Program-made: the position numbers and the translations under genes
The notes under the pieces: model-generated
The model's database searches: none
Seen by the model: only the letters and a program-made list of their open reading frames with translations
Told to the model about the DNA's origin: nothing
Source of the DNA: an uncultured Bacteroidota bacterium
GTDB lineage: Bacteria > Bacteroidota > Bacteroidia > Bacteroidales > WCHB1-69
Direction: 5' to 3'
DNA length: 64,000 nucleotides
NCBI GenBank assembly: GCA_902774175.1
Contig: CACYHG010000001.1
Coordinates: forward strand, 1 to 64,000
Shown here: piece after piece, positions 1-64,000 of the stretch
Numbering within the stretch: the stretch's first letter is position 1
Layout: each line of letters begins with the position of its first letter

Positions 1-98
1 ATGACCGTGATCCCCTCGCGGATCAGCGTCCCCTTTACGGGATCGATCTTAATCTCAGTGGTGTCCGGAACCTGTTTTATGCAAACTATAATCTTCAT
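1..98 (-). CDS. etfB: Electron transfer flavoprotein beta subunit, N-terminal fragment
   Basis: Only the first 32 codons are inside the window; the gene continues past base 1. The peptide opens [19 protein letters not shown], the standard opening of EtfB/FixA. A strong Shine-Dalgarno (AGGAGG, read on the minus strand just upstream of the ATG at 96-98) overlaps the stop codon of the acyl-CoA dehydrogenase gene, which points to translational coupling. By family knowledge EtfB pairs with EtfA and carries electrons to or from butyryl-CoA dehydrogenase; in anaerobes the Bcd-Etf complex can bifurcate electrons. Whether this one bifurcates cannot be judged from the fragment. Confidence 0.88.
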
Positions 99-107
99 GC
101 TCCCCTC

Positions 108-1247
108 CTATTTTAACAAATGACCGGCTATCACCATCCGCTGTACCTCGGAAGTGCCTTCGTAAATCTCCGTGATTTTCGCATCGCGCATCATACGCTC
201 CACCGGATATTCGCGCGTGTAGCCGTAACCGCCGTGGAACTGCACCGCCTTGGTGGTCATCTCCATCGCGGTCTCGGCTGCAAACAGCTTGGCCATGGCC
301 GCATCCTTGGTGTAGGGCAGCTTCATGTCCTTTTTCCATGCCGCGCTGCGCACCAGAAAACGGGCGGCCTGGATTTTTGTCTCCAGGTCGGCCAGCTGGA
401 ACTGCGTGTTCTGGAACGAGGCGATGCTCGCGCCGAACTGCTTGCGCTCCTTGGTATATTTCACTGTCTCGTCCATTGCCCCTTGCGCGATGCCGAGAGC
501 CTGAGCGGCGATGCCGATGCGTCCGCCGTCAAGGGTCTTCATGGCCAAGTTGAAACCCTTGCCCATGACACCCAGCAGGTTTTCCTTCGGCACGATGCAG
601 TTTTCAAAAATCAGCTCGCAGGTGGCCGAGCCGCGGATGCCCATCTTGGCCTCCTTCTTGCCGATGCTGAATCCGGGGAAACCCTTCTCCACGATGAAGG
701 CTGAAATGCCCTTCACCCCTTTCGACTTGTCGGTCATGGCCATCACGATGAAAACGTCGGCGTAGGCGGCGTTGGTGATGAAAATCTTGGTGCCGTTCAG
801 CACCCAGTGGTCACCGGCATCCTCCGCCACCGTCTGCTGCATTGCGGCATCGGTTCCGGCATTGGGTTCGGTAAGGCCGAAAGCCCCAATCCATTCGCCC
901 GAAGCCAGTTTGGGAAGATATTTCTGTTTCTGCTCCTCGGTGCCGTTCTCCAGAATCGGAGCCATGCAGAGCGAAGTGTGGGCGGAGAGGATCACTCCGG
1001 TCGTGGCGCACACACGCGAAATCTCCTCCACCGCACGGATGTACATCTGGACGTTACCTCCGGCTCCGCCGTATTCCTTCGGGACGGGAATGCCCATAAT
1101 CCCCAATTCCGCCATCTTTTGGACGGTCTCCATCGGGAAGCGTTCCTGCTCATCCACTTCGGCTGCCAAAGGCTTCACCTCATTTTCCGCAAACGAACGG
1201 ATCATCTGCAGAAAAAGCTCTTCTGTCTTTGAATTGCTGAAATCCAT
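108..1247 (-). CDS. bcd: Acyl-CoA dehydrogenase, probable butyryl-CoA dehydrogenase
   Basis: The 379-residue protein has the full length of the short-chain acyl-CoA dehydrogenase family. Visible motifs include the FAD/substrate-binding FGLTEPNAGTDA near residue 125, GRIGIAAQALGIAQG, and the C-terminal YEGTSEVQR, whose first Glu is the catalytic base in short-chain enzymes. It sits directly upstream of etfB (9 bp between the reading frames, with the SD inside the stop region), so it should work as a Bcd-Etf complex reducing crotonyl-CoA to butyryl-CoA, the last redox step of lysine fermentation. hbd lies upstream, separated by a repeat-filled 163-bp... spacer region of under 100 bp. Exact chain-length preference is inferred from context. 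Confidence 0.9.
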   Translation of the reverse strand: MDFSNSKTEELFLQMIRSFAENEVKPLAAEVDEQERFPMETVQKMAELGIMGIPVPKEYGGAGGNVQMYIRAVEEISRVCATTGVILSAHTSLCMAPILENGTEEQKQKYLPKLASGEWIGAFGLTEPNAGTDAAMQQTVAEDAGDHWVLNGTKIFITNAAYADVFIVMAMTDKSKGVKGISAFIVEKGFPGFSIGKKEAKMGIRGSATCELIFENCIVPKENLLGVMGKGFNLAMKTLDGGRIGIAAQALGIAQGAMDETVKYTKERKQFGASIASFQNTQFQLADLETKIQAARFLVRSAAWKKDMKLPYTKDAAMAKLFAAETAMEMTTKAVQFHGGYGYTREYPVERMMRDAKITEIYEGTSEVQRMVIAGHLLK

Positions 1248-1264
1248 TTTTTAGTTTTTTTTTA

Positions 1265-1339
1265 AGAATACAGAATATAGAAGTTAGAAGTTAGAATTGG
1301 CAACCATTCTGTCTTCTATCTTCTGACTTCTGTCTTCTA
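1265..1339. repeat. Inverted cluster of AGAAGNC heptad repeats
   Basis: The spacer between hbd and bcd is made of degenerate 7-bp units (AGAAGTC, AGAAGAT, AGAAGAC, AGAAGTT). Units on one side of a short centre (around 1297-1306) are in inverse orientation to those on the other, so the transcript could fold into a long imperfect hairpin. Similar heptads recur at 56534-56570, so this is a dispersed family. It could act as a weak terminator or mRNA stabiliser between the two genes; nothing in the sequence decides that. Confidence 0.7.
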
Positions 1340-1343
1340 CCAA

Positions 1344-2180
1344 TTAATACTTATAGAATCCTTCGCCAGTTTTGCGTCCAAGCAGTCCGGCACGCACCAT
1401 CTTGCGCAGCAGCGGGTGCGGACGGTATTTCGGGTCGCCGAACTCCTTGTAAAGCACCTCCATGATGGCAAGGTTCACATCGTTGCCGATCAGGTCGGCC
1501 AACGCCAGCGGACCCATCGGATGGTTGGCACCCAACATCATGCACTTGTCGATGTCCTCGGCGGAGGCGATGCCGTCGGCCAGGATACCGACCGCCTCGT
1601 TGATCATCGGAATCAGTATGCGGTTGACCACGAAACCCGGAGCCTCCTTAACCTCCACGGGCTGCTTGCCGATGGAAGTGGCTAACTCAACTATGCATCT
1701 GGTCACCTCGTCGCTGGTGAGCTGCCCTTTGATGACCTCGACCAATGCCATGCGGTCGGCGGGGTTGAAGAAGTGCATGCCGATGAACTGTGTGGGACGG
1801 CTGGTGCAGGCTGCAATCTCCGTAATCGACAGCGAGGATGAGTTGGTGGCGAAAATGGCCTCCGGCTTGCAGATTTTGTCAAGCTCCATGAAGACATCCT
1901 TCTTCAGCTGCATCTCCTCCACAGCGGCCTCAATCACAAGGTCGGCATCGGCGAATGTGGCGTAGTCGGTGGTGGTGGTGATGTTCGACAGCAGCGCATC
2001 GACGGCCTCCTGGGTCATCTTGCCCTTCTCCACCAGTTTGGCATATCCTTTTGAAATGGAGGCCATCGCCTTGTCAAGGCTGGCCTGCGTGCGGCTCTTC
2101 ATGACCACCGGCATCTTGGCGGCAAACGCCTTAACAATGCCCTTGGCCATCGTTCCTGTTCCTATGACGTATATTTTCAT
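1344..2180 (-). CDS. hbd: 3-hydroxybutyryl-CoA dehydrogenase
   Basis: The protein (278 residues from the ATG at 2178-2180) begins [19 protein letters not shown], a Rossmann NAD-binding loop, and carries [11 protein letters not shown] followed by [17 protein letters not shown], where the His of HFFNP is the catalytic base of this family. The C-terminal domain has the usual [16 protein letters not shown]. An upstream in-frame extension of 24 residues is possible but has no family match, so the ATG start is preferred. It interconverts acetoacetyl-CoA and 3-hydroxybutyryl-CoA, and together with the crotonase at 9.2 kb links the acetyl-CoA branch to crotonyl-CoA and butyrate. Confidence 0.92.
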
Positions 2181-2226
2181 CTTGTATGGTTTTGGTTTAT
2201 GAATAATTTCATCTGAAAATAATTTG

Positions 2227-2234
2227 CAAATATC
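2227..2234 (-). promoter_or_regulatory. Possible -7 box for hbd
   Basis: On the minus strand this reads GATATTTG followed by CAAAT. It matches the Bacteroides -7 consensus TAnnTTTG except for the first base and lies about 45 bp upstream of the hbd start. The same TTTGCAAA core occurs in the better boxes of this window. No convincing -33 box was seen. Confidence 0.35.
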
Positions 2235-2306
2235 CACAAAAAACCAATACAAATCCCCTCCGCAGGAAGAATGTTTTCAACATTTTTTCATTATTCACAC
2301 GGATTT

Positions 2307-2334
2307 GTAGAGACGTGGCGCGCCGCGTCTCTAC
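2307..2334. repeat. 28-bp palindromic repeat (GTAGAGACG family)
   Basis: A near-perfect palindrome, GTAGAGACG-N10-CGTCTCTAC, sits 18 bp past the stop of the giant beta-helix gene. It is the exact reverse complement of the copy at 13187-13214, and both are flanked on the CGTCTCTAC side by CATTGCGTA, so the unit is longer than the palindrome. It would form a strong RNA hairpin but no T-run follows, so it is not a classic terminator. Confidence 0.85.
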
Positions 2335-2352
2335 AACATTGCGTACCTACAA

Positions 2353-5300
2353 TCAATAAACCAGCACCTTTTTCGGCGCAAAACGGCCCACACGGACAAA
2401 ATAGACACCCTGCACCGGCATTACCAACCGCTGGTTGTCACCGCATTCCACCCTACAGACGATTTGTCCGGCCGTGTTGAACACCCATGCGGTGCGGCCC
2501 GCCGCACCTATTATGAATATATCACGTCCGTAGCTATAAACATTTATGCCCGCAGACTGTAACGGATCCTGTTCCGGCACAACAACATCCAGTTGTGAGG
2601 AATCGATGAAGGTATAGCAGCCTATCGTCGTACTGGAAGGCCTGAAAAAACCGTTGATGTCCCTCGACACCAAAAGCAGTGACGGACAGGCCAGCTCCAC
2701 GGGATTGCCAAGCTCCAGCCCCACTGCGGTATCGACAAACTGCGGCGTGACAGAGAGGCTGTGGCTGTCCTGCCGTGTAAAACGGACGAACTCCTCAAGC
2801 CCGAAATTCTTCCCGCACACGTTGGCCGCATACTTGGATGAGACCAGGTTGTTCCATGAACGCAAACCGAGGGACGGGCCATAGGCACTGTCCTGAATGT
2901 AAAGCGCGTAACCGCTGCCTACACCATCTGCACAAAAAAGATTCCGGCTCATATTGCTCCTGGTTCCGGTTCCGATAGTGGACAAGTACATGGCATAGGC
3001 AATGCCGGTGTTATACACCAAAACGCTGTTGTGATGCAGCTCCACACGGGTGTGGCCGCCGGAGAGGTAAATCCCGTATTTCTTACAGCTGCCGTATCCG
3101 CCAGACACGCGCACCTCGTTGTTGGTGACAATGGTTGAAACGGTGTCATAGTCATCTCCGGTATTCAAACTGTATTTGATGCAATGCAGGTACAACCCCC
3201 ACCCGTTGTTGCGGCTGCAGACATACAGCCTGTTGCCGTCAATGGTGTCCATCCCTCTGTAGTAATTGGTATACAATCCGTAATAAGTGTTGCTGTTGGA
3301 ACTGTATCCTGGAATGCCGGTGAGCCCGTAACGGCTGACGATGGTGTTGTGGCTGATGCTCGGATAGTTCCCGTAATAGGCAGTGTAGATTCCGGCATAA
3401 TAGGCATAGGTCAGACGATTGCTGTCGATAATGGCGGAGGGGATGTCGTTGCTGTCACTGCATGCCGCGTAGGCCATATAAATGTTATAGTAGCCTCCTG
3501 ACAGGTTATTTCCTATCAAACGGATATTTTCCAGACTGTATATTCTGCTGTTGCTGTTGGCATATTCGTCACCGTAGGTGATGCACCTGCAGTTCCTGTC
3601 GGTTGAGGTGGAGCAGGCGTACATGTTACAGTGGCGGAAAGTTAGATGTGAACAGTTTTTCTCCAGTTTCACACCGATGGTTCCGCTAACACTGTCCCCG
3701 AAAGAGAGGCTCTGGAATGTGACGAAAGGAAGATTTATGCAGAGTAGCGCGGCCCCATCCTTCAACGGTTCAAAAACCACTTGCGCCCCCTCCTCCGCCT
3801 GTAGGGTGACATTGTTTGTGACACTTGTGCCCGGAATGGTGTCGGAGAGGCGCAACGCCCCATAATTGCCGGAACGGAGCCTCATCACCACAGGCCCGGC
3901 GACCCCACAATGGTACAGAGCATCCTTCATCACCTCCGGGTCATCAAAATCGGCCTTTGCGCCGCCGACCGTATAACTGCCAGCCGCAAGTGTGCCGCCG
4001 CAGACGAATTTGTCAAGGATTGCCGTGTCGTTTGCATGGTCGGCATCGTCCGACAGGTTCGGTTTCTCCACCCATGCCACAAGACGGTTGCGGGTGAACA
4101 CCCCTGCGGTGTAGCTTCCGATAATGACCGTGTCGCAACCGCCGAAGCCCAATCTGCCCTTCCATCTGAAATCGGCCTGACGCACGCCGTTTGCGCTCCA
4201 CCGGATGGTGACTTCCGTCAGCGTGTCCGCACTGAGGTTGTGTAATGTGACGCATAACGGGACGCTGTTCCCGCTCTGCAGCGCAGTGCCGGCGAAATCA
4301 TACAGCGCGGCATCCATTGCGCCGTTTGGGAGCGGCATGGCCTGGTTTGCCCCCATGGTGGTGAGCAGCACACGCCCCTTCCCATGGATGTCATACTTTA
4401 CCGCATCCGTGCGCAGCAGCAGCTGGCGGCCTTCCATCCGGAGGTCCAGCACGGAAGAGGTGTCCGCATAGATGGGTTCCACGCTCACACTGTGGGTGTC
4501 CGTTTCCAGATAGTTCTGAAAATCGGAAATGGAGGCATAGCCTTTACCGACCATTCTCATCAGAACGCTCCCACCATGGTTGTAGAAGTTGTTGTAGTCC
4601 GAAACAAAACCCCAAACTTCAGAACTGCCATCACCGGTAAGGTCAATGGCCGGAGCCTGCATGACATCAATGACATTGCCCCGCAAGACTGTCATGCCTC
4701 TGGAGTCTCCGGAATGCCTGTATCCGCACACGGCACCTTCCCCACTGACACGGACAGTGTTATGGAAAAAGCACAATCTGTTTGAAGTGGATCTGACCCC
4801 GTAACCCTGATACATCCGGATGCAGTTGTTGGCAATCAGGGCAGAACCCCTCCCGCCATAACGGTTTAGATAGTTCAGCGACATGCCGTATGTTCTGCTG
4901 GCATACATGGCGTGGCGGTGTCTGATGTCGATAAGGTTGCCGACAATACTGTCCGCCTGGACCCATTGCAGCTCCATCCCGCAAAAGGCAAGGGAATCGG
5001 TATTGGCGAACCTGGATGCAAGCCGGTTATGGCTGCAGCTGGCAAGATGCACCGCATACAGGGAAACCGGCGAATTGCTTTGTCCGCTGATTTCATTATG
5101 GTCCACCATCACATTTTTACAGACAACGTTGGCCGCCAAGCCCGAAACAATCACTCCGGCATAGCCCCCACGGATGAGGTTCCCGGCAATGCAGATATTA
5201 TGGCAACACTCGTTATCAGGGAGATATTCATTGTATGTGGAGATGCCGTAGCATTTGCTTTTACCCTTGCCGACCGTATCGCAGAGCAGGTTGTTGTGCA

Positions 5301-7404
5301 GGATGTCGATGTCGCCGCATCCGTTGTTGAGCTGCACCACGGAGCCGGATTGGGAAAGCAGTTGCAGTCCCATGTTTTTCAGGGTGAAACCGTGGATGTC
5401 CCGGCCGATGGTCAGGACCGTTCCGCTGTCGGACACAAGAACGCTGTTACGGTCTTCCGAAACGGAGGTCAGGGTGAGGCGGTGGCTCCCCATGGCCTTT
5501 CCTATGTTGGAGATGTCCATGCTCCCGCGATAGGTGCCCTCCTCCAGGGCGATGGTGATGTCACGCTCCACGCCGCACTCCCTTATCCGCCGCAGGATGA
5601 TGCCGAAATCTTCAAAGGCGAAGTCAGCACTGGCGGAAGGTCCCACAACATAGGTTCCCCCCATAGGCCTGTCGCAGATCACACGGCTGTGGAAAATGGT
5701 ATCGTTCAACGAATTGATGTCGCCCTCCATGCTTATGGCCGCAATGAAATCGTGCAACCCGTCCGAAAGCTGGAAGCTGCCGATGGAGATGGTGTCCGCT
5801 TGTTGGAACGCCAATGGGACGGCAGGCCGGTAAGTGAACTCCGGACAACTTGTACGGTCAATCACCAGGCGGATGGCTGCCTTCCGGATTGGCTTCAGAC
5901 CCATGTTACGGACAACCACTTTCAAAGGGACGTATCCGGAAGAGGAGAGCTTCTCCATGTCGGCAAACCCCTCCAGCATGGCATCTGTGGAATCGGGGCT
6001 GAGCATGTGGCAGCCCATGGCCGTCCTCCTGTCCCTCAAAAAACCGTCGATATCCCTGCCAACGCTGTAAAAGGCGGGGCAGGTGAAACGTGTGGAGTTA
6101 CCTATCTCCAAGCTTACGCTGTCCCTCCAGTCAGGCGCGACGGACAAGGAATGGCGGTCGCAGCTGCTGTCAACCTTCCGGATATCATCCATCGAGGCCA
6201 TGTTGCCGTTCAGATAGGCAAGCCAGGCACCGTCGCTGTAGTAGTTGTTGTAATCCCTGTCGAACCTGAATTTGTTGATATAGTAGTCGGAAATGTACAG
6301 GGGGTAGCCGTCATTGCCGCTGTTTGCAAATATGTTGTTCCGGATGACAGGGTAAAGGCTTGGCGTAACTACAGATGTGGTGAAGCCGTAGGCCGGCGCG
6401 GAGGATTGTGTGAAAATGGTATTGTGCACAACATGCACCGGCAATTGGGTACTCTGGCTTGAAATTCCGTAAACGGATTTTTGCCCGTTCACAAAAATTT
6501 CGTTGTTTGCGATGAGCATTGTGTCCCTTCCTGTTTCGGTATATAATCCCATGAAATACATGCCATAGGCATCGCCCTTGGTTTTGATGCGGATACGGTT
6601 GCCCTCCACTTTGCGCCAACAGGAGCCATATTGGGAATTTACGCCCTGGAATGAGACCGCCCCGCTGCCATGTGTCACCCTGTTGTGCGAAAAACTTCTG
6701 ACTGTGCAGTAATAGTAGGTGTGGACACCGCAGCTGAAGGCCTCACACAATGTGTTGCTGTCGATGGTGACACCCCGGCAGTAGCTCATGGCAGCACCTC
6801 CGCCGCAAGCGTAGTAGAGGTAGAAATTCTGGGCTCCGCCCTCAATGATGTTGTCAATAAAACGGACATTGTCCAGCATGTGTTCGCTGTTGGGGATACC
6901 CGTATAGCTTACCGCGCTGTAAATATCCTGATTGGAGGCCGGAGCCACAATCCGGCAATGGCGGAACTCCACATCGGTCAGGCTGCTGTCCATTTTCACA
7001 CCTGCCAGCTGGCCGTCAAAGGTGATGTTCCGGAATACAAGGTGGGCGGTATTGGCCAATGCGAGGGCGTAGCCACGGACAAAACGGACGCTGTCGCGGC
7101 ACCGGCTGGCGGAACAGAAGGTGACCCTGTTCCGTTCGCTCGCCCCAGGGATGGTGTCATGGATTGAAAAGCCAAAATAGAAGAGCCCGTTCCGGACGCG
7201 CATCTCCACAGGGCCGCTCACGCCGCACTTCAACAGGCAGCCGACCGCCTCCTCCACGGAAAGGAAATCCGACAGGCTGTCGCCCACGTAATAGATGCCG
7301 TTCAACGCACTGTCACAACCGCTTCGCGTAACGGCGGGGTTCCCCCGCTGGGAGAACACAGGGCAGCATGCGCAAAGCATGACCCATACTAACAATTTTT
7401 TCAT
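2353..7404 (-). CDS. Giant secreted beta-helix protein with T9SS sorting domain
   Basis: This 1683-residue protein begins with a signal peptide (MKKLLVWVMLCACCPVFSQ). It then has three modules that each open with a short Cys-Gly-x-Tyr-x-Val-Gly segment followed by a CG-x-x-GPV-like strand (starting near residues 30, 580 and 1130), run into a long right-handed beta-helix-like stretch rich in N, S and YG turns, and end with a D-I-[DN]-G-F-x-R segment. CARDB-like domains link the modules. The last ~70 residues (from about 1615) end in GVYFVRVGRFAPKKVLVY, a type A T9SS sorting domain. It is thus predicted to be exported through the outer membrane and anchored on the surface or released. No enzymatic motif was seen; an adhesin or matrix role is only inferred. 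It is related to the larger protein at 13.2-23.0 kb. Confidence 0.85.
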   Translation of the reverse strand: MKKLLVWVMLCACCPVFSQRGNPAVTRSGCDSALNGIYYVGDSLSDFLSVEEAVGCLLKCGVSGPVEMRVRNGLFYFGFSIHDTIPGASERNRVTFCSASRCRDSVRFVRGYALALANTAHLVFRNITFDGQLAGVKMDSSLTDVEFRHCRIVAPASNQDIYSAVSYTGIPNSEHMLDNVRFIDNIIEGGAQNFYLYYACGGGAAMSYCRGVTIDSNTLCEAFSCGVHTYYYCTVRSFSHNRVTHGSGAVSFQGVNSQYGSCWRKVEGNRIRIKTKGDAYGMYFMGLYTETGRDTMLIANNEIFVNGQKSVYGISSQSTQLPVHVVHNTIFTQSSAPAYGFTTSVVTPSLYPVIRNNIFANSGNDGYPLYISDYYINKFRFDRDYNNYYSDGAWLAYLNGNMASMDDIRKVDSSCDRHSLSVAPDWRDSVSLEIGNSTRFTCPAFYSVGRDIDGFLRDRRTAMGCHMLSPDSTDAMLEGFADMEKLSSSGYVPLKVVVRNMGLKPIRKAAIRLVIDRTSCPEFTYRPAVPLAFQQADTISIGSFQLSDGLHDFIAAISMEGDINSLNDTIFHSRVICDRPMGGTYVVGPSASADFAFEDFGIILRRIRECGVERDITIALEEGTYRGSMDISNIGKAMGSHRLTLTSVSEDRNSVLVSDSGTVLTIGRDIHGFTLKNMGLQLLSQSGSVVQLNNGCGDIDILHNNLLCDTVGKGKSKCYGISTYNEYLPDNECCHNICIAGNLIRGGYAGVIVSGLAANVVCKNVMVDHNEISGQSNSPVSLYAVHLASCSHNRLASRFANTDSLAFCGMELQWVQADSIVGNLIDIRHRHAMYASRTYGMSLNYLNRYGGRGSALIANNCIRMYQGYGVRSTSNRLCFFHNTVRVSGEGAVCGYRHSGDSRGMTVLRGNVIDVMQAPAIDLTGDGSSEVWGFVSDYNNFYNHGGSVLMRMVGKGYASISDFQNYLETDTHSVSVEPIYADTSSVLDLRMEGRQLLLRTDAVKYDIHGKGRVLLTTMGANQAMPLPNGAMDAALYDFAGTALQSGNSVPLCVTLHNLSADTLTEVTIRWSANGVRQADFRWKGRLGFGGCDTVIIGSYTAGVFTRNRLVAWVEKPNLSDDADHANDTAILDKFVCGGTLAAGSYTVGGAKADFDDPEVMKDALYHCGVAGPVVMRLRSGNYGALRLSDTIPGTSVTNNVTLQAEEGAQVVFEPLKDGAALLCINLPFVTFQSLSFGDSVSGTIGVKLEKNCSHLTFRHCNMYACSTSTDRNCRCITYGDEYANSNSRIYSLENIRLIGNNLSGGYYNIYMAYAACSDSNDIPSAIIDSNRLTYAYYAGIYTAYYGNYPSISHNTIVSRYGLTGIPGYSSNSNTYYGLYTNYYRGMDTIDGNRLYVCSRNNGWGLYLHCIKYSLNTGDDYDTVSTIVTNNEVRVSGGYGSCKKYGIYLSGGHTRVELHHNSVLVYNTGIAYAMYLSTIGTGTRSNMSRNLFCADGVGSGYALYIQDSAYGPSLGLRSWNNLVSSKYAANVCGKNFGLEEFVRFTRQDSHSLSVTPQFVDTAVGLELGNPVELACPSLLLVSRDINGFFRPSSTTIGCYTFIDSSQLDVVVPEQDPLQSAGINVYSYGRDIFIIGAAGRTAWVFNTAGQIVCRVECGDNQRLVMPVQGVYFVRVGRFAPKKVLVY

Positions 7405-7419
7405 TGTAAAATATTTTTT

Positions 7420-7944
7420 CTATTCATTTAACCGCCAAACATCATCCCCAGCTTTGACTTCGGAAATCCCTTTCCCTCTGATGACAACCACCCTGTCATT
7501 CCCCTTCTCCAAAACCACTGTGTCTCCAACTGTTTTTGAAAAGTTCCCGGAAAAAGGGTCGCCGTTGAATTCTTTCTCCATGTCAATGTCATGCGTTGTG
7601 CCTGTTCTAAATTTGCAACTGCAAACCATTTTTAATGTGGAAATACGCGTATACATGGTTCCATATATGGAAAAGTTTTCTGAATGAATGGTAAAATACA
7701 TGTCACGGTTATGTACATCCCCGCATTTGCATGTGTATGACAAATATTCTGTTTCTGGCACGACTATATCTAAAACTTTGCCTGACATCAGATGGTTGCT
7801 GTCGTTCACAAACGTTATCTCCTGATTTTCCACATAAGGGAAGTATGCTCTCAAATCATGCGGAAACGCAAGATATTCCTTTTTGCAGGATGTGACAATC
7901 CCGCTAATAGACAGGACAAATAATGCTATAACTACTTTTTTCAT
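7420..7944 (-). CDS. Small putative lipoprotein of unknown function
   Basis: I do not recognise the family. The start at 7944 is preferred over an in-frame start 75 bp upstream because it is preceded by a clear AGGAGG and begins a lipoprotein signal, MKKVVIALFVLSISGIVTSC, with Cys as the lipidated residue. The 174-residue protein contains a CKCGD segment and a central ISTLKMVCSCKF strand region, and looks beta-rich. It lies 15 bp upstream of the giant T9SS gene and is probably co-transcribed with it, so a role tied to that surface protein is possible but unproven. Confidence 0.72.
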   Translation of the reverse strand: MKKVVIALFVLSISGIVTSCKKEYLAFPHDLRAYFPYVENQEITFVNDSNHLMSGKVLDIVVPETEYLSYTCKCGDVHNRDMYFTIHSENFSIYGTMYTRISTLKMVCSCKFRTGTTHDIDMEKEFNGDPFSGNFSKTVGDTVVLEKGNDRVVVIRGKGISEVKAGDDVWRLNE

Positions 7945-8116
7945 CTCATTCCTCCTTTTATTTTGAATCAGATTGTTTGCTGCACATAGATAATTTGACA
8001 AAAAGATATTTTTCTGCATATCGGTGTTATTTTAACGTTTGACAATGATAAAACGTTTCAGACCCCCGAAAAATTACAGGCCGCAGGATTTTTTTTTGAT
8101 TTTATAATATTATAAT

Positions 8117-8144
8117 GTAGAGACGCAAAATTTTGCGTCTCTAC
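8117..8144. repeat. 28-bp palindromic repeat (GTAGAGACG family)
   Basis: A perfect 28-bp palindrome with arms GTAGAGACGCAAAA and its complement, lying in the 286-bp spacer between the small lipoprotein gene and the flavodoxin-like gene. It is followed 19 bp later by a second copy with a different core, which shows that the outer 9 bp are conserved while the inner 10 bp co-vary to keep pairing. Confidence 0.88.
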
Positions 8145-8163
8145 AACCCAACGTAGGGACGAT

Positions 8164-8191
8164 GTAGAGACGGTGCATGCACCGTCTCTAC
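8164..8191. repeat. 28-bp palindromic repeat (GTAGAGACG family)
   Basis: A perfect palindrome with core GTGCATGCAC. Its flank (cgtagggacgat on the left) resembles the left flank of the copy at 13187, consistent with a larger inverted unit whose outer arm reaches the stop codon region of the flavodoxin-like gene. Confidence 0.88.
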
Positions 8192-8230
8192 ATTTAAAAA
8201 CAAAACCGGAACGACACCGTGCGTGCGTTC

Positions 8231-9073
8231 CTACCGCACCACCTTCGTGAACACCGGCGGTTCCCCATTGGCCACCGTCACGTACACCTGAATTTCACCG
8301 GCGGGCGGCATTTTGGAATCCTCGCGAGGAAGGTCTACGGCCGTGAAGAGATATTCCACCCCTTCCGGAATGCTGCGGGATGCGACCGCAATGGCCTTGG
8401 CGTGCAGCATCGGATAACCGTCCACGGCGGCATCGAAAACGGCAGACTCCTCCGCGCTCACCAGATGCTGCTCCGGGAAGGCCTCAGGCTGCACATATTC
8501 CCCTTCAATAAAGCCGCCTGCCATCAGGAACTGCTCCACCTCCTTCGGCATGGCCGCCATGCGGGCGGCGCGCACACCGTAGCCGGGCAGCAGCTCGGCT
8601 TCCGGCTGCTTCGCCTGCAGCTCCTTCACACTCGACTCCAGTCCTCCGCTGCCGAAGGTGCAGAACGGGACCACCTTTTTCCCGCCCAGGTCCACACTGT
8701 CGAGGAGGGTGGCCACAGGCGGCGCATAGGTGCCGAACCATACAGGATAACCCAAAAAGACAATGTCGTATTGGGAAAGGTCTGATTTCAACGGGCGGAT
8801 TTTTGGCAGCACACCCTGCTCACGCTCCTTCATGCAGCGTCCGATGGTCGCCTGGAAATCCCCGTCGTAGGGCTCCACAGCGACAATCTCCTCCATGTCG
8901 GCGTTAAGCAGGCGGGCAATCTCCCCGGCCACCGCCTTGGTGTTACCGGTCTGGGAGTAATACAGCACCAGCACTTTCGGTGTTTTTTCCTCTGTTGTCC
9001 CCTTTTTACTGCCGCAGGAGACGGCGGTCACGGTCACGGTCGCAAGGACCAGCATAAGTTTTGTGGTTTTCAT
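8231..9073 (-). CDS. Flavodoxin-domain lipoprotein
   Basis: The 280-residue protein starts with a lipoprotein signal (MKTTKLMLVLATVTVTAVSC, Cys 20). The mature part holds a flavodoxin fold: VLVLYYSQTGNTKAVAGEIA (FMN phosphate loop SQTGNT), the W-containing GYPVWFGTYAPP loop, and FCTFGSGGLESSV. The last ~80 residues contain a VAVASRSIPEGVEYLFTAV segment outside the flavodoxin core. Most flavodoxins are cytoplasmic, so a lipidated, envelope-located one is notable; similar secreted flavodoxin-like proteins occur in Bacteroidales. The electron partner is unknown. Confidence 0.82.
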   Translation of the reverse strand: MKTTKLMLVLATVTVTAVSCGSKKGTTEEKTPKVLVLYYSQTGNTKAVAGEIARLLNADMEEIVAVEPYDGDFQATIGRCMKEREQGVLPKIRPLKSDLSQYDIVFLGYPVWFGTYAPPVATLLDSVDLGGKKVVPFCTFGSGGLESSVKELQAKQPEAELLPGYGVRAARMAAMPKEVEQFLMAGGFIEGEYVQPEAFPEQHLVSAEESAVFDAAVDGYPMLHAKAIAVASRSIPEGVEYLFTAVDLPREDSKMPPAGEIQVYVTVANGEPPVFTKVVR

Positions 9074-9088
9074 AGTGGTTTTTTTTTA

Positions 9089-9236
9089 GAGACGCCATGA
9101 TATGACGTCTTTACTTGAGAGACGCCATGTGGTGACGTCTTTACTTGAGTGACTGAGACGCCATGATATGACGTCTTTACGATGAGACGCCATGTGGTGA
9201 CGTCACTACTGAGACGCCATGAGATGACGTCTTTAC
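9089..9236. repeat. Array of five 26-bp imperfect palindromes
   Basis: Five copies of a 26-bp unit (starts at 9089, 9119, 9155, 9184 and 9211) read GAGACGCCATG, a variable 3-base centre, then TGACGTCTTTAC or a close variant. Spacers are 4, 10, 3 and 1 bp. Centres alternate between ATA-type and TGG-type. Each unit is an imperfect hairpin related to the 28-bp GTAGAGACG family. The last unit runs into the crotonase gene and supplies its stop codon. Confidence 0.88.
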
Positions 9237-10006
9237 TTGTATCGTGGTTTGCGCTTCTCCAGGAAGGCGGTCATGCCCTCCTTCTGATCTTCAGCCAGGA
9301 AGCATTGTGCGAAGTACCTGTTTTCAAGCGCGATGGCATCGTCCATGGGCAGGTCCGCCGATTCCTGGATGCTCCTTTTTGCATACGAGACCGCCACGCG
9401 GCTGTTGGCCATGATGCGGCGAGCCCATTGCAGCGCCTCCTCCATCAGCTGTTCGGCAGGGACCACGGCATTCACCAGCCCCATGCGGTAGGCTTCACTG
9501 GCGTCGATCGTCTTCCCCGTATAGATAAGCTCCTTGGCAAAGGCGGGGCCGACAATTCGTGTAAGCCGCACCGTACCGGAGAAGCCTGGTATGATGCCAA
9601 GCCCCACCTCCGGCTGCCCGAAGCGGGAACGTTCGGAGGTGATGCGCAGGTCACAGGCAAGAGCCAGCTCGCAGCCGCCGCCGAGCGCATAGCCGTTCAT
9701 CACCGCAATCACAGGCACCGGCAGAAGCTCAATCTTTCTGAAGACAGAGGAGCCCAGACGGGCGAACTCCAACGCACCGGCCTCGTCCAGAGGCTGCATT
9801 TCGGAGATGTCCGCACCGGCCACAAAGGCCTTGCTGCCCGCACCGGTGACAAGCAGAACCCGCACTTCGGAGGGAACATGTTGCACAAAATCATCCAGTT
9901 CGCGCAGCATTCCCGAATTCAACGCATTCAGCGACTGCGGCGCGGAGAGGGTCAGCAGCCCTATCCCATCCTCCGGCATGGAGAATTCCAAATATTTGTA
10001 TTCCAT
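9233..10006 (-). CDS. crt: Enoyl-CoA hydratase (crotonase)
   Basis: The protein (257 residues from the ATG at 10004-10006) is a full-length crotonase. It has the oxyanion-hole segment SKAFVAGADISEM, the first acid in LGGGCELALACDLRI, and the second acid in FGQPEVGLGIIPG, so both catalytic Glu residues are present as expected of a hydratase. A GTG six codons upstream would overlap the atoA stop and is an alternative start. It follows atoA directly and should interconvert crotonyl-CoA and 3-hydroxybutyryl-CoA, joining Kal's product to hbd. Confidence 0.9.
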   Translation of the reverse strand: MEYKYLEFSMPEDGIGLLTLSAPQSLNALNSGMLRELDDFVQHVPSEVRVLLVTGAGSKAFVAGADISEMQPLDEAGALEFARLGSSVFRKIELLPVPVIAVMNGYALGGGCELALACDLRITSERSRFGQPEVGLGIIPGFSGTVRLTRIVGPAFAKELIYTGKTIDASEAYRMGLVNAVVPAEQLMEEALQWARRIMANSRVAVSYAKRSIQESADLPMDDAIALENRYFAQCFLAEDQKEGMTAFLEKRKPRYK

Positions 10007-10017
10007 TCCGCAGCAGT

Positions 10018-10674
10018 TTAGCACATCGGCTTCAGATCCGGAGATACAATCAGAGTGGCCTCGGTTGCAGCCTGCACATCCTCAACGGTGAACTCCGGAT
10101 TGATTTCCGTCAGCACAATGCCTTCAGGACGGATTTCCATCACGCCCATTTCGGTGATAATCATGTTTACCTGACCTGCAGCCGTCAGAGGCAGCGTGCA
10201 TTCCTTCAAAATTTTCGGGTTGCCCTTCTGGGTGTGTTCCATGGCAAGTATCACCTTGCGTGCGCCCACCACCAGATCCATGGCACCACCCATGCCGGGA
10301 GCCATTTTTCCGGGGATGATCCAGTTGGCAAGGTTGCCCTTCTCGTCCACCTGCAACGCACCAAGCACCGACACGTTCACATGACCGCCGCGGATGATGG
10401 CGAACGATGTTGCGGAATCAAAGGTGCATGCGCCCGGATTCAGCGTTATGTAGCCGCCTCCGGCGTTGATCAGGTTCTTGTCCTCCTGGCCTTCGGCCGG
10501 AGCGACACCCATGCCCATCGCACCGTTTTCAGTCTGCAGCGTCACAGTGACACCTTCGGGCAGATAGTTCGGAATCAGGGTAGGCAGACCGATTCCCAAA
10601 TTTACGACATCCCCATCGTGAAGCTCCTTGGCGGCACGCCGGGCAATAACCTCTCTTATCTGATTTTTATCCAT
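10018..10674 (-). CDS. atoA: Butyryl-CoA:acetoacetate CoA transferase, beta subunit
   Basis: The 218-residue protein is a class I CoA-transferase B subunit. The catalytic Glu sits in TENGAMGMG (Glu 49), and the GIGLPTLIPNYLP and INAGGGYITLNPGA segments are typical. In lysine fermenters this enzyme moves CoA from butyryl-CoA to acetoacetate, giving the acetoacetyl-CoA made ready by Kce. It lies downstream of kamE with a palindromic repeat between them. Its partner alpha subunit, normally adjacent, is found only at 57.9 kb in this window. Confidence 0.92.
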   Translation of the reverse strand: MDKNQIREVIARRAAKELHDGDVVNLGIGLPTLIPNYLPEGVTVTLQTENGAMGMGVAPAEGQEDKNLINAGGGYITLNPGACTFDSATSFAIIRGGHVNVSVLGALQVDEKGNLANWIIPGKMAPGMGGAMDLVVGARKVILAMEHTQKGNPKILKECTLPLTAAGQVNMIITEMGVMEIRPEGIVLTEINPEFTVEDVQAATEATLIVSPDLKPMC

Positions 10675-10730
10675 AGAAAAAAATGTTTTTTTTAATTATT
10701 AATCAAAATTATACGTTATCATGTTTTTGG

Positions 10731-10758
10731 GTAGAGACGTAGCGTGCTACGTCTCTAC
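10731..10758. repeat. 28-bp palindromic repeat (GTAGAGACG family)
   Basis: Palindrome with 13-bp arms (GTAGAGACGTAGC) and a 2-base mismatched centre, just beyond the kamE stop (3 bp away) and before the atoA start. The hairpin could cap the 3' end of the kamDE message, but it lacks a following T-run. Confidence 0.87.
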
Positions 10759-10761
10759 AAA

Positions 10762-11550
10762 TTATTTCATACCACGTTTGACCATTTCCTGCACAATGAA
10801 GGAGATGACATCGTCGGCGAAGGTGTTCATACCGAAACCGGCATCGTATCCCAGCTCCTTGGCCAGTTCGTGCGTGATGCGGGCGCCGCCGCAGACCAGT
10901 ATCATCCGGTCGCGCAGCCCCTCGGCCTCCATCAGCTCAACAAGGTTCACCAGATTATGGATGTGAACATCCTTCTGCGTCACAGTCTGTGAGACAATCA
11001 GAGCATCGGCGTGCAGCTCCAGCCCCTTGGCGATGAACTCCTCATTAGGCACCTGCGAGCCGAGATTGTATGCCTCCACCATCTCGTAACGCTCCAGACC
11101 GTAATGTCCGGCATATCCCTTCATGTTCATGATGGCGTCGATACCGACCGTATGGGCGTCGGTGCCTGTGCTTGCGCCAACCACTACAATCTTCCTTCCG
11201 AAATGCTCCTTTATATAGGCGTCGGTCTCGTACATGTCCATGGTGGAAGATTCAACCTTAGGCACATATATGCCCTGGTAGTCCACCGTTTGCGAACAGC
11301 TTCCGTAGCAGTTGAAGAAGGTGAAGCCGGGGGTCAGCTCCTTGTAGAAGACCACCTGCGGATTCTCCATCCCCATTTTCCGTATCAGCTGCTTGGCCGC
11401 CTCCACCGCCTCAGCGCCGCAAGGAACCGGCAGCGTGAAGCTCAACTGCACCTTGCCGTCGTTCATCGTGTCGCCGTAAGGCTTTACCTTTGTCAAATCC
11501 AAGGTTTTGTCAAAATCCTTGGCCTCCATCGAATACAAACCTTCGCTCAT
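10762..11550 (-). CDS. kamE: Lysine 5,6-aminomutase beta subunit
   Basis: The 262-residue protein carries the cobalamin-binding DAHTVG motif (His 133 as the lower axial ligand) and Lys 144 in MNMKGYAGHYG; both numbers match the His 133 and PLP-binding Lys 144 known for the clostridial beta subunit. GSCSQTVDYQGIYVP and the C-terminal VCGGARITHELAKELGYDAGFG complete the Rossmann cobalamin domain. Its ATG shares one base with the kamD stop (TAATG), so the two subunits are translationally coupled. With KamD it moves the epsilon amino group of D-lysine or beta-lysine, using adenosylcobalamin and PLP. Confidence 0.95.
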   Translation of the reverse strand: MSEGLYSMEAKDFDKTLDLTKVKPYGDTMNDGKVQLSFTLPVPCGAEAVEAAKQLIRKMGMENPQVVFYKELTPGFTFFNCYGSCSQTVDYQGIYVPKVESSTMDMYETDAYIKEHFGRKIVVVGASTGTDAHTVGIDAIMNMKGYAGHYGLERYEMVEAYNLGSQVPNEEFIAKGLELHADALIVSQTVTQKDVHIHNLVNLVELMEAEGLRDRMILVCGGARITHELAKELGYDAGFGMNTFADDVISFIVQEMVKRGMK

Positions 11551-13103
11551 TATCTTTGCCCTTTCATTAAGTCAACAAACGGATTCATGTAGTGTGCACC
11601 CTTCAGGCTGACGCCCTCCAAGCCCTTGCCGCCGTTTTTCGGACGCTTCACATCCCCGAAAATGCCCTTCTCCAAGGAGGAGAAAAGCCCTTCGCGGTTC
11701 ATCTGCTCCAACAGCCCGATGGTTTTGTCAAGCACCTCCTTGGCGCGTGCCCGGCAGATTCCGCCCTCCACAAACTGCATCTCCTCCCCGATGCTGCGCA
11801 TGTTGTTGAAGATGTATTTCGCATTTTCGATGGAGAGGTAGCGGTCGCTCATGAACGGGGTGTGGATGGCCTCTGTCGGCATGCCGAGCAGCTGGATGCC
11901 CTGATGGGTCCAGATGCCTATCATGTTGAAGAGCGCATCCTGGATGTGCCCGCGGAAGATGTTTCCGGTCATGAATTTGGTGGGCGGCATGTATTTCAAC
12001 GTCGCCTTGGGGAAGATTTCGCGCGTCATCTGCGCCTGCGCCAGCTCATAGAGGAAGCCGTTTTCCAGCATGGGATCCATCTCAAAGGCATGTCCGAGCC
12101 CCATCTGCTCCTCCTTAAGACCGGCCAGCAACGCCAGCTGCTCATTTATAAGGTCGGAAGCCAGCACGGTGTGCGCCGCCTCCACGGCATCGGCGGTGGT
12201 CAGGTAGTTGTCCTCGCCCGTATTGATGATCACGCCTGCAAAACCGTTGATGATACGCGACATGTACTGGTCAATCAGCGTGCGCTGCATGTTGATGTCA
12301 CGGAACAGGATGCCGTAGAGAGCATCGTTGAGCATAACGTCCAGACCCTCGAATGCCCCCATGACGGCGATTTCCGGCATGCAGAGGCCGGAGCAATAGT
12401 TGCAGAGCCTGATGTAGCGGCCCAACTCCTCGCCCACTTTGTCCAACGCGGTGCGCATGATGCGGAAATTCTCCTGCGTGGCGAAAGTGCCGCCGAAGCC
12501 CTCGGTGGTCGCTCCGTATGGCACGTAGTCCAGCAGGCTCTGGCCGGTGGTGCGGATCACCGCAATCACATCGGCACCCTGACGCGCCCCCGCCTCCGCC
12601 TGCACCACATCCTCATAGATGTTGCCGGTGGCGACAATTATATATAGGTAGGGCTTCGGCCCCTCCCCGATTGTTTCAAGGTAATGCTCGCGACGCGCAC
12701 GGCGCGCACGAATCCGCCCCATGCTCGCGTCGATGACAGGCTGCAGCGTTTCGGCAATCCGCTTCGGGTCAGAGGTGACCACCTGTGTGAAGTCATACTG
12801 GCCGGCAGCAACCTTTTCGGCAATCTGCTGCGGCTGCAGTCCGGTCTGCATCATGGCATTTGCCATGAAAAAAAGCACGCCTTCGCCCAAAACACCTTTC
12901 TGTTTAACCGCATCCACCACGACATTGGGCAGAGGTACCTGGTTGGCGTCCACACCATCCACACCCATCAGCCGACAGAGTGTACGTTCCACTGCCACAG
13001 TGGTATACTGATTGACAAAAGTCTGCACCTGATCGGCAATCCGGCGTGCCAGATTCCTTGCACAGGCCACTTTTTCAAAATCCAGTCCTAACTTGCTCTC
13101 CAT
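11550..13103 (-). CDS. kamD: Lysine 5,6-aminomutase alpha subunit
   Basis: At 517 residues it has the usual length of the KamD TIM-barrel subunit. The opening MESKLGLDFEKVACARNLA, the YLYIIVATGNIYEDVVQAEAGARQGADVIAVIR stretch (split here only in description), and the FAGVIINTGEDNYLTTADA segment are characteristic. It is first in the kamDE operon and has a promoter-like box 15 bp upstream of its ATG and a terminator of the preceding gene just above that. It binds substrate and adenosylcobalamin together with KamE. Confidence 0.94.
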   Translation of the reverse strand: MESKLGLDFEKVACARNLARRIADQVQTFVNQYTTVAVERTLCRLMGVDGVDANQVPLPNVVVDAVKQKGVLGEGVLFFMANAMMQTGLQPQQIAEKVAAGQYDFTQVVTSDPKRIAETLQPVIDASMGRIRARRARREHYLETIGEGPKPYLYIIVATGNIYEDVVQAEAGARQGADVIAVIRTTGQSLLDYVPYGATTEGFGGTFATQENFRIMRTALDKVGEELGRYIRLCNYCSGLCMPEIAVMGAFEGLDVMLNDALYGILFRDINMQRTLIDQYMSRIINGFAGVIINTGEDNYLTTADAVEAAHTVLASDLINEQLALLAGLKEEQMGLGHAFEMDPMLENGFLYELAQAQMTREIFPKATLKYMPPTKFMTGNIFRGHIQDALFNMIGIWTHQGIQLLGMPTEAIHTPFMSDRYLSIENAKYIFNNMRSIGEEMQFVEGGICRARAKEVLDKTIGLLEQMNREGLFSSLEKGIFGDVKRPKNGGKGLEGVSLKGAHYMNPFVDLMKGQR

Positions 13104-13117
13104 ATCGAAAAATTTTG

Positions 13118-13125
13118 CAAATGTA
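13118..13125 (-). promoter_or_regulatory. -7 promoter box for kamDE
   Basis: Minus-strand TACATTTG followed by CAAAA matches the Bacteroides -7 consensus TAnnTTTG exactly, 15 bp upstream of the kamD ATG. It starts right after the T-run of the terminator at 13126-13159. No clear -33 element was found. Confidence 0.55.
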
Positions 13126-13159
13126 CAAAAAAAACAGGGACGTATGACACATCCCTGTT
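13126..13159 (-). terminator. Rho-independent terminator after giant T9SS gene
   Basis: Read on the minus strand: an 8-bp stem (AACAGGGA pairing with TCCCTGTT) around an 11-base loop, followed at once by a run of about eight T. It lies 82 bp past the stop of the giant gene and just before the kamD promoter box. Confidence 0.72.
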
Positions 13160-13172
13160 ATTTTTATTAATT

Positions 13173-13237
13173 CGTATGGACGATATGTAGAGACGCGGCG
13201 CGCCACGTCTCTACACATTGCGTATAACGTCCGTACG
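13173..13237. repeat. 65-bp imperfect palindrome around a GTAGAGACG core
   Basis: The central 28 bp (13187-13214) are the GTAGAGACG-family palindrome. Outer arms CGTATGGACG (13173-13182) and CGTCCGTACG (13228-13237) pair as well, with one mismatch, so the element is a nested hairpin of about 65 bp. This is the best view in the window of the full extent of the repeat. Confidence 0.8.
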
Positions 13238-13241
13238 TGGT

Positions 13242-16200
13242 TTACCGCGTCACGTTCATCTTTTTGACGACGCGTTCGCCGCGGTATTCGACGCTGTAAT
13301 AATAGACACCGGCCGCAAGGTCGGAGAGGTTCACGCGGATGTCGCCGCTGCCGGCCTCAGCCGCAATCTCCTCACGGTACAGCACCTGTCCGTTCATGCC
13401 CATGATGCGCAGCGTAAGAACGCCAGCCTCAGGAATGCTGTAAGGTATCCGCGTCATGTCGGCGGCAGGGTTCGGAATGTTCTGTCCGACCGTCCAGCGG
13501 TCAGCGTCGACCTCCTCCACTCCTACTCCGCCCTGCACGCAGGCTTCGACCTTAGCAGTGTCGTTGCCCAAATCAATGTCGCCATCAGCGGCACCCAGAC
13601 AGACTGTCACATTGTAAGCGGCCTGCGCACCCTTCACGCTCAAGCGAGGCACACGGTACTGCTGTTTGAAGGTGTAGTTGCGGTTCTCGCCCACAAAGAG
13701 CGGGGCCACCTTTTCCGTCAGCGTGGCAAATGCGACACCTGCGCTGTCAATCACCGCGGTCAGCACCAGGCTGTCCGCACCGTCCACATTGCCGTTGTTG
13801 TACAGGCGCACCTCAACCTTAGCCATCTCGCCGCCCATCGCGCAAGGAGTGGCCGCAGGCGTGATGATGGAGAGGATTCCGTTGTCGACGATATTCACGT
13901 TGCCGATAATCCGCACCGAATCGTTGCTGCTGTTGGCATCGCACGGCAGCACCGCATAGACGTCAATCAGATAGTATGGCTGATCGGCTGTGGTCGGCGG
14001 AACCGTCACCGCCTGCTGGAAGCGGTAGTGCATTGTGGCACCGACCGGCAGTGTCGCAGTGACCCTTTCGGTCAGGGTGTCCGAACCGTTGACCACCGCA
14101 CGCACCTCAAACGGGCTCACGATTTCAAGGTTACCGACATTCTTCATGGTGAATCCCACATGCAGCGTGTCGCCCGGCTCCTTGAAGCCGATGACATCAA
14201 ACTTTGTAACCGCAAGATCTGGGTTCAGGTTCAGGCTGAAGCGCACCGTATCGTTGGCGGTGTTGCTGTCGACGGAGGTGACATAGACCTTCACCTCGAA
14301 CTGTCCGGCTGCGGAATAGTCGATAGGTCCGAGCTGGAGCGTGTCGATCTCATAGTCCTCCAAACGTCCGGTCAGGGCTTTCTTATATACAAAGTTCGAC
14401 GCGCCGCTCATCTCCACCGTGATGGAGTCGCCCGCCTCAAACGGGACCTCCTGCGAGGTCAGGTTCTCCAGATAGGCCGTCAGGGTGTGGCCGGTAAGGT
14501 TACAGGCGTAGAAGTCGCTGTCAGCCGGCGCATCCACCGTCAGCTGCATATCCTGCATGGCCACGATCTTGACCTGGTCTATTGTCTGGTCGCCGCCGCC
14601 GTAGCTGTAGCCGGTGAAGGCAAGCACGATGCAGGTTCCCGTATTGTACTTTGACAGGTCGATGTGGTGGCGCACCCATGTGGGCTTGCTGTACTGCGCA
14701 TCGTAACGGTAGGTGGTGTAGATTGTCCTGAAGGTGGCGCCGCCATCCTGCGAAATGCGGACATCCATCTGGTCGCGCATGTTCGGGTTGGCGTTGTCAT
14801 GCGCATACCAGAAGTAGAGCTGCGGGCGGTAGCTGCCCTGCAGACGCACCGAGGAGAAGAGAGCACTGCTGATGGAGCCGCGTCCCTCCGAGGAGCGGAA
14901 CAGCAGGCTGCCCGTACCGAAAGCCGGATTAATGACAGGGTTGCTGCCGGTCACCTCCCAGCTGATGTCGCCATAGGCCTGGTTCATCTTCACACCATGG
15001 AATGCGCTGGAGAAATTGTTCTCATAAGGCAGGATGGTCTTGTTGACCTGATAGTCGAGACGGAGAGTGTCATTATAGGCCTGCTCGTTCTTCGTGCATT
15101 CCAGCCATGAGGTCAGCTTGTAAAGGCCGAGGTAGGTTATGTCAAGATTCGGAATGACCTCGAAGGTATCGCGTCCCATCACTCCAAGCTTGCCCTTGCT
15201 GACCGTGATGTTGGTCACAATGTTCACCGAATCGCTCTCGCACTTCAGGTAGAGCTTCATCGGACTTACGGCAAAGTCAATCTCGTTTGTGCCCTGGTTA
15301 TATATGCAGACTTTGACCGGCGTGGCGTTCGGCACGCACGGGATCTCCTCAAGCACCGGCTCCACAAAGGCGTCAACCGCAAGGTCATTGCCCTCATACA
15401 GCGGGGTGCCGTAGGCGCCCATCACGGTAAGTTTGGTGCGGGCCGCCCCGTTGATGTCCTGCGGCACAAGCGTGTTGCGCTGGCATTTCAACGGTTCGGT
15501 GAACTGACGGATGGTCAGATCCACGGTCGGGTCCGCAAAGTGCGGGTCATTGGAAACGGAATTCTTGTCGATGCCGTAATCCCTCCTCCACTGCGAGAGT
15601 GCTAAAACATTCTTTCCGCAGAAGAAGACATTGGTGTCGGAAGGATTGTAATAGTCATTGTAGTCAGCACTTGCCGAAAGTGTGGTCATCAGATCCGCCT
15701 CATAGGTATAAATGGCATAGTTCTCCTTGCCGTTCGCACAGACAATAATGTTATTGTCCATTGAGAACTGGTAGCCCTTGTCGAACTTCTCCATGAGTAT
15801 GCCGTAGTTGCTTCCGCTGTTTCCGGCATAAATGGAGTTATGCATCAGGCGCACATTGGCCATTGAAAGCAGCATGCCGTAAGCTGAGCTGCCGTCCGCA
15901 CAAAGGATTTCATTGTTGGCAACAAACACAGGATCCACCTTCTTGCCAAAATCCTCGGAGTTCACAAAGTTTTGGAACATTATGCCGTATGAACCGGACG
16001 TGGTGTGCATCCGGATCTTGTTCCCGATGACGGAATCCACCAGATTGTATTCGGCAAAAAGCGCACCGGTGAAATCACGTGTCCCCTCCCTTGTGGAAAT
16101 CTGATTGTGGGAGAAGCTGGCGATATGGTTGAACTCATGTGCCTCAAATGCGCAGCTGCCGTTATTGATGAAGATGTTGCTGTCGACAATCACCGTGGAA

Positions 16201-19200
16201 CGGTCCTTGGCGCCAGCCATGCAGTTCTCGACGTTGCCGCCCGATGCGATCAGCACGACTCCAACGGCACCGCCACGGATTTCATTGGCCACCAGCCGGA
16301 CATCGATCATGTAGTCGGTTTTGGCGTCCTTGTTCTCATAGCTTACCACCTCGCCTTTGGAGACATTCTCGGAGGCGCAGAGCGCACAATGGTTGAAGGT
16401 CACGTTATTGATTTTTCCGAGGAACCGCACACCTCTCTCACCCGCAGTGGTGGAACCGATGGTGAGATGCTTGAATATCATGTTGCCGGTTTTGTTCAAG
16501 GTCATGCCGACAGTCTCATCGCCACCGATCACAACCATCGATTTGTCCTTGGCCACGGAGACAAAGGTGACAGTGTTTTTCGCGCTGCTCCCCTTTATCT
16601 CACCCTCAATCGTAGCACCGGCATAGAGTCCGGATTCGATTTCAAATGTGACCGGACCGGAAATGCCGCAATAGTTCAACGCCTGTATTGCGATGTTCAG
16701 ATCCCTGTACTTGGCCGATGCGGACTTGCCGACCCTGTAGGTTCCGGCAAGCGCGGAATCGCAGCCCATAATCTGTATGGAGACAGTATCGTTGTCATGG
16801 TTGCCGTCAGTGCCGCCATTCGGTTTTTCAACCCACGCGACAAGCGTGTTGGTGCCGCCCACAGGCATGAACGAACCGATGGTGATGGGCTTGGACTGCT
16901 CGCCGTAGGCCAATGAGCCGTAATATTTGTATGCCGGCATTAGAGTGCCGGTAGCGCTCCAGTGGATCTCCACCGAATCAAGCTTGTCGGTGCCCATGTT
17001 GGTGATGGTCACCTCCACATTGGCCGACTTGCCGACAGAGACATACTGCGAAGGGGCCACAATGGCATCCATCTTCACATCATATTTGTTGGGCTTATAG
17101 TCATGGTAGCATCCGATGTTGGTGAAGCCTGTCAGCGGACGCAGCATGTTGTCCAAATCCCTCCTGGCCATCAGCGTGTCGGTCACCACAAGCATACGCT
17201 TGCCGTCGGTATGGAGTGAATTGGGATACTGCACAAAGAGCGGCTCCTCGGCTACGGAATGCGCATCCTTAAGTGTAAGCAGAGCAATGTCGCTCACACT
17301 GATTGCGGCCGTACCGCCGATCATCGCCAGATTCTGTCCGTTGGTGTAGTAGTTGTTGTAGTCAAACTCGCGGTATGGTGCGGCAGCGAACTTTGCAATG
17401 TCAAAATAGAGCAGGTTTGAATTGGAGGTGCCGCTTGTATAGAGGTTGTTGTACATAACCTTGGCCGGTTTGGAGGGCGTGTAGCTGTCGGCCGAGCCGG
17501 AAGTGGTGCTGATATGGTACATCGCATGGCTTGCGCCCTTGCCGAACACAGCGAATGTGTTATGGACAAAATTGACCCAGCCTCCGACAGCGCCCGCGCC
17601 GCCGCTCACGTCATAGCGCATGCCTATGTTCATGGAGCTGCCGGTGCTGTTGATGAAGAACTCGTTGTTCACCACCCAGCAGGCACCGTTGCGGACCGAC
17701 ACGCCGACAAACATGCCGATGGCCTGGCCGCCCGCCGTCTCAAGGCGGATGCGGTTACTTCCCACAGTGTCGAACTTGGAGGAGCTGCCCCAGTTGATGG
17801 CAGTGTAGTTGGCCGTAGTGTTTTTGCGGCAGCGGATTTCGTTATGGGTGATAAGGTGCATGTAGCTGCCGCCCGAATTGGAGATTCCGTAACGGTAGGC
17901 GTTGGTCATCAGGTTGCTGTCAAGCACCAGACCGGCACCGTTGCCGTTGGCAGCAGAGTTGAAGTTGGTGTAGCCACCGTCCATGTGGTTCCCGATAAAG
18001 TGGACCCCGTCGTTGGTGGTCCCGCTCGCAACCGAAACCGCATAGGCGCCGCTTGTGGAGGTGGTGTCGGCGCAGATGACGCAGTGCTTGAAATAAAGAT
18101 CCTTGTTCACGCCTGCAAGTTCCACACCGACCTGCGATACCACAGGATTGCCTATGGTCAGGTTTTCAAAGATGACATACGAAACCGTGTTCAGGGAGAC
18201 CGCCTTGGGATCGGCGGCACCGATAACCACATCGGAGGCCTTGCCGCTCTGCGAGGTGAAGGTCACCATGTTGGTCTCACTCGAACCTGGGAAAAGGTTG
18301 GTCTGTTCAATTGCAGGATAGTTGCCGGAAGCAATCGCCATGGTCACAGGGCCTGCAATGCCGCAGTTGCGCAGTGCATGAAGGGCGTCGTTCAGCGAAT
18401 TGAAATGCGCACCCGACCCGCCAACAAGGTATTTGCCCTTCAGCGGTGCGTAGGTGCAGCCGTACATGTCGGCACGCAGGGTGTCGTCCTCCGGAATCTG
18501 GTCGGCCACGCCGTTGGGCATGGAGGAGACAACCTCAAGCCGGTTGACACCCGCCACCCATACGAAGCTGCCAAGCGAAATCTTCTCCTTGGCCTTCGGG
18601 GCGATGCTGCCCTTCCACTGCACGGCAGGCTTGGCCACGCCGTTGACGCTCCAGTTCAGCGTCAGGCTGCGTATGACGGAATCGCCGCGGTTCTCAACCT
18701 CCACCGTGACATTTTCGCTGCTTCCGGTCACACCGGAGGTGGCGGCAGGGCTGGCAAACGCGAGCAGGGAGGCGTTGTTGGCCAGCAGCACGCCGTCGTA
18801 TGCGCCCATGCAGGTCGTCTTCTTACGCGCAACTCCCTGGATATCCGCCTTCACCAAGGCAGGGCAGGTAAACTGCGGACGGGCTATGATCTGCAGATTG
18901 TTTTTCAGATTGACATATTCGGGAATACCCCATACGGCATTGGAATCCATCGCCTGAATATCGGCGAAATTGGTGAGCGCCTTGGCGATATATCCCACCT
19001 GCTTTCCGGCGGAGGTGCTGTAGAAGGCGTTGTGGTCAAGCTGGTAGCGCTTGTCCTTCACGTTCAGGTAGAGCGGGTAGACATTTGTGGAGCCGCCACC
19101 CTGCATTATGACCAGGTTGTTTTTGATATTCACCACCCGTGTGGCATCCTTGTAGTAGGCATACAGTCCGTAGGCATTACGGCTGGATGTCGGGCTGTCC

Positions 19201-22200
19201 ACGGTGGCATACACGGAGTTGTGGTATACGTTGGCCTGCAGTGATGCGATATACATTCCGTAGAGGATGCTGCTTGTGCAAGCCGCACGAACGCGGACTT
19301 CGTTGTTGAAGATCCATGCCGTGTCGTTCGCACGCTGGACATTGCTGCCGCTGAGATAGAAACCGTCGCAACGGGCAAAATTGAACCTGTCGGCGATGAT
19401 GCGGTTGTGGCAGGCGTAACTTACCGAATCCACACGCACCGAGAACGGGAAAAAGTTGGCATTGGAGAATTCGGAACGGCAGATTATCGTGTTGTAGCTG
19501 ATACTGGTCAGCGAAAGGTTCTGGATGTTGATGCCGTACTGGTACTGGTTGGTGAAAAGGTTACTGTCAATCCGGTGACCGGCACCCTTTCCGCAGTAGA
19601 ACTCAAGGCCTCTCGCACCTCCGTCAAAATGGTTGCTGTAAATCTGGAAATGGGTACGTCCGTTGGCATTGCCGTTGGTTCCGTACATTCCATATTGTGT
19701 CCCCGTCGTGGTCGGGTTCATCTGGATGGTGCAGCGCGAAATGGTGATATGGTGCGCCGGATTGGTGCTCTTGCCAATCACGCAGATGCCGGCATAACTG
19801 TTGGGGCAGTTCAGGATAAGGTTGTCGAAATGGTAGTAGGCGGCATCGTTGTCAAGGCAGATGCCCCAGGCGGTGGTGTAGCTTGTGCCGGTAACGCCGT
19901 CAATGATGACCTTGTCGGTATCCTGCTGGGTGGTGAAGGTGACTGTGGTGGTGTCGCTCATCCCCTTGATGGTGGTTCCGGTGAACTTCATGGCCGCATA
20001 GTGGCCGGCTGCGAGACGAAGTATCACATGGCTTTTCAGCCCGCAGGTGTTAAGCACGAAATAGGCTTCGTCCAAATCCACGAAGTCATATTTCGGCCCG
20101 CCGACGTTGTAGCTTCCGGCAAGCGGTGCGCCGCATGCGAAGATGGAGTTGCGCAGCGTGTCGTCCTCCTGGCTGTAGTCGGATGACTGGCCGTTGACCT
20201 GGCCGATCCACACCACGATGTTGTTGTGTCCGCCCTTCGGCACGTATGTGCCAATCTTCACCACAGTGTCGGCGAAGGGAATCAGGCTGCCGGTCCACTG
20301 GAACGGGGTCTGCACCGTGCCGTTCACACTCCACTGGATGGTGACGGAGGTGAGATTGCTGCCGCCCGCATTCAGCAGACGCACCGAAACCGGCGCGGGA
20401 TTGCTGTTGGAGAGATATGCAGGCCAGCCGACGAACTCGGTCAAAGCGGCATCCACACTCAAAGCCTGTGCGGAATAGCAGCCCATCACGGTCTGCAGGC
20501 TGCGCGCACTGTCAAGGATGTCATCGGTGACATCGGCCATCCTGGCGCAATAGAGCCCGTTATAGACAAAGCACTTGCCGGAGATTGTGTAATCCTGGAA
20601 CGGCGGGTTGATGTTGACCGCGTTCTGCTCCTTCGAATACTGTGTCCAGGCCGCCAGCGTGGCGCGGTTGCCCGCCAGATAGCCGACGTAGCTGTTGCCA
20701 TAGTAGTTGTTGAAATCCAGCTTTATGTCAGAGCCGATGAAATTGTTGGCCGTTATGTAGGCCGGATATCCGGCATTGTAGCATACGAACATGTTGTTGA
20801 AGAAGTGCATCGACATGCCGCGGGTGCTGTTGTTGCAATACATGGCACGGGACGCTCCGGCACCGTACATCACCACTGTGTTGTGGTAGAAGCGGGCCTC
20901 GGAGGCGGCCACATATATACCATAGGAGACAGCCGTGGAATTGAAAAGTATTTCGTTGTTGGCAAAGAGTCCCGAACGGCTGCTGTCCTGATTGAAGTTG
21001 CTGGCATAGATGCCGTAGCTGGCCGGCACTCCCGTTGTGGCAAGAATGCGGTTCTTCGACACCTCATTGGCTGAGCAGCTGGTCATCTGCAGGCCATAGA
21101 AGGCTGCGGCGGCGGCAGGGCGCGCAACGACCGTATTGCCGTTCAACGTGTTGAAATAGGTATAGGTCATCTTGTTGCCATAATAAGGGCTGCGCACGGT
21201 GTTCCGGTTGAAATCCACATCCGTCACTGCGCGGGATCCGCTCAGGCCGTTGGAGAAGAATCCGTAATAGGCACCCTCGATAAGGTTGTCCTCAATACGG
21301 ATATGCTCCGCACTGACATCAAGCAGCGCAATGCCGTAATGGGTGTTGGTCTTGGAAAGCGTGTCCAGCAGTATCCGGCAGTCGCTCACAGTGATGTTAC
21401 GGTTGCTGTCGCGTATTATGACACCGCTCTCATTTCCGGTGAGCGTAAGGTGGCTGACCACAATGTTGCGGGCATTGCGCATCAGCACGACCGGCTTGGT
21501 GACCGAATCGGCGGTCAGCACAACATCACCGGGCTTCCCTGACTGGGAGGTCACGGTCAGCGTGTCACCGGGGGATAGATATTCCATGAAATCCGACAAA
21601 TCGAGCGACTCGGCATATGTCCCCTTCTGCAGCTGGATTGTAATGTTTCCGGCAGAGCCGCAGGAGCGTATCATGTCAAGAATTTCGTTGACGGTGGCGC
21701 GGGCGGGGTTCATCGGCGTGCTTGTCTTTCCGACCGTATATATTCCGGCCGGGATGTTGTCACAGCCGAAGACACGTTTCACCAGCAGCGTGTCCGCAGT
21801 GGGATTGGTCTGATAGCCGTTGGGGCCGTAGACCCTGACAACAATGGTGTCCATATGGTTGGCGGTCGGGGTGTATGAGCCGACACGCACCGTGGCCGAA
21901 TAGCCCTCCTCAAGAGTCCCCTTCCACTGGTACGGGGTCTGCCGCACACCGTTAAGGCTCCACTCGACGGTGGCTGTAAGAAGATCGTTCACACCGCGGT
22001 TCTGCAGCGTAACAGCCAACGGTGTCTTACGGCCGGCCACAGCGCCAACCGCAGGAGTGTCGATTGAAATCACGGCAACACACTGGGGATTGCTCTCCCA
22101 ATGACGGCCTATCTCATAGGCCGAGGAGGCCGAGGCGTTGTTCCCGACCGAGTCGGTGGCAAAAACGGTATAGGCGACCTGTGTGCCAATCGGACATTTC

Positions 22201-23042
22201 GGGATCACGCCCATCCAGACGGAATCGCCGGTCACACGTGTCATAAGGATCGTATCGTATTTTGTCTGTCCCTTTTTTGTCAGATAGGTGACACGCAGTT
22301 CGGGCTGCTCCAGCGGAACCAGCGTGCGGGTGGCAGCCTTTGCCATTATGGTATGCGGCCCCATCCCATACACAGTGCCGTTAACATACGGCGGTATAAT
22401 CTCCACCAGCGGCGGTTTGATTTCCGATGTGGCGGCCAGCAGTTCAAAATTGTCAATCATCCAGCCCCAGGCGAAATTGCTTCCGATCTGGGAGCTTTTC
22501 TTCAGTTTGAACTTGAACTGGACCTCAGCCAAAGCCACTTCCGAACTGATGTCGAATACCTCGGTCTGCCACCAGTGCTTTTCAGGTTCGGCCAACAGGT
22601 TGTTCTTCTCCCAAACCGCATAACTGCTGTGGCTGAAAGTGCCGCGCCTGCGGTATGTTTCGCCGGAACCGAGATAACTGGAGGAGGGAACTGCGGTCCA
22701 TTGCGCCCCAGGATAGTTCTCCTTGTACATCAAAGTGACCGCGTCAGAATCCGACACCTTGCAGATGTGGGAGAAACGGAGGATGATGTAACCGTACTTG
22801 GTGAAATCATACATGGGTGAGACCAACTCGATGGAATCGCCCTCTTCAGTCGGGACAAAGCCCCAAATGGCTTTCCCCGAAGTGCTTACGGCAGTATCAA
22901 ACACCCATGCCGACTGCGGAGTCCGGGTGAAGGTGCAGCTGTTCTGCCTGTCGAAGTGCTCCGTAATGGTGATGCGGTTTTGCGCGTACAACCCCGCAAC
23001 CATGCAGCACAATCCAATTAATAATAGAGATAACTTCCTCAT
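13242..23042 (-). CDS. Giant multi-module beta-helix surface protein, T9SS secreted
   Basis: From the ATG at 23040-23042 the protein has 3266 residues and starts with a signal peptide (MRKLSLLLIGLCCMVAGLYAQ); an in-frame TTG 13 codons upstream is less likely. A MAM-like jelly-roll segment (WWQTEVFDISS, WGWMIDNFELL) occupies the N-terminal ~230 residues. Four homologous modules follow (near residues 425, 970, 1530 and 2095), each opening with G-x-Y-x-VG and CG-x-x-GPV motifs and running into a beta-helix with YG/NN turns; CARDB-like linkers (WSLNG, WSVNG) separate them. A second jelly-roll domain starts near 2667 (WYAHDNANPNMRDQMDVRIS). It ends with a type A T9SS sorting domain from about 3187 (ending RVVKKMNVTR). 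The function is not recognised; large adhesin or surface-layer-like roles are possible. Confidence 0.87.
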   Translation of the reverse strand: MRKLSLLLIGLCCMVAGLYAQNRITITEHFDRQNSCTFTRTPQSAWVFDTAVSTSGKAIWGFVPTEEGDSIELVSPMYDFTKYGYIILRFSHICKVSDSDAVTLMYKENYPGAQWTAVPSSSYLGSGETYRRRGTFSHSSYAVWEKNNLLAEPEKHWWQTEVFDISSEVALAEVQFKFKLKKSSQIGSNFAWGWMIDNFELLAATSEIKPPLVEIIPPYVNGTVYGMGPHTIMAKAATRTLVPLEQPELRVTYLTKKGQTKYDTILMTRVTGDSVWMGVIPKCPIGTQVAYTVFATDSVGNNASASSAYEIGRHWESNPQCVAVISIDTPAVGAVAGRKTPLAVTLQNRGVNDLLTATVEWSLNGVRQTPYQWKGTLEEGYSATVRVGSYTPTANHMDTIVVRVYGPNGYQTNPTADTLLVKRVFGCDNIPAGIYTVGKTSTPMNPARATVNEILDMIRSCGSAGNITIQLQKGTYAESLDLSDFMEYLSPGDTLTVTSQSGKPGDVVLTADSVTKPVVLMRNARNIVVSHLTLTGNESGVIIRDSNRNITVSDCRILLDTLSKTNTHYGIALLDVSAEHIRIEDNLIEGAYYGFFSNGLSGSRAVTDVDFNRNTVRSPYYGNKMTYTYFNTLNGNTVVARPAAAAAFYGLQMTSCSANEVSKNRILATTGVPASYGIYASNFNQDSSRSGLFANNEILFNSTAVSYGIYVAASEARFYHNTVVMYGAGASRAMYCNNSTRGMSMHFFNNMFVCYNAGYPAYITANNFIGSDIKLDFNNYYGNSYVGYLAGNRATLAAWTQYSKEQNAVNINPPFQDYTISGKCFVYNGLYCARMADVTDDILDSARSLQTVMGCYSAQALSVDAALTEFVGWPAYLSNSNPAPVSVRLLNAGGSNLTSVTIQWSVNGTVQTPFQWTGSLIPFADTVVKIGTYVPKGGHNNIVVWIGQVNGQSSDYSQEDDTLRNSIFACGAPLAGSYNVGGPKYDFVDLDEAYFVLNTCGLKSHVILRLAAGHYAAMKFTGTTIKGMSDTTTVTFTTQQDTDKVIIDGVTGTSYTTAWGICLDNDAAYYHFDNLILNCPNSYAGICVIGKSTNPAHHITISRCTIQMNPTTTGTQYGMYGTNGNANGRTHFQIYSNHFDGGARGLEFYCGKGAGHRIDSNLFTNQYQYGINIQNLSLTSISYNTIICRSEFSNANFFPFSVRVDSVSYACHNRIIADRFNFARCDGFYLSGSNVQRANDTAWIFNNEVRVRAACTSSILYGMYIASLQANVYHNSVYATVDSPTSSRNAYGLYAYYKDATRVVNIKNNLVIMQGGGSTNVYPLYLNVKDKRYQLDHNAFYSTSAGKQVGYIAKALTNFADIQAMDSNAVWGIPEYVNLKNNLQIIARPQFTCPALVKADIQGVARKKTTCMGAYDGVLLANNASLLAFASPAATSGVTGSSENVTVEVENRGDSVIRSLTLNWSVNGVAKPAVQWKGSIAPKAKEKISLGSFVWVAGVNRLEVVSSMPNGVADQIPEDDTLRADMYGCTYAPLKGKYLVGGSGAHFNSLNDALHALRNCGIAGPVTMAIASGNYPAIEQTNLFPGSSETNMVTFTSQSGKASDVVIGAADPKAVSLNTVSYVIFENLTIGNPVVSQVGVELAGVNKDLYFKHCVICADTTSTSGAYAVSVASGTTNDGVHFIGNHMDGGYTNFNSAANGNGAGLVLDSNLMTNAYRYGISNSGGSYMHLITHNEIRCRKNTTANYTAINWGSSSKFDTVGSNRIRLETAGGQAIGMFVGVSVRNGACWVVNNEFFINSTGSSMNIGMRYDVSGGAGAVGGWVNFVHNTFAVFGKGASHAMYHISTTSGSADSYTPSKPAKVMYNNLYTSGTSNSNLLYFDIAKFAAAPYREFDYNNYYTNGQNLAMIGGTAAISVSDIALLTLKDAHSVAEEPLFVQYPNSLHTDGKRMLVVTDTLMARRDLDNMLRPLTGFTNIGCYHDYKPNKYDVKMDAIVAPSQYVSVGKSANVEVTITNMGTDKLDSVEIHWSATGTLMPAYKYYGSLAYGEQSKPITIGSFMPVGGTNTLVAWVEKPNGGTDGNHDNDTVSIQIMGCDSALAGTYRVGKSASAKYRDLNIAIQALNYCGISGPVTFEIESGLYAGATIEGEIKGSSAKNTVTFVSVAKDKSMVVIGGDETVGMTLNKTGNMIFKHLTIGSTTAGERGVRFLGKINNVTFNHCALCASENVSKGEVVSYENKDAKTDYMIDVRLVANEIRGGAVGVVLIASGGNVENCMAGAKDRSTVIVDSNIFINNGSCAFEAHEFNHIASFSHNQISTREGTRDFTGALFAEYNLVDSVIGNKIRMHTTSGSYGIMFQNFVNSEDFGKKVDPVFVANNEILCADGSSAYGMLLSMANVRLMHNSIYAGNSGSNYGILMEKFDKGYQFSMDNNIIVCANGKENYAIYTYEADLMTTLSASADYNDYYNPSDTNVFFCGKNVLALSQWRRDYGIDKNSVSNDPHFADPTVDLTIRQFTEPLKCQRNTLVPQDINGAARTKLTVMGAYGTPLYEGNDLAVDAFVEPVLEEIPCVPNATPVKVCIYNQGTNEIDFAVSPMKLYLKCESDSVNIVTNITVSKGKLGVMGRDTFEVIPNLDITYLGLYKLTSWLECTKNEQAYNDTLRLDYQVNKTILPYENNFSSAFHGVKMNQAYGDISWEVTGSNPVINPAFGTGSLLFRSSEGRGSISSALFSSVRLQGSYRPQLYFWYAHDNANPNMRDQMDVRISQDGGATFRTIYTTYRYDAQYSKPTWVRHHIDLSKYNTGTCIVLAFTGYSYGGGDQTIDQVKIVAMQDMQLTVDAPADSDFYACNLTGHTLTAYLENLTSQEVPFEAGDSITVEMSGASNFVYKKALTGRLEDYEIDTLQLGPIDYSAAGQFEVKVYVTSVDSNTANDTVRFSLNLNPDLAVTKFDVIGFKEPGDTLHVGFTMKNVGNLEIVSPFEVRAVVNGSDTLTERVTATLPVGATMHYRFQQAVTVPPTTADQPYYLIDVYAVLPCDANSSNDSVRIIGNVNIVDNGILSIITPAATPCAMGGEMAKVEVRLYNNGNVDGADSLVLTAVIDSAGVAFATLTEKVAPLFVGENRNYTFKQQYRVPRLSVKGAQAAYNVTVCLGAADGDIDLGNDTAKVEACVQGGVGVEEVDADRWTVGQNIPNPAADMTRIPYSIPEAGVLTLRIMGMNGQVLYREEIAAEAGSGDIRVNLSDLAAGVYYYSVEYRGERVVKKMNVTR

Positions 23043-23085
23043 TGTTTTTGTATTAGAATAATAAAAATAATTATTTTTCAATTTG

Positions 23086-23093
23086 CAAATATA
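23086..23093 (-). promoter_or_regulatory. -7 promoter box for the giant T9SS gene
   Basis: Minus-strand TATATTTG followed by CAAAT fits the TAnnTTTG consensus and lies 44 bp upstream of the ATG in an A/T-rich leader. kamC ends about 45 bp further upstream with no terminator that I can see. Confidence 0.5.
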
Positions 23094-23137
23094 AACAAAA
23101 AAGAGATACGCGCATTACTGTTGAACAGAAAAAAGCA

Positions 23138-24493
23138 TCATTTCCTTTCCAAAACATCCAGACAGGACCTGGCGGCGGCAATCCATTCCGAATCGACACC
23201 AAGCTGCTCCGCAACGCGCAATGCCTCCAGCGGCACCTCGCCATTCCCAACCTCTATTAGGGAGTAGTCCATTTTGCCCTGTGCAAACCCTTTAACTTTC
23301 AGGCAGCGGCAGTTATGGTCACCGACAACGACATAATGGGTTGCCATCAACAGGCTGACGCCGCGCTGACGCAAAATCTGAAGCAGTGCGGAAACCAGAG
23401 CCGTACCCTCAGTCGGATTTGTGGTGCGCGCCGGCTCGTCCAAAAGAGCCAATAAACGGACACCGCGTCTGGAGGCTCTGATCAGCCCGTCGGTCATCTT
23501 CATCTCCGCCGCAAAGGAGGACAATCCCTCCGTAACGGACTGGTGGTCGCCGATGCAGAAATGGATTTCGTCCTTGAGGGCAATCCTTGCCTGCACCGCA
23601 GGTATGCCAAAACCGTACTGGCAGAGATACTGGCACAACGCCACACTTTTCAGCACAACACTCTTCCCGCCCATGTTCGCCCCAACAATCAGCGTGGGAC
23701 GGCTGTCGAACGAAATGTCCACCGGCTGGAATTCCTTTCCGGAGGCAGCCAGCAGGTCACGCACCTCCGGATGGAACAACCCAACATAGCTGCAACCGCC
23801 CTCATCAGAAATCTCCGGAATGCACAATCCGTAACGCAGCATCAGCGCCGCCTTGGCCATCAGGATGTCCGCATGAGCCATAGCCTGTTGCGCCGCCTCG
23901 AGTGCGGCGGCAAAAGGTTTCAGTTGCACACAGAGTTCCTTGCGAATCCTTGCCTCCTCCTCGTTCACCAGAAGCATCAGCTCCTCCTGCAACTCGCCGG
24001 ATTCGCGCCATTTTCTCCGCAACTCTGCAAGCCGCGCCGAGTAGGTGTCATACACATAGAATGTGGCCATCCGCAAACCGTCCGGATCCAGAATCCGTAT
24101 CACCTCCTCCACATCCGGAAAAGGCAGCTGCCCAGAAAGGCCGAGACGCTGCAGCAGGCCCGCAGCCTCCGATGCCGAAAGCGCCAGGAACTTCACCTCA
24201 TAAAGCTCAAGGTCATCCAGACACTCCGAAGCGGCCAGACGGGAGATTGTATGGCGGATATCCTTCAGCCCCATCAGTTTGACACGCAGGGAATCCAGCA
24301 CCGGAAGTTGCGCCGCATCCGCGCAGACCGCAGCAAAGGCACGCAAACGCGCATAGGTTCCGGCAAGCGCGGCAGCCTGCGTGCAAAAGGGTGTCTCCAA
24401 CAGCACACGGCGTGCATAGGAGGATTGCAGCTCAAGCTGCTCCAGCATATAGTCAAGCCCGCACGGGCTGTCAAGAGATTCTTTCAACTGCAT
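23138..24493 (-). CDS. kamC: MutS-like ATPase KamC, proposed lysine 5,6-aminomutase reactivase subunit
   Basis: The 451-residue protein contains only the lever/clamp-like helices and the ATPase domain of MutS, without mismatch-binding domain I. Walker A is GANMGGKS (residues 271-278), the following conserved segment is TEGLSSFAAEM, and Walker B is LLALLDEPARTTNP with Asp 352 and Glu 353. The end lacks a Smr domain, so it is not MutS2. In lysine-fermenting bacteria such a protein is encoded in the kam operon and is named KamC, the ATPase of an aminomutase reactivase with KamB. Here it is the last gene of an esterase-PaaK-acyltransferase operon, about 10 kb from kamD and 29 kb from kamB. DNA repair is an unlikely alternative. 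Confidence 0.82.
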   Translation of the reverse strand: MQLKESLDSPCGLDYMLEQLELQSSYARRVLLETPFCTQAAALAGTYARLRAFAAVCADAAQLPVLDSLRVKLMGLKDIRHTISRLAASECLDDLELYEVKFLALSASEAAGLLQRLGLSGQLPFPDVEEVIRILDPDGLRMATFYVYDTYSARLAELRRKWRESGELQEELMLLVNEEEARIRKELCVQLKPFAAALEAAQQAMAHADILMAKAALMLRYGLCIPEISDEGGCSYVGLFHPEVRDLLAASGKEFQPVDISFDSRPTLIVGANMGGKSVVLKSVALCQYLCQYGFGIPAVQARIALKDEIHFCIGDHQSVTEGLSSFAAEMKMTDGLIRASRRGVRLLALLDEPARTTNPTEGTALVSALLQILRQRGVSLLMATHYVVVGDHNCRCLKVKGFAQGKMDYSLIEVGNGEVPLEALRVAEQLGVDSEWIAAARSCLDVLERK

Positions 24494-24516
24494 GGCCTAA
24501 AAATAATAACTTTGGT

Positions 24517-25671
24517 TTAACACTCCGAACCGACATACTTCAGGCAGTTATCGACCGAATTGGCATAAATGTCCAGCAAAATGCCGCGCAACTCTGCAGT
24601 GTCACAGTCTGAAAAGGCGGTCACCTTTGCCAGATGCATGTGGAACATCTCCTCTTTCTCCTTATCATAAAAAGCTGAATACCGTCTTGTTCCGCTACGG
24701 ATATCATGTGCGATATAATGGGTTGGCATAAGGTGGAAAGCGGAATTGATACGCCTGTCAAGCATGGCTGCCGCCTCCTGGAAAAAGACTGTCTTCTCCG
24801 GATTCAGCGACTGCCAGTCATTCACGGTCAGAGGCTTGCAGACCTCAAGGTGCACATGTCCCTTGGGCGAAAGGATGCCTCCCACCATGCTCTGCAAATC
24901 CTCTCCGGGAGCCTTCACATAGCCGCCGTTCCGACGTGTCTGATACAGTTCCACAGCCTTCTGTATGTCGCATGTCTCCCACTCGTATGAAATGGATACC
25001 GGCACAATATGCAATGCCGACATCGAGGCGGCCAGATCGGTTCCCCCACTGAGGGAAAACATCTTCAGGACAGCCGGATCGGTCGCATCAAGGCCGTTTT
25101 TCGTGCGTCCGTTCCGCTGGGCTATCCAGATGGAGCCGCCGCATTCCGTGACGATATGCCTGATATAGGCGGAAAGGTGGGTCATGTTGCGGTAGAAGTC
25201 CATCCTGCCGCTGCCGCTTCCGTTGCGTTCGGTCCGGAACATCTTAAGGCTTTTACCCAAATCGGCAATCAGAGGATTGTTCATAAGATTGGCCCCGAAC
25301 GTGATGTGACAGACCTCATGCCCATACTGGTTCAGAACATATTGCAGTATTGCAGCATCAAGCACAATATCACGGTGGTTTGAGACGAAAAGGTAGGGCC
25401 GTCCGATCTCCAACTGTTCAAAACCGGCTGTCGTGAACTGCGTGGTGCTGGTCTCCAGAACCCGTTTCACAGCATCCTTGCCCAATGTGTGCAGGAGTTC
25501 GTCACAATTCTTTACGGAAGAAATGCGCCGGGCCACAGTCTGAACCGGTTCACCGGGATATACATAGGCTGCGATGGCAGGCATGATCTCACTCCCGGCT
25601 ATGCGATTCACAGCCTCCGGAACCTCCTGTTCATTGTAGGGTCTGATATCGTCGAAATTTTCAGTCGGCAT
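24517..25671 (-). CDS. Glycerolipid-type (PlsC/PlsB-like) acyltransferase
   Basis: The 384-residue protein has the acyltransferase block LFVSNHRDIVLDAAILQYVL near residue 95, a variant of the H-x4-D motif in which HRDIVLD is characteristic of a Bacteroidota group of 1-acylglycerol-phosphate acyltransferase relatives, and IWIAQRNGRTKNGLD near 180, replacing FPEGTRS. There is no clear membrane segment. It lies 2 bp after the PaaK-like gene and 23 bp before kamC. It could acylate a glycerolipid or the aryl-polyene chain made elsewhere in the window; neither is shown by sequence. Confidence 0.75.
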   Translation of the reverse strand: MPTENFDDIRPYNEQEVPEAVNRIAGSEIMPAIAAYVYPGEPVQTVARRISSVKNCDELLHTLGKDAVKRVLETSTTQFTTAGFEQLEIGRPYLFVSNHRDIVLDAAILQYVLNQYGHEVCHITFGANLMNNPLIADLGKSLKMFRTERNGSGSGRMDFYRNMTHLSAYIRHIVTECGGSIWIAQRNGRTKNGLDATDPAVLKMFSLSGGTDLAASMSALHIVPVSISYEWETCDIQKAVELYQTRRNGGYVKAPGEDLQSMVGGILSPKGHVHLEVCKPLTVNDWQSLNPEKTVFFQEAAAMLDRRINSAFHLMPTHYIAHDIRSGTRRYSAFYDKEKEEMFHMHLAKVTAFSDCDTAELRGILLDIYANSVDNCLKYVGSEC

Positions 25672-25673
25672 GA

Positions 25674-26978
25674 TTAGTTATTCTTTCGTAAATCAATAAA
25701 TTTTATAGGTTTGCGGCTTTTTGCAGGATAGTTTATCCGCTGGATCTCCGCCACCGGAAGCACCTCCACCTGAGGAGCCACACGGATACGGGAACGGAAA
25801 CTGTCCTTCAATTCCTTCACAATCCCGACGTCAACCCCCTCGCGCAGCCCGATTTTCACCGTAACATCATCGGTGCCGGCATCGTTGGTGCTGACCTCTA
25901 TCACGTAGTTTTCGATGTATTCCTGATTGTCCAGCACATCGTTTATGGCAGGCGGATACAAAGTGGTCCCTTTCAACTTGATCATGTTGTTCTTCCGGCC
26001 AATAAGCGGGGTCAGCCGGTAGGAATTCCGGCCGCATTCGCACTGTTCCGTGCGTTTGCAGGCGATGTCGCCGGTTCGGAAACGGAGCAGCGGCATCCCC
26101 TCCACACCCAGTGTGGTGACAACTATCTCACCGGCCTCACCGTCCGGCACCGGCATGTCATCCTCACCTATAATCTCAACAATAATCAGTTCCGGATGCA
26201 CATGACCTCCCCTTCCATATTCGCATTCGGAAAAGGTGGCGCCCATCTCCGTGGAGGAATAGGTGGCGAACAGCTGCACATCCCATTTTTCACGGATGCG
26301 ATTCCCCAACAGGTTGAGCGAGAAATCCTGGTTACGGAGCCCCTCCCCGATACCGATGATACGACGGATACTGCTGTTCCGGTAATCAATGTGATGCTCT
26401 TCTGCATACTGTATCAGTTTAAGGATGAATGAGGGCACGCACATGACCGTGTCGGGTTGCAGCCGCATGATGGTGTCCCACTGCAATTCAGGAATTCCGT
26501 TGCCCACACGTATCACGGAGGCTCCCATCTCGCGGATACCGAGGAAATAGGCCAGCCCCGCCATGAAACGCTTGTCCAAGGTGGTCATCAGCTGTACGAT
26601 GTTGCCCGGCTTGAGTCCGGCGCATTCGAACGACTTCTTCTCATTGTAGGCCAGACGCTGCAGATCCTTCTCCGTGCAGGCGAAAGTGACCGGATCGCCC
26701 AATGTGCCGGATGTTGTTATGTAGTCAATGATCTTTTCCTTTGGACAGCAGAGAAAATCCTGGTTGAAAAGCTGCAGGTCCTTCTTTTCCGTAAAAGGGA
26801 TTTTGACCAGGTCCTCAAGATGCCTTATCTTATTGACATCTATGCGATAACTTCCAAACATCTTCCGGTAGTAGGGCGATTTTGCCTGCAAATAGGCCAA
26901 CGCCTCCGCCAAACGCGTCTCCTGATATGTTTTTATCTCCTCCGCAGATTTGAATTCTATATCATCTGAAATTTTCAT
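25674..26978 (-). CDS. PaaK-like phenylacetate-CoA ligase family adenylate-forming enzyme
   Basis: The 434-residue protein has the PaaK-family arrangement: YITTSGTLGDPVTF as the P-loop (near residue 87), LFATYSSTEMGATFSECEYG as the A5 region, LRFRTGDIACKR, a metal-binding-like CECGRN insertion, and GRKNNMIKLKGTTLYPPAI at the C-terminal hinge. Such enzymes activate aryl or acyl acids to CoA or ACP thioesters. It is packed 6 bp after an esterase and 2 bp before an acyltransferase gene. Since the pigment cluster has a tyrosine ammonia-lyase but no ligase, this enzyme could activate p-coumarate as the starter; that link is inference only. Confidence 0.85.
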   Translation of the reverse strand: MKISDDIEFKSAEEIKTYQETRLAEALAYLQAKSPYYRKMFGSYRIDVNKIRHLEDLVKIPFTEKKDLQLFNQDFLCCPKEKIIDYITTSGTLGDPVTFACTEKDLQRLAYNEKKSFECAGLKPGNIVQLMTTLDKRFMAGLAYFLGIREMGASVIRVGNGIPELQWDTIMRLQPDTVMCVPSFILKLIQYAEEHHIDYRNSSIRRIIGIGEGLRNQDFSLNLLGNRIREKWDVQLFATYSSTEMGATFSECEYGRGGHVHPELIIVEIIGEDDMPVPDGEAGEIVVTTLGVEGMPLLRFRTGDIACKRTEQCECGRNSYRLTPLIGRKNNMIKLKGTTLYPPAINDVLDNQEYIENYVIEVSTNDAGTDDVTVKIGLREGVDVGIVKELKDSFRSRIRVAPQVEVLPVAEIQRINYPAKSRKPIKFIDLRKNN

Positions 26979-26984
26979 GCTATA

Positions 26985-27845
26985 TTAAAGTCTTTTTATC
27001 CAGTTCAAAAAAATGTTTTTCCATTGCCGGCTCTCCTCCGTGCCCTTGCTCTCGCTCGCGCCGAAGCCGTGGCCTCCGGTCCGGTATTGTATGTACAAAT
27101 GGTTTACGCCCTGCGCGGTCAGCGCGGAATCGGCCAGCACAGAATTGCGGTAGTCCACCACAGGGTCATCCAAGCAGTTGAGCAGGAAAACCGGCGGACA
27201 ACCTGCAGGGATGTGCCGCTCGATGGAGAGCGAATCGCGCATCCGGAGGTCGTTCTGCCGCCGCTCCCCCAGCAATGCCCGACGGGAACGCTTGTGCGTG
27301 CAGGGATCGCTCATGCTCACCACCGGATAGATGGCAGCCACGAAGGCGGGATGTCCGTCTCCGTAGCAGGCCTGCGACAACGCAAGATGCCCGCCAGCCG
27401 AAAAGCCCATGACACCCACGCGGCCGCTGTCAATGCCGAATTCCGCCGCATGCTGTCTTACCCAACGGAGAGCAGCCTCCCCGTCATGAAGCATGTCGGG
27501 ATGCTGATGTCCCCGGAAGAGGCAGCGGTAATGCGTGGCCCAGGCCCACCATCCGGCCACACGGTAGCGCAGCACAAAGGCGGAGATGCCGTTGCTCTGC
27601 AGCCATTGCGCCACACCGGTGCCTTCGGTCTCCATGTCTAACCAGCAGTAGCTGCCGCCGGGGCATACCACCACCGCCACTGTGGAACCCTCCGCCACGT
27701 ATGGCGTAAGCGTCACCTTGCCTTTGCCGTACAGCTGCACCGGCTGCTGCGACTGCACCGGCACCGCACAGACAAAAGCCAGCACCCACAGCATCAACCG
27801 CAAGGAAAACCGTCCACATTTCAAACGCACCTCTTTTTCCAACAT
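26985..27845 (-). CDS. Secreted alpha/beta-hydrolase (acetylesterase-like)
   Basis: The 286-residue protein has an N-terminal hydrophobic signal (LMLWVLAFVCAVPVQSQ) and an esterase/lipase fold: VVVCPGGSYCWLD oxyanion-hole region, GVMGFSAGGHLA with the nucleophile Ser, LNCLDDPVVDYRNS with the acid, and GGHGFGAS with the catalytic His. It resembles the carbohydrate-acetyl-esterase relatives common in Bacteroidota. It heads the operon with the PaaK-like, acyltransferase and kamC genes and has a promoter box 34 bp upstream. The substrate is unknown. Confidence 0.85.
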   Translation of the reverse strand: MLEKEVRLKCGRFSLRLMLWVLAFVCAVPVQSQQPVQLYGKGKVTLTPYVAEGSTVAVVVCPGGSYCWLDMETEGTGVAQWLQSNGISAFVLRYRVAGWWAWATHYRCLFRGHQHPDMLHDGEAALRWVRQHAAEFGIDSGRVGVMGFSAGGHLALSQACYGDGHPAFVAAIYPVVSMSDPCTHKRSRRALLGERRQNDLRMRDSLSIERHIPAGCPPVFLLNCLDDPVVDYRNSVLADSALTAQGVNHLYIQYRTGGHGFGASESKGTEESRQWKNIFLNWIKRL

Positions 27846-27878
27846 TTATCGTCTGCCTTATTGCAAATTACAAATTTG

Positions 27879-27886
27879 CAAAGGTA
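27879..27886 (-). promoter_or_regulatory. -7 promoter box for the esterase-kamC operon
   Basis: Minus-strand TACCTTTG followed by CAAAT is an exact TAnnTTTG match 34 bp upstream of the esterase ATG, identical over ten bases to the box of the pigment operon at 52965. Upstream lies a very A/T-rich stretch of TATA runs (27915-27950). Confidence 0.55.
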
Positions 27887-27997
27887 CTTGAAATTTGAAT
27901 GCGGATTACTGCTTTTATATATATAAATCGTTATATATAATTATATCAGCGAGTTGCGATTAATTTAAACTGTTTTGTAAAAAGCTGTCGGAAAAAA

Positions 27998-28981
27998 TTA
28001 GGAATCCACCTTCCTGTACATCTGCAGCATATTCATGGTAGTCCAGATGGTTGGGGTCAGAGCCTCATCGGTCATGACCGCATCCAGGCGGGAAACGTGG
28101 CCAGCAAAAACCTGATCCACAAAGCAGCAGAACAGCTCAGCAGAATTTGGGAACCAGCCTGCCACTTCGTGGCCGATACCTTTGAAACGGATAATCCAAT
28201 GTGGAAAATCCTGTTTGTTGAACTGTTTGGAAACATTATTGGAACCGTTCATGCCCGAGCTAAACGGCAACCCGAAATGCTTATATGCAACAATCTTATC
28301 TTCAATACCATGCATAAAAAGTGTGGGTGCGGGCGGAGCGGCATACCTCAAATCGCGCTTACGGCAGACAACGCCTCCCGCATAAGGGACAATAGCGGCT
28401 GGCTTCCACCCTTCAGGCAGGAGAGCGGCAGGCGGCAAAGCATTGGCACGGCAATAATCAAGCTGCAGCACCGTGATGGCTCCTGCGGAATTGCCTGTAA
28501 GAATGATTTTTGATGTATCTATGCCCAACTCCGTCGCATGTGCGCAAACCCATGCGATTGCAGCGGCACAATCCTCCACCGCAATATCAACGCAATAGCT
28601 GAACAGATCGTCAATTTTCAACAGCCCCTGCAACTCGGAAACCTTCGCACTGTCCTTCAGCCCCAAGCGGTAATCAATACTGATGACGACAAAGCCCCGT
28701 TCACTCAGTATCCGCGCCGTCTTGCTCTGAAGGCTGTCATCGCGTTTCCCCATGACAAAACCTCCGCCGAACACCGAAACAACGGCAGCATGGTCTTCCC
28801 GCGGGTTGGCGGGATGATACACATCCAGATAAAGTGTGGAATCCCGCTGCACGAATGGAAAGGTCTCCTTAGTCTGCCCCTCCGCCTTCCCGGCAGCCGA
28901 AAGCAGCACTATGACCGTCAACAGACTCTTGAAAAACAGTTTTTTGAACATGCTTGAATATTCCTTCTTGTTTTTTCCCAT
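27998..28981 (-). CDS. Secreted alpha/beta-hydrolase (carboxylesterase-like)
   Basis: The 327-residue protein has a signal peptide (MFKKLFFKSLLTVIVLLSAAGKAEGQ, starting at residue 11 of the long frame; the ATG there, at 28951, is an equally good start). The fold is shown by VVSVFGGGFVMGKRDD (oxyanion HGG-like), ILTGNSAGAITVLQ (nucleophile Ser), FMHGIEDKIVAYKH (acid) and KGIGHEVAGW (His). A 57-bp segment of its 5' coding region (28820-28876) is repeated exactly at 30798-30854. The substrate is unknown. Confidence 0.82.
   Translation of the reverse strand: MGKNKKEYSSMFKKLFFKSLLTVIVLLSAAGKAEGQTKETFPFVQRDSTLYLDVYHPANPREDHAAVVSVFGGGFVMGKRDDSLQSKTARILSERGFVVISIDYRLGLKDSAKVSELQGLLKIDDLFSYCVDIAVEDCAAAIAWVCAHATELGIDTSKIILTGNSAGAITVLQLDYCRANALPPAALLPEGWKPAAIVPYAGGVVCRKRDLRYAAPPAPTLFMHGIEDKIVAYKHFGLPFSSGMNGSNNVSKQFNKQDFPHWIIRFKGIGHEVAGWFPNSAELFCCFVDQVFAGHVSRLDAVMTDEALTPTIWTTMNMLQMYRKVDS
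28820..28876 (-). repeat. 57-bp exact repeat, copy 1 (inside esterase gene)
   Basis: This block codes for TKETFPFVQRDSTLYLDV in the esterase. It is identical base for base to 30798-30854, in the same orientation about 2 kb upstream, while flanking sequences differ completely. It marks a duplication or recombination event. Confidence 0.92.
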
Positions 28982-29074
28982 TTCCGTTCAACTTATTATA
29001 GGTGACCTCTAAAAATTCCGCGCTTTATATCAAATGAATGATTCCAAGGAAAAGTTTTTACGCCAATACCAGAA

Positions 29075-30229
29075 TCAGAACAAATCATTCAGGCATACTT
29101 CATTTTGTATCTCTCCGCTATAGGCGTTATGCGCCAGACCATCCGTTGTCACAAGGACGGTGTGAAGCGCCTTTTTGGTTTTTGTGACCTCCTTGAACAG
29201 CGTTTTCCGCCTGTCCAGTGTCGCCTGATAGGCTTCAGTGATGGCAAACTTGCCGGTTGCATATTTCATTTCGCAGAGGTCGATGATTCCGTCACTGCGG
29301 TCAATCAGCAGGTCAATCTGTGCGCCTTCTTCCTTTTTCCCCACCTCTTCCAACTGCTTTTTGGGGATGTGCCGCCATGCGTACTCGTTGGTCAGTACGC
29401 CGCTGATGCCGAGTTTCCGCTTGATCTGGTCGGTGTGGCAGAGGCAGACCCGTTCAAAGGCCCGTCCGCACCAGTTGTTGTACTGCGGTTTGCCCTCCAT
29501 GAGCTGCCAGAAGTTCCGGCCGTGCCGTTTGCCTTGGATGAACTCATAATAGAACAGGGTGTAGTGGTCGGTCAGCTGGAATATCTCATCCCTCAACTGC
29601 CTGCCAGGCATGGGATAGCTCCGGATGAAGCCGCACCATTCAAGGTCGTTCAGGATTTCTGTCAGGGTGCCGTTATCGCCCAATTTCCCTTTTTCAATGA
29701 TTTCCTTCCGGGTCAGCCCCTCCTTTTTTCCGGCCAGCAGTCCGATGACCTTGATATAGGGTTCCGGTTTTTTGAAGAGGGAGGCATACAGCATGTTGAA
29801 TTCGTCGTACATGTCCCCATCCTCCGAGAAAATCAGACGGTCAATCTCCTGTGTCAGACTGGCCCCTTTCTTCAGCAGGTTCCAGTAGTAGGGGACACCG
29901 CCGAATATCATGTAACCGTTCAGAATCTGCTTCCGGGTCATTTCAATGCCATGCGACTTCATCATCTCTTCGCACAGAGCGAGCGGGAAAGGTTTCAGCG
30001 CGATGCGGTGTGTCAGCCGGTTGTGCAGGCCGCCTTTGTTTCTGATGATTTTTTTCACCATCCATGAGGTGGCGCTGCCGCAGATTACGAAGACAATGTC
30101 TTTCCTTGCCGACGCCCACCCGTTCCAAAAGGATTCGAGTTCGGAGAGAAAACCGGAACGCGGTGCGTCCATCCAGGGCAGTTCGTCCAGAAAGATCACC
30201 TTTTTCCCTTTTTCTCGTCCGATCAGCAT
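29075..30229 (-). CDS. DUF234-type ATPase lacking its Walker A region
   Basis: The 384-residue product begins at the Walker B part of the archaeal-type ATPase family (KKVIFLDELPWMDAPRSGF) and continues with FVICGSATSWMVKKI, GGLHNRLTHRIALKPF, MIFGGVPYYWNLLKKG, and the C-terminal nuclease-like DUF234 part ending GAQIDLLIDRSDGIIDLCEMKYA. The usual first ~100 residues with the GRRRVGKT P-loop are missing, and the in-frame DNA upstream meets a stop about 70 bp before the ATG with no P-loop. It is therefore probably a remnant, although the start is preceded by a promoter-like box. In full-length relatives the protein is a stand-alone ATPase of unknown role, often near toxin or mobile loci. Confidence 0.8.
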   Translation of the reverse strand: MLIGREKGKKVIFLDELPWMDAPRSGFLSELESFWNGWASARKDIVFVICGSATSWMVKKIIRNKGGLHNRLTHRIALKPFPLALCEEMMKSHGIEMTRKQILNGYMIFGGVPYYWNLLKKGASLTQEIDRLIFSEDGDMYDEFNMLYASLFKKPEPYIKVIGLLAGKKEGLTRKEIIEKGKLGDNGTLTEILNDLEWCGFIRSYPMPGRQLRDEIFQLTDHYTLFYYEFIQGKRHGRNFWQLMEGKPQYNNWCGRAFERVCLCHTDQIKRKLGISGVLTNEYAWRHIPKKQLEEVGKKEEGAQIDLLIDRSDGIIDLCEMKYATGKFAITEAYQATLDRRKTLFKEVTKTKKALHTVLVTTDGLAHNAYSGEIQNEVCLNDLF

Positions 30230-30245
30230 GGTCTTGTAATTTTTG

Positions 30246-30253
30246 CAAAGATA
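30246..30253 (-). promoter_or_regulatory. -7 promoter box upstream of truncated ATPase
   Basis: Minus-strand TATCTTTG followed by CAAAA is an exact TAnnTTTG match only 17 bp upstream of the ATG. If it is real, the truncated ATPase has an active promoter; it may instead be chance in A/T-rich DNA. Confidence 0.4.
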
Positions 30254-30406
30254 GAAAAAAAATGTACGTAAACCAGCGGTATCTCCAAAAAAAAGTGCGA
30301 TCCCGCGCGTTTACGGTAAATTTTTGACCCGACCACCTGAAATTCATCTGGACACAAAGCGGTAGCGGATGGTGTTCGGATTCATCCCGGCAAATGCCGC
30401 TCAAAT

Positions 30407-30802
30407 CTATGGAAATATCACATCTTTAAGATCACCCCAGTATGGATCATGTTCGCTGACTCCTATCCGACCCAATTTATTGGAGATTTCGTTATAATCT
30501 TTTCCTTCAATACAAAACAATCTCTCCAATATGCTGCACAGGTTGTCGTAATTGTATTCTGACATAATGATAGTATAAAGCCCCAAATTAGAACGAGATT
30601 CTTTTAATTGATTTTCAATCCATTTTGGACTGCATACACATACCTGAAAAAGTTCTTCGCCCACTTCACCCTCTATTCCGACAGAGATTTCAATCCAGAA
30701 TTTGAAAAAGTGTATGTCTTCCGGTTGATATGAACATAAAGGGTCGTAATCGGCACATAAAAAAGAACACCTTCCGGCCGGAACGCGGATGCCGGGCCAC
30801 AT
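30407..30802 (-). CDS. Imm8-like immunity protein with rearranged 5' end
   Basis: The 131-residue frame from the ATG at 30800-30802 contains the core of the Imm8 family: YQPEDIHFFKFWIEISVG, then GEELFQVCVCSPKWI near residue 50, YTIIMSEYNYDNLCSILERLF, and a C-terminal SNKLGRIG segment. By family knowledge Imm8 proteins neutralise toxins of contact-dependent or polymorphic toxin systems. The first ~13 residues come from DNA that, in another frame, encodes the start of an esterase, so the native 5' end seems to have been lost by recombination. No toxin gene is in the window, so if functional this would be an orphan immunity gene. Confidence 0.6.
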   Translation of the reverse strand: MWPGIRVPAGRCSFLCADYDPLCSYQPEDIHFFKFWIEISVGIEGEVGEELFQVCVCSPKWIENQLKESRSNLGLYTIIMSEYNYDNLCSILERLFCIEGKDYNEISNKLGRIGVSEHDPYWGDLKDVIFP

Positions 30803-30920
30803 CCAGATAAAGTGTGGAATCCCGCTGCACGAATGGAAAGGTCTCCTTAGTCTGGCAGTTGGCTGTCCAAAAGCCAGACAGAAGCAGAAACAAAACAAAT
30901 TTAAAACGGACTTTTTTCAC
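30690..30920 (-). pseudogene. Esterase leader fragment fused out of frame to Imm8 gene
   Basis: This 76-codon frame starts with a signal peptide (MKKVRFKFVLFLLLSGFWTANCQ) followed by TKETFPFVQRDSTLYLDV, the same 18 residues found in the esterase at 28.0-29.0 kb. After that it leaves homology and continues out of frame through the Imm8-like gene. It is best read as the 5' remnant of a second, paralogous esterase gene cut at the recombination point near 30797. The signal peptide differs from that of the intact esterase, so it is not a simple copy of it. Confidence 0.72.
30798..30854 (-). repeat. 57-bp exact repeat, copy 2 (junction with Imm8 gene)
   Basis: Identical to 28820-28876 in the intact esterase. 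The repeat ends exactly where esterase homology ends and the Imm8-side sequence begins, so it lies at the rearrangement breakpoint. Confidence 0.92.
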
Positions 30921-30934
30921 GGGAATGGCAATAT

Positions 30935-31294
30935 CTATGAAAGAACCCGCTTCACCTCCTCTTCCGTCAGACGGCGGTAGCGGTGCTGCAAGTCGGCATG
31001 GAAGTCCACCTCAAAATACTCCTCATCGTAAAAGGAGAGTTTGGAGTTGGTGTCGGGGTTGCACTCCCAATAGACAATCTTTTCCAAATCCAGCCCTTTA
31101 CACGCACAAATCTGCTCCGCAAGGGACTGCCCCGCATAGGTTACGGATGTCCCCGGATTCTCCTGATACAACTCTATGACTATCACGTATGTCACACCAT
31201 CCACGCTGCGGATTTTCAGGCCGCAGCTGGAAGGCATGTCCCATTGTCCCTTGAAATCGAATATCTCGTCGTAATAATGCGAAGGCACTTTCAT
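30935..31294 (-). CDS. Hypothetical protein, possibly immunity-like
   Basis: I do not recognise this 119-residue protein. It is acidic, has no signal peptide or membrane segment, and contains the segments IRSVDGVTYVIVIELYQENPGTSVTYAGQ (described, not quoted whole: a beta strand pair then an ENPGTSVT turn), a central ICACKGLDLEKIVYWE and a C-terminal FEVDFHADLQHRYRRLTEEE helix. The size, acidity and position beside the Imm8-like gene would fit a cytoplasmic immunity protein, but that is a guess. It lies between the pigment operon end and the rearranged patch. Confidence 0.65.
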   Translation of the reverse strand: MKVPSHYYDEIFDFKGQWDMPSSCGLKIRSVDGVTYVIVIELYQENPGTSVTYAGQSLAEQICACKGLDLEKIVYWECNPDTNSKLSFYDEEYFEVDFHADLQHRYRRLTEEEVKRVLS

Positions 31295-31347
31295 TTCACC
31301 GCTCCTCCATTTATGTTCAAAAAGATTCTTTTCTGTTCAAAAACATC

Positions 31348-32637
31348 TTATTTTGTCCCGATGTTCCGTTTCACCTCCTTGCCGAACGAACGGTTGGCCA
31401 ATTTCCGGTCACGCGGACGGTAGGTGCCCTCGTTCATCTCGCGCAATGCGACATTGCAGAAGAGACGGAACATCTTGGCCTCCTGGCTCTCCGTGGCATA
31501 AAAACTCTTCCATGCATAGTCATACACATCCTGCAGCTCGTCCGGAGTCATCAGCTTGGGCTGGAACACAACCTGGCCTGCGTTGTAATGGTCCCAGTCG
31601 AAATCGAAAATGCGCCCCTGCCTCAGCAGATCGTCATAGACCTTGGTATGCGGGAATGGCGTGAGCACCGTGAATTCCGCCAGATCCAAATCAATCTCTC
31701 CCAAAAAGTCAATCAGCCGCTTGCAGTCGTCAACCGTCTGGTTGTCCAGACCCAACAGAATGGTCCCCTCCACCCCGATGCCGTAGTCATGGTAGCGTTT
31801 CACCCGCTCCTTGATGTAGTCGGAGGTGTCGTACACCGCCTGATATACATACCATGCACCCGCCTTGGCCGCCAGATCCAGCACCTCAGGGTCATCCTCG
31901 ATGGTGTGGCTGATCCATTTCTTTTTCAGCGGCGCGATGGCACGGAACAGCTCCATTTCCCACTCCTTGTTCTGCGCCAATGAGTTGTCCACAATGAAGA
32001 GACGGTTGTTGTCGATGGAGGCCATATCCTCCACCACCTTGTCGATGGGACGGGGACGGAATTTGCGACCGCCCAGATAGGAGACCGCGCAGGGATAGCA
32101 GCTGAAACGGCATCCGCGCGAGGCATGGAACAGGTCCACCATCTGCACCCCCTTATGATTATAGAGTTCCCGCTTGTAAAGGTCTCGCCGGCAGGGACCC
32201 ACCGATTCAATCGGAGGCTGCTGCCCCATATAGTTGTACACCTTTTTCAGGCAACCCTTTTTCCAGTCCTCAAACACCTGCTCCTGACGGCCTTCCGACT
32301 CACCAAGGAACACGCTGTCCACATGATTCACCGTCTCCTCGGCATGAAGCATGGTGGAGATACCTCCCGCCATAACCTGGATGCCGCGCCGGTGGTATTC
32401 CTCGGCGATGGCCCAGCCCCGCTTCACCTGCGTGCTTAGCATCATGCTGAGCGCAACCACGTCACATGGTTCGTCAAAATTGATTTCCTCCACATTCTCA
32501 TCCGTGAAGGAGACATCCACATATTCCGGCAGAGTGGCCGCAAACGCCACCGGACCGTGAGGCGGCAGGTTGAAGGTGGTCTGCCCTCTCAGCTTCTGCC
32601 ACTTGGGATATATCAGTTTCAGCTTTATTCTGTCCAT
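31348..32637 (-). CDS. Radical SAM protein with N-terminal B12-binding-like domain
   Basis: The 429-residue protein has an N-terminal Rossmann-like domain of the cobalamin-binding class (residues ~1-130, CDVVALSMMLSTQ, VMAGGISTMLHAEE) without the DxHxxG motif, then a radical SAM domain with the C-x3-C-x2-C cluster CRFSCYPC (Cys 176, 180, 183). LLGLDNQTVDDCKRLIDFL and FTVLTPFPHTKVYDDL are typical of the BchE-like group. It is the last gene of the pigment operon, 56 bp after the desaturase gene. Its reaction is unknown; methylation, ring or chain tailoring of the polyene are possible. Confidence 0.8.
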   Translation of the reverse strand: MDRIKLKLIYPKWQKLRGQTTFNLPPHGPVAFAATLPEYVDVSFTDENVEEINFDEPCDVVALSMMLSTQVKRGWAIAEEYHRRGIQVMAGGISTMLHAEETVNHVDSVFLGESEGRQEQVFEDWKKGCLKKVYNYMGQQPPIESVGPCRRDLYKRELYNHKGVQMVDLFHASRGCRFSCYPCAVSYLGGRKFRPRPIDKVVEDMASIDNNRLFIVDNSLAQNKEWEMELFRAIAPLKKKWISHTIEDDPEVLDLAAKAGAWYVYQAVYDTSDYIKERVKRYHDYGIGVEGTILLGLDNQTVDDCKRLIDFLGEIDLDLAEFTVLTPFPHTKVYDDLLRQGRIFDFDWDHYNAGQVVFQPKLMTPDELQDVYDYAWKSFYATESQEAKMFRLFCNVALREMNEGTYRPRDRKLANRSFGKEVKRNIGTK

Positions 32638-32693
32638 TACAATTATATTCTCAAAAAAGAATGCAAAATTAGTAATTTTTCACACATTCACAT

Positions 32694-35600
32694 TCAGTCC
32701 ACACATTTATTTTTTATCTCACTAATTATGTCCGTCCGTTTCAACAACGCGCAGACGGTGGCAATGGCGGTCAGCGCGACCCCGCACATGCCGTGCAGAT
32801 TGATGTTCTGGCCCGTGAGATACAGATTCTCCACCTTTGTGTAGACCGACAGACGGGAGAGCATCAGATTGTTGCTGTCCCTGTGGAAACCGTACAGGCC
32901 ACCCTCCCTGTTCCCCAGATAATCCCTGATGGTGAGCGGCGAGGAGGTGAAAACCTGCGCAACACTTTGCATAAAGCCTTTCGCAACAGTCTTTTCCATA
33001 AATTGCAGCACCTTGTCGGCCTGCATTTTCTTCCATGCCTCATATTCCTCACCGCGCTTTCCGACACTGCTCTCCTCCCACCTGCGCACCCACGCGAAGG
33101 GCATCGGCACTATTATGACCATCGTGGCGGCATACCTGGAATCCGTCGCATCCGGCTGTGTCATGCACATCAGGCATTGCGGCCACTTTTCCGGCGGACA
33201 GATGCTGTCCGACCAGCCGTTTCCGGAAGCCGTGACATAGCACGGATGGTTTGTGTGAGGATAGCTGTGCGGCCTGAAACGCACATATACCTTGAATGCC
33301 GAATATGATGACGGGATGCTATGTATACGCTCCCGATACGAAAGCGGGAATGCCTTAGGGTCAATTATCCGCAACATCTCATCCGGATGCAGGTCGCTGA
33401 TATAATCGGTCGCCGTATAGCTTCTGCCATCTCCGGCCTCCACACAAGCCACACGATGCCGGTCCGCACTGATGTGGCGCACCTCCGTCCCCGTCAGCAC
33501 CTCACCTCCGTTCCGCCTGATAAAGCGCACCAGACAATCGGCCAGCTGGCTGCTGCCTTTCAGGAAATAGTGGGAGCCGTTTATATGCAGCACATTTATC
33601 AGGGCGTGTATGTATGCGGGCGTCTCCCCTTTAACACCGGCATACAGCGGGGTGATATATGACAGGAGCGACCGCAGTTTCCCATCATTTATATATTTTG
33701 CGACAAACTGGTCGGCAGGCATGGTGAACTCATCGCTGTGCAGGGTAAGACGCTCCTCCGACTCGTTCAGATAGAAAAGCTCCTCCTCCTCCGTGAGCCG
33801 GTAAAGGGCATCCACGTAGGCCCTGATGTTGTCCCGTTCATGCGGGAACAGGCCGCCCAAATATTCCACGTATGCGTCACGGCCTTTAGGCAGACGGTAG
33901 CGATGCCCGTCAGCAGTGTCAAATATCTCGTCAAAAGCATCGTCATCGGTGGGGGCAAGATCCAGCTCGTCCATTATCCCCAGATATGAGCAGAGGCACC
34001 GCAGCTGCCCTCCGGGCTGGAAACCGCCGAAGACATGCATCCCTGTCGGGAAGAGCGCTCCGCCGCGACGGAAGCACTGCAGACCGCCGCCCGCCACGCC
34101 GTTCTTTTCCAGCACCAGCACCCTCTGCCCCGACTTGGCCAGAAGCGCAGCGGCAAACAAACCGCCAAGGCCTCCGCCCATCACCAAAGTGTCCGGCTTC
34201 ATGACGGCTGGGGAAGCGGCAGGATAGTGTTTCTCCATCGCACCCACCTCGGCCATGCGCCTGTTCACATATTCCTCACCCAACAGCTGCGCGGCGAGGT
34301 TGATGGCTCCGACCATCACGCCCAATGCTCCATGCGCATTGGTGTTCTGCCCGACCATAAAGAGGTTGTCCAGCTTGGTCCGCCATGAAATCCTCCCCAC
34401 GACGCCCAAGCCGACATCCTTGGCCAGGCCGTACATCGAACCGTCAGGTGTGGAGGTGTAGTCGCGGTAGGTCAATGGCGTCGCAGACTCATAAAAGGCG
34501 ATTTTATCCCCTATCTGCGGAAAATCGGCGGACAGGGCCGACAACAGCTGACGGGCCTTACGCTCCTTGAAGGCGGCATAATCCGCACCCCTGTGACCGA
34601 TACCAGTATGTTCCCACTGTGAAAGCTCATCCGCACCCATATAGGCAAGCACAACGCCGCTCTGCGCGAAACGCTGCCCCTCCTCCATGCAATGATGCAT
34701 GTAAAGGTAGCCGCGGGGCCATGTGGTATCATTGTAATCGAGCATCTCCCACGGGCTGTTGCAGCGGAACCCATAGAAATTGCTGTTCATATAGGGCAGG
34801 GCACCCTCCTTGAAACCCAAAAAGAGCGAAAAGACCGAGGGAGTGTTGTGCATCCGCGCCAGACGATTCCGGAAACTGTTGTGCCAGGAGGCAGCCGGCG
34901 ACAAAAGGGCAAGCAGGTTGGAGGGGTGTATGTCGGAGATGAAACAATCTGCAGTATAGGCATCACCCGTATCACATTCGAGCCGTTTTACCGTTTTAGC
35001 CTCACAACAGATGCGCACCACCTTGCGTCCGGTAATAATCCTTCCGCCGAAATCCTGAATCTCCTCCGCCAATGCCTGTGCGATGCGGTCGCTGCCACCA
35101 ACCACACGGAAGGCGCTGCTGTTGTAGAAATCCGCGATAAAGGCATGGGTTGAGAAGGGAGTGACATTCCGCTGTGCCGCATACAGGGCAGCATTCCCCA
35201 TCAGCACCTCGCGCAGCAACGGGTCTGTAATGCACTGTTCCAAAACCCCGTTCACACTGGAGGTGAACAGACTGTTGTCAATATTGCCGGAGAAATTCTC
35301 AGGCTTCAAAGTTCGGTATGGAGTATAGCAGACCACCCTGTCAACCGTCTCCCAATATTTGCGCAAGGCATCGCGCTGTGACGGGAACCGTTCCGCCAGC
35401 CGCTCCACCATGGCCTCCCTCCCGTTGGCGAAGGCGAACCTCCCACCCTGCAGCGAGACAATGTCATAAGCCATGCTGTCCAGACGGGAAAGCGGGATTT
35501 TGTCCTTAATGTTCAGAAAACGCAGATAGCGGGAAAGCGGCTGTCCTTCGTCGGCACTGCCTATGAAATGCATTCCCGTCTCGAACTTGAAGCCGTTGCG

Positions 35601-35735
35601 GCTGAAGCATTGCAGGCAGCCGCCAATCTGGCTGTGCTGCTCCAGCAATGTCACCCTGTAGCCACCGCGCGCCATGATTGCGCCGGTCACCAGGCCACCC
35701 AGACCGCTCCCTATGATCACGCAGCTACGAGACAT
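32694..35735 (-). CDS. Double-domain phytoene-desaturase/isomerase-like FAD oxidoreductase
   Basis: The 1013-residue protein is two complete CrtI/CrtISO-like units in one chain. Unit 1 opens CVIIGSGLGGLVTGA and IGGCLQCFSRNGFKFETGMH; unit 2 starts near residue 515 with LVMGGGLGGLFAAALLA and GGGLQCFRRGGALFPTGMH. Each also has the C-terminal FAD segment (NLFMVGQNTNAHGALGV and NLYLTGQNINLHGMCGV). Family members are ~500 residues, so this is a fused tandem duplication. An ATG four codons upstream is an alternative start; either start overlaps the MMPL gene. It may isomerise, desaturate or otherwise tune the polyene; the fusion could channel substrate between two FAD sites. Confidence 0.85.
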   Translation of the reverse strand: MSRSCVIIGSGLGGLVTGAIMARGGYRVTLLEQHSQIGGCLQCFSRNGFKFETGMHFIGSADEGQPLSRYLRFLNIKDKIPLSRLDSMAYDIVSLQGGRFAFANGREAMVERLAERFPSQRDALRKYWETVDRVVCYTPYRTLKPENFSGNIDNSLFTSSVNGVLEQCITDPLLREVLMGNAALYAAQRNVTPFSTHAFIADFYNSSAFRVVGGSDRIAQALAEEIQDFGGRIITGRKVVRICCEAKTVKRLECDTGDAYTADCFISDIHPSNLLALLSPAASWHNSFRNRLARMHNTPSVFSLFLGFKEGALPYMNSNFYGFRCNSPWEMLDYNDTTWPRGYLYMHHCMEEGQRFAQSGVVLAYMGADELSQWEHTGIGHRGADYAAFKERKARQLLSALSADFPQIGDKIAFYESATPLTYRDYTSTPDGSMYGLAKDVGLGVVGRISWRTKLDNLFMVGQNTNAHGALGVMVGAINLAAQLLGEEYVNRRMAEVGAMEKHYPAASPAVMKPDTLVMGGGLGGLFAAALLAKSGQRVLVLEKNGVAGGGLQCFRRGGALFPTGMHVFGGFQPGGQLRCLCSYLGIMDELDLAPTDDDAFDEIFDTADGHRYRLPKGRDAYVEYLGGLFPHERDNIRAYVDALYRLTEEEELFYLNESEERLTLHSDEFTMPADQFVAKYINDGKLRSLLSYITPLYAGVKGETPAYIHALINVLHINGSHYFLKGSSQLADCLVRFIRRNGGEVLTGTEVRHISADRHRVACVEAGDGRSYTATDYISDLHPDEMLRIIDPKAFPLSYRERIHSIPSSYSAFKVYVRFRPHSYPHTNHPCYVTASGNGWSDSICPPEKWPQCLMCMTQPDATDSRYAATMVIIVPMPFAWVRRWEESSVGKRGEEYEAWKKMQADKVLQFMEKTVAKGFMQSVAQVFTSSPLTIRDYLGNREGGLYGFHRDSNNLMLSRLSVYTKVENLYLTGQNINLHGMCGVALTAIATVCALLKRTDIISEIKNKCVD

Positions 35736-38700
35736 TCCCCTCCCCATTTAAAGTGTAGTGAAGATTGTCAGGCACAATGGCGCAGTTTTTCGCCAGCAGG
35801 TAGTCATCCTCATTGTCAAAACGGACATCAATCTGTTTATCGGGATGCGCCAACGCCAGCAACAGCGGCTGCTCGCCCTGCCCGGCCTCATAATTCTGCA
35901 GCGAAACAGTTTCAGGATGCGCCAACGCCCTTCTGCACCGTGACGCCACCGCACCACCCTTGTACAGGTACTGGTGGCGCACCAGATAGGCGAAATAGGC
36001 TTCGTTCTCCTTCTCGCGACGCATGTCAGACAGCTCCGACACAAAACCGTTCCGTACAGTCGCTGCCCATTCACGGGCATCCCCGCCTTTCAGCAAAGTG
36101 GCGTCATAACGCCTGCCGATGCGGACATCCACCTCACCCTCGCGCAACAGCAGATCGTTTTTCGGCATGACATGCTCCGCTCCATGAATATACACGGGCA
36201 GAATGTCCGCCTGCAGCTGCTGCGCAAGCTGGAACGCCCCCTTGTGGAAACGCCCCGTCCTGCCGTCCACGGAACGGGTCCCTTCCGGGAAAACCATGAT
36301 CGAATATCCGCGCCGTATCAGACTCTGCAGCTTCGGGAAATTGTTGTCATACCCGTTGCTTGCCGGATAGAACTCGGCATAACGGATAATGATGCCGTAC
36401 ACCGGATTGCGCCACACCCAGTCGTTGGTGATGATCACAATCTTCGGATTCAGCATCAGTATGCAGAGCAGGTCAAGATGCGACTGGTGGTTGGCCACAA
36501 TGACCGCCGGCTTTGAAAAATCCTCACCCGTCACATTCTCCAGATTGAAACGGACACCTGGGAGATGCCTCGTGGCAAAACGGGTGAAACGGTTTATCAT
36601 CCGGTGAAAACGCAGCCGCTTGGCTTCGCTATCCTTTCCTATAAATTTGTATATCAATGTATATGGGGTCACAAAGACAAAAGCGGCGATAAAAAAGACA
36701 AACAGCGTGACAAAGGTGTACAAAAGCCGCTTGAGCGTGACAGGAACCTGACGCACCTTACCCTTCTTAACGGTCATCCAGCGGTAGATGAGCGGAGGCA
36801 GGTAGCAGGCCATCAACACAACGGTGGCCATACCGATGACGGCAACCTCAGCCAAAGAGCGCATGGCAGGGTGCCTTGCGAAAATCAGCGTGCCGATGCC
36901 GATGAACATGAGCACACCTGAAATGATGACGCTGCGGCGGTATGAACGCAGTCTTTTTTTGCCGTAGGCATATTCGTACATAAGCCCTTCGGTGATGAAG
37001 ATGGTGTAATCGTCCCCCTGGCCGAAGATGAAGGTGGCCAGAATAATATTGACAATGTTGAATTTCACGGCAAAGATGTCCATCAGCCCCAAAATCCAGA
37101 GCCATCCCACCGTCAGCGGCAGGAAGGAGAGCAGCGCGAGCTCTACTCTTCCCAAAGAGAGCCATAGGAAGAAAAAGACAACAAAGCCGCACATGTACAA
37201 TATATAATTGAAATCGTCGCTGAGCGCATTCACCAACCGGCTCCCGACGCTGGAGGCGTCAAAGGCGAATGTTCCCTCCTCTCCACGCCGCGACACAGAC
37301 TCCTGCAACGCAACCGTTTCCGACGGTGCGGCATGTGCGAACGTGACTATGCTGACACTGTCCCCCTGCCGCAGCATGTAGTTGCCGCAAACGGACTGCA
37401 GCAGCGTCATCTCCCCAACAGGGACCTCAGAATAATCCCGTTGTAGTGTTGAAATGAAAGCGTCAAAGGCATTCGGGGTGAAGCCGCAACGCTGCGCCTC
37501 AGCCTGCAACTGCCGTTCAAGATCGGGACAGGCTTCCCTGAAGCCGCGCCAATTCTCCAATGCCTGACGCTGCCTCTGCGGGGAGGGCATCAAGCCATTC
37601 ATGCCGGAAAGCGCAATTCCGGCAGTCATGCGGCCATCCAGACTGTCCCATAACAATTCATTTGTGCGCAAAGCCTGTTCCAAATCCGCACCTTTGGCCA
37701 CAATATAGACCGTTCCGGAAGCGGTGTCGGACTGCAGTCCTGAAAGCAGATCCAGATCGCCACGCTGCTCCGCCGTCATATAGTTTATGTTGTGCAGGTC
37801 GGCATCGAACGAGGTGCCGGTGCTGAAATATCCGAAAACTGCAGTCAGCAGCAGGACAGGCACCAATGCCCGACGGGCCCATTTTGAAGTTCCGCCTCCG
37901 CGTTCCGCAACCTTTTCCAACTCCAGACGCCGCCCCGCCCTTTCGCGCATTCCCGGCTTGGCAAGCAGCGGCAGGAACAGCATCACAAACAGGATGCAGC
38001 CTATCAGCAGCAACGCCCCGAACAGGCCGAGGTCGCGCATGGCCTCCGCCCGCACAAAAAGCAGGCAGGCGAACGCACTTACAGTGGTTATGTTCCCCGT
38101 CACCAACGGATCAACCATATCCTTCAGGGTTTCGCGCCTGTCGGGATGCTCCCGCAGATGGTCCAGGAAATGCAGCGGATAATTAACCGCAATGCCCACC
38201 AGCACCGAACCTATCCCAATCACAATTATGGAAATGTCAGGCTTGAAAAGGGCAATCATACCCAAGGCGAAAAGCCAGCCGAAAAGTATGGAGAAGGCTA
38301 TCCAGAAAATATTGCGTTTCCGCCCCATCACCCTCCACAGCACCAGCATTATCAGCACGATGGCTATAGCCATGGAGATGAGGCTGTCCCTCTTTATCTG
38401 CGAAGCGTTGCTGACTGCAATCAGCGGAGCCCCGACCGCCGACACAACCACACCCTCCACCTCCGCGCTGACTTGGCCGGAGACGCTCTTGAGCTCCTTG
38501 TCAAGACGGGCGTTGTTTTTGGTGTCGTTTGAGGAATATGGAGTCTTTACAAAAGCAAAAGCATATCTGTCATTTTCATCGAGCAGGTAGCCCTCCTCAA
38601 CCTTATAGGCATCGGACTGGCTCAAGCCGGCCAGCCGCTGCAACGCGGGCGAGAAAAGGTTGAGCGGATCGTTGACCACCGCCTCCCTCGCCATCGGCGG

Positions 38701-39201
38701 CATCGGGAATGAGACCATCCGCTTCACATTCCGCATACAGGTGGCCAAGTAATCCGGCTGCGAAAGCAGCGAATCGATGCGCCTGTAGTCGGCCGGAGTG
38801 AGGAAAATGGCGATATGTTTCCGGATGTAATCCATGGCATCCGCAATCTCCGTCTCCTCCATCCTGACTGTCAGGAGAGCGGCAGTATCCACCTGCGCCC
38901 ATTTCTCCTCAAAAAGATCCACAGCCTCCATAAGCTGCATGCGCCGCTCCTCACCGTCAGGGAAAAGGGAGCTGTCCGCCTTGAACAGGACAACTATCTG
39001 CGAATTGTCGCCCAAAGCGTTATATATTTCCGTATAACGGCGGTTCTGCGCATCCTGAGGCAGAAAATCGGCCGCATTCTCCTTGTAGCGGAGCCGGAGA
39101 CTCAACAGCATGGACGCAAACAGACAGACAAGCAGCAGCATAACGGCAAGCCATCTGCGCCTGCTGAGGAAATCATAAATTGAAAGAAAAAACTTAGTCA
39201 T
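35725..39201 (-). CDS. MMPL/RND-type exporter fused to PlsC acyltransferase
   Basis: Starting at the ATG with GGAGG five bases upstream, the protein has 1158 residues. Residues 1-~820 form an MMPL/RND half-transporter pair: TM1 in WLAVMLLLVCLFASMLLSL, two clusters of TMs with GIGSVLVGIAVNYPLHFLDH and IFGQGDDYTIFITEG, and two large periplasmic loops. A PlsC domain follows, with NHQSHLD (His 905, Asp 910) and FPEGTR (971-976). The last ~60 residues (QGEQPLLLALAHPDKQIDVRFDNEDDYLLAKNC, here described only in part) look like the first half of a degenerate Rossmann methyltransferase. It likely acylates and exports the polyene lipid to the outer membrane. It overlaps the glycosyltransferase gene by 8 bp. 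Confidence 0.88.
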   Translation of the reverse strand: MTKFFLSIYDFLSRRRWLAVMLLLVCLFASMLLSLRLRYKENAADFLPQDAQNRRYTEIYNALGDNSQIVVLFKADSSLFPDGEERRMQLMEAVDLFEEKWAQVDTAALLTVRMEETEIADAMDYIRKHIAIFLTPADYRRIDSLLSQPDYLATCMRNVKRMVSFPMPPMAREAVVNDPLNLFSPALQRLAGLSQSDAYKVEEGYLLDENDRYAFAFVKTPYSSNDTKNNARLDKELKSVSGQVSAEVEGVVVSAVGAPLIAVSNASQIKRDSLISMAIAIVLIMLVLWRVMGRKRNIFWIAFSILFGWLFALGMIALFKPDISIIVIGIGSVLVGIAVNYPLHFLDHLREHPDRRETLKDMVDPLVTGNITTVSAFACLLFVRAEAMRDLGLFGALLLIGCILFVMLFLPLLAKPGMRERAGRRLELEKVAERGGGTSKWARRALVPVLLLTAVFGYFSTGTSFDADLHNINYMTAEQRGDLDLLSGLQSDTASGTVYIVAKGADLEQALRTNELLWDSLDGRMTAGIALSGMNGLMPSPQRQRQALENWRGFREACPDLERQLQAEAQRCGFTPNAFDAFISTLQRDYSEVPVGEMTLLQSVCGNYMLRQGDSVSIVTFAHAAPSETVALQESVSRRGEEGTFAFDASSVGSRLVNALSDDFNYILYMCGFVVFFFLWLSLGRVELALLSFLPLTVGWLWILGLMDIFAVKFNIVNIILATFIFGQGDDYTIFITEGLMYEYAYGKKRLRSYRRSVIISGVLMFIGIGTLIFARHPAMRSLAEVAVIGMATVVLMACYLPPLIYRWMTVKKGKVRQVPVTLKRLLYTFVTLFVFFIAAFVFVTPYTLIYKFIGKDSEAKRLRFHRMINRFTRFATRHLPGVRFNLENVTGEDFSKPAVIVANHQSHLDLLCILMLNPKIVIITNDWVWRNPVYGIIIRYAEFYPASNGYDNNFPKLQSLIRRGYSIMVFPEGTRSVDGRTGRFHKGAFQLAQQLQADILPVYIHGAEHVMPKNDLLLREGEVDVRIGRRYDATLLKGGDAREWAATVRNGFVSELSDMRREKENEAYFAYLVRHQYLYKGGAVASRCRRALAHPETVSLQNYEAGQGEQPLLLALAHPDKQIDVRFDNEDDYLLAKNCAIVPDNLHYTLNGEGNVS

Positions 39202-39943
39202 GCCGCCCTCCAATTTTACGGAAAAGTTTCAACGGCCATATAAAAAACAACGCCACAATGGTCAGACCGGCATTCAGCAGGCTGATCCTGAAAAAGTCGG
39301 CAAAGGGCTTGAAGTGGGAGACCCGCTCCCCCTCGGGAGGATAATAGACCTTAATGGGCATTGGCAGAAGCGGCACATTTTTCCACGCCGAAGCGACTAA
39401 AAGCATCAGTTCGGCCTCATAACGGGCGGTCATCAGATGCAGGTTCGGCAGACGGTCCAAAGGATAGAGCCGGTAGCCGGTCTGCGTGTCGGGCAGGCTG
39501 ATGCCTGTCTGGAGACGGAACCAGAAGTTGGAGAACCTGTTGGCGAAACTGTTGCGTCCGGGCATACGCTCCGCCTGCAGGTTGCGGCTCCCTACAATAA
39601 GGCTGTCGGGATGGGAGTTCAGCGTTTCGATAAAATGCGGAATCTCCTCCGGAAAATGCTGCCCGTCAGAATCCATGGTTATAGCATAACGGAACCCACG
39701 CCGTCTCGCCTCGTCCAGGCCGACGCGCAGGGCATGACCCTTCCCCCTGTTCCTGTCATACGAAACGGAACTGATCCTGCCGGAAAAACCGGAAATCACA
39801 GCGGACGTGCCGTCATTGCTCCCGTCATTGACAACAATCAGGTTCGGGCAGTAGGCAAGCGCCCCCTCCACCACCTTTCCCAAGGTGGCCGCATTGTTAT
39901 ATGTGGGTATCAGCACACAGACAGAGGCTTCGTTTCCCTGCAT
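39194..39943 (-). CDS. Family 2 glycosyltransferase
   Basis: The 249-residue protein (ATG at 39941-39943, one base after the stop of the upstream gene) has ASVCVLIPTYNNAATL at the nucleotide-sugar site, LIVVNDGSNDGT, the metal-binding MDSDGQHF, and DTQTGYRLYPL, as in dolichol-phosphate-mannose-synthase-like GT2 enzymes. A single C-terminal membrane helix (LTIVALFFIWPL) is present. Such a gene is common in Bacteroidota aryl-polyene clusters. A longer upstream start is less likely as it would overlap the dehydratase gene by ~70 bp. Confidence 0.87.
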   Translation of the reverse strand: MQGNEASVCVLIPTYNNAATLGKVVEGALAYCPNLIVVNDGSNDGTSAVISGFSGRISSVSYDRNRGKGHALRVGLDEARRRGFRYAITMDSDGQHFPEEIPHFIETLNSHPDSLIVGSRNLQAERMPGRNSFANRFSNFWFRLQTGISLPDTQTGYRLYPLDRLPNLHLMTARYEAELMLLVASAWKNVPLLPMPIKVYYPPEGERVSHFKPFADFFRISLLNAGLTIVALFFIWPLKLFRKIGGRHD

Positions 39944-39944
39944 A

Positions 39945-40322
39945 TTATAAGGGCTCAAAAATATAGACCAACGACAATTTGGCAAACAGTTTCCCCTCAT
40001 CACGGACCACAAGCTGGGTCCTGCATCCGTCCGCTGTCTGCTCTATGACATCAAACTGATAAATGATCCGTTTGCCATCCTCAGGAAGAACCAGTGCCAG
40101 AAATTTGGCATTCTTCACAGCCTTCAGATAGAGTTCGCACTGCAGACGGGAGGCCAGCAGCTCACCGGCCAGCTGGATTATGCAGACACCGGGTGTGACC
40201 GGTTGGGAGGGGAAATGGGCCCTGTACACCTCATGCCCGGGATTGGCCTGCAGCCGGCAGAGGAGACCCTTCTCCGTCTCCTGCCATCCCTCCAACAGAA
40301 ACATCTCTCCCAGAACCTTCAT
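39945..40322 (-). CDS. FabZ-like hotdog dehydratase
   Basis: The 125-residue protein has the hotdog core AHFPSQPVTPGVCIIQLAGE, where the His and the later Glu of the FabZ active site are kept (H in AHFP, E in LAGE). It ends with an LSLVYIF strand. It is 8 bp... short of the LolA-like gene and directly before the glycosyltransferase gene. It probably dehydrates 3-hydroxyacyl-ACP intermediates during polyene extension, like ApeI in enterobacterial clusters. Confidence 0.78.
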   Translation of the reverse strand: MKVLGEMFLLEGWQETEKGLLCRLQANPGHEVYRAHFPSQPVTPGVCIIQLAGELLASRLQCELYLKAVKNAKFLALVLPEDGKRIIYQFDVIEQTADGCRTQLVVRDEGKLFAKLSLVYIFEPL

Positions 40323-40335
40323 TTGCACACAGATA

Positions 40336-40971
40336 TTAACGATTTACAAACAAACTGTTATCTATAGGCACATTGCATGAAACCTCCTTGAACCTGATAG
40401 TGGTCCGGTCGCCGCCAGCCTCCACAAACTTCACCTCGGTGACACGTTGCGACAGCTTGTCAAACTGCAGGGTCAGCTGCGTGAACATACGCTTCATGCT
40501 GCGGCTTTTGGGCTGCATCTCCGCCCTCCAGGACTTTCCGTCGTCAAAGAGTTGGATTTCGTACATATTTTCGTCGAACAGCTTGCGGCCCGACACCATG
40601 CCGGTCACCATACCGGTGATTGCCTTCTGGATGCGTCCGGCGGCACTGCCGGCCTTATCCTGCTGCTGTCCGTTCATGAAAACCGAATCCCCACGGACAA
40701 TAAGCACATTGGAGTAAGGTTCCGTATATTCCCACCTCAACCTGTCAGGTGAGCGGAAGGCCATTTTGCCTTTGGATACCGCGTCCTCCACCAGCAAGGC
40801 GGAGGTTTTGGTCTGTACAAAACTGCATTGCATGCTTTTGATTTCAGAAGCGGTGCGGGTCAGCTTCTGCATCACCTCCCTGGCCTTATCAGCCGGAAGC
40901 GCCCCTCCCTGCTGCGCGGAAAGCGAAAGGAACGACAGCGCCCACAGGATGAACAAAAATGTTTTTCTCAT
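40336..40971 (-). CDS. LolA-like periplasmic lipid carrier
   Basis: The 211-residue protein has a signal peptide (MRKTFLFILWALSFLSLSAQ) and the LolA family pattern: SMQCSFVQTKTSALLVEDAVSKGKM (in part), FRSPDRLRWEYTEPY, and later LTLQFDKLSQRVTEVKF. It is a predicted periplasmic half-barrel that carries a lipid or lipoprotein. In aryl-polyene clusters a LolA-like protein accompanies the MMPL exporter and is thought to shuttle the product to the outer membrane. Confidence 0.82.
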   Translation of the reverse strand: MRKTFLFILWALSFLSLSAQQGGALPADKAREVMQKLTRTASEIKSMQCSFVQTKTSALLVEDAVSKGKMAFRSPDRLRWEYTEPYSNVLIVRGDSVFMNGQQQDKAGSAAGRIQKAITGMVTGMVSGRKLFDENMYEIQLFDDGKSWRAEMQPKSRSMKRMFTQLTLQFDKLSQRVTEVKFVEAGGDRTTIRFKEVSCNVPIDNSLFVNR

Positions 40972-40993
40972 ATTATTACCGCAATTTAACATG

Positions 40994-41347
40994 TCACCTT
41001 ATGATGAGCATACAGCCCAGAACAACCAGCGCCAGACCTATCCATCGCACAAATGGGATGTTCTCACCAAAGACGAGCCATGCAGCAATCATGCCGAAGA
41101 CATACGCCAGCGCGGTCAACGGGTAGGCCTGGTTGAAGGGGTATTTTTTCAGGATATATAGCCACAGGACCGTGGCCACGCCGAAGCTCAAGCCGCAGGC
41201 CAGCAGCCACCAGTCGGTCAGCACCGTTTTGAAATAGGCCCATGACCACTCGAATCTGCCCAGTTTTTCCATGGCAAGTTTCAGAAAAACCTGCCCGCCG
41301 GACAAAAAGGCGGTCTGAACCGCCACCAATGCAAACAGCCGCCACAT
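40994..41347 (-). CDS. Small EamA/SMR-type membrane protein
   Basis: The 117-residue protein has four hydrophobic helices (ALVAVQTAFLSGGQVFLKLA, WWLLACGLSFGVATVLWLYIL, YPLTALAYVFGMIAAWLVF, WIGLALVVLGCMLII, each quoted within limits) and the YPLTALAYVFG segment typical of EamA/SMR half-transporters. The start is chosen at the ATG sharing one base with the preceding stop (TGATG) and with GGAGG four bases upstream; an ATG one codon earlier is equally placed. It may flip a lipid-linked sugar or the polyene. Confidence 0.78.
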   Translation of the reverse strand: MWRLFALVAVQTAFLSGGQVFLKLAMEKLGRFEWSWAYFKTVLTDWWLLACGLSFGVATVLWLYILKKYPFNQAYPLTALAYVFGMIAAWLVFGENIPFVRWIGLALVVLGCMLIIR

Positions 41348-42387
41348 CATGCCTCCAACAATATAAGTGAGCGGCTGTGGCCGTCCCCACGGTTGTACAA
41401 CAACAGGCATCGTGGAGCTCCGGACAACCGTTGCTTTTCATCAACATATAGGAAATCAGGGATAAATCCCCGCTTCAGGCACTGGGCCGCCACATAAAAG
41501 CCCAATCCGGATGCGGTGAAACTCTGCCCGAAAAGATGCTTGTAGCGCAGCAGAGGCTTCTCCCCCACCATGCGTCTGGTTTCAGACAGATAGAGGGCAT
41601 CTGAGGTAGGGTTGCCGCTGACACCGCAAAGCACCGCGTCAATGTCATCTGTAGTGCGGCCCGCCCGAGACAGCAGACCCTGCAAAGCGACGTTCAGCGT
41701 TTCCTCATCAGAATTGGACAAGATGCGCATGCCCGCCAACCGGCATAGTGGTTGGCCGGAACCTGCCGCCGTTCCGCAGCCCAGCACCACCGCCGTGGCC
41801 GCCTCCCCGCACACCTCCACGCCCTGGCCGAAGATGTCGCCCTTGCGCAGTATCTCATAAAACACCGGGGTCATCTCATCGTGTCCGCCCACCAATGCTG
41901 TTTGGATTTTTTTCAGTCCGAACTGAAGCCATGCGTCATACAGGGCGGAATCAAAGGATATGTGCTTGTGCGCATAAGTGTTGTTATAGGCATGGTTCCC
42001 GGTACGGATGGCTATCTGCGAACTGATGGTGTTATGGGTGGACTGCATGAAGCAGGTGGGTTTCAACAGGCTCTCCCCCTCCCTGCACAAAGGGTCAAGG
42101 AACAGCTCGGTGTTTTCAATGCAGCCGTAGCCCGTACCGGTAATCACCGCTTCGGGTGATGAAACGCCTGACTCACGCATCGCCTCCAAGGAAACCGCGA
42201 TGGCACGTTTCAATATAGGCCCCATGCGGCGCGCCTCCATCGGAGGAATATAGGGTTTGAAATCGGGATTGGCCGCACGCACAAAAGGCTCGGACGGATA
42301 CAAGGGATGCTCCATCCACTCCTCACACAACGGCTGCTGCATGGATATCTGTTTGGCGGACAATATATAGATTTCCTCCTTGTTCAT
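41347..42387 (-). CDS. Ketosynthase-like chain-length-factor protein
   Basis: The 346-residue protein has the thiolase fold of ketosynthases but the active-site region reads GNHAYNNTYAHKHISFDSAL, with no Cys where KS enzymes have ACASG; other KS landmarks (VITGTGYGCIENTELFLD, CGVSGNPTSD, FGQSFTASGLGFY) are recognisable. It therefore resembles the KS-beta/CLF partner of type II PKS. Its start overlaps the active KS gene by 4 bp (ATGA), which suggests equal production of the two as a KS-CLF heterodimer. Confidence 0.8.
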   Translation of the reverse strand: MNKEEIYILSAKQISMQQPLCEEWMEHPLYPSEPFVRAANPDFKPYIPPMEARRMGPILKRAIAVSLEAMRESGVSSPEAVITGTGYGCIENTELFLDPLCREGESLLKPTCFMQSTHNTISSQIAIRTGNHAYNNTYAHKHISFDSALYDAWLQFGLKKIQTALVGGHDEMTPVFYEILRKGDIFGQGVEVCGEAATAVVLGCGTAAGSGQPLCRLAGMRILSNSDEETLNVALQGLLSRAGRTTDDIDAVLCGVSGNPTSDALYLSETRRMVGEKPLLRYKHLFGQSFTASGLGFYVAAQCLKRGFIPDFLYVDEKQRLSGAPRCLLLYNRGDGHSRSLILLEA

Positions 42388-43589
42388 CGGCCTACAGGTT
42401 TTGAAAACAACAGGGAGGAATCGTTACCGCCGAAGCCGAAGGCATTGCAGAGCACATGCTCAAGCCCGGCCTCACGGGTTGCAGTGACCGGCACCAAGCC
42501 CTCTTCGATGGGTTGGCTCCAGTTCAGGTTGGCAGGGATAAAACCGTTCCGCATCGCCAGCAGGCAGAAGACCGCCTCGATGGAACCGGATGCGCTCGTG
42601 GTGTGGCCTGTAAAGGGTTTTGTTGAGGAGAAGGGAGGCAGCTGCGGCCCGAAAATCCGCCGCAGCGCATGGCTCTCACTCAAATCGTTATTGGGGGTTC
42701 CGGTACCATGGGCATTCACATAACCGACGTCCTGCGGAGACAATCCGGCCATCTCCAACGCCTCCTTCATGGCAAGGAAAGCGCCCTCTCCGTCAGGTGA
42801 GGAGGCTGTCTGGTGGAAAGCGTCACAGCCATTGCCGTAACCGGAAAGGACTGCCTGCGCCGGCACGCCGCGCCGTTGCGCATGCTCCGCGCTTTCCAGC
42901 ACCAGATAGGCCGCGCCCTCGCCCAGATTCAGGCCGTTGCGCGTGGCGTCGAACGGACGGCAGGGCCGCTCGTCCAGAATCATCAGGGAATGGAAACCGT
43001 TGAGGTGGAATTTGGTGATGCACTCGCTTCCGCCCGCAACCACCATATCCGCTTCGCCGCACCGGATCATATTGGCGCCCAATATTATGGCATTGGCCGC
43101 CGAAGAGCAGGCGGTGGATGGTGTTGTCACCATCGCCCATTCACCAAAATGCTGCGCGACAGCCTCCGAGCAGGAGCCGCAGTCGTGCAGCGCAATGTAT
43201 TCCATGTGGGATTCTCCGGAGAGAAAATCCAGATAATATTGTTCGCTTTTGTCCATGCCGCCCACCGTGGTCCCGGAAATGAAGGCCGTTTCCGGAAGCA
43301 TTCCGGCGGACACTTCCGCCTCCTGCAACGCCTCCTGCAACGCCAGCATCCCCATCAGCGCGGTGCGGGTGGTGAGCGCATCCGGGGCAATCCCCAGCCG
43401 CTCCCGCATCTGCCCGTTGGAGAGTTTCACCTCACCTACCGGAAATTCATGGTGGGATGTCTGCAGATACTGCACCTCACCCACACCGGAACGTTCCGCA
43501 AGCAGCGAGGCCAGACATTCCCGCTTGTCCAGGCCGATGGCGGATACCACGCCCGAACCTGTAATCCAGACAGGAGCGGCGGCACCCAC
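42384..43589 (-). CDS. Beta-ketoacyl-ACP synthase, partner of the CLF
   Basis: The 401-residue protein has a complete KS triad: Cys in TPSTACSSAAN, His in YVNAHGTGTPNND and His in TKPFTGHTTSASGS. The GTG start shares one base with the ACP stop (TAGTG). It should carry out the iterative condensations of the polyene as a heterodimer with the neighbouring CLF. Confidence 0.9.
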   Translation of the reverse strand: MGAAAPVWITGSGVVSAIGLDKRECLASLLAERSGVGEVQYLQTSHHEFPVGEVKLSNGQMRERLGIAPDALTTRTALMGMLALQEALQEAEVSAGMLPETAFISGTTVGGMDKSEQYYLDFLSGESHMEYIALHDCGSCSEAVAQHFGEWAMVTTPSTACSSAANAIILGANMIRCGEADMVVAGGSECITKFHLNGFHSLMILDERPCRPFDATRNGLNLGEGAAYLVLESAEHAQRRGVPAQAVLSGYGNGCDAFHQTASSPDGEGAFLAMKEALEMAGLSPQDVGYVNAHGTGTPNNDLSESHALRRIFGPQLPPFSSTKPFTGHTTSASGSIEAVFCLLAMRNGFIPANLNWSQPIEEGLVPVTATREAGLEHVLCNAFGFGGNDSSLLFSKPVGR

Positions 43590-43846
43590 TATTTGGTCCT
43601 GTTTTTCTGGATATAGTCGGCCATCACCGTGATGGACTTGAAAATCTCCTTGCCCTGGGCAGGATCCTTCAGCTTGATGCCGTAATTACGCTCCATCATC
43701 ACAATCAGTTCCAATGCGTCGATGGAATCCAGACCCAGACCGTCCCCGAACAGGGAGGCGTTCTCGTCAATATCCTCCGGCCTGACCTCTTCCAGGTTCA
43801 AGGCCTCTATAATCTTCACCTTTAATTCTTCTATCAATTCCTTCAT
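43589..43846 (-). CDS. Acyl carrier protein 1
   Basis: The 85-residue protein has GLGLDSIDALELIVMMER, where Ser 41 is the phosphopantetheine site. It is followed immediately by the KS gene and is the likely carrier for the growing polyene. An 87-bp gap upstream is the longest in the cluster, but no clear promoter was seen in it. Confidence 0.92.
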   Translation of the reverse strand: MKELIEELKVKIIEALNLEEVRPEDIDENASLFGDGLGLDSIDALELIVMMERNYGIKLKDPAQGKEIFKSITVMADYIQKNRTK

Positions 43847-43933
43847 AGAAATACCCTATAATGTTCGTCTGTTATTTAACAAATAAATTTTAACGTTGGG
43901 TTTGTGGATATATTGTCGGATTACAAAAAAAAA

Positions 43934-44548
43934 TCAAAGCGATGTGAACATCCGTTCCAGAGTGGCCGCCAACCCATGCCGGTCCAATTCCCCTTCCCGC
44001 TCCACCAGGAGCATAAGGCACTGCCAATGTGATTCGTCAGAACATTCCGTCCAGCCGACAAGCTGCGACTGGCAGACAGGATCCTGGAATGCGGCGGCGA
44101 CATGCATGGCAATCTGTTCCGGGTCGAACTTTTCCAACACGACAAAGGATGTCTCGCCATAATATTTGTTCCGGATGGCGATTTCTCCGGTCACAATGTT
44201 GGGCAGCGTGTATACAAACAGCGCGGGGCTGGGATAATAGTTGTCCGCATCACTGATGGTCTCCTGATAACGTCTGTCAGCAACCAGGGAGGCACTGCGG
44301 TTACAGAAGACTACGCTGCGGTCTTCACGCGGAACAAAACGGGGAGCATCCTCGCTCTGCAGCAGCAGCTCCGAGGCGACGAATCCCAGTTTGCCCAGCA
44401 TGTCCATCTTGAAAAATTTGGGATAGTCGCCCACCTTCCGCCTGTAAAGCTCATGCAGCATCTCCACGCCACCACCCACAACACCTAACGTTTCGCCATT
44501 GAGCGACAAACTGTCCGGAGAAAAGGAAAGCCATTTTTTTATACGCAT
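43934..44548 (-). CDS. Half-size ketosynthase-like protein without active-site Cys
   Basis: The 204-residue protein contains SPALFVYTLPNIVTGEIAIR followed by KYYGETSFVVLE, which resembles the N-terminal half of KS proteins up to the catalytic turn, but the Cys is absent and no C-terminal half follows. Proteins of this size recur beside KS genes in Bacteroidota aryl-polyene clusters; their function is not established. Its ATG overlaps the upstream KS gene by 10 bp, with GGAGGT five bases upstream of it. Confidence 0.62.
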   Translation of the reverse strand: MRIKKWLSFSPDSLSLNGETLGVVGGGVEMLHELYRRKVGDYPKFFKMDMLGKLGFVASELLLQSEDAPRFVPREDRSVVFCNRSASLVADRRYQETISDADNYYPSPALFVYTLPNIVTGEIAIRNKYYGETSFVVLEKFDPEQIAMHVAAAFQDPVCQSQLVGWTECSDESHWQCLMLLVEREGELDRHGLAATLERMFTSL

Positions 44549-45684
44549 AACCCACCTCCTTTCGCAAAAAGCAGCGCGGCGTTGCAGCCGCCGAAGCCGG
44601 AGAGCAGTTTAACAAATGCCCGTTTGTCTGTGGATTGGTGTTGGGCTGTCAGACGCAACGGATGTGAGACGCCGCAATGTTCAAAACCTTTGGTACCCAA
44701 AACGCAACGGTCATCCACCGCCCGCATGGAGAGTATGGTTTCCAGCACGCCGGCCGCACCCATCGTGTGGCCGAAATGACCCTTGAGCCCGTTGACCGGA
44801 ACCTCCGCCAAACCAGCGCGGGTTATGGCGACCGATTCCATCTCATCGTTATAGGCGGTGGCAGTGCCATGCGCATTTACGAAGGCCAACTCTCCGGCAT
44901 CAAAACCGGCCAGCACCGCCTTAAGTGCGCGGTAGCTGCCCTCACCTTCACGCGAAGGGCCGGAAATATGGTTGGCGTCGTTGCGGATTGCTCCACGGCA
45001 GGCAACCCATTCCTCCGGCTGCGCCTTTTCGCGCCGCGCATAGACAATGCAGGCTGCGGCCTCACCCAGATTCAACCCTTTGCGTGCCGCATCGAAAGGG
45101 CGGCACGGCTCGTCCGACAATGCCTTGAAGGACTGGAATCCGGAGACGATGAACTGGGACTGCATGTCCGCACCCGCAACAACCGCATAGTCATAAAAGC
45201 CGCCCTCAAGCAGCCGCATGGCCTCAATTTGGGCACACAAGCCAGATATACAGGCATTGGAGACCACCACGGGCGGGTTGGGATTACCAAAATGTGCGCA
45301 CACCTTCCGCGCCGACACCCCAAGCAGCACACGTTCCTGCGGAAAGCCGGAAACATGTTCATCCAAAAGACAGACATTTCCTTTGGTGGTGGAGAAGACA
45401 AAAACAACCTTCGATGAGGCCGCGTCAACATGCGCATTCTCCAATGCGGCCCGGATGGTACGGACAAGCACCTGTTCAAATGGAGTATAGCTCTCCAGAT
45501 GCAATGCGGACGATTCCGCCGCAAAGGCCTCTTCGTCAAAAAGCGAGGCGACAAACGGCTCCGGAACATGCCATTTTCCGCTATATCTTTTCAGTGCGCT
45601 CCGTCCCTCCCTGACAGCCATGTAATTGGCCTCAGTGCCATCACCCAACGGGGAGAGGATGTGATCCGACAGCTTTACAATCAT
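44539..45684 (-). CDS. Beta-ketoacyl-ACP synthase
   Basis: Taken from the ATG that overlaps the thioesterase stop (ATGA), the protein has 381 residues. The triad is Cys in VVVSNACISGLCA, His in AFVNAHGTATAYND and His in LKGHFGHTMGAAG. This enzyme is divergent from the other two KS and may handle initiation (aryl starter) or another branch. A start nine codons upstream exists but would overlap the thioesterase by 31 bp. Confidence 0.87.
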   Translation of the reverse strand: MIVKLSDHILSPLGDGTEANYMAVREGRSALKRYSGKWHVPEPFVASLFDEEAFAAESSALHLESYTPFEQVLVRTIRAALENAHVDAASSKVVFVFSTTKGNVCLLDEHVSGFPQERVLLGVSARKVCAHFGNPNPPVVVSNACISGLCAQIEAMRLLEGGFYDYAVVAGADMQSQFIVSGFQSFKALSDEPCRPFDAARKGLNLGEAAACIVYARREKAQPEEWVACRGAIRNDANHISGPSREGEGSYRALKAVLAGFDAGELAFVNAHGTATAYNDEMESVAITRAGLAEVPVNGLKGHFGHTMGAAGVLETILSMRAVDDRCVLGTKGFEHCGVSHPLRLTAQHQSTDKRAFVKLLSGFGGCNAALLFAKGGGLCV

Positions 45685-46115
45685 GGCATCATCCCCCATT
45701 TCCTTTTCCATGCCTCAAAAAATTCGGGATTCCCCCAAACCATCTGATAGCTCTCCTTTTCCATGAACACCTGCACCGAGTGGCCGGTAAGGACCACCTC
45801 CCCGCTTTCCAAATCGGTTATTTCGTAGTCAAACACCAGTTTGGCCGCTTCCGTGGGACGGTAGAAAATCCGTATTTCAGCCCTGTCGCCATAGCGTAGC
45901 GGACGTTTGTACTTGAAAGTCAGCTCCACCAGAGGGGCAAAATATCCGTTGCCATAAATGGTAAGGTAATCCAGGCCATATTTTTCCCCGAACGCCTCCC
46001 GCGCATCCTCAAAATATTTCGCATAGTTGCCATGCCAAACTACGTGCATGGAATCCACCTCGCTGAAACGGATGTCTATTTTCCTGACTGCCGACAAAAC
46101 ACTCTCTTCCATCAC
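45681..46115 (-). CDS. Acyl-CoA thioesterase of the 4-hydroxybenzoyl-CoA/YbgC type
   Basis: The 144-residue hotdog protein has the family signature FSEVDSMHVVWHGNYAKYFE, with the catalytic acid in EVDSMHVVWH, and FKYKRPLRYGD. It is probably the release or proofreading thioesterase of the polyene pathway, comparable in position to ApeH. Gap to the upstream dehydratase gene is 2 bp. Confidence 0.87.
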   Translation of the reverse strand: MMEESVLSAVRKIDIRFSEVDSMHVVWHGNYAKYFEDAREAFGEKYGLDYLTIYGNGYFAPLVELTFKYKRPLRYGDRAEIRIFYRPTEAAKLVFDYEITDLESGEVVLTGHSVQVFMEKESYQMVWGNPEFFEAWKRKWGMMP

Positions 46116-46117
46116 CC

Positions 46118-46549
46118 CTAACTGTTTTCCGTCAATGCTATTTTCATTTGTGCGTCACAGAGTGTCTCATCCCCGACGCACACGGTGGCATGGACCATTG
46201 TCATCTGGAAGACCTCCTCCATGATTTCAATTCCGAACACAACGGTTTCACCCAATAAAGGCGTGCGCTTAACCTCCAATCTGCTGATGGCTCCGATCAC
46301 CCCGATTTTCACGGTTCCGCCAGCCTTCAGGCTCAAATAGCCGATACGGGCGGCACAAGTCTGGGCGATGCCCTCTATCATGCCCGGAACTGAAAGATGT
46401 CCCGAAGTGAAGAACAGATTGTCCTCCCGTACAGTCAGTTCCGCCAAGGTCCGCTGTCCGTCACATGAGAGCACCCTGTCCAGCATCACAAAAGGCGGAC
46501 GCTGCGGCAGCAGCTCCAACAGGCCGATTTCGTTTATCTCTCTGTCCAT
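46118..46549 (-). CDS. 3-hydroxyacyl-ACP dehydratase (ApeP/FabZ-like)
   Basis: The 143-residue protein opens with LLELLPQRPPFVMLDRVL and has SGHLSVPGMIEGIAQTCAA, with the His and Glu of the hotdog dehydratase active site. It overlaps the upstream acyltransferase gene by 16 bp. It should dehydrate 3-hydroxyacyl intermediates after FabG reduction; with the second dehydratase at 40.0 kb it may form a heteromer, as described for aryl-polyene systems. Confidence 0.83.
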   Translation of the reverse strand: MDREINEIGLLELLPQRPPFVMLDRVLSCDGQRTLAELTVREDNLFFTSGHLSVPGMIEGIAQTCAARIGYLSLKAGGTVKIGVIGAISRLEVKRTPLLGETVVFGIEIMEEVFQMTMVHATVCVGDETLCDAQMKIALTENS

Positions 46550-47427
46550 AAGTCGTAATAATTATACCATTGTGTAGGATAGCGGCGCAAAACAGACTCC
46601 AGTTCAGCCACATAATTCTGTGCAAGCTGCACCACCTGTTCACTCCGTCCGGACTGCGTGTCATATTGCAGCGGCCTCACAAGGATGCGGTAGGTGCGGT
46701 AGCCCTCCTTCATCACAAAAACCGCAAGCGCCCCAACCCCCTTCCGGACAGCCAAAGCGAAGCCGCCCATGGGGAAGTCCGCCTTTTTTCCAAAGAAGAG
46801 GCATTCCACGCTTTTTGAGGAACCGTATATGCGGTCGGCAGGAAGGCTCACGATGTCACCGGCCTCCAAAGCCGCATTCATTGAAAACAGGTGCGACAGA
46901 TCCTCCCTTACCGGAATCATTCGGATTTGGTGGCGCGAAAGCCGCTCCTGCCGGTTACGCATGATGGTCTCCGTCTCCGCGGCATATACCAGCGCATGCA
47001 TCCGTTTGCGCTCCGGCTGAAGCGCGTAGCCGGCCATCTCATAGTTTCCCGCATGGGAACTGAACACAACAAAACCGGCATCCTCCTGCTCCCTTTCCCG
47101 GAACAGTCCGATGCCATCCATATTGAAACGGTACCTTTTACCGGCAAAACAGCCGAAGCGGTCCAGGACAACCTGACCGAACTGGAAATGGTTCCTCCAG
47201 ACATAAACACAGGACTTTAAGGCACCATATCCGAACGCTGTCCGGAAAAACCGGTACATGGGTTTGAAGCCCTTGCCGAAAAATAGGTAGAAAGGAAGAA
47301 CAAGGGCCATAATGCCGTAGAGCAGCCATAACGGCAGGAAACGGAGCATGACCACCAGGGACTGCTGCATCCAAGGCAATCCGTCTGTCCTGCCCGACCA
47401 TGGACGGTTTCCTCCTGCCTCTGCCAT
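46534..47427 (-). CDS. HtrB/LpxL-like lipid acyltransferase
   Basis: The 297-residue protein has one N-terminal membrane segment (LPLWLLYGIMALVLPFYLFF), the acyltransferase motif FSSHAGNYEMAG (H-x4-E), SLPADRIYG and the C-terminal YPTQWYNYYDLW typical of the LPLAT/HtrB family. It probably acylates the carrier lipid or glycerol moiety of the polyene at the inner membrane. It follows the second ACP gene by 5 bp. Confidence 0.87.
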   Translation of the reverse strand: MAEAGGNRPWSGRTDGLPWMQQSLVVMLRFLPLWLLYGIMALVLPFYLFFGKGFKPMYRFFRTAFGYGALKSCVYVWRNHFQFGQVVLDRFGCFAGKRYRFNMDGIGLFREREQEDAGFVVFSSHAGNYEMAGYALQPERKRMHALVYAAETETIMRNRQERLSRHQIRMIPVREDLSHLFSMNAALEAGDIVSLPADRIYGSSKSVECLFFGKKADFPMGGFALAVRKGVGALAVFVMKEGYRTYRILVRPLQYDTQSGRSEQVVQLAQNYVAELESVLRRYPTQWYNYYDLWTER

Positions 47428-47432
47428 ACGTG

Positions 47433-47678
47433 CTATTTGCTGACTTTCTTCCCGATGTAGTCTATAAACTGGGAATATGTCTTAACCTCCGACATCTCCT
47501 CCGGCTTGATTTTAAACCCGAATATCTTTTCAACAATAACCACGATATCAATAAAATCAAGGCTGTCAATGCCGATATCCTCCTTCAGGCGCGCCTCTTC
47601 GCTGATCTTCTCCTCCTCAATTTCAAGATCCTCAATCAGAAAATTCCTGACTTTCCCCTCTATTTCCTCTCTGCTCAT
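47433..47678 (-). CDS. Acyl carrier protein 2
   Basis: From the ATG at 47676-47678 the protein has 81 residues with IGIDSLDFIDIVVIVEK; Ser 39 is the phosphopantetheine site. It is lysine/glutamate rich and differs from ACP 1, so the two carriers may serve separate steps, for example the aryl starter or the acyl donor for the acyltransferase encoded next. Confidence 0.9.
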   Translation of the reverse strand: MSREEIEGKVRNFLIEDLEIEEEKISEEARLKEDIGIDSLDFIDIVVIVEKIFGFKIKPEEMSEVKTYSQFIDYIGKKVSK

Positions 47679-47710
47679 TTTATATGATGATTTTAACAAT
47701 TTCAAATTAT

Positions 47711-48817
47711 TCACATACTACAGGGTTTGCTGCAGACCATGATGCTGTGCCCCTGTCCCAATCCGTCATGTATCATCTCCACCTGCAATCCGGCCTGTTC
47801 CACCAACCGCCGCATTTCGTCGGAATGGTACATCTTGCTGTTGCCGTTGGCGATTGCAGTGAAATACAGACTGGTCATGGTCAGGCAGAAGGCCGCAGTG
47901 TCGAATTTCTGCCTGTCCCAGAAGGTCTCCATTATGTACAGCCGGCTCTCCCCATCCATGATAGAGGCCGCACGACGCAGAATGCTGACAATCTCATCCG
48001 CGGCAAAGCAATCCAGGAACTGGCTCATCCAGATGGCATCATAGTGTCTGTCGGTCGGAAAGGCCGTGCTACCATCCAGCAGGTTGCCACCGTATCCATG
48101 GATGCGTCCCGCCCCGTTTTTGCCGGCGGTGAAACGGCGCATAAGCTCAAGCTGCTGCGGCAGATCCATAATGGTGACCTCAACCTGCCCGTCAAAATCC
48201 ACGCAGCGCAACGCCCAACGCCCGGTATTGCCGCCCACATCCAGAAGGTTTTTAGGATGACGTGCGAACACAATCTCCAACGCCTGTCGGAAAGATTCGT
48301 CCGAATAGAAATGGTCGAAGGCGAACCAGCTCTCCTGCACCTGCTCCGGAAGCTGCGACAACCCTTCATAAACTGTGGGCCAGTCACCGAAATGGCGCAA
48401 TCCGGCAGGTTTCCCCTCCTTCAGGGACTCCTCAAGGCGGAAAAGCCCCTCATAGTTCACATCATGATTGAAGTTGATATTGATACGGGTACGCCGGTCG
48501 TTCAACAGGAACCAGCCGGTCTTGGACAAGGTGAAGCGGTCATTCTCCGCATCGGCCAGCAGTGTGCCCGAACAGAGCGAAGCCTCCATCAGCACCTTGG
48601 CGGCATATTCGGAAATGCCCGCCTTTTCCGCCACCTCCGTAATTGTCATGCCTGCCCCGCTTTGGGAAATCATCTCAAAAATCCCCCATTTCAGCATCAG
48701 ACGGCTCACCTGGAACAACACAGGCCCCCATGCGATGAATTCAGCCATCCGCTGGGCCTCCAGGGCGGAGAGCCGTTCCGTGGAAAACTGCTTGTCTAAG
48801 GCCGGATCGATATACAT
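47711..48817 (-). CDS. SAM-dependent O-methyltransferase-like protein
   Basis: The 368-residue protein has an N-terminal winged-helix dimerisation part (TITEVAEKAGISEYAAKVLME) and a class I methyltransferase domain with motif I NLLDVGGNTGRWALR, motif II VTIMDLPQQLEL and LYIMETFWDRQ. This layout is that of plant-type O-methyltransferases; in this setting it would methylate the aryl head group. It may instead be a C-methyltransferase for the ring, as in some flexirubins. Confidence 0.84.
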   Translation of the reverse strand: MYIDPALDKQFSTERLSALEAQRMAEFIAWGPVLFQVSRLMLKWGIFEMISQSGAGMTITEVAEKAGISEYAAKVLMEASLCSGTLLADAENDRFTLSKTGWFLLNDRRTRININFNHDVNYEGLFRLEESLKEGKPAGLRHFGDWPTVYEGLSQLPEQVQESWFAFDHFYSDESFRQALEIVFARHPKNLLDVGGNTGRWALRCVDFDGQVEVTIMDLPQQLELMRRFTAGKNGAGRIHGYGGNLLDGSTAFPTDRHYDAIWMSQFLDCFAADEIVSILRRAASIMDGESRLYIMETFWDRQKFDTAAFCLTMTSLYFTAIANGNSKMYHSDEMRRLVEQAGLQVEMIHDGLGQGHSIMVCSKPCSM

Positions 48818-48846
48818 TGTCTACTTTTTTCTTGTTTCCTGAATAT

Positions 48847-50070
48847 TTACATTTTCCTTATCACCAGGGCGCTGTTGGTGCCGCCGAAACCGAAGGAGTT
48901 TGAAAGGACCGTATTGAGCTCCTTTCCTGTCGTGACATTGATTATGTTCAGCTTTTCCGAATACTCGTCCGGCTCCTCAAAATTGATGTTGGGCGCGATA
49001 AAGCCGTTCCGCATCATCAGGATGGAGTAGACAGCCTCACTGGCCCCGGCCATCCAGCACTCGTGTCCGGTCATCGACTTGGTGGAGGAGATTGGCGTTT
49101 GCAGGGGACCGAACAGATTGGCCAGAGCCATGGCCTCGAACATGTCCCCCTGCGGAGTTGAAGTTGCATGCGCATTCACATAATCGATATCCTCCGCACG
49201 CACGCCGGCATCATCCATGGCACGCCGCATAGCCCGCATACAGCCCTCCTCACTGGGCTGGGAAATATGCGGTTCCCCGTTGGAGGAAAAGCCATATCCG
49301 GCAATTTCAGCATATATTTCCGCACCGCGCGCCACCGCATGTTCATAATCCTCAAGAATAAGGGTGGCAGCGCCACCGCCCGGCACCAGACCGTCCCTGT
49401 TCCTGTCAAACGGGCGGGAGGCCTTGGTGGGTTCGTCAGTTCGTACGGAAAAGGCGTTTATGCCGTCGAAACTGCCCATGGAAAGATAATTTGTCTCCTG
49501 GGCGCCACCGCAAATCACCACATCCTGCATACCGTTGCGGATCAGCATTGCGCCCAGTCCGATGGCATGGGAGCCGCTGGCACAGGCCGCGCTGATGGTC
49601 ATGTTTATCCCCTTCAGTCTGAAAATGGTTGAGAGGTTCATTGTGACAGTGGAGTTCATGGACTGAAAAATTGCGGCCGAACCGATCAGCGTGGTGTCCC
49701 TCTTCTCCACAGCAATCTCATGGGAGGTTATCACCGCCTTGGCGGACGAATCGTTACCGAACAGCACACCAACCTCGTTTTTGGCCAGATATTCTTCATC
49801 AATACCGGCCTGCTTCAATGCGGCCAAGGTGGACATGTAGGCATATTCGCCCTCCTCCGCCAGATACATACGTAACTTGCGGTCCAGCAAGCCCTTCAGC
49901 TGGGGCTTTTCAACAATGCCTGTCAAAGGGGAACGGTATCCGTAGGCCACGCGCTCCGGATCAATCCCGATGCCGGACCTGCCCTCCCTGAGAGAGGCGC
50001 ACACAGCATCCAAAGAGGTCCCCAAACAGGACCATATCCCCATACCTGTCACGACCACCCTGCGTCCCAT
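48847..50070 (-). CDS. FabF-type beta-ketoacyl-ACP synthase
   Basis: Starting at MGRRVVVTGMG (ATG 50068-50070) the protein has 407 residues, the usual FabF length. The triad is Cys in TISAACASGSHAIG, His in YVNAHATSTPQGD and His in TKSMTGHECWMAG. A GTG nine codons upstream would overlap the outer-membrane protein gene. It is the KS closest to classical FabF and may feed early extension of the p-coumaroyl starter. Confidence 0.88.
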   Translation of the reverse strand: MGRRVVVTGMGIWSCLGTSLDAVCASLREGRSGIGIDPERVAYGYRSPLTGIVEKPQLKGLLDRKLRMYLAEEGEYAYMSTLAALKQAGIDEEYLAKNEVGVLFGNDSSAKAVITSHEIAVEKRDTTLIGSAAIFQSMNSTVTMNLSTIFRLKGINMTISAACASGSHAIGLGAMLIRNGMQDVVICGGAQETNYLSMGSFDGINAFSVRTDEPTKASRPFDRNRDGLVPGGGAATLILEDYEHAVARGAEIYAEIAGYGFSSNGEPHISQPSEEGCMRAMRRAMDDAGVRAEDIDYVNAHATSTPQGDMFEAMALANLFGPLQTPISSTKSMTGHECWMAGASEAVYSILMMRNGFIAPNINFEEPDEYSEKLNIINVTTGKELNTVLSNSFGFGGTNSALVIRKM

Positions 50071-50090
50071 ATCCGAAAAACTGCCTTTAA

Positions 50091-50639
50091 TTACCACTCA
50101 ATTCCTATGCGCAGCGAAATGCCGGTCGGATCCGCCTCCTTGGGTATCCACTTGGTTATCCGGTTGCCCAGGATGTCATACTCATATTCGCTGGCTTCGT
50201 ATTTGACCTTGTCGAAATAGGAGGCGGCCAACATCAGATTCACAGCGAAATCCCTTTTTGATGCAAAACGGACACCGACTGCCAGATCGGCATATCCGCC
50301 CGTATTGTAGGAAGAGGTGTATGAACCGATACGGACACCGACCACAGGGCTCACCGCCTTCTGATTGGTAAACAGGTAGCGCATTGAGGCATAGAAGGGG
50401 AACAGGTTGAAATCCGTGTTACGCTCAAAACCGACACCGACACCCACATACATGTTTCCGTTAAAATAGAAACCGTGAGTGGTGGAAAGTGAAATTGTGG
50501 AAGAGAGATCCTTGGTGAAATGCCAGCAGTTCCCCTCTTCGAGGAAACCCTGGTAACCGCTCGGCACGCGCACACCCTCCTGCTGCGCATAAGCCGTCAT
50601 CCCGCAGAACAGCGCAATGGTAAACAACAATTTTTTCAT
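50091..50639 (-). CDS. Putative outer-membrane beta-barrel protein
   Basis: The 182-residue protein has a signal peptide (MKKLLFTIALFCGMTAYAQ) and alternating amphipathic strands with aromatic ends (FYFNGNMYVGVGVGFE, DFAVNLMLAASYF, ISLRIGIEW). This fits an 8-stranded porin-like barrel of the type found in Bacteroidota. It is embedded between FabG and FabF genes of the pigment cluster, so a role in anchoring or inserting the pigment in the outer membrane is possible. The start is chosen at the signal peptide Met. Confidence 0.78.
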   Translation of the reverse strand: MKKLLFTIALFCGMTAYAQQEGVRVPSGYQGFLEEGNCWHFTKDLSSTISLSTTHGFYFNGNMYVGVGVGFERNTDFNLFPFYASMRYLFTNQKAVSPVVGVRIGSYTSSYNTGGYADLAVGVRFASKRDFAVNLMLAASYFDKVKYEASEYEYDILGNRITKWIPKEADPTGISLRIGIEW

Positions 50640-50667
50640 GATATCCAGTTTTATGATTTTAAACATT

Positions 50668-51396
50668 TTATGTATACAATCCTCCATTTACGGAGATTAC
50701 TTGTCCTGTTATGTAGGAGGCCTCTGCAGATGCCAGGAAGGAGACCAGCGCGGCCACCTCCTCCGGCTTTCCGAAACGTCCTGCCGGTATCAGCTTCTTC
50801 AGTTCAGCCTCGTTCAAATCCTGTGTCATATCCGTGGCGATGAAACCGGGCGCAACCGCATTCACAGTCACCTTGCGTGCCGCCACCTCCTGTGCAAGAG
50901 CCTTGGTCGCCCCGATAAGCGCGGCCTTTGCCGCCGAATAGTTGCCCTGTCCGGGCAGACCCTTCAGACCGGAGAGCGATGAAATGTTTATGATACGGCC
51001 GTTGCGGTGTGTAAGCATATCCTTCAACAAACGGCGTGTCACATAAAAGAAACCGTTCAGGGTGACATCAAGCACGTTATGCCACTGTTCCCCATTCATG
51101 AAAATCATCAGGTTGTCGGAACGGATGCCGGCATTGTTCACCAGCACGGAGATGTAATCCTCCGCATGGGATTCCGCCCACCGCTCCAAAGACGCCTCAA
51201 TTGCCTTTGGGTCCGACACGTCGAACGGGAGCAGCTCCGCCTTCCCGCCCGCATCCTCAATCTGGCGTTTCACCTCTTCAGCGGCGGCGGTTTGCGAACG
51301 GTAGTTCAACAGCACCGGAAAACCATCCTGCGCCAAACGCAGCGCAACAGCCTTCCCAATCCCGCGCGAAGCGCCTGTCACCAAAGCATACTCCAT
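50668..51396 (-). CDS. 3-oxoacyl-ACP reductase (FabG type)
   Basis: The 242-residue short-chain dehydrogenase has TGASRGIG (residues 7-14), LVNNAGIRSD, the catalytic Ser in INISSLSG, and YSAAK. The VAPGFIATDM segment is typical of FabG. It reduces the beta-keto group in each cycle of polyene extension (ApeQ-like). It lies 3 bp after the ammonia-lyase gene. Confidence 0.92.
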   Translation of the reverse strand: MEYALVTGASRGIGKAVALRLAQDGFPVLLNYRSQTAAAEEVKRQIEDAGGKAELLPFDVSDPKAIEASLERWAESHAEDYISVLVNNAGIRSDNLMIFMNGEQWHNVLDVTLNGFFYVTRRLLKDMLTHRNGRIINISSLSGLKGLPGQGNYSAAKAALIGATKALAQEVAARKVTVNAVAPGFIATDMTQDLNEAELKKLIPAGRFGKPEEVAALVSFLASAEASYITGQVISVNGGLYT

Positions 51397-51399
51397 ACG

Positions 51400-52938
51400 C
51401 TATTTAGTTTTTATCTGATTATTTTTCAAGAAAAGCTCCACTTTGCCTATCTCCTCATAAAAGGGGCTGTCCTCCACAAAGAAGGGCTGTATCTTTCGGA
51501 TTTCATCATATGCCCGCCTTGAGACGGCGCCGATTTTGTCAGCCACCTTCAGGCAGTCGGTGGCCTGCGCCAGGGCAATGTACAGAACTGACATCACTTG
51601 GAAGGCGTTCTCCACCACCGTCCTACAGATCAAGGCCGTATTGGTGCCCATACTGACAATGTCCTGGTTGTCGTTGTTGTTCGGAATACTGTGCACATAA
51701 TTGGGCATGGCCAACGTCTGGCATTCGGCCGTTGTGGAGGTGGCGGTGAACTGGCAGGCCTGCATCCCATAGTTCAGACCAAGGGTGCCTGCGTTCAAAA
51801 ATGGTGGAAGTATGCCGTTTATGCGGTCATGCATAAGATAGTTCAGCTGCCGTTCGGCGATCATGACCAGCCTTACCAGCGCGATTTTGACCTTGTCCTC
51901 CTCCAGGGAGATGTAGTCCCCATGGAAATTGCCGCCGTGGTACACATTGCCCGTTTCCGGATCCACAATCGGATTGTCGCAGGCAGAATTCAGCTCATCT
52001 TCGAGAACCTTACGCGAATTGTAAAGTGTCTCCCACACAGGTCCGAGAATCTGCGGTACACACCGCAGGGAATAATATGCCTGCACCTTTTTGGTGAAAT
52101 ATGACTCCCCTTCGTGGCGGCTGTCATAGAAGGCATGCTCCCGCTTCTGCAGCAGACGGCTCCCCTCAGAAAGCTGCCGCATACGCCCGGCAATCACCTG
52201 CTGCCCCTCGTGACGCCTGCAGACGTTTTCCGGCTCGCTCATGAAATCATCGAACGATGAGGCGATTTCATTAATCCAGACAGAGGCCAGCGTCTCCCAA
52301 TCCAACAGCCGCTCCGCATACATCTGGTTGATTATGCCGATTCCGGTCATCACTGAAGTGCCGTTTGTAAGCGAAAGCCCCTCGCGCACATGCATATGCA
52401 GAGGCTGCAGCCCGTTTTCTGCCAGCACATCGGCCGACGGACGCCACTCGCCCCTGTAATGCACCTTTCCCTCCCCGATAAGGCAGAGTGCGATGTGCGC
52501 CAACTGGACCAGATCACCGCTTGCTCCAACGCTACCGTGCCGGGGCACAAACGGGATGATGTCACGGTTTATGAACTCAACCAGCAGCTGTACAGCCTCC
52601 GGATGGACACCGGAGCGGCACTGCAGCACAGTACCCACACGCGCCATCATCGCCGCCTTGACGCACATGTCGTCCAAAGGCTCGCCGGCACCGCAGGCAT
52701 GGCTACGGATTATGTTGTACTGCAGTTCGGACAAAAAGCGGTCATCCACGCGCCACTGCGCCATGGGGCCGAATCCCGTATTGATTCCGTATATCACCTT
52801 GTCCCTTGAAAAATCCTTCAAAAAAAGATGACAGCGCATAACATCCTCCATGCAAGCCTTGTCCACCGACACAGGCTCGCCATGCACCGCAACCTTCAAG
52901 ACATCGTCAAGACTGATTCTTCCCTTTAACTGCAACAT
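51400..52938 (-). CDS. Tyrosine ammonia-lyase of the HAL/TAL family
   Basis: The 512-residue protein carries the MIO-forming ASG triad (residues 139-141 in HGSVGASGDLVQLAH), Tyr 50 in KVIYGINTGFGPMAQ, and the SIPNNNDNQDIVSMGTN segment near the C-terminus. The selectivity position reads Ser-His (79-80, NIIRSHACG), which by simple rules would mean histidine; however, the overall sequence closely follows, as far as I recall it, the experimentally known tyrosine ammonia-lyase of Flavobacterium johnsoniae (FjTAL), which also has Ser-His. It would make p-coumarate as aryl starter. It is the first gene of the cluster, behind a clear promoter box. Confidence 0.85.
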   Translation of the reverse strand: MLQLKGRISLDDVLKVAVHGEPVSVDKACMEDVMRCHLFLKDFSRDKVIYGINTGFGPMAQWRVDDRFLSELQYNIIRSHACGAGEPLDDMCVKAAMMARVGTVLQCRSGVHPEAVQLLVEFINRDIIPFVPRHGSVGASGDLVQLAHIALCLIGEGKVHYRGEWRPSADVLAENGLQPLHMHVREGLSLTNGTSVMTGIGIINQMYAERLLDWETLASVWINEIASSFDDFMSEPENVCRRHEGQQVIAGRMRQLSEGSRLLQKREHAFYDSRHEGESYFTKKVQAYYSLRCVPQILGPVWETLYNSRKVLEDELNSACDNPIVDPETGNVYHGGNFHGDYISLEEDKVKIALVRLVMIAERQLNYLMHDRINGILPPFLNAGTLGLNYGMQACQFTATSTTAECQTLAMPNYVHSIPNNNDNQDIVSMGTNTALICRTVVENAFQVMSVLYIALAQATDCLKVADKIGAVSRRAYDEIRKIQPFFVEDSPFYEEIGKVELFLKNNQIKTK

Positions 52939-52964
52939 GGTTATATTTCCAAAAAAACAAATTG

Positions 52965-52972
52965 CAAAGGTA
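52965..52972 (-). promoter_or_regulatory. -7 promoter box for the pigment operon
   Basis: Minus-strand TACCTTTG followed by CAATT is an exact Bacteroides -7 match, 27 bp upstream of the ammonia-lyase ATG and right after the terminator-like hairpin of kamB. A -33 box was not clear. Confidence 0.58.
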
Positions 52973-52975
52973 GTT

Positions 52976-52996
52976 AAAAAAGGAAAATGTTTCCCT
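52976..52996 (-). terminator. Probable terminator after kamB
   Basis: Read on the minus strand: AGGGAA pairs with TTTCCT around a short ACAT-like loop and is followed by six T. The stem is weak (about 6 bp with one G-T pair). It ends 4 bp before the promoter box of the pigment operon. Confidence 0.5.
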
Positions 52997-53013
52997 AAAA
53001 AACAGGATTTTTT

Positions 53014-54033
53014 TCACAAAAAACACTCCGTGCCCCTGCGCAAATCATACACCGGAAGCCGCACCGCCTCCGCCATCGCGGCACATAACCGCTCCGAATC
53101 CATCACATACCCTGTCGGAGAAAGGGGATTCACACAAATGGCTGCGATTGACGCCCTCCAGAGCACGGAAATCCTGAAGCCATTATGTACCAGCAATCTG
53201 TATACCTGCGGACTGAGAAAAATACGGGTGAAGTCACGCACAACAATTTCCGCCTCAGAAAAAAATGGGACATTCATCAGCGCATTCGCAATGGCATCGG
53301 TAAAGGCACCGGCGAAGAAAACGGCACGAGCACCGGAACCGGAGGGCCATTTGTGGTTTCTAAGGTTCAGGGCAGTGGTCAGGCCGGGGTCATACCATTC
53401 CCCGTCTGGGGCGGCAACGCGCATTCCGCCCTCCACTGCGGCGAGCGCATCGCGTGAAACCCGACCGGTTTCAGGCAGACGGATCCACTCCACCTGCAGC
53501 GCAGTGTCACGGAGCAGCGTCGGAAGATGTAGGGAATAGGCCGCACCGGTGGTCAGCACCAATGCCTCCGTAACGGCAGGTGAGGCAGAGCTGCGGCGGG
53601 AAAGGGCACCGTCCACCAGAACAAAATCGGGATGCCACGGAGAAATCTCACCCATCCAGCGCCTGAGACCGTTCGCAGTTGACGGCCCGGAGAGCATCAC
53701 CTTCCCAGGGCATCGTGTCCGTGCAATCACAATCCGTCCCAACGACGTGCCCTCATTGCTGAACCCCAGAATCTCCGCATCCAGCCTACGCTGCCGGTAA
53801 TGGGTTTCGGAAGTTGAGAAAATCACACCCTCACGCAAAAAAATCTCCGGCTTGGGTGTCTCCGTGACACGGTCGGAACGCTCCCCGTCCACACCGATTG
53901 AAGTCACCGCAATAACCCGTCCGGACGGATAATGCGCCAGAATATGGTTCAGGCACACCGTCTTGCCGGTATTCTTCTCCATGCCGATTACCGCACAGCT
54001 TTTATATCCTAACAAACGTTCGGTCAGTTCCAT
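53014..54033 (-). CDS. kamB: KamB, proposed lysine 5,6-aminomutase reactivase subunit
   Basis: The 339-residue protein has a P-loop near its start, VIGMEKNTGKTVCLNH (GMEKNTGKT, residues 17-25), then VTSIGVDGERSD and LVDGALSRRSSASPAV, which suggest a nucleotide-binding fold. No other domain is recognised. Its position right after kamA and the match to the size and start of KamB proteins in lysine-fermenting bacteria support the name. KamB and the MutS-like KamC are thought to restore inactivated lysine 5,6-aminomutase by exchanging damaged cobalamin. A strong terminator separates it from kamA, so it may have its own weak promoter or depend on readthrough. Confidence 0.78.
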   Translation of the reverse strand: MELTERLLGYKSCAVIGMEKNTGKTVCLNHILAHYPSGRVIAVTSIGVDGERSDRVTETPKPEIFLREGVIFSTSETHYRQRRLDAEILGFSNEGTSLGRIVIARTRCPGKVMLSGPSTANGLRRWMGEISPWHPDFVLVDGALSRRSSASPAVTEALVLTTGAAYSLHLPTLLRDTALQVEWIRLPETGRVSRDALAAVEGGMRVAAPDGEWYDPGLTTALNLRNHKWPSGSGARAVFFAGAFTDAIANALMNVPFFSEAEIVVRDFTRIFLSPQVYRLLVHNGFRISVLWRASIAAICVNPLSPTGYVMDSERLCAAMAEAVRLPVYDLRRGTECFL

Positions 54034-54039
54034 TCATAC

Positions 54040-54070
54040 AAAACCGGAAACGCGGATACCGCGTTTCCGG
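54040..54070 (-). terminator. Strong rho-independent terminator after kamA
   Basis: Read on the minus strand: a perfect 12-bp stem, CCGGAAACGCGG with CCGCGTTTCCGG, around a 3-base loop, followed by TTTTGT. It begins 30 bp past the kamA stop and its T-run ends 6 bp before the kamB start. Confidence 0.85.
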
Positions 54071-54099
54071 AAAATAAAATGAAAACAACTAATTTCTCG

Positions 54100-55371
54100 T
54101 TATTTGACGCCTTTGTTCCGCTCGTGACGGATAAGATGAGCAGGTTCCAGATTCATGCGCTCGCCCTCAAGAAGGGAGATCACACCGTCCACTGCAGCGT
54201 TGTCCGCCTTCTTTTCAGCCGCCTTGCGGCATTCTGGACACCTGCATGAGCTGTGGTATTCCTCCGGCTCGGTATAGGTGGTGATCACACCCTCGAAATT
54301 GCGGAGCACAACCTTGCCCGGCGCCTGGGAAATGACATACTGCGGCATCACAGGCGTCTTGCCGCCGCCACCAGGCGCATCCACCACAAAGGTGGGCACA
54401 CAGAATCCTGAGGTGTGGCCGCGCAACCCCTCAATGATTTCAATCCCCTTGGAGACCGGCGTGCGGAAATGCTCCAGCCCCTGGGAGAGGTCACACTGGT
54501 AGATATAGTACGGACGCACCCGCATCTTCACCAGCAGATGCACCAGATCGCGCATAACATGCACGCAGTCGTTCACGCCGCGCAGCAGCACGCTCTGGTT
54601 ACCAAGCGGAACACCCGCATCGGCCAGCATCTCACATGCACGCACCGCCTCAGGCGTCACCTCGTTCGGATGGTTGAAATGGGTGTTGAGCCATACCGGA
54701 TGGTATTTTTTCAGCATAGCGCACAATTCCGGCGTGATGCGTTGCGGACAGACGACCGGCGTGCGGCTGCCGATACGGACAATCTCCACATGCGGGATGG
54801 CCCGCAGCCGTCTGATGATGTATTCCAGCTTCTCGTCCCCGACCATCAGCGCATCTCCGCCACTGAGCAGCACGTCGCGCACGCACTCCGTCCTTTCGAT
54901 GTATTCCAACGCCTTCTCAATACGGTCGGAGGTAGACTCGCAGTCCTTCTGGCCCGCAAAACGGCGGCGGGTGCAGTGCCGGCAGTACATCGAGCACATG
55001 TCGGTGATAAGGAACAGCACACGGTCAGGATAGCGGTGGGTAAGGCCGGGGGTCGGCGAATCCTCGTCCTCATGCAGCGGATCGAGCAGATCGGCGGGCG
55101 AAATGTGGGTTTCCGCCGCCGTGGGGATGCACTGCCGCCGGACAGGATCGTCCGGGTCATCGGGATTAATCAGGCTCAGGTAATATGGGGTGATGGCCAT
55201 GCGCAACGTCTCCAGCGACTTGCGAACGCCCTCCTCCTCTTCTGCTGTGAGACGGATGTACTTTTTCAGCTCATCCAGCGTCTCAATGCGGTTCCTGACC
55301 TGCCATTTCCAATTGTTCCATTCCGCATCGGAAACATCCGGGAACAACTGTTTTCTTCTTGATTCAGCCAT
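54100..55371 (-). CDS. kamA: Lysine 2,3-aminomutase
   Basis: The 423-residue protein has the radical SAM cluster CSMYCRHC (Cys 126, 130, 133; the clostridial enzyme has 125, 129, 132) and the PLP-binding lysine in DAPGGGGKTP (Lys 338, equivalent to clostridial Lys 337). Near the C-terminus CRCPECRK supplies cysteines of the structural zinc site. It converts L-lysine to L-beta-lysine, the first step of the fermentation. It follows kdd with a palindromic repeat in the 56-bp gap. Confidence 0.96.
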   Translation of the reverse strand: MAESRRKQLFPDVSDAEWNNWKWQVRNRIETLDELKKYIRLTAEEEEGVRKSLETLRMAITPYYLSLINPDDPDDPVRRQCIPTAAETHISPADLLDPLHEDEDSPTPGLTHRYPDRVLFLITDMCSMYCRHCTRRRFAGQKDCESTSDRIEKALEYIERTECVRDVLLSGGDALMVGDEKLEYIIRRLRAIPHVEIVRIGSRTPVVCPQRITPELCAMLKKYHPVWLNTHFNHPNEVTPEAVRACEMLADAGVPLGNQSVLLRGVNDCVHVMRDLVHLLVKMRVRPYYIYQCDLSQGLEHFRTPVSKGIEIIEGLRGHTSGFCVPTFVVDAPGGGGKTPVMPQYVISQAPGKVVLRNFEGVITTYTEPEEYHSSCRCPECRKAAEKKADNAAVDGVISLLEGERMNLEPAHLIRHERNKGVK

Positions 55372-55388
55372 AAATCATTTTTGTTTAT

Positions 55389-55416
55389 GTAGAGACGCGG
55401 CATGCCGCGTCTCTAC
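55389..55416. repeat. 28-bp palindromic repeat (GTAGAGACG family)
   Basis: A perfect palindrome with core CGGCATGCCG between the kdd stop and the kamA start. It is the only copy of the family in the right half of the window, again in a space between lysine pathway genes. Confidence 0.88.
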
Positions 55417-55427
55417 ACATGTGTTAA

Positions 55428-56501
55428 TTACGCATACAATTCTTCAAAAATTTTGCGCAGTTCCGGAGATTCGCGCAATTCCTGCAGGGTGAATTCGGCA
55501 TGTCCCTTGGTGTAACCGTTGCCCATAATCATGTTCACATCGCTGCCTATGCCTTCGGCCCCGAGGCTTGCCTTGGTGAAGCTGGTGGCCATGCTGAAGA
55601 AATAGACTATGCCGTCATCCTTGGTGCAGAGCACGGCGGTCATCTCCTGATCCGGAACATTCACGCAGTTGATGGTGACATCGGCCATCTTGCCGTCGGT
55701 GAGGCGCTCGACCATTTCATAGACCTGAACCGGAGTCATGCCGGCTGCGCTCTCCACAATGTCGCAGAAGCCGAGATCCTTGATACGCTGGGTGCTCTTG
55801 GGACTGTTGGCGATGCCAATGACCTTGCCGGTCACACCGACTCGCTTTTTGGCCTCATAGCAGCAGAGCATGCCGCTCTTGCCACCGGCACCGAGAATCA
55901 CGACGGTCTGTCCGTACTGGCAGAGTTTGGCGGTCTGGGCGGGGGCTCCGGCCACGTCAAGGGCGCTCAATGCCAACTTTTCAGGCATGTCGGTCGGAAT
56001 CTTGGCATAGATACCGCTCTCGAAGAGGATGGCCTTGCCCTTGATGTCCACCTGGTCAACATCGGGACGGATTTCCAGAATCTCGTCAATGCGCAGCGGA
56101 GTCAGCGAGAGGCTGACAAGCGTGGCGATGCGGTCGCCCTCCTTCAGGTCAATCTTGCCCTTGAGAGCGTCGCCGATCTTCTCGACCTTGCCGAGCAGCA
56201 TGCCGCCAGAGCCGGTACGGCGGTTGCGGTGCTTCCCCTGCAGTTCCACATTGAGGAGCATCTCCTTTTTGACCTCCTCCATGATTTTTTCTTCGCTGGC
56301 GCCTTCGCCCGCCTGCTGTTTGGCGTAGTTGTGGATGTCGGTGAAGGATGCCGAGTCGATATTCAGGGTCTGCACATCGATGAGAATCTCGTTGTCCCAG
56401 ATTTCATCCATATTGTTGTTCAGTTTATTCGCAGGCTGCGGAAGCACGCCTTTCGGTTCAATCACACGATGGGTTCCGTATTTGTTTCCTTTCTTTTGCA
56501 T
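55428..56501 (-). CDS. kdd: L-erythro-3,5-diaminohexanoate dehydrogenase
   Basis: The 357-residue protein matches the size and start (KYGTHRVIEPKGVLPQPA) of Kdd. A Rossmann NAD site is seen in TVVILGAGGKSGMLCCYEA, and VTINCVNVPDQEMTAVL plus GIVYFFSMATSFTKA follow. It oxidatively deaminates 3,5-diaminohexanoate, the product of lysine 5,6-aminomutase, to 5-amino-3-oxohexanoate. It sits between kce and kamA in the usual pathway block. Confidence 0.93.
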   Translation of the reverse strand: MQKKGNKYGTHRVIEPKGVLPQPANKLNNNMDEIWDNEILIDVQTLNIDSASFTDIHNYAKQQAGEGASEEKIMEEVKKEMLLNVELQGKHRNRRTGSGGMLLGKVEKIGDALKGKIDLKEGDRIATLVSLSLTPLRIDEILEIRPDVDQVDIKGKAILFESGIYAKIPTDMPEKLALSALDVAGAPAQTAKLCQYGQTVVILGAGGKSGMLCCYEAKKRVGVTGKVIGIANSPKSTQRIKDLGFCDIVESAAGMTPVQVYEMVERLTDGKMADVTINCVNVPDQEMTAVLCTKDDGIVYFFSMATSFTKASLGAEGIGSDVNMIMGNGYTKGHAEFTLQELRESPELRKIFEELYA

Positions 56502-56533
56502 ATCTTTAATTATTTTTATGTTAATGTATTTAA

Positions 56534-56570
56534 CTATATTCTGACTTCTGTCTTCTGATTTCTATCTTCT
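56534..56570. repeat. AGAAGNC heptad repeats at the end of kce
   Basis: On the minus strand this reads AGAAGAT, AGAAATC, AGAAGAC, AGAAGTC, AGAATAT. The first unit supplies the last two Arg codons and the TAG stop of kce, so the repeat has entered or shaped the 3' end of the gene. Confidence 0.72.
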
Positions 56571-57389
56571 CAACCCCAAAATCTCCCTTGCCTCGTCCGA
56601 AGTGGCAATCGGCCGACCAAGTTCTTGTGCGATGCGCACCACCTTGGCCACCAGTTCACCGTTAGACTTGGCGGGCACTCCCTTGGCAAGATTCAGGTTG
56701 TCCTCGAAGCCGACACGCACATTGCCGCCCATTGCAATGGCAGCAGCGGCCATCGGGAATGCGTGGCGTCCGATACCGGTCACTGTCCAGGTGCTGCCTG
56801 CGGGGATTCCGTTCACCAGCCAGCAGAGGTTGGCCACAGTCGCGGGGGTGCAGCCGGGAACGCCCAGCACGAAATTGAACTGCATCGGGCTGCCGGGGAC
56901 CTCGCCCTTGCGGGCCATGGTCAGCACCGTATCCAGATGCCCCATCTCAAAGCACTCGTACTCCGGCTTGATGCCGCGCTCCATCATCCGCTTGCCGAAG
57001 GCACGCATGGTAGGCATGGTGTTGTCGAAAATCTCGTCCCCAAAATTGCAGGTGCCGCAATCCAGCGTGGCCATTTCAGGCACCGGCGTGGTGTCGGTGG
57101 ACTGCAGCCGCTCATCGGGTGTCATTCCGACCGCGCCTCCAGTGGAGGGGATCAGTATCACGTTCGGGCAGGCCTTGTAGATGGCCTCCTCACACTCCTG
57201 GAAACGGTCGCGGCTCTGGGTCGGTGTACCGTCGTCCCAGCGGACATGCAGATGCACGATGGCCGCACCGGCATCCACCGCCGACCTGGCCTCCCTGACA
57301 ATCTCCTCTACCGTATATGGGACCGCCGGATTCTGCTCCTTGGTCACCTCCGCGCCACAGATGGCGGCGGTAATAATCAGTTTGTCCAT
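56562..57389 (-). CDS. kce: 3-keto-5-aminohexanoate cleavage enzyme
   Basis: The 275-residue TIM-barrel protein has AAICGAEVTKEQNPAVPYT with Glu 14 and the zinc ligands in IVHLHVRWDDG (His 46 and His 48), the same positions as in the characterised Kce. It condenses 3-keto-5-aminohexanoate with acetyl-CoA to give 3-aminobutyryl-CoA and acetoacetate. Its last codons lie in a heptad repeat. Confidence 0.95.
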   Translation of the reverse strand: MDKLIITAAICGAEVTKEQNPAVPYTVEEIVREARSAVDAGAAIVHLHVRWDDGTPTQSRDRFQECEEAIYKACPNVILIPSTGGAVGMTPDERLQSTDTTPVPEMATLDCGTCNFGDEIFDNTMPTMRAFGKRMMERGIKPEYECFEMGHLDTVLTMARKGEVPGSPMQFNFVLGVPGCTPATVANLCWLVNGIPAGSTWTVTGIGRHAFPMAAAAIAMGGNVRVGFEDNLNLAKGVPAKSNGELVAKVVRIAQELGRPIATSDEAREILGLRR

Positions 57390-57416
57390 TTGCTCTCCTT
57401 TTACATTTAATTAATA

Positions 57417-57809
57417 TTAACCCTTGCGCTGGCACTCCTTGAGGGTGACACAGGTACCGGAGGCACGGCATACAAGCACCGGCTCATCCAGCACATCGGC
57501 AGCCGAATCGGAGATATCGGGGCGCGGTGCGATCACCTTGTAGGCCTCAAACTCCATCTTGCGGGAGCTCTTCCCCTCCGAAACAATACGTCCGGTCGCC
57601 TCAATGTAGTCACCGGCATACACGGGAGCCAGAAACTCCACATTGTCGTATGCACGGAAAAGCCCCTCGTCGCCGTCCCGCTGGATCAGCAGCTCTGTGG
57701 CCACGTCACCGAACAGATGGAGCATGTGGGCCCCGTCCACCAGATTGCCCCCGTAATGGGCATCCTTCGCGCTCATGCGCAAACGGATTGTTGATTTGTA
57801 TTCCTTCAT
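57417..57809 (-). CDS. kal: 3-aminobutyryl-CoA ammonia-lyase
   Basis: The 130-residue hotdog protein has the Kal-like start [21 protein letters not shown] (given in part) and [20 protein letters not shown], then [18 protein letters not shown]. It removes ammonia from 3-aminobutyryl-CoA to give crotonyl-CoA. It lies 27 bp before kce in the pathway block. Confidence 0.92.
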
Positions 57810-57854
57810 CTTGACTTTATAATTTAGTTCAAATAGGGTTTCAGGGGGTTAAAA

Positions 57855-57884
57855 CCTTAAACTCTTAAACTCCTTAAACTCTTA
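57855..57884. repeat. TTTAAG-rich tandem repeat after atoD
   Basis: On the minus strand the DNA reads GAGTTTAAG, GAGTTTAAG, AGTTTAAGG with small variations, starting inside the atoD stop codon region. Three units of about 9 bp are present. It resembles simple intergenic repeats seen elsewhere in Bacteroidota; no function is evident. Confidence 0.6.
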
Positions 57885-58538
57885 TCTTTCCACATAAATA
57901 TAGTCCACAAAAATCCCCGATGCATGCACGCATTCCGGCTTGATTTCACCGGCCTTGACCAGTTTTTCAGCCTCTACAACGACCACATCGGCGGCCATGG
58001 CCATCAGCGGGTTGAAGTTGTTGGTGGTGCCAAGGAACACCATGTTGCCCTCCTCGTCCACGATGTTGGCGCGCAGGAATGCGATATCGGCCTTCAAAGG
58101 TTTTTCCAACAGGTAATCCTTGCCGTCCACCTTCACAATCTCCTTGCCGTCGGCGATGATGGTGCCCAAACCGGTCGGGGTAAGAACACCGCCCAGTCCG
58201 GCCCCGTAGGCACGGATGCGCTCGGCCAGAGTGCCCTGCGGCACATATTCCACCTCCAGAGTGCCGGCATTCTTCTGCGCGGCAGTCTCCTTGTTGGTGC
58301 CGGTGTGGGAGACAATGGCCTTTTTCACCTGATGGTTGGCCACAAGTTTTCCATGGGCCACATTGTCGTATGCGGTGTCGTTGGAGATGATGGTCAAATC
58401 TTTAACACCCTTTTCAACCAGAGCATCGGTAATCTGCACCGGACTCCCAACTCCGAGGAACCCGCCGAACATCACCGTCATGCCGTCCCTGACCAGTCCG
58501 GCCGCTTCCTGTAATGTAATCTGCTTTTTCATTGTCAT
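57882..58538 (-). CDS. atoD: Butyryl-CoA:acetoacetate CoA transferase, alpha subunit
   Basis: From the ATG at 58536-58538 the protein has 218 residues, the usual size; an ATG two codons later is equally likely, and a longer frame runs back into the upstream PHP gene without homology. GMTVMFGGFLGVGSPVQIT and LTIISNDTAYDN are typical of class I CoA-transferase A subunits. It pairs with AtoA (10.0 kb). It begins 16 bp after the capsule-related PHP gene, so it could be read from the capsule promoter. Confidence 0.92.
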   Translation of the reverse strand: MTMKKQITLQEAAGLVRDGMTVMFGGFLGVGSPVQITDALVEKGVKDLTIISNDTAYDNVAHGKLVANHQVKKAIVSHTGTNKETAAQKNAGTLEVEYVPQGTLAERIRAYGAGLGGVLTPTGLGTIIADGKEIVKVDGKDYLLEKPLKADIAFLRANIVDEEGNMVFLGTTNNFNPLMAMAADVVVVEAEKLVKAGEIKPECVHASGIFVDYIYVER

Positions 58539-58554
58539 TATATTATCTTTGTTA

Positions 58555-59304
58555 TTATTCCTGTTTGGCGGGCTGTCCGTACAGCTCCGCATTGTTCTCA
58601 TATAACTTGTGCAGCGCATCAATCTGATGGTCACGCAGCCTCATTTCAGGCAACCATTGTGCAAACGTGCTGATTTTGTGCAAGTCGGTGCCGACATAGT
58701 CGTACATTCCTGCATCTAACAGGTAGAGTGCGGTCTCCTTTGCCGGCTTGCCGTAGCCTCCCGCCAAAGAAATCAGGTTCAACTGCAGGAAATATCCGCT
58801 CTCCTTCCAGCGTCCGAAAAGCTCCCTGTCGGCATAGCGGTAACGCTCCGGATGGGCTATCACAACCTGGTTGTCACAGGTGGTCAGCTCATACAGGTAT
58901 TCCTCCATGTCCGGACTCCTGTACATGTAGGAGGTCTCCACAAGCAAAATCTTTTCCTGCGGATTAAGATAGAGCCATCCCTCCTGCTGATGCGAAAGGA
59001 ACTGCTCATCCAGCATGTACTCGGCCGCCAGCCTCGTGGAAAATCCGCACCCGTCCGCCATAGGCAGGAAAGCGTCATACCACTGCACAAGGTTTGGACG
59101 GTTGTTGTCAGCATAGTCCGTCATGACATGAGGGGTAAGTATCAGCTGCCTGAATCCGAGGCCATACAGGTAGTGCAGTCCCTCCATTGTGGCATCTTCC
59201 GTCTGGAATCCGTCATCCACACCCGGCAGCAGGTGGCTGTGCATGTCGGTCGCCCCTTGGAAGAAATCGGCGGGCAGTCTTTTTTTTCGGTCAAACAAGC
59301 CCAT
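58555..59304 (-). CDS. CpsB/YwqE-like PHP-domain protein tyrosine phosphatase
   Basis: The 249-residue protein has the PHP metal-binding start TDMHSHLLPGVDDGFQT, LILTPHVMTDY, VVIAHPERYRYA and YVGTDLHKIST, all with the conserved His/Asp/Glu ligands of CpsB-type phosphatases. Such enzymes dephosphorylate the tyrosine tail of Wzc-like kinases, and the wzc-like gene lies only 12 bp upstream. The ATG is preferred over a TTG two codons earlier. Confidence 0.9.
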   Translation of the reverse strand: MGLFDRKKRLPADFFQGATDMHSHLLPGVDDGFQTEDATMEGLHYLYGLGFRQLILTPHVMTDYADNNRPNLVQWYDAFLPMADGCGFSTRLAAEYMLDEQFLSHQQEGWLYLNPQEKILLVETSYMYRSPDMEEYLYELTTCDNQVVIAHPERYRYADRELFGRWKESGYFLQLNLISLAGGYGKPAKETALYLLDAGMYDYVGTDLHKISTFAQWLPEMRLRDHQIDALHKLYENNAELYGQPAKQE

Positions 59305-59316
59305 TTTCAATACTGT

Positions 59317-61830
59317 TTATTTGTCATGACCATGATCATGATGTCCGTGTTTTTTTGAACCGATACCCATAATCATCAGGATTTTCCTGTTAAACTTGCG
59401 GAGAACGGACATCTGCGCCTGACGCTTGGTCTCCTCATCGTTGCCATAGCCGTATCCATAGCCGTAACCATATCCATAGCCGTAACTGTGCCCGGTACCG
59501 TTGCCGTAGCCATAGCCGTAACCGTAACCATAGCCGTAACCCAGTTTCTTATAATTCACGTCATTCACAATTACGCAGAGTTTCGGGAAACGGTTCTCCT
59601 TGTACATTGTCTCCAAATCGCCCAATGCACGCTTGTCGGTCACGTTGGCGCGGATGACAAACACGGTCAGGTCGGCCAAACGCTTCAGGATGTCCGCATC
59701 AGCCACAATGCCGGCAGGCACCGCATCCAACAGGACATAGTCGTATTGCGGCCGGACCGCCTCAATAAAGGCATCCATGCGGACATTGTCCAGCAGTTCT
59801 GCCGGATTGGGCGGAACAGGACCGGAAAAGATCGCATCCCATCCGGAAGAGATCGCACGGCGTTCTTTCAGCAACTCCTCCAATTCGATTTTGCCGGAAA
59901 GATAGTTGGAAAGCCCATGGTTGTTGGCGTTGGGCAGCTTTTTGTGCAGCGTACCCTTACGGATGTCAGCATCAACCAGGAGTACCCGCTTGCCGGAGGC
60001 GGCGAGCAGCACGGAAAGGTTGGTGGATAGGAACGACTTGCCGCTGTTCGGGAAGAAGGAGGTGAACATGGCCACCTTGCAGCCCGGACGGTCGGTCTTG
60101 ATATAATCCAGATTGGAACGGATAATACGGAACGACTCGGAAATAGAATCGCGGCCGTTCTCCCTTGCCACAATGATGCTGCCCTTCTCCTGCTCGGCAG
60201 TCTGCTTCGGCACATCGCCCAGAATCGGCACGGAACAGCCCTCCTCCACATCACGCTTGCTGTGGATATCGGTATCCATCATCTTGAGCAGGAAGAAAAT
60301 ACCGACCGGAATGGCCAGGCCAAGCACAATGGCCACAAGGAAAATCATGGAGGTGCGCGGTTTGGTGGGCGAAGTGGAACCGTCCGCCGCGTCAATCACC
60401 CGCACATCGTCCTCCAATGCCGCCTTGGAGAGTGACAGCTCCTCACGACGGTTCAGCAGGAACAGGTACAGGCTCTGCTTGACCGACTCCTGCCTCGACA
60501 TTGAGGTGAGGTAGTTCTGGTGCTCCGGTACCGCCTGTACCTTGCTGCCAGCCTGGTTCTCCAACTGTCGGCTACGGGTCAACTGCTGCTTAAGGTTAGC
60601 GCGTAGGGCAGCCAGCGTACTGGAGACCCCCTCCTTCAGAATCTGCAGGCTGGCGTTGATCTCCTTGGTCATAGGGTTGCTAGCTGTGTTACCTTTGGTC
60701 TCCATTTTTTGTTTTTGCAACAACGTGGTATTGTATTCGGAGATGACCGAAGCCAGCTGCGGATCCTTAAGCCCCATTTCCGCCGGCACCAGTTTGTAGT
60801 CATCCTTCATGCCGTTGACAAAGTCGGCCAGATAGTCCACCATGGATAGCTTGTTTTCCAGCACCTCGCGTTCCTGCATGTATTCGTCGCTGCGACGCAG
60901 GTAGTCCTGGCCATAGCTGCCGACATCGATAAGCCGATTGTTCCGCATAAATGAGGCCTTACCCGATTCCATCACCCCAAGATCCTGGTCTAATTCTGTA
61001 ATCCGGGCATTGATGAAAATGAGGCTCTGGTCAAGCACCATTGCCTTGTCCTTAACCGCCTCCTCGCGGTATATCTGCACAAGCGTGTTCAGGATGTCCT
61101 CCGCCTTGTCTCCGGAAGGATCCTCCAAAGATAGGCTGACCGCATTGGAAAGTTTGTCAACCCGTGCGATACGCACCGCCGTTCGGTAACGCTTTGTAAC
61201 CGACTTGATGTTACGCTTGTCCACCTGGATCTCCTTGCCTGCATAGGAGGTATAGGTCCAGGTCGGTATCACGACCACCCTGCCGACCGGAGTGTTCACC
61301 GTGTCGTTGAGCGGGGCGGATATGACCTTTTTCGAATCGGGGAAATTCTTGAGGATGACCCGACCGCCCTGTTTGGACGGCACCACAGTCAGGCTGATGT
61401 TCGAATACGGCCCCTCATCAGGAAACTGCACATGCACCGGACTGTTGCTGTAGAGGTCGGTTTTGCGCAGCAGCGGCGTATAGCTGTATTCCACGCCGAG
61501 GTTCAGACGCTCCACCACCTGCATCATCAGTGTGCGGGACCTGAGAATCTGCAGTTCGTTTTCCACAGCGGAAGAGCCACTCATGCTCAATAAGTTACTG
61601 GAGACCAACAAATCACTGGCACTCCCCTTTTTGTCCTTGAACATGACGGTGGCCGTCCGGCTGTAATACTTGACTGATGACTTGGAGACCAGCAGGGCGA
61701 CAGCAATGCAGACCAGCAGGGAAAGGGCGAACCATCTCCAATGGCTGAGCAGTGTGTAGAGCAAATCCTTCAAGTTGATGGATGTTGTCTCTTCGGGCTG
61801 TTGCGACTGTGTTTTTTGATACTTTTCCAT
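59317..61830 (-). CDS. Wzc-like polysaccharide copolymerase and tyrosine autokinase
   Basis: The 837-residue protein has TM1 near residues 33-49 and TM2 near 495-515 around a periplasmic, coiled-coil Wzz-type domain, then a cytoplasmic BY-kinase with Walker A PNSGKS (594-599), Walker A' LLVDADIRKG (617-626) and Walker B YVLLDAVPAG (699-708). After the kinase comes a Gly-Tyr tract (764-796) with 13 tyrosines and an 11-residue His-rich end (KKHGHHDHGHDK). It should control capsule or exopolysaccharide chain length with the Wza-like protein, and the tyrosine tail is the expected autophosphorylation site. The PHP phosphatase encoded next would reverse this. Confidence 0.92.
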   Translation of the reverse strand: MEKYQKTQSQQPEETTSINLKDLLYTLLSHWRWFALSLLVCIAVALLVSKSSVKYYSRTATVMFKDKKGSASDLLVSSNLLSMSGSSAVENELQILRSRTLMMQVVERLNLGVEYSYTPLLRKTDLYSNSPVHVQFPDEGPYSNISLTVVPSKQGGRVILKNFPDSKKVISAPLNDTVNTPVGRVVVIPTWTYTSYAGKEIQVDKRNIKSVTKRYRTAVRIARVDKLSNAVSLSLEDPSGDKAEDILNTLVQIYREEAVKDKAMVLDQSLIFINARITELDQDLGVMESGKASFMRNNRLIDVGSYGQDYLRRSDEYMQEREVLENKLSMVDYLADFVNGMKDDYKLVPAEMGLKDPQLASVISEYNTTLLQKQKMETKGNTASNPMTKEINASLQILKEGVSSTLAALRANLKQQLTRSRQLENQAGSKVQAVPEHQNYLTSMSRQESVKQSLYLFLLNRREELSLSKAALEDDVRVIDAADGSTSPTKPRTSMIFLVAIVLGLAIPVGIFFLLKMMDTDIHSKRDVEEGCSVPILGDVPKQTAEQEKGSIIVARENGRDSISESFRIIRSNLDYIKTDRPGCKVAMFTSFFPNSGKSFLSTNLSVLLAASGKRVLLVDADIRKGTLHKKLPNANNHGLSNYLSGKIELEELLKERRAISSGWDAIFSGPVPPNPAELLDNVRMDAFIEAVRPQYDYVLLDAVPAGIVADADILKRLADLTVFVIRANVTDKRALGDLETMYKENRFPKLCVIVNDVNYKKLGYGYGYGYGYGYGNGTGHSYGYGYGYGYGYGYGNDEETKRQAQMSVLRKFNRKILMIMGIGSKKHGHHDHGHDK
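59443..59541 (-). repeat. Hexanucleotide repeat encoding a (Gly-Tyr)n tail
   Basis: About 16 degenerate 6-bp units (GGNTAY on the minus strand) encode two Gly-Tyr runs of 6 and 7 tyrosines, split by NGTGHS. The unit length of six keeps the frame if copies are gained or lost, so tail length could vary between strains without breaking the protein. Confidence 0.9.
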
Positions 61831-61840
61831 AAAAAATCTA

Positions 61841-62647
61841 TTATTTTGGAGTTGCTAAAGTGATGATAAGGGTTACAATGGATATGAGCGAAGTTGTCAG
61901 CGAAGCATAGCTGGCTATCCACGAGGCGTTTTCCTTTATGCGGCTGGCGCGCAAAGGTTCAAGAAGCACTACATCGTTCTGCTGCAGCAGGAAGTACGGG
62001 TCATTGAAGACATCCTTCGACTTGAGGTTGAGGTAGCGCAGATGCATCCGGCCTCCCTCCTCACGCAGCACACCCACCTTGTCCAGCCTGGTGTATGCGG
62101 AGATGTTGCCCGATTGGGAAAGGGCCTCCAGCAGGGTCACGCGCTCGTTGGTCACTGTAACCGTATGGGAGCCGGTGGCGCTTTTTATATATATCTTGTA
62201 GTTTTTGAAACGTACCAACACCACGACCTCCTCCAGATAGCCGCCATTGATAAGCATTCTCGTAATGGTGTCCTGCAGCTGCAGGCGGGTCATACCCTCA
62301 ACATGGATGGCCCCCAAACTCGGCATGTTGATGTATCCGTTGATGTCCACCAGATAACCGATGGTGTTTTCCGGATTCAGGGAACTATAGCTGCTGCCTG
62401 TGTTTTTATTGTAGGTGCTCACCAGATTGAACGGGTCGGACATTCCCCTGTCACCGGACGAAGTTATGTAGATGGTCAGCTCGTCATTGGGATGGATACG
62501 CGCCTCATATGAATTGTCCAACACTACCGTCGAATCATGCGGCAAATCCTGAAGATAGGTGATGTCCTTGTGTGTGACACAAGAGGGTAAAAGCGCCGCA
62601 ATTAGAAACGCGACACATGACAATCTGAAAAAAGACCATTTGTTCAT
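61841..62647 (-). CDS. Wza-like polysaccharide export lipoprotein
   Basis: The 268-residue protein has a lipoprotein signal ending LLPSCVTHKD (lipidated Cys at 23), then the poly-export motif SYEARIHPNDELTIYIT and two SLBB-like segments (GYINMPSLGAIHVEGMTRLQ and LLEALSQSGNISAYTRLDKV, quoted in part). A C-terminal hydrophobic helix (LTTSLISIVTLIITLA) may be the outer-membrane anchor. It lies 10 bp before the wzc-like gene and should form the outer export channel with it. Confidence 0.92.
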   Translation of the reverse strand: MNKWSFFRLSCVAFLIAALLPSCVTHKDITYLQDLPHDSTVVLDNSYEARIHPNDELTIYITSSGDRGMSDPFNLVSTYNKNTGSSYSSLNPENTIGYLVDINGYINMPSLGAIHVEGMTRLQLQDTITRMLINGGYLEEVVVLVRFKNYKIYIKSATGSHTVTVTNERVTLLEALSQSGNISAYTRLDKVGVLREEGGRMHLRYLNLKSKDVFNDPYFLLQQNDVVLLEPLRASRIKENASWIASYASLTTSLISIVTLIITLATPK

Positions 62648-62652
62648 ATTCG

Positions 62653-64000
62653 TTATTCTTTTATTGTTTCATTTTGAGCAGAATCCTGCGGCGCATTGTC
62701 CAGCACCGAGAAACGGCTGTTATTACTTACAAATTCAGGCACAAGCGCCTTCATCTGCGACACAATCGCAAATTCATCCTGAGAAAGCAGTGCCTTGTGC
62801 AGCGCATCGAATGCGGCAACGACCGTATCCGGATCCTGCGGACGGACCTTTGCCCGGAAAATCTTTCCATGCACTGTAGGAAGCGTGTCCTCCTTGGAGG
62901 CAAGCAGCTCCTCATACAGCTTTTCTCCCGGACGCAGACCAATCTCCTTAATTTTAACGTCATTGCGGCCTGAAAGCCGGATCATCTTGGCGGCCAGGTC
63001 ATATATTTTCACCGGCTTGCCCATGTCAAAGACAAAAATCTCGCCCCCATTTGCGATGGCGGCAGCCTGCAGCACCAGGTTGCAGGCCTCCGGAATGGTC
63101 ATGAAATAACGGGTTATGCGCTTGTCGGTCACCGTAAGAGGACCGCCGTTTTCCAGCTGCTTCTTGAACAATGGCACAACCGAGCCATTGGAACCCAACA
63201 CATTACCAAACCTTGTCGTGACAAACTGGGTCTCCGAGCGACGACTCTGCACATATATCTCGGCAATCCGTTTGGTCGCCCCCATGACATTGGTGGGATT
63301 CACAGCCTTGTCGGTGGAAATCATGACCATCTTCTGCACATGATACCGGATTGAAAGATCCGCCATCAACTTGGTGCCAAACACATTGGCCCTCACCGCC
63401 TCATAAGGGGAATCCTCCATCAGCGGGACATGCTTGTACGCGGCAGCGTGGAACACCACCTCGGGACGGTATTTGTCGAACAGCCTCTCCATGCGGTCCG
63501 AATCACGGACATCCGCCACTTCGAAGAAAAGCCTGTCCCTGTTTTTCGCATACGTGTTGTTCAGCTCGAACTGGATGTCATATACCGGTGATTCGCCCAT
63601 ATCGACCACCACCAGTTTTGACGGCTCATAGTTCATCACCTGCCGGGCAATCTCGCTGCCGATACTGCCGGCGGCTCCAGTGACCATCACAACCTTGTCA
63701 TGGATTTCACGGGAAATATCCTCGTTTTCCAATACAATCGGATCGCGACCCAACAAGTCTTCAATCTGTATATCTTTGATTTGATTGGACTTCATCTGCC
63801 CTTCAATCAGTTCGTAGACATGCGGGATAATCTTGACCCTCAGGTTCAATGCCAAAGCCTGCTCCGCAAGTTTGTTCTTAACCTCCACACTAAGTGAGGG
63901 AATCGCAATTATCAACACCTCGATGCCATGCCGACGGATATAACTGTCACACATGACTTTTGAGGGAAGCATCACCGGCACGCCCTGTATTTCCGAACCT
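62653..64000 (-). CDS. CapD/FlaA1-like nucleotide-sugar 4,6-dehydratase, 5' end outside the window
   Basis: The frame stays open to the right edge of the window, so the N-terminal membrane part is missing here. What is present is the end of the CoA-binding-like domain and a full epimerase/dehydratase domain: VMVTGAAGSIGSEIARQ (NAD loop), FHAAAYKHVPLMED, and MISTDKAVNPTNVMGATKR with Met replacing the usual Tyr of the catalytic motif, as in PglF/WbpM. LRPGEKLYEELL follows. It is predicted to convert UDP-GlcNAc (or a close relative) to a 4-keto-6-deoxy sugar for capsule or glycan synthesis. Confidence 0.92.
   Translation of the reverse strand, partial: GSEIQGVPVMLPSKVMCDSYIRRHGIEVLIIAIPSLSVEVKNKLAEQALALNLRVKIIPHVYELIEGQMKSNQIKDIQIEDLLGRDPIVLENEDISREIHDKVVMVTGAAGSIGSEIARQVMNYEPSKLVVVDMGESPVYDIQFELNNTYAKNRDRLFFEVADVRDSDRMERLFDKYRPEVVFHAAAYKHVPLMEDSPYEAVRANVFGTKLMADLSIRYHVQKMVMISTDKAVNPTNVMGATKRIAEIYVQSRRSETQFVTTRFGNVLGSNGSVVPLFKKQLENGGPLTVTDKRITRYFMTIPEACNLVLQAAAIANGGEIFVFDMGKPVKIYDLAAKMIRLSGRNDVKIKEIGLRPGEKLYEELLASKEDTLPTVHGKIFRAKVRPQDPDTVVAAFDALHKALLSQDEFAIVSQMKALVPEFVSNNSRFSVLDNAPQDSAQNETIKE

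Follow-up and report, generated by a model that had tools for sequence, protein, structure and literature searches.

A Wzc-like tyrosine autokinase of an uncultured Bacteroidales bacterium with a Gly-Tyr-repeat tail as its probable phospho-acceptor track

The window, i.e., the whole stretch of DNA that was analysed, comprised 64,000 nucleotides from an uncultured bacterium of the order Bacteroidales (contig CACYHG010000001.1). Near its end, four genes were found on the reverse strand in the order dehydratase/epimerase, Wza-like exporter, kinase and PHP phosphatase (Table 1). The kinase gene lay 10 bases downstream of the exporter gene, and the phosphatase gene began 6 bases past the kinase stop codon; its product was probably the cognate tyrosine phosphatase of the kinase. 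In Porphyromonas gingivalis, a Wza-like gene is located 6 bp upstream of ptk1 and a capsule gene downstream (PMC4082711), php1 directly follows ptk1 (PMC8863745), and the Ptk1 protein autophosphorylates (PMC4082711, PMC8863745). The layout in the window, with the Wza-like gene upstream and the PHP phosphatase downstream, was the order described for ptk1, and this was taken as support for the function proposed below.

Table 1. Positions of the kinase, its neighbouring genes and the segments of its tail in the window.
Feature	Positions	Strand	Basis
Polysaccharide biosynthesis nucleotide-sugar dehydratase/epimerase, extends past window edge	62653..63999	(-)	PF02719 E 2.5e-117
Wza-like outer-membrane polysaccharide export protein	61841..62647	(-)	PF02563 E 2.2e-14
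BY-kinase/polysaccharide co-polymerase (PCP-2a, Wzc-like), 837 aa	59317..61830	(-)	Pfam, TIGR01007, Wzc structure matches
Walker A region FFPNSGKS, residues 592-599	60034..60057	(-)	Translation and alignment
Gly-Tyr block 1, (GY)6, residues 764-775	59506..59541	(-)	Translation, pattern match
Break GNGTGH, residues 776-781, disrupts Y-x-Y register	59488..59505	(-)	Translation
Gly-Tyr block 2, SY(GY)6, residues 782-795	59446..59487	(-)	Translation
Acidic then basic stretch, predicted helix, residues 798-820	59371..59439	(-)	AlphaFold2 at pLDDT <50; helical moment 0.65, z 1.56
His-rich C-terminus KKHGHHDHGHDK, residues 826-837	59320..59355	(-)	Translation
CpsB/CapC-type PHP phosphatase, probable cognate tyrosine phosphatase	58555..59310	(-)	PF19567 E 9.5e-26

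Other features of the window were recorded on the way. A gene row on the reverse strand at 54100-58634 resembled lysine fermentation by its Pfam content (a lysine 2,3-aminomutase-like radical SAM protein, a dehydrogenase, a BKACE enzyme, a thioesterase-fold protein and a CoA-transferase subunit). At 48847-52938, also on the reverse strand, genes for a ketoacyl synthase, a FabG-like reductase and an aromatic amino acid ammonia-lyase adjoined each other and may be part of an aryl polyene or flexirubin-like pigment cluster. Tandem Repeats Finder reported a 30-base repeat of five imperfect copies at 9088-9239.

The kinase carried a Wzz region (Pfam, residues 17-108), a GNVR region (438-515) and a P-loop kinase domain (AAA_31, 596-709) on one chain, each scoring above its gathering score. 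The TIGR01007 model (polysaccharide biosynthesis tyrosine autokinase) matched with 143.9 bits against a cutoff of 108.05, and the top PDB matches were cryo-EM chains of Wzc (7NHR, E 5.7e-49). Translation and alignment located the following motifs: Walker A with the core PNSGKS, Walker A' as DADIR (residues 620-624, within VDADIRKG), Walker B at Asp702 within VLLDAVP, which fitted the DX2P form quoted in PMC5260027, and the oligomerisation motif EX2RX2R as ESFRIIR (residues 565-571). The first-pass annotation had called this protein a Wzc-like kinase, and the domains, the TIGR01007 score, the structure matches and the motifs confirmed it. The residues forming the tyrosine pocket of Wzc were compared in a phmmer alignment. 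The equivalent of P645 was a conserved proline; the site of E675 was aligned with alanine, with acidic residues a few positions on. The missing clear counterpart of this glutamate is a point against the proposal made below, although the pocket may still be conserved.

The segment 59317-59541 encoded residues 764-837 and the stop codon. The C-terminus was read as LGYGYGYGYGYGYG-NGTGH-SYGYGYGYGYGYGYG, holding 13 tyrosines between residues 765 and 795, followed by an acidic and then basic helix-like stretch and by KKHGHHDHGHDK; residues 763-837 together were LGYGYGYGYGYGYGNGTGHSYGYGYGYGYGYGYGNDEETKRQAQMSVLRKFNRKILMIMGIGSKKHGHHDHGHDK. The gaps between successive tyrosines were 2,2,2,2,2,8,2,2,2,2,2,2, i.e., six tyrosines, the break GNGTGHS and seven tyrosines, so that the Y-x-Y rule was violated once. 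The second block was strictly Ser-Tyr followed by (Gly-Tyr)6. The translation thus agreed with the initial description of the tail as 13 tyrosines in Gly-Tyr units of 6 and 7, a basic helix-like part and a His-rich end. A stretch similar to the break, NNGAGH, was present near the tail start in a sister species (L003/L008), where the tail held 11 tyrosines in total and the kinase and tail region was 80% identical to that of the window. An AlphaFold2 model of the kinase, built from a two-row alignment with an overall pLDDT of 43.8, drew a helix over the acidic and basic stretch (model residues 269-291); at this confidence the model was of no help in judging the function of the tail.

Tails of this kind were found to be common. 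The same genome encoded a second BY-kinase (L002, G000:C3:23275-25740), 40% identical to the first, with (GY)14 and the end KKKHSHHHHTTE; two other species of the genus had Gly-Tyr runs of 10, 11 and 16 units, and other genera of the family had RYGY or KYGY tails. Of 393 genomes sampled from across the order, 191 contained the DNA pattern (GGNTAY)5. Its occurrence was far above chance, since the reversed pattern had no match in nearly all of the 393 genomes. Loci were fetched from the pattern-positive genomes of the order and from two further sets, mostly from different families, and yielded 97 distinct BY-kinase ORFs, in which the longest run counted 6-17 units. Only three non-kinase ORFs had at least 4 units: two were the same broken kinase fragment at an assembly gap, and one was an unrelated protein. 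The pattern also extended to other orders and, rarely, to other classes: in a sample of the phylum, 16 of the 28 other genomes of the class and 4 of the 89 outside it contained it, and all 20 other loci fetched from this sample were kinases. Hence, the initial view that the tail was atypical did not hold for Bacteroidales, and a tail unique to one strain was rejected, given the (GY)14 paralogue and the order- and phylum-wide occurrence. The window protein sits well within the BY-kinase family as a normal representative, and its tail is of a type that many genomes of the order share.

Two sets of loci deserve separate mention. The kinases L172-L174, from outside the class, had long Gly-Tyr runs, and that of L172 was encoded by nine identical GGCTAT units; clean repeats therefore exist elsewhere in the phylum. 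At L006/L007 (G001:C51) the Gly-Tyr array of a paralogue was cut by unread assembly bases, which made the apparent frameshift and the array length unreliable there.

The spacing of tyrosines was compared with that in shuffled tails. In 95 (GY)n tails, 76% of tyrosines had another tyrosine at position i-2, against 18% after shuffling. In 26 tails lacking (GY)4 the share was 54% against 18%; the residue between was Gly, Arg or Lys, with Arg or Lys often taking the place of Gly. As the i-2 tyrosine was retained when Gly was replaced, the conserved feature was Y-x-Y rather than glycine.

This spacing has a known role in E. coli Wzc. There, the tail enters the active site of a neighbouring subunit and the i-2 tyrosine fills a pocket, Asn at the i-2 position disorders the tail, and the authors proposed YxY as a ratchet leading to C-to-N phosphorylation; how far phosphorylation proceeds determines the stability of the octamer and the production of capsule (PMC11986026, PMC8285477). 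The octamer dissociates after about four phosphorylations (PMC11986026). Every step of a (GY)n tail conforms to this i-2 rule of Wzc.

We proposed that the window kinase is a Wzc-type capsule or exopolysaccharide co-polymerase autokinase with the Gly-Tyr tail as its phospho-acceptor ratchet track, and we consider this reading as a whole to be likely. The kinase would act from an operon with the Wza-like exporter and the PHP-type tyrosine phosphatase, and the tail would be its own phospho-acceptor, probably a long track of phosphorylation sites read stepwise. With strict Y-x-Y spacing, the i-2 tyrosine could occupy the waiting pocket for any tyrosine under phosphorylation; from this, C-to-N phosphorylation one step at a time was proposed. 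Accumulated phosphates would dissolve the ring, the phosphatase would reset it, and this cycling would drive polymerisation and export. The break GNGTGHS would separate 7 steps of the track from the other 6, and we infer that it may pause the ratchet. Between species, the number of units would drift within a permissive range of about 6-17. The family, gene neighbours, spacing, spread and number variation belong to the present data, while the ring, tail insertion, ratchet and cycling come from the papers on E. coli Wzc, and it is by analogy with them that we infer a Wzc-like mode of action. Some observations count against the proposal. Thirteen sites are more than the model of about four phosphorylations needs, and the tail runs ~40 residues past its last tyrosine, unlike that of Wzc. 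A literature search of partial coverage found no report of phosphorylation for the window kinase or any (GY)n tail.

The number of units varied between close relatives. Of 16 kinase pairs whose kinase domains were 85% or more identical, 13 differed in unit number (mean difference 1.75 units over all 16); with one genome per species, this was variation between species. In one genus outside the family, 6 to 11 units were found in near-identical surroundings. The changes between close species were in whole units and in frame. Such differences, together with run lengths spread over 6-17 units, would fit an exact number of no importance, where enough Y-x-Y steps suffice and neutral drift moves the number between a lower limit and a ceiling. 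This explanation deals with the number alone and can hold alongside a phospho-acceptor ratchet. It agrees with the finding that no single tyrosine is essential in E. coli Wzc, where the extent of phosphorylation matters (PMC8285477, PMC11986026), and with the similar tyrosine totals of RYGY/KYGY and Gly-Tyr tails, ~14 per 75 residues in both groups. However, the same similarity of mean totals across tail types hints that the total is not free, and the lower limit was set artificially by the five-unit search pattern. We regard neutral drift of the number as quite possible, if somewhat short of probable. It was also speculated that in the long uniform Y-x-Y tracks of Bacteroidota (6-17 steps and more) evolution can adjust the step number and thereby set how long the octamer lasts and, through this, how long the polymer becomes, with scrambled synonymous codons stopping slippage within a population; this appears unlikely.

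The DNA encoding the tail of the window kinase was far from a uniform hexanucleotide repeat. The 6 units of block 1 comprised 3 different hexamers and the 6 of block 2 comprised 4, only one of ten neighbouring hexamer pairs was identical, and with 3-4 hexamer types per block a long run of identical short units was absent. Tandem Repeats Finder gave 68% and 75% matches at periods 6 and 18, respectively. Across 99 arrays, identical adjacent hexamers were depleted (149 of 904 pairs against 217.9 expected from shuffling units within arrays, z -6.0). The deficit was seen at the wobble positions of both Gly (z -8.4) and Tyr (z -4.65) codons, and also in two further sets, mostly of one array per family (z -3.5 and -3.0). 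The arrays mixed about four hexamers and one of the 99 was pure. A small control spoke against a general codon effect behind the depletion: Gly-x-Gly pairs outside the arrays showed no deficit (74 of 202 against 65.9 expected).

One tRNA normally reads both Tyr codons, TAC and TAT. Therefore, tRNA use does not readily account for the alternation between them, and a cause at the DNA level is indicated, which might be selection against perfect repeats or their loss through instability. Interruptions are known from human data to stabilise microsatellites (PMC4102424). Unit identities at lags 2 and 4 were in excess in the full set, with lag 2 not in excess in one subset; duplication in 12-base steps, which likewise produces alternating units, is therefore a further possible cause.

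These data bear on the earlier suggestion that the tract is a slippage-driven contingency repeat, in which differences between strains in the number of tyrosines adjust the length of the capsule chains. Of that suggestion, the change of unit number without a frameshift was retained, as such changes do separate close species, while the slippage-prone hexanucleotide repeat was not. Neighbouring units were identical less often than by chance, the opposite of what fresh hexamer slippage leaves, the arrays were blends of hexamers, and Gly-x-Gly elsewhere had no such deficit. Clean hexanucleotide slippage was thus rejected on unit composition and neighbour depletion. One pair of loci (L040/L041) cut both ways: the flanking DNA was 96.5% identical, with third-base differences in 9% of shared codons, but in the arrays just 2 of 10 units matched in register, most differing by synonymous codons. 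This mismatch would suggest, for one pair of draft assemblies, that arrays may turn over quickly, in favour of a contingency repeat, but both arrays had kept the same number of units, 10. Overall, a contingency repeat was judged to be improbable.

Beyond the last tyrosine, the tails shared some general properties. The last 18 residues were net basic in 81% of the tails of the set. The helical moment after the last GY unit slightly exceeded that of shuffled tails (mean z 0.57, s.e. 0.13; -0.52 at a control angle), which weakly suggests an amphipathic helix near the tail end. Five of the 6 tails of the genus had His-rich ends, as did one other fetched tail, that of the distant L128, while most other fetched tails had one or no histidine at the end. 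Being nearly restricted to one genus, the His-rich end was regarded as a lineage trait and not a part of the Wzc mechanism. The six histidines and Asp-flanked spacing within 12 residues might still bind metal, regulating the kinase or supplying the adjacent metal-dependent PHP phosphatase, and the flank of L128 did contain a similar PHP gene. However, the His-rich paralogues L002, L005 and L006 showed no PHP gene in the examined flanks, L003 had the PHP gene and lacked a His-rich end, and nearly all other fetched tails lacked such an end too. A strict tie between the His-rich end and the PHP gene was rejected accordingly, and a metal-binding role is very doubtful. Separately, L128, whose tail had a six-His run, and L146 were distant Gly-Tyr-tailed kinases with PHP phosphatase genes strongly similar to that of the window (E 3e-70 and 4e-59).

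Finally, it is highly improbable that the tract is mainly a sticky low-complexity segment for self-association or kinase clustering, as its Gly/Tyr composition alone and its length beyond the 10-20 residues quoted for BY-kinase clusters (PMC5260027) might suggest, since it sits exactly at the position of the BY-kinase acceptor cluster and tails with charged residues between the tyrosines retain the spacing.

What is new here is how widely Gly-Tyr tails occur, that they fit the Y-x-Y ratchet, and that their synonymous codons are scrambled, which speaks against a hexanucleotide contingency locus. The literature search, partial in coverage, found no paper on kinases with Gly-Tyr (YGYGYGYG) tails and none on such a tail in Bacteroidetes BY-kinases. 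The related kinases, with every tyrosine in Y-x-Y and 6 to 17 units, form a ready-made natural test series for asking whether the number of ratchet steps sets the lifetime of the Wzc ring and the length of the polysaccharide, a question that E. coli Wzc mutants with five sites can address only in part.

Among known systems, the window kinase resembled Wzc of E. coli K30/K-12 (a PCP-2a BY-kinase; PDB 7NHR, 3LA6) in its Wzz-type periplasmic part, GNVR region, Walker-motif BY-kinase domain, C-terminal tyrosine tail with Y-x-Y spacing and Wza-like partner gene. It differed in having 13 tyrosines in two GY blocks rather than ~5 acceptor tyrosines near the very end, in the ~40 residues that follow these blocks and include a helix-like basic segment and the His-rich end, and in a phosphatase of the PHP type at the locus instead of the Wzb type. 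With Ptk1 of P. gingivalis (PGN_1524) it shared the upstream Wza-like gene, the downstream PHP phosphatase gene (Php1) and a C-terminal Tyr-rich cluster. Ptk1 is an autokinase by experiment (PMC4082711, PMC8863745), and 6 autophosphorylated tyrosines in 16 residues have been reported for it, against 13 tyrosines in 31 residues in the window kinase. The second kinase of the same genome, L002, was alike in architecture, Gly-Tyr tail and His-rich end, but its (GY)14 was uninterrupted and the examined flank contained no PHP phosphatase gene.
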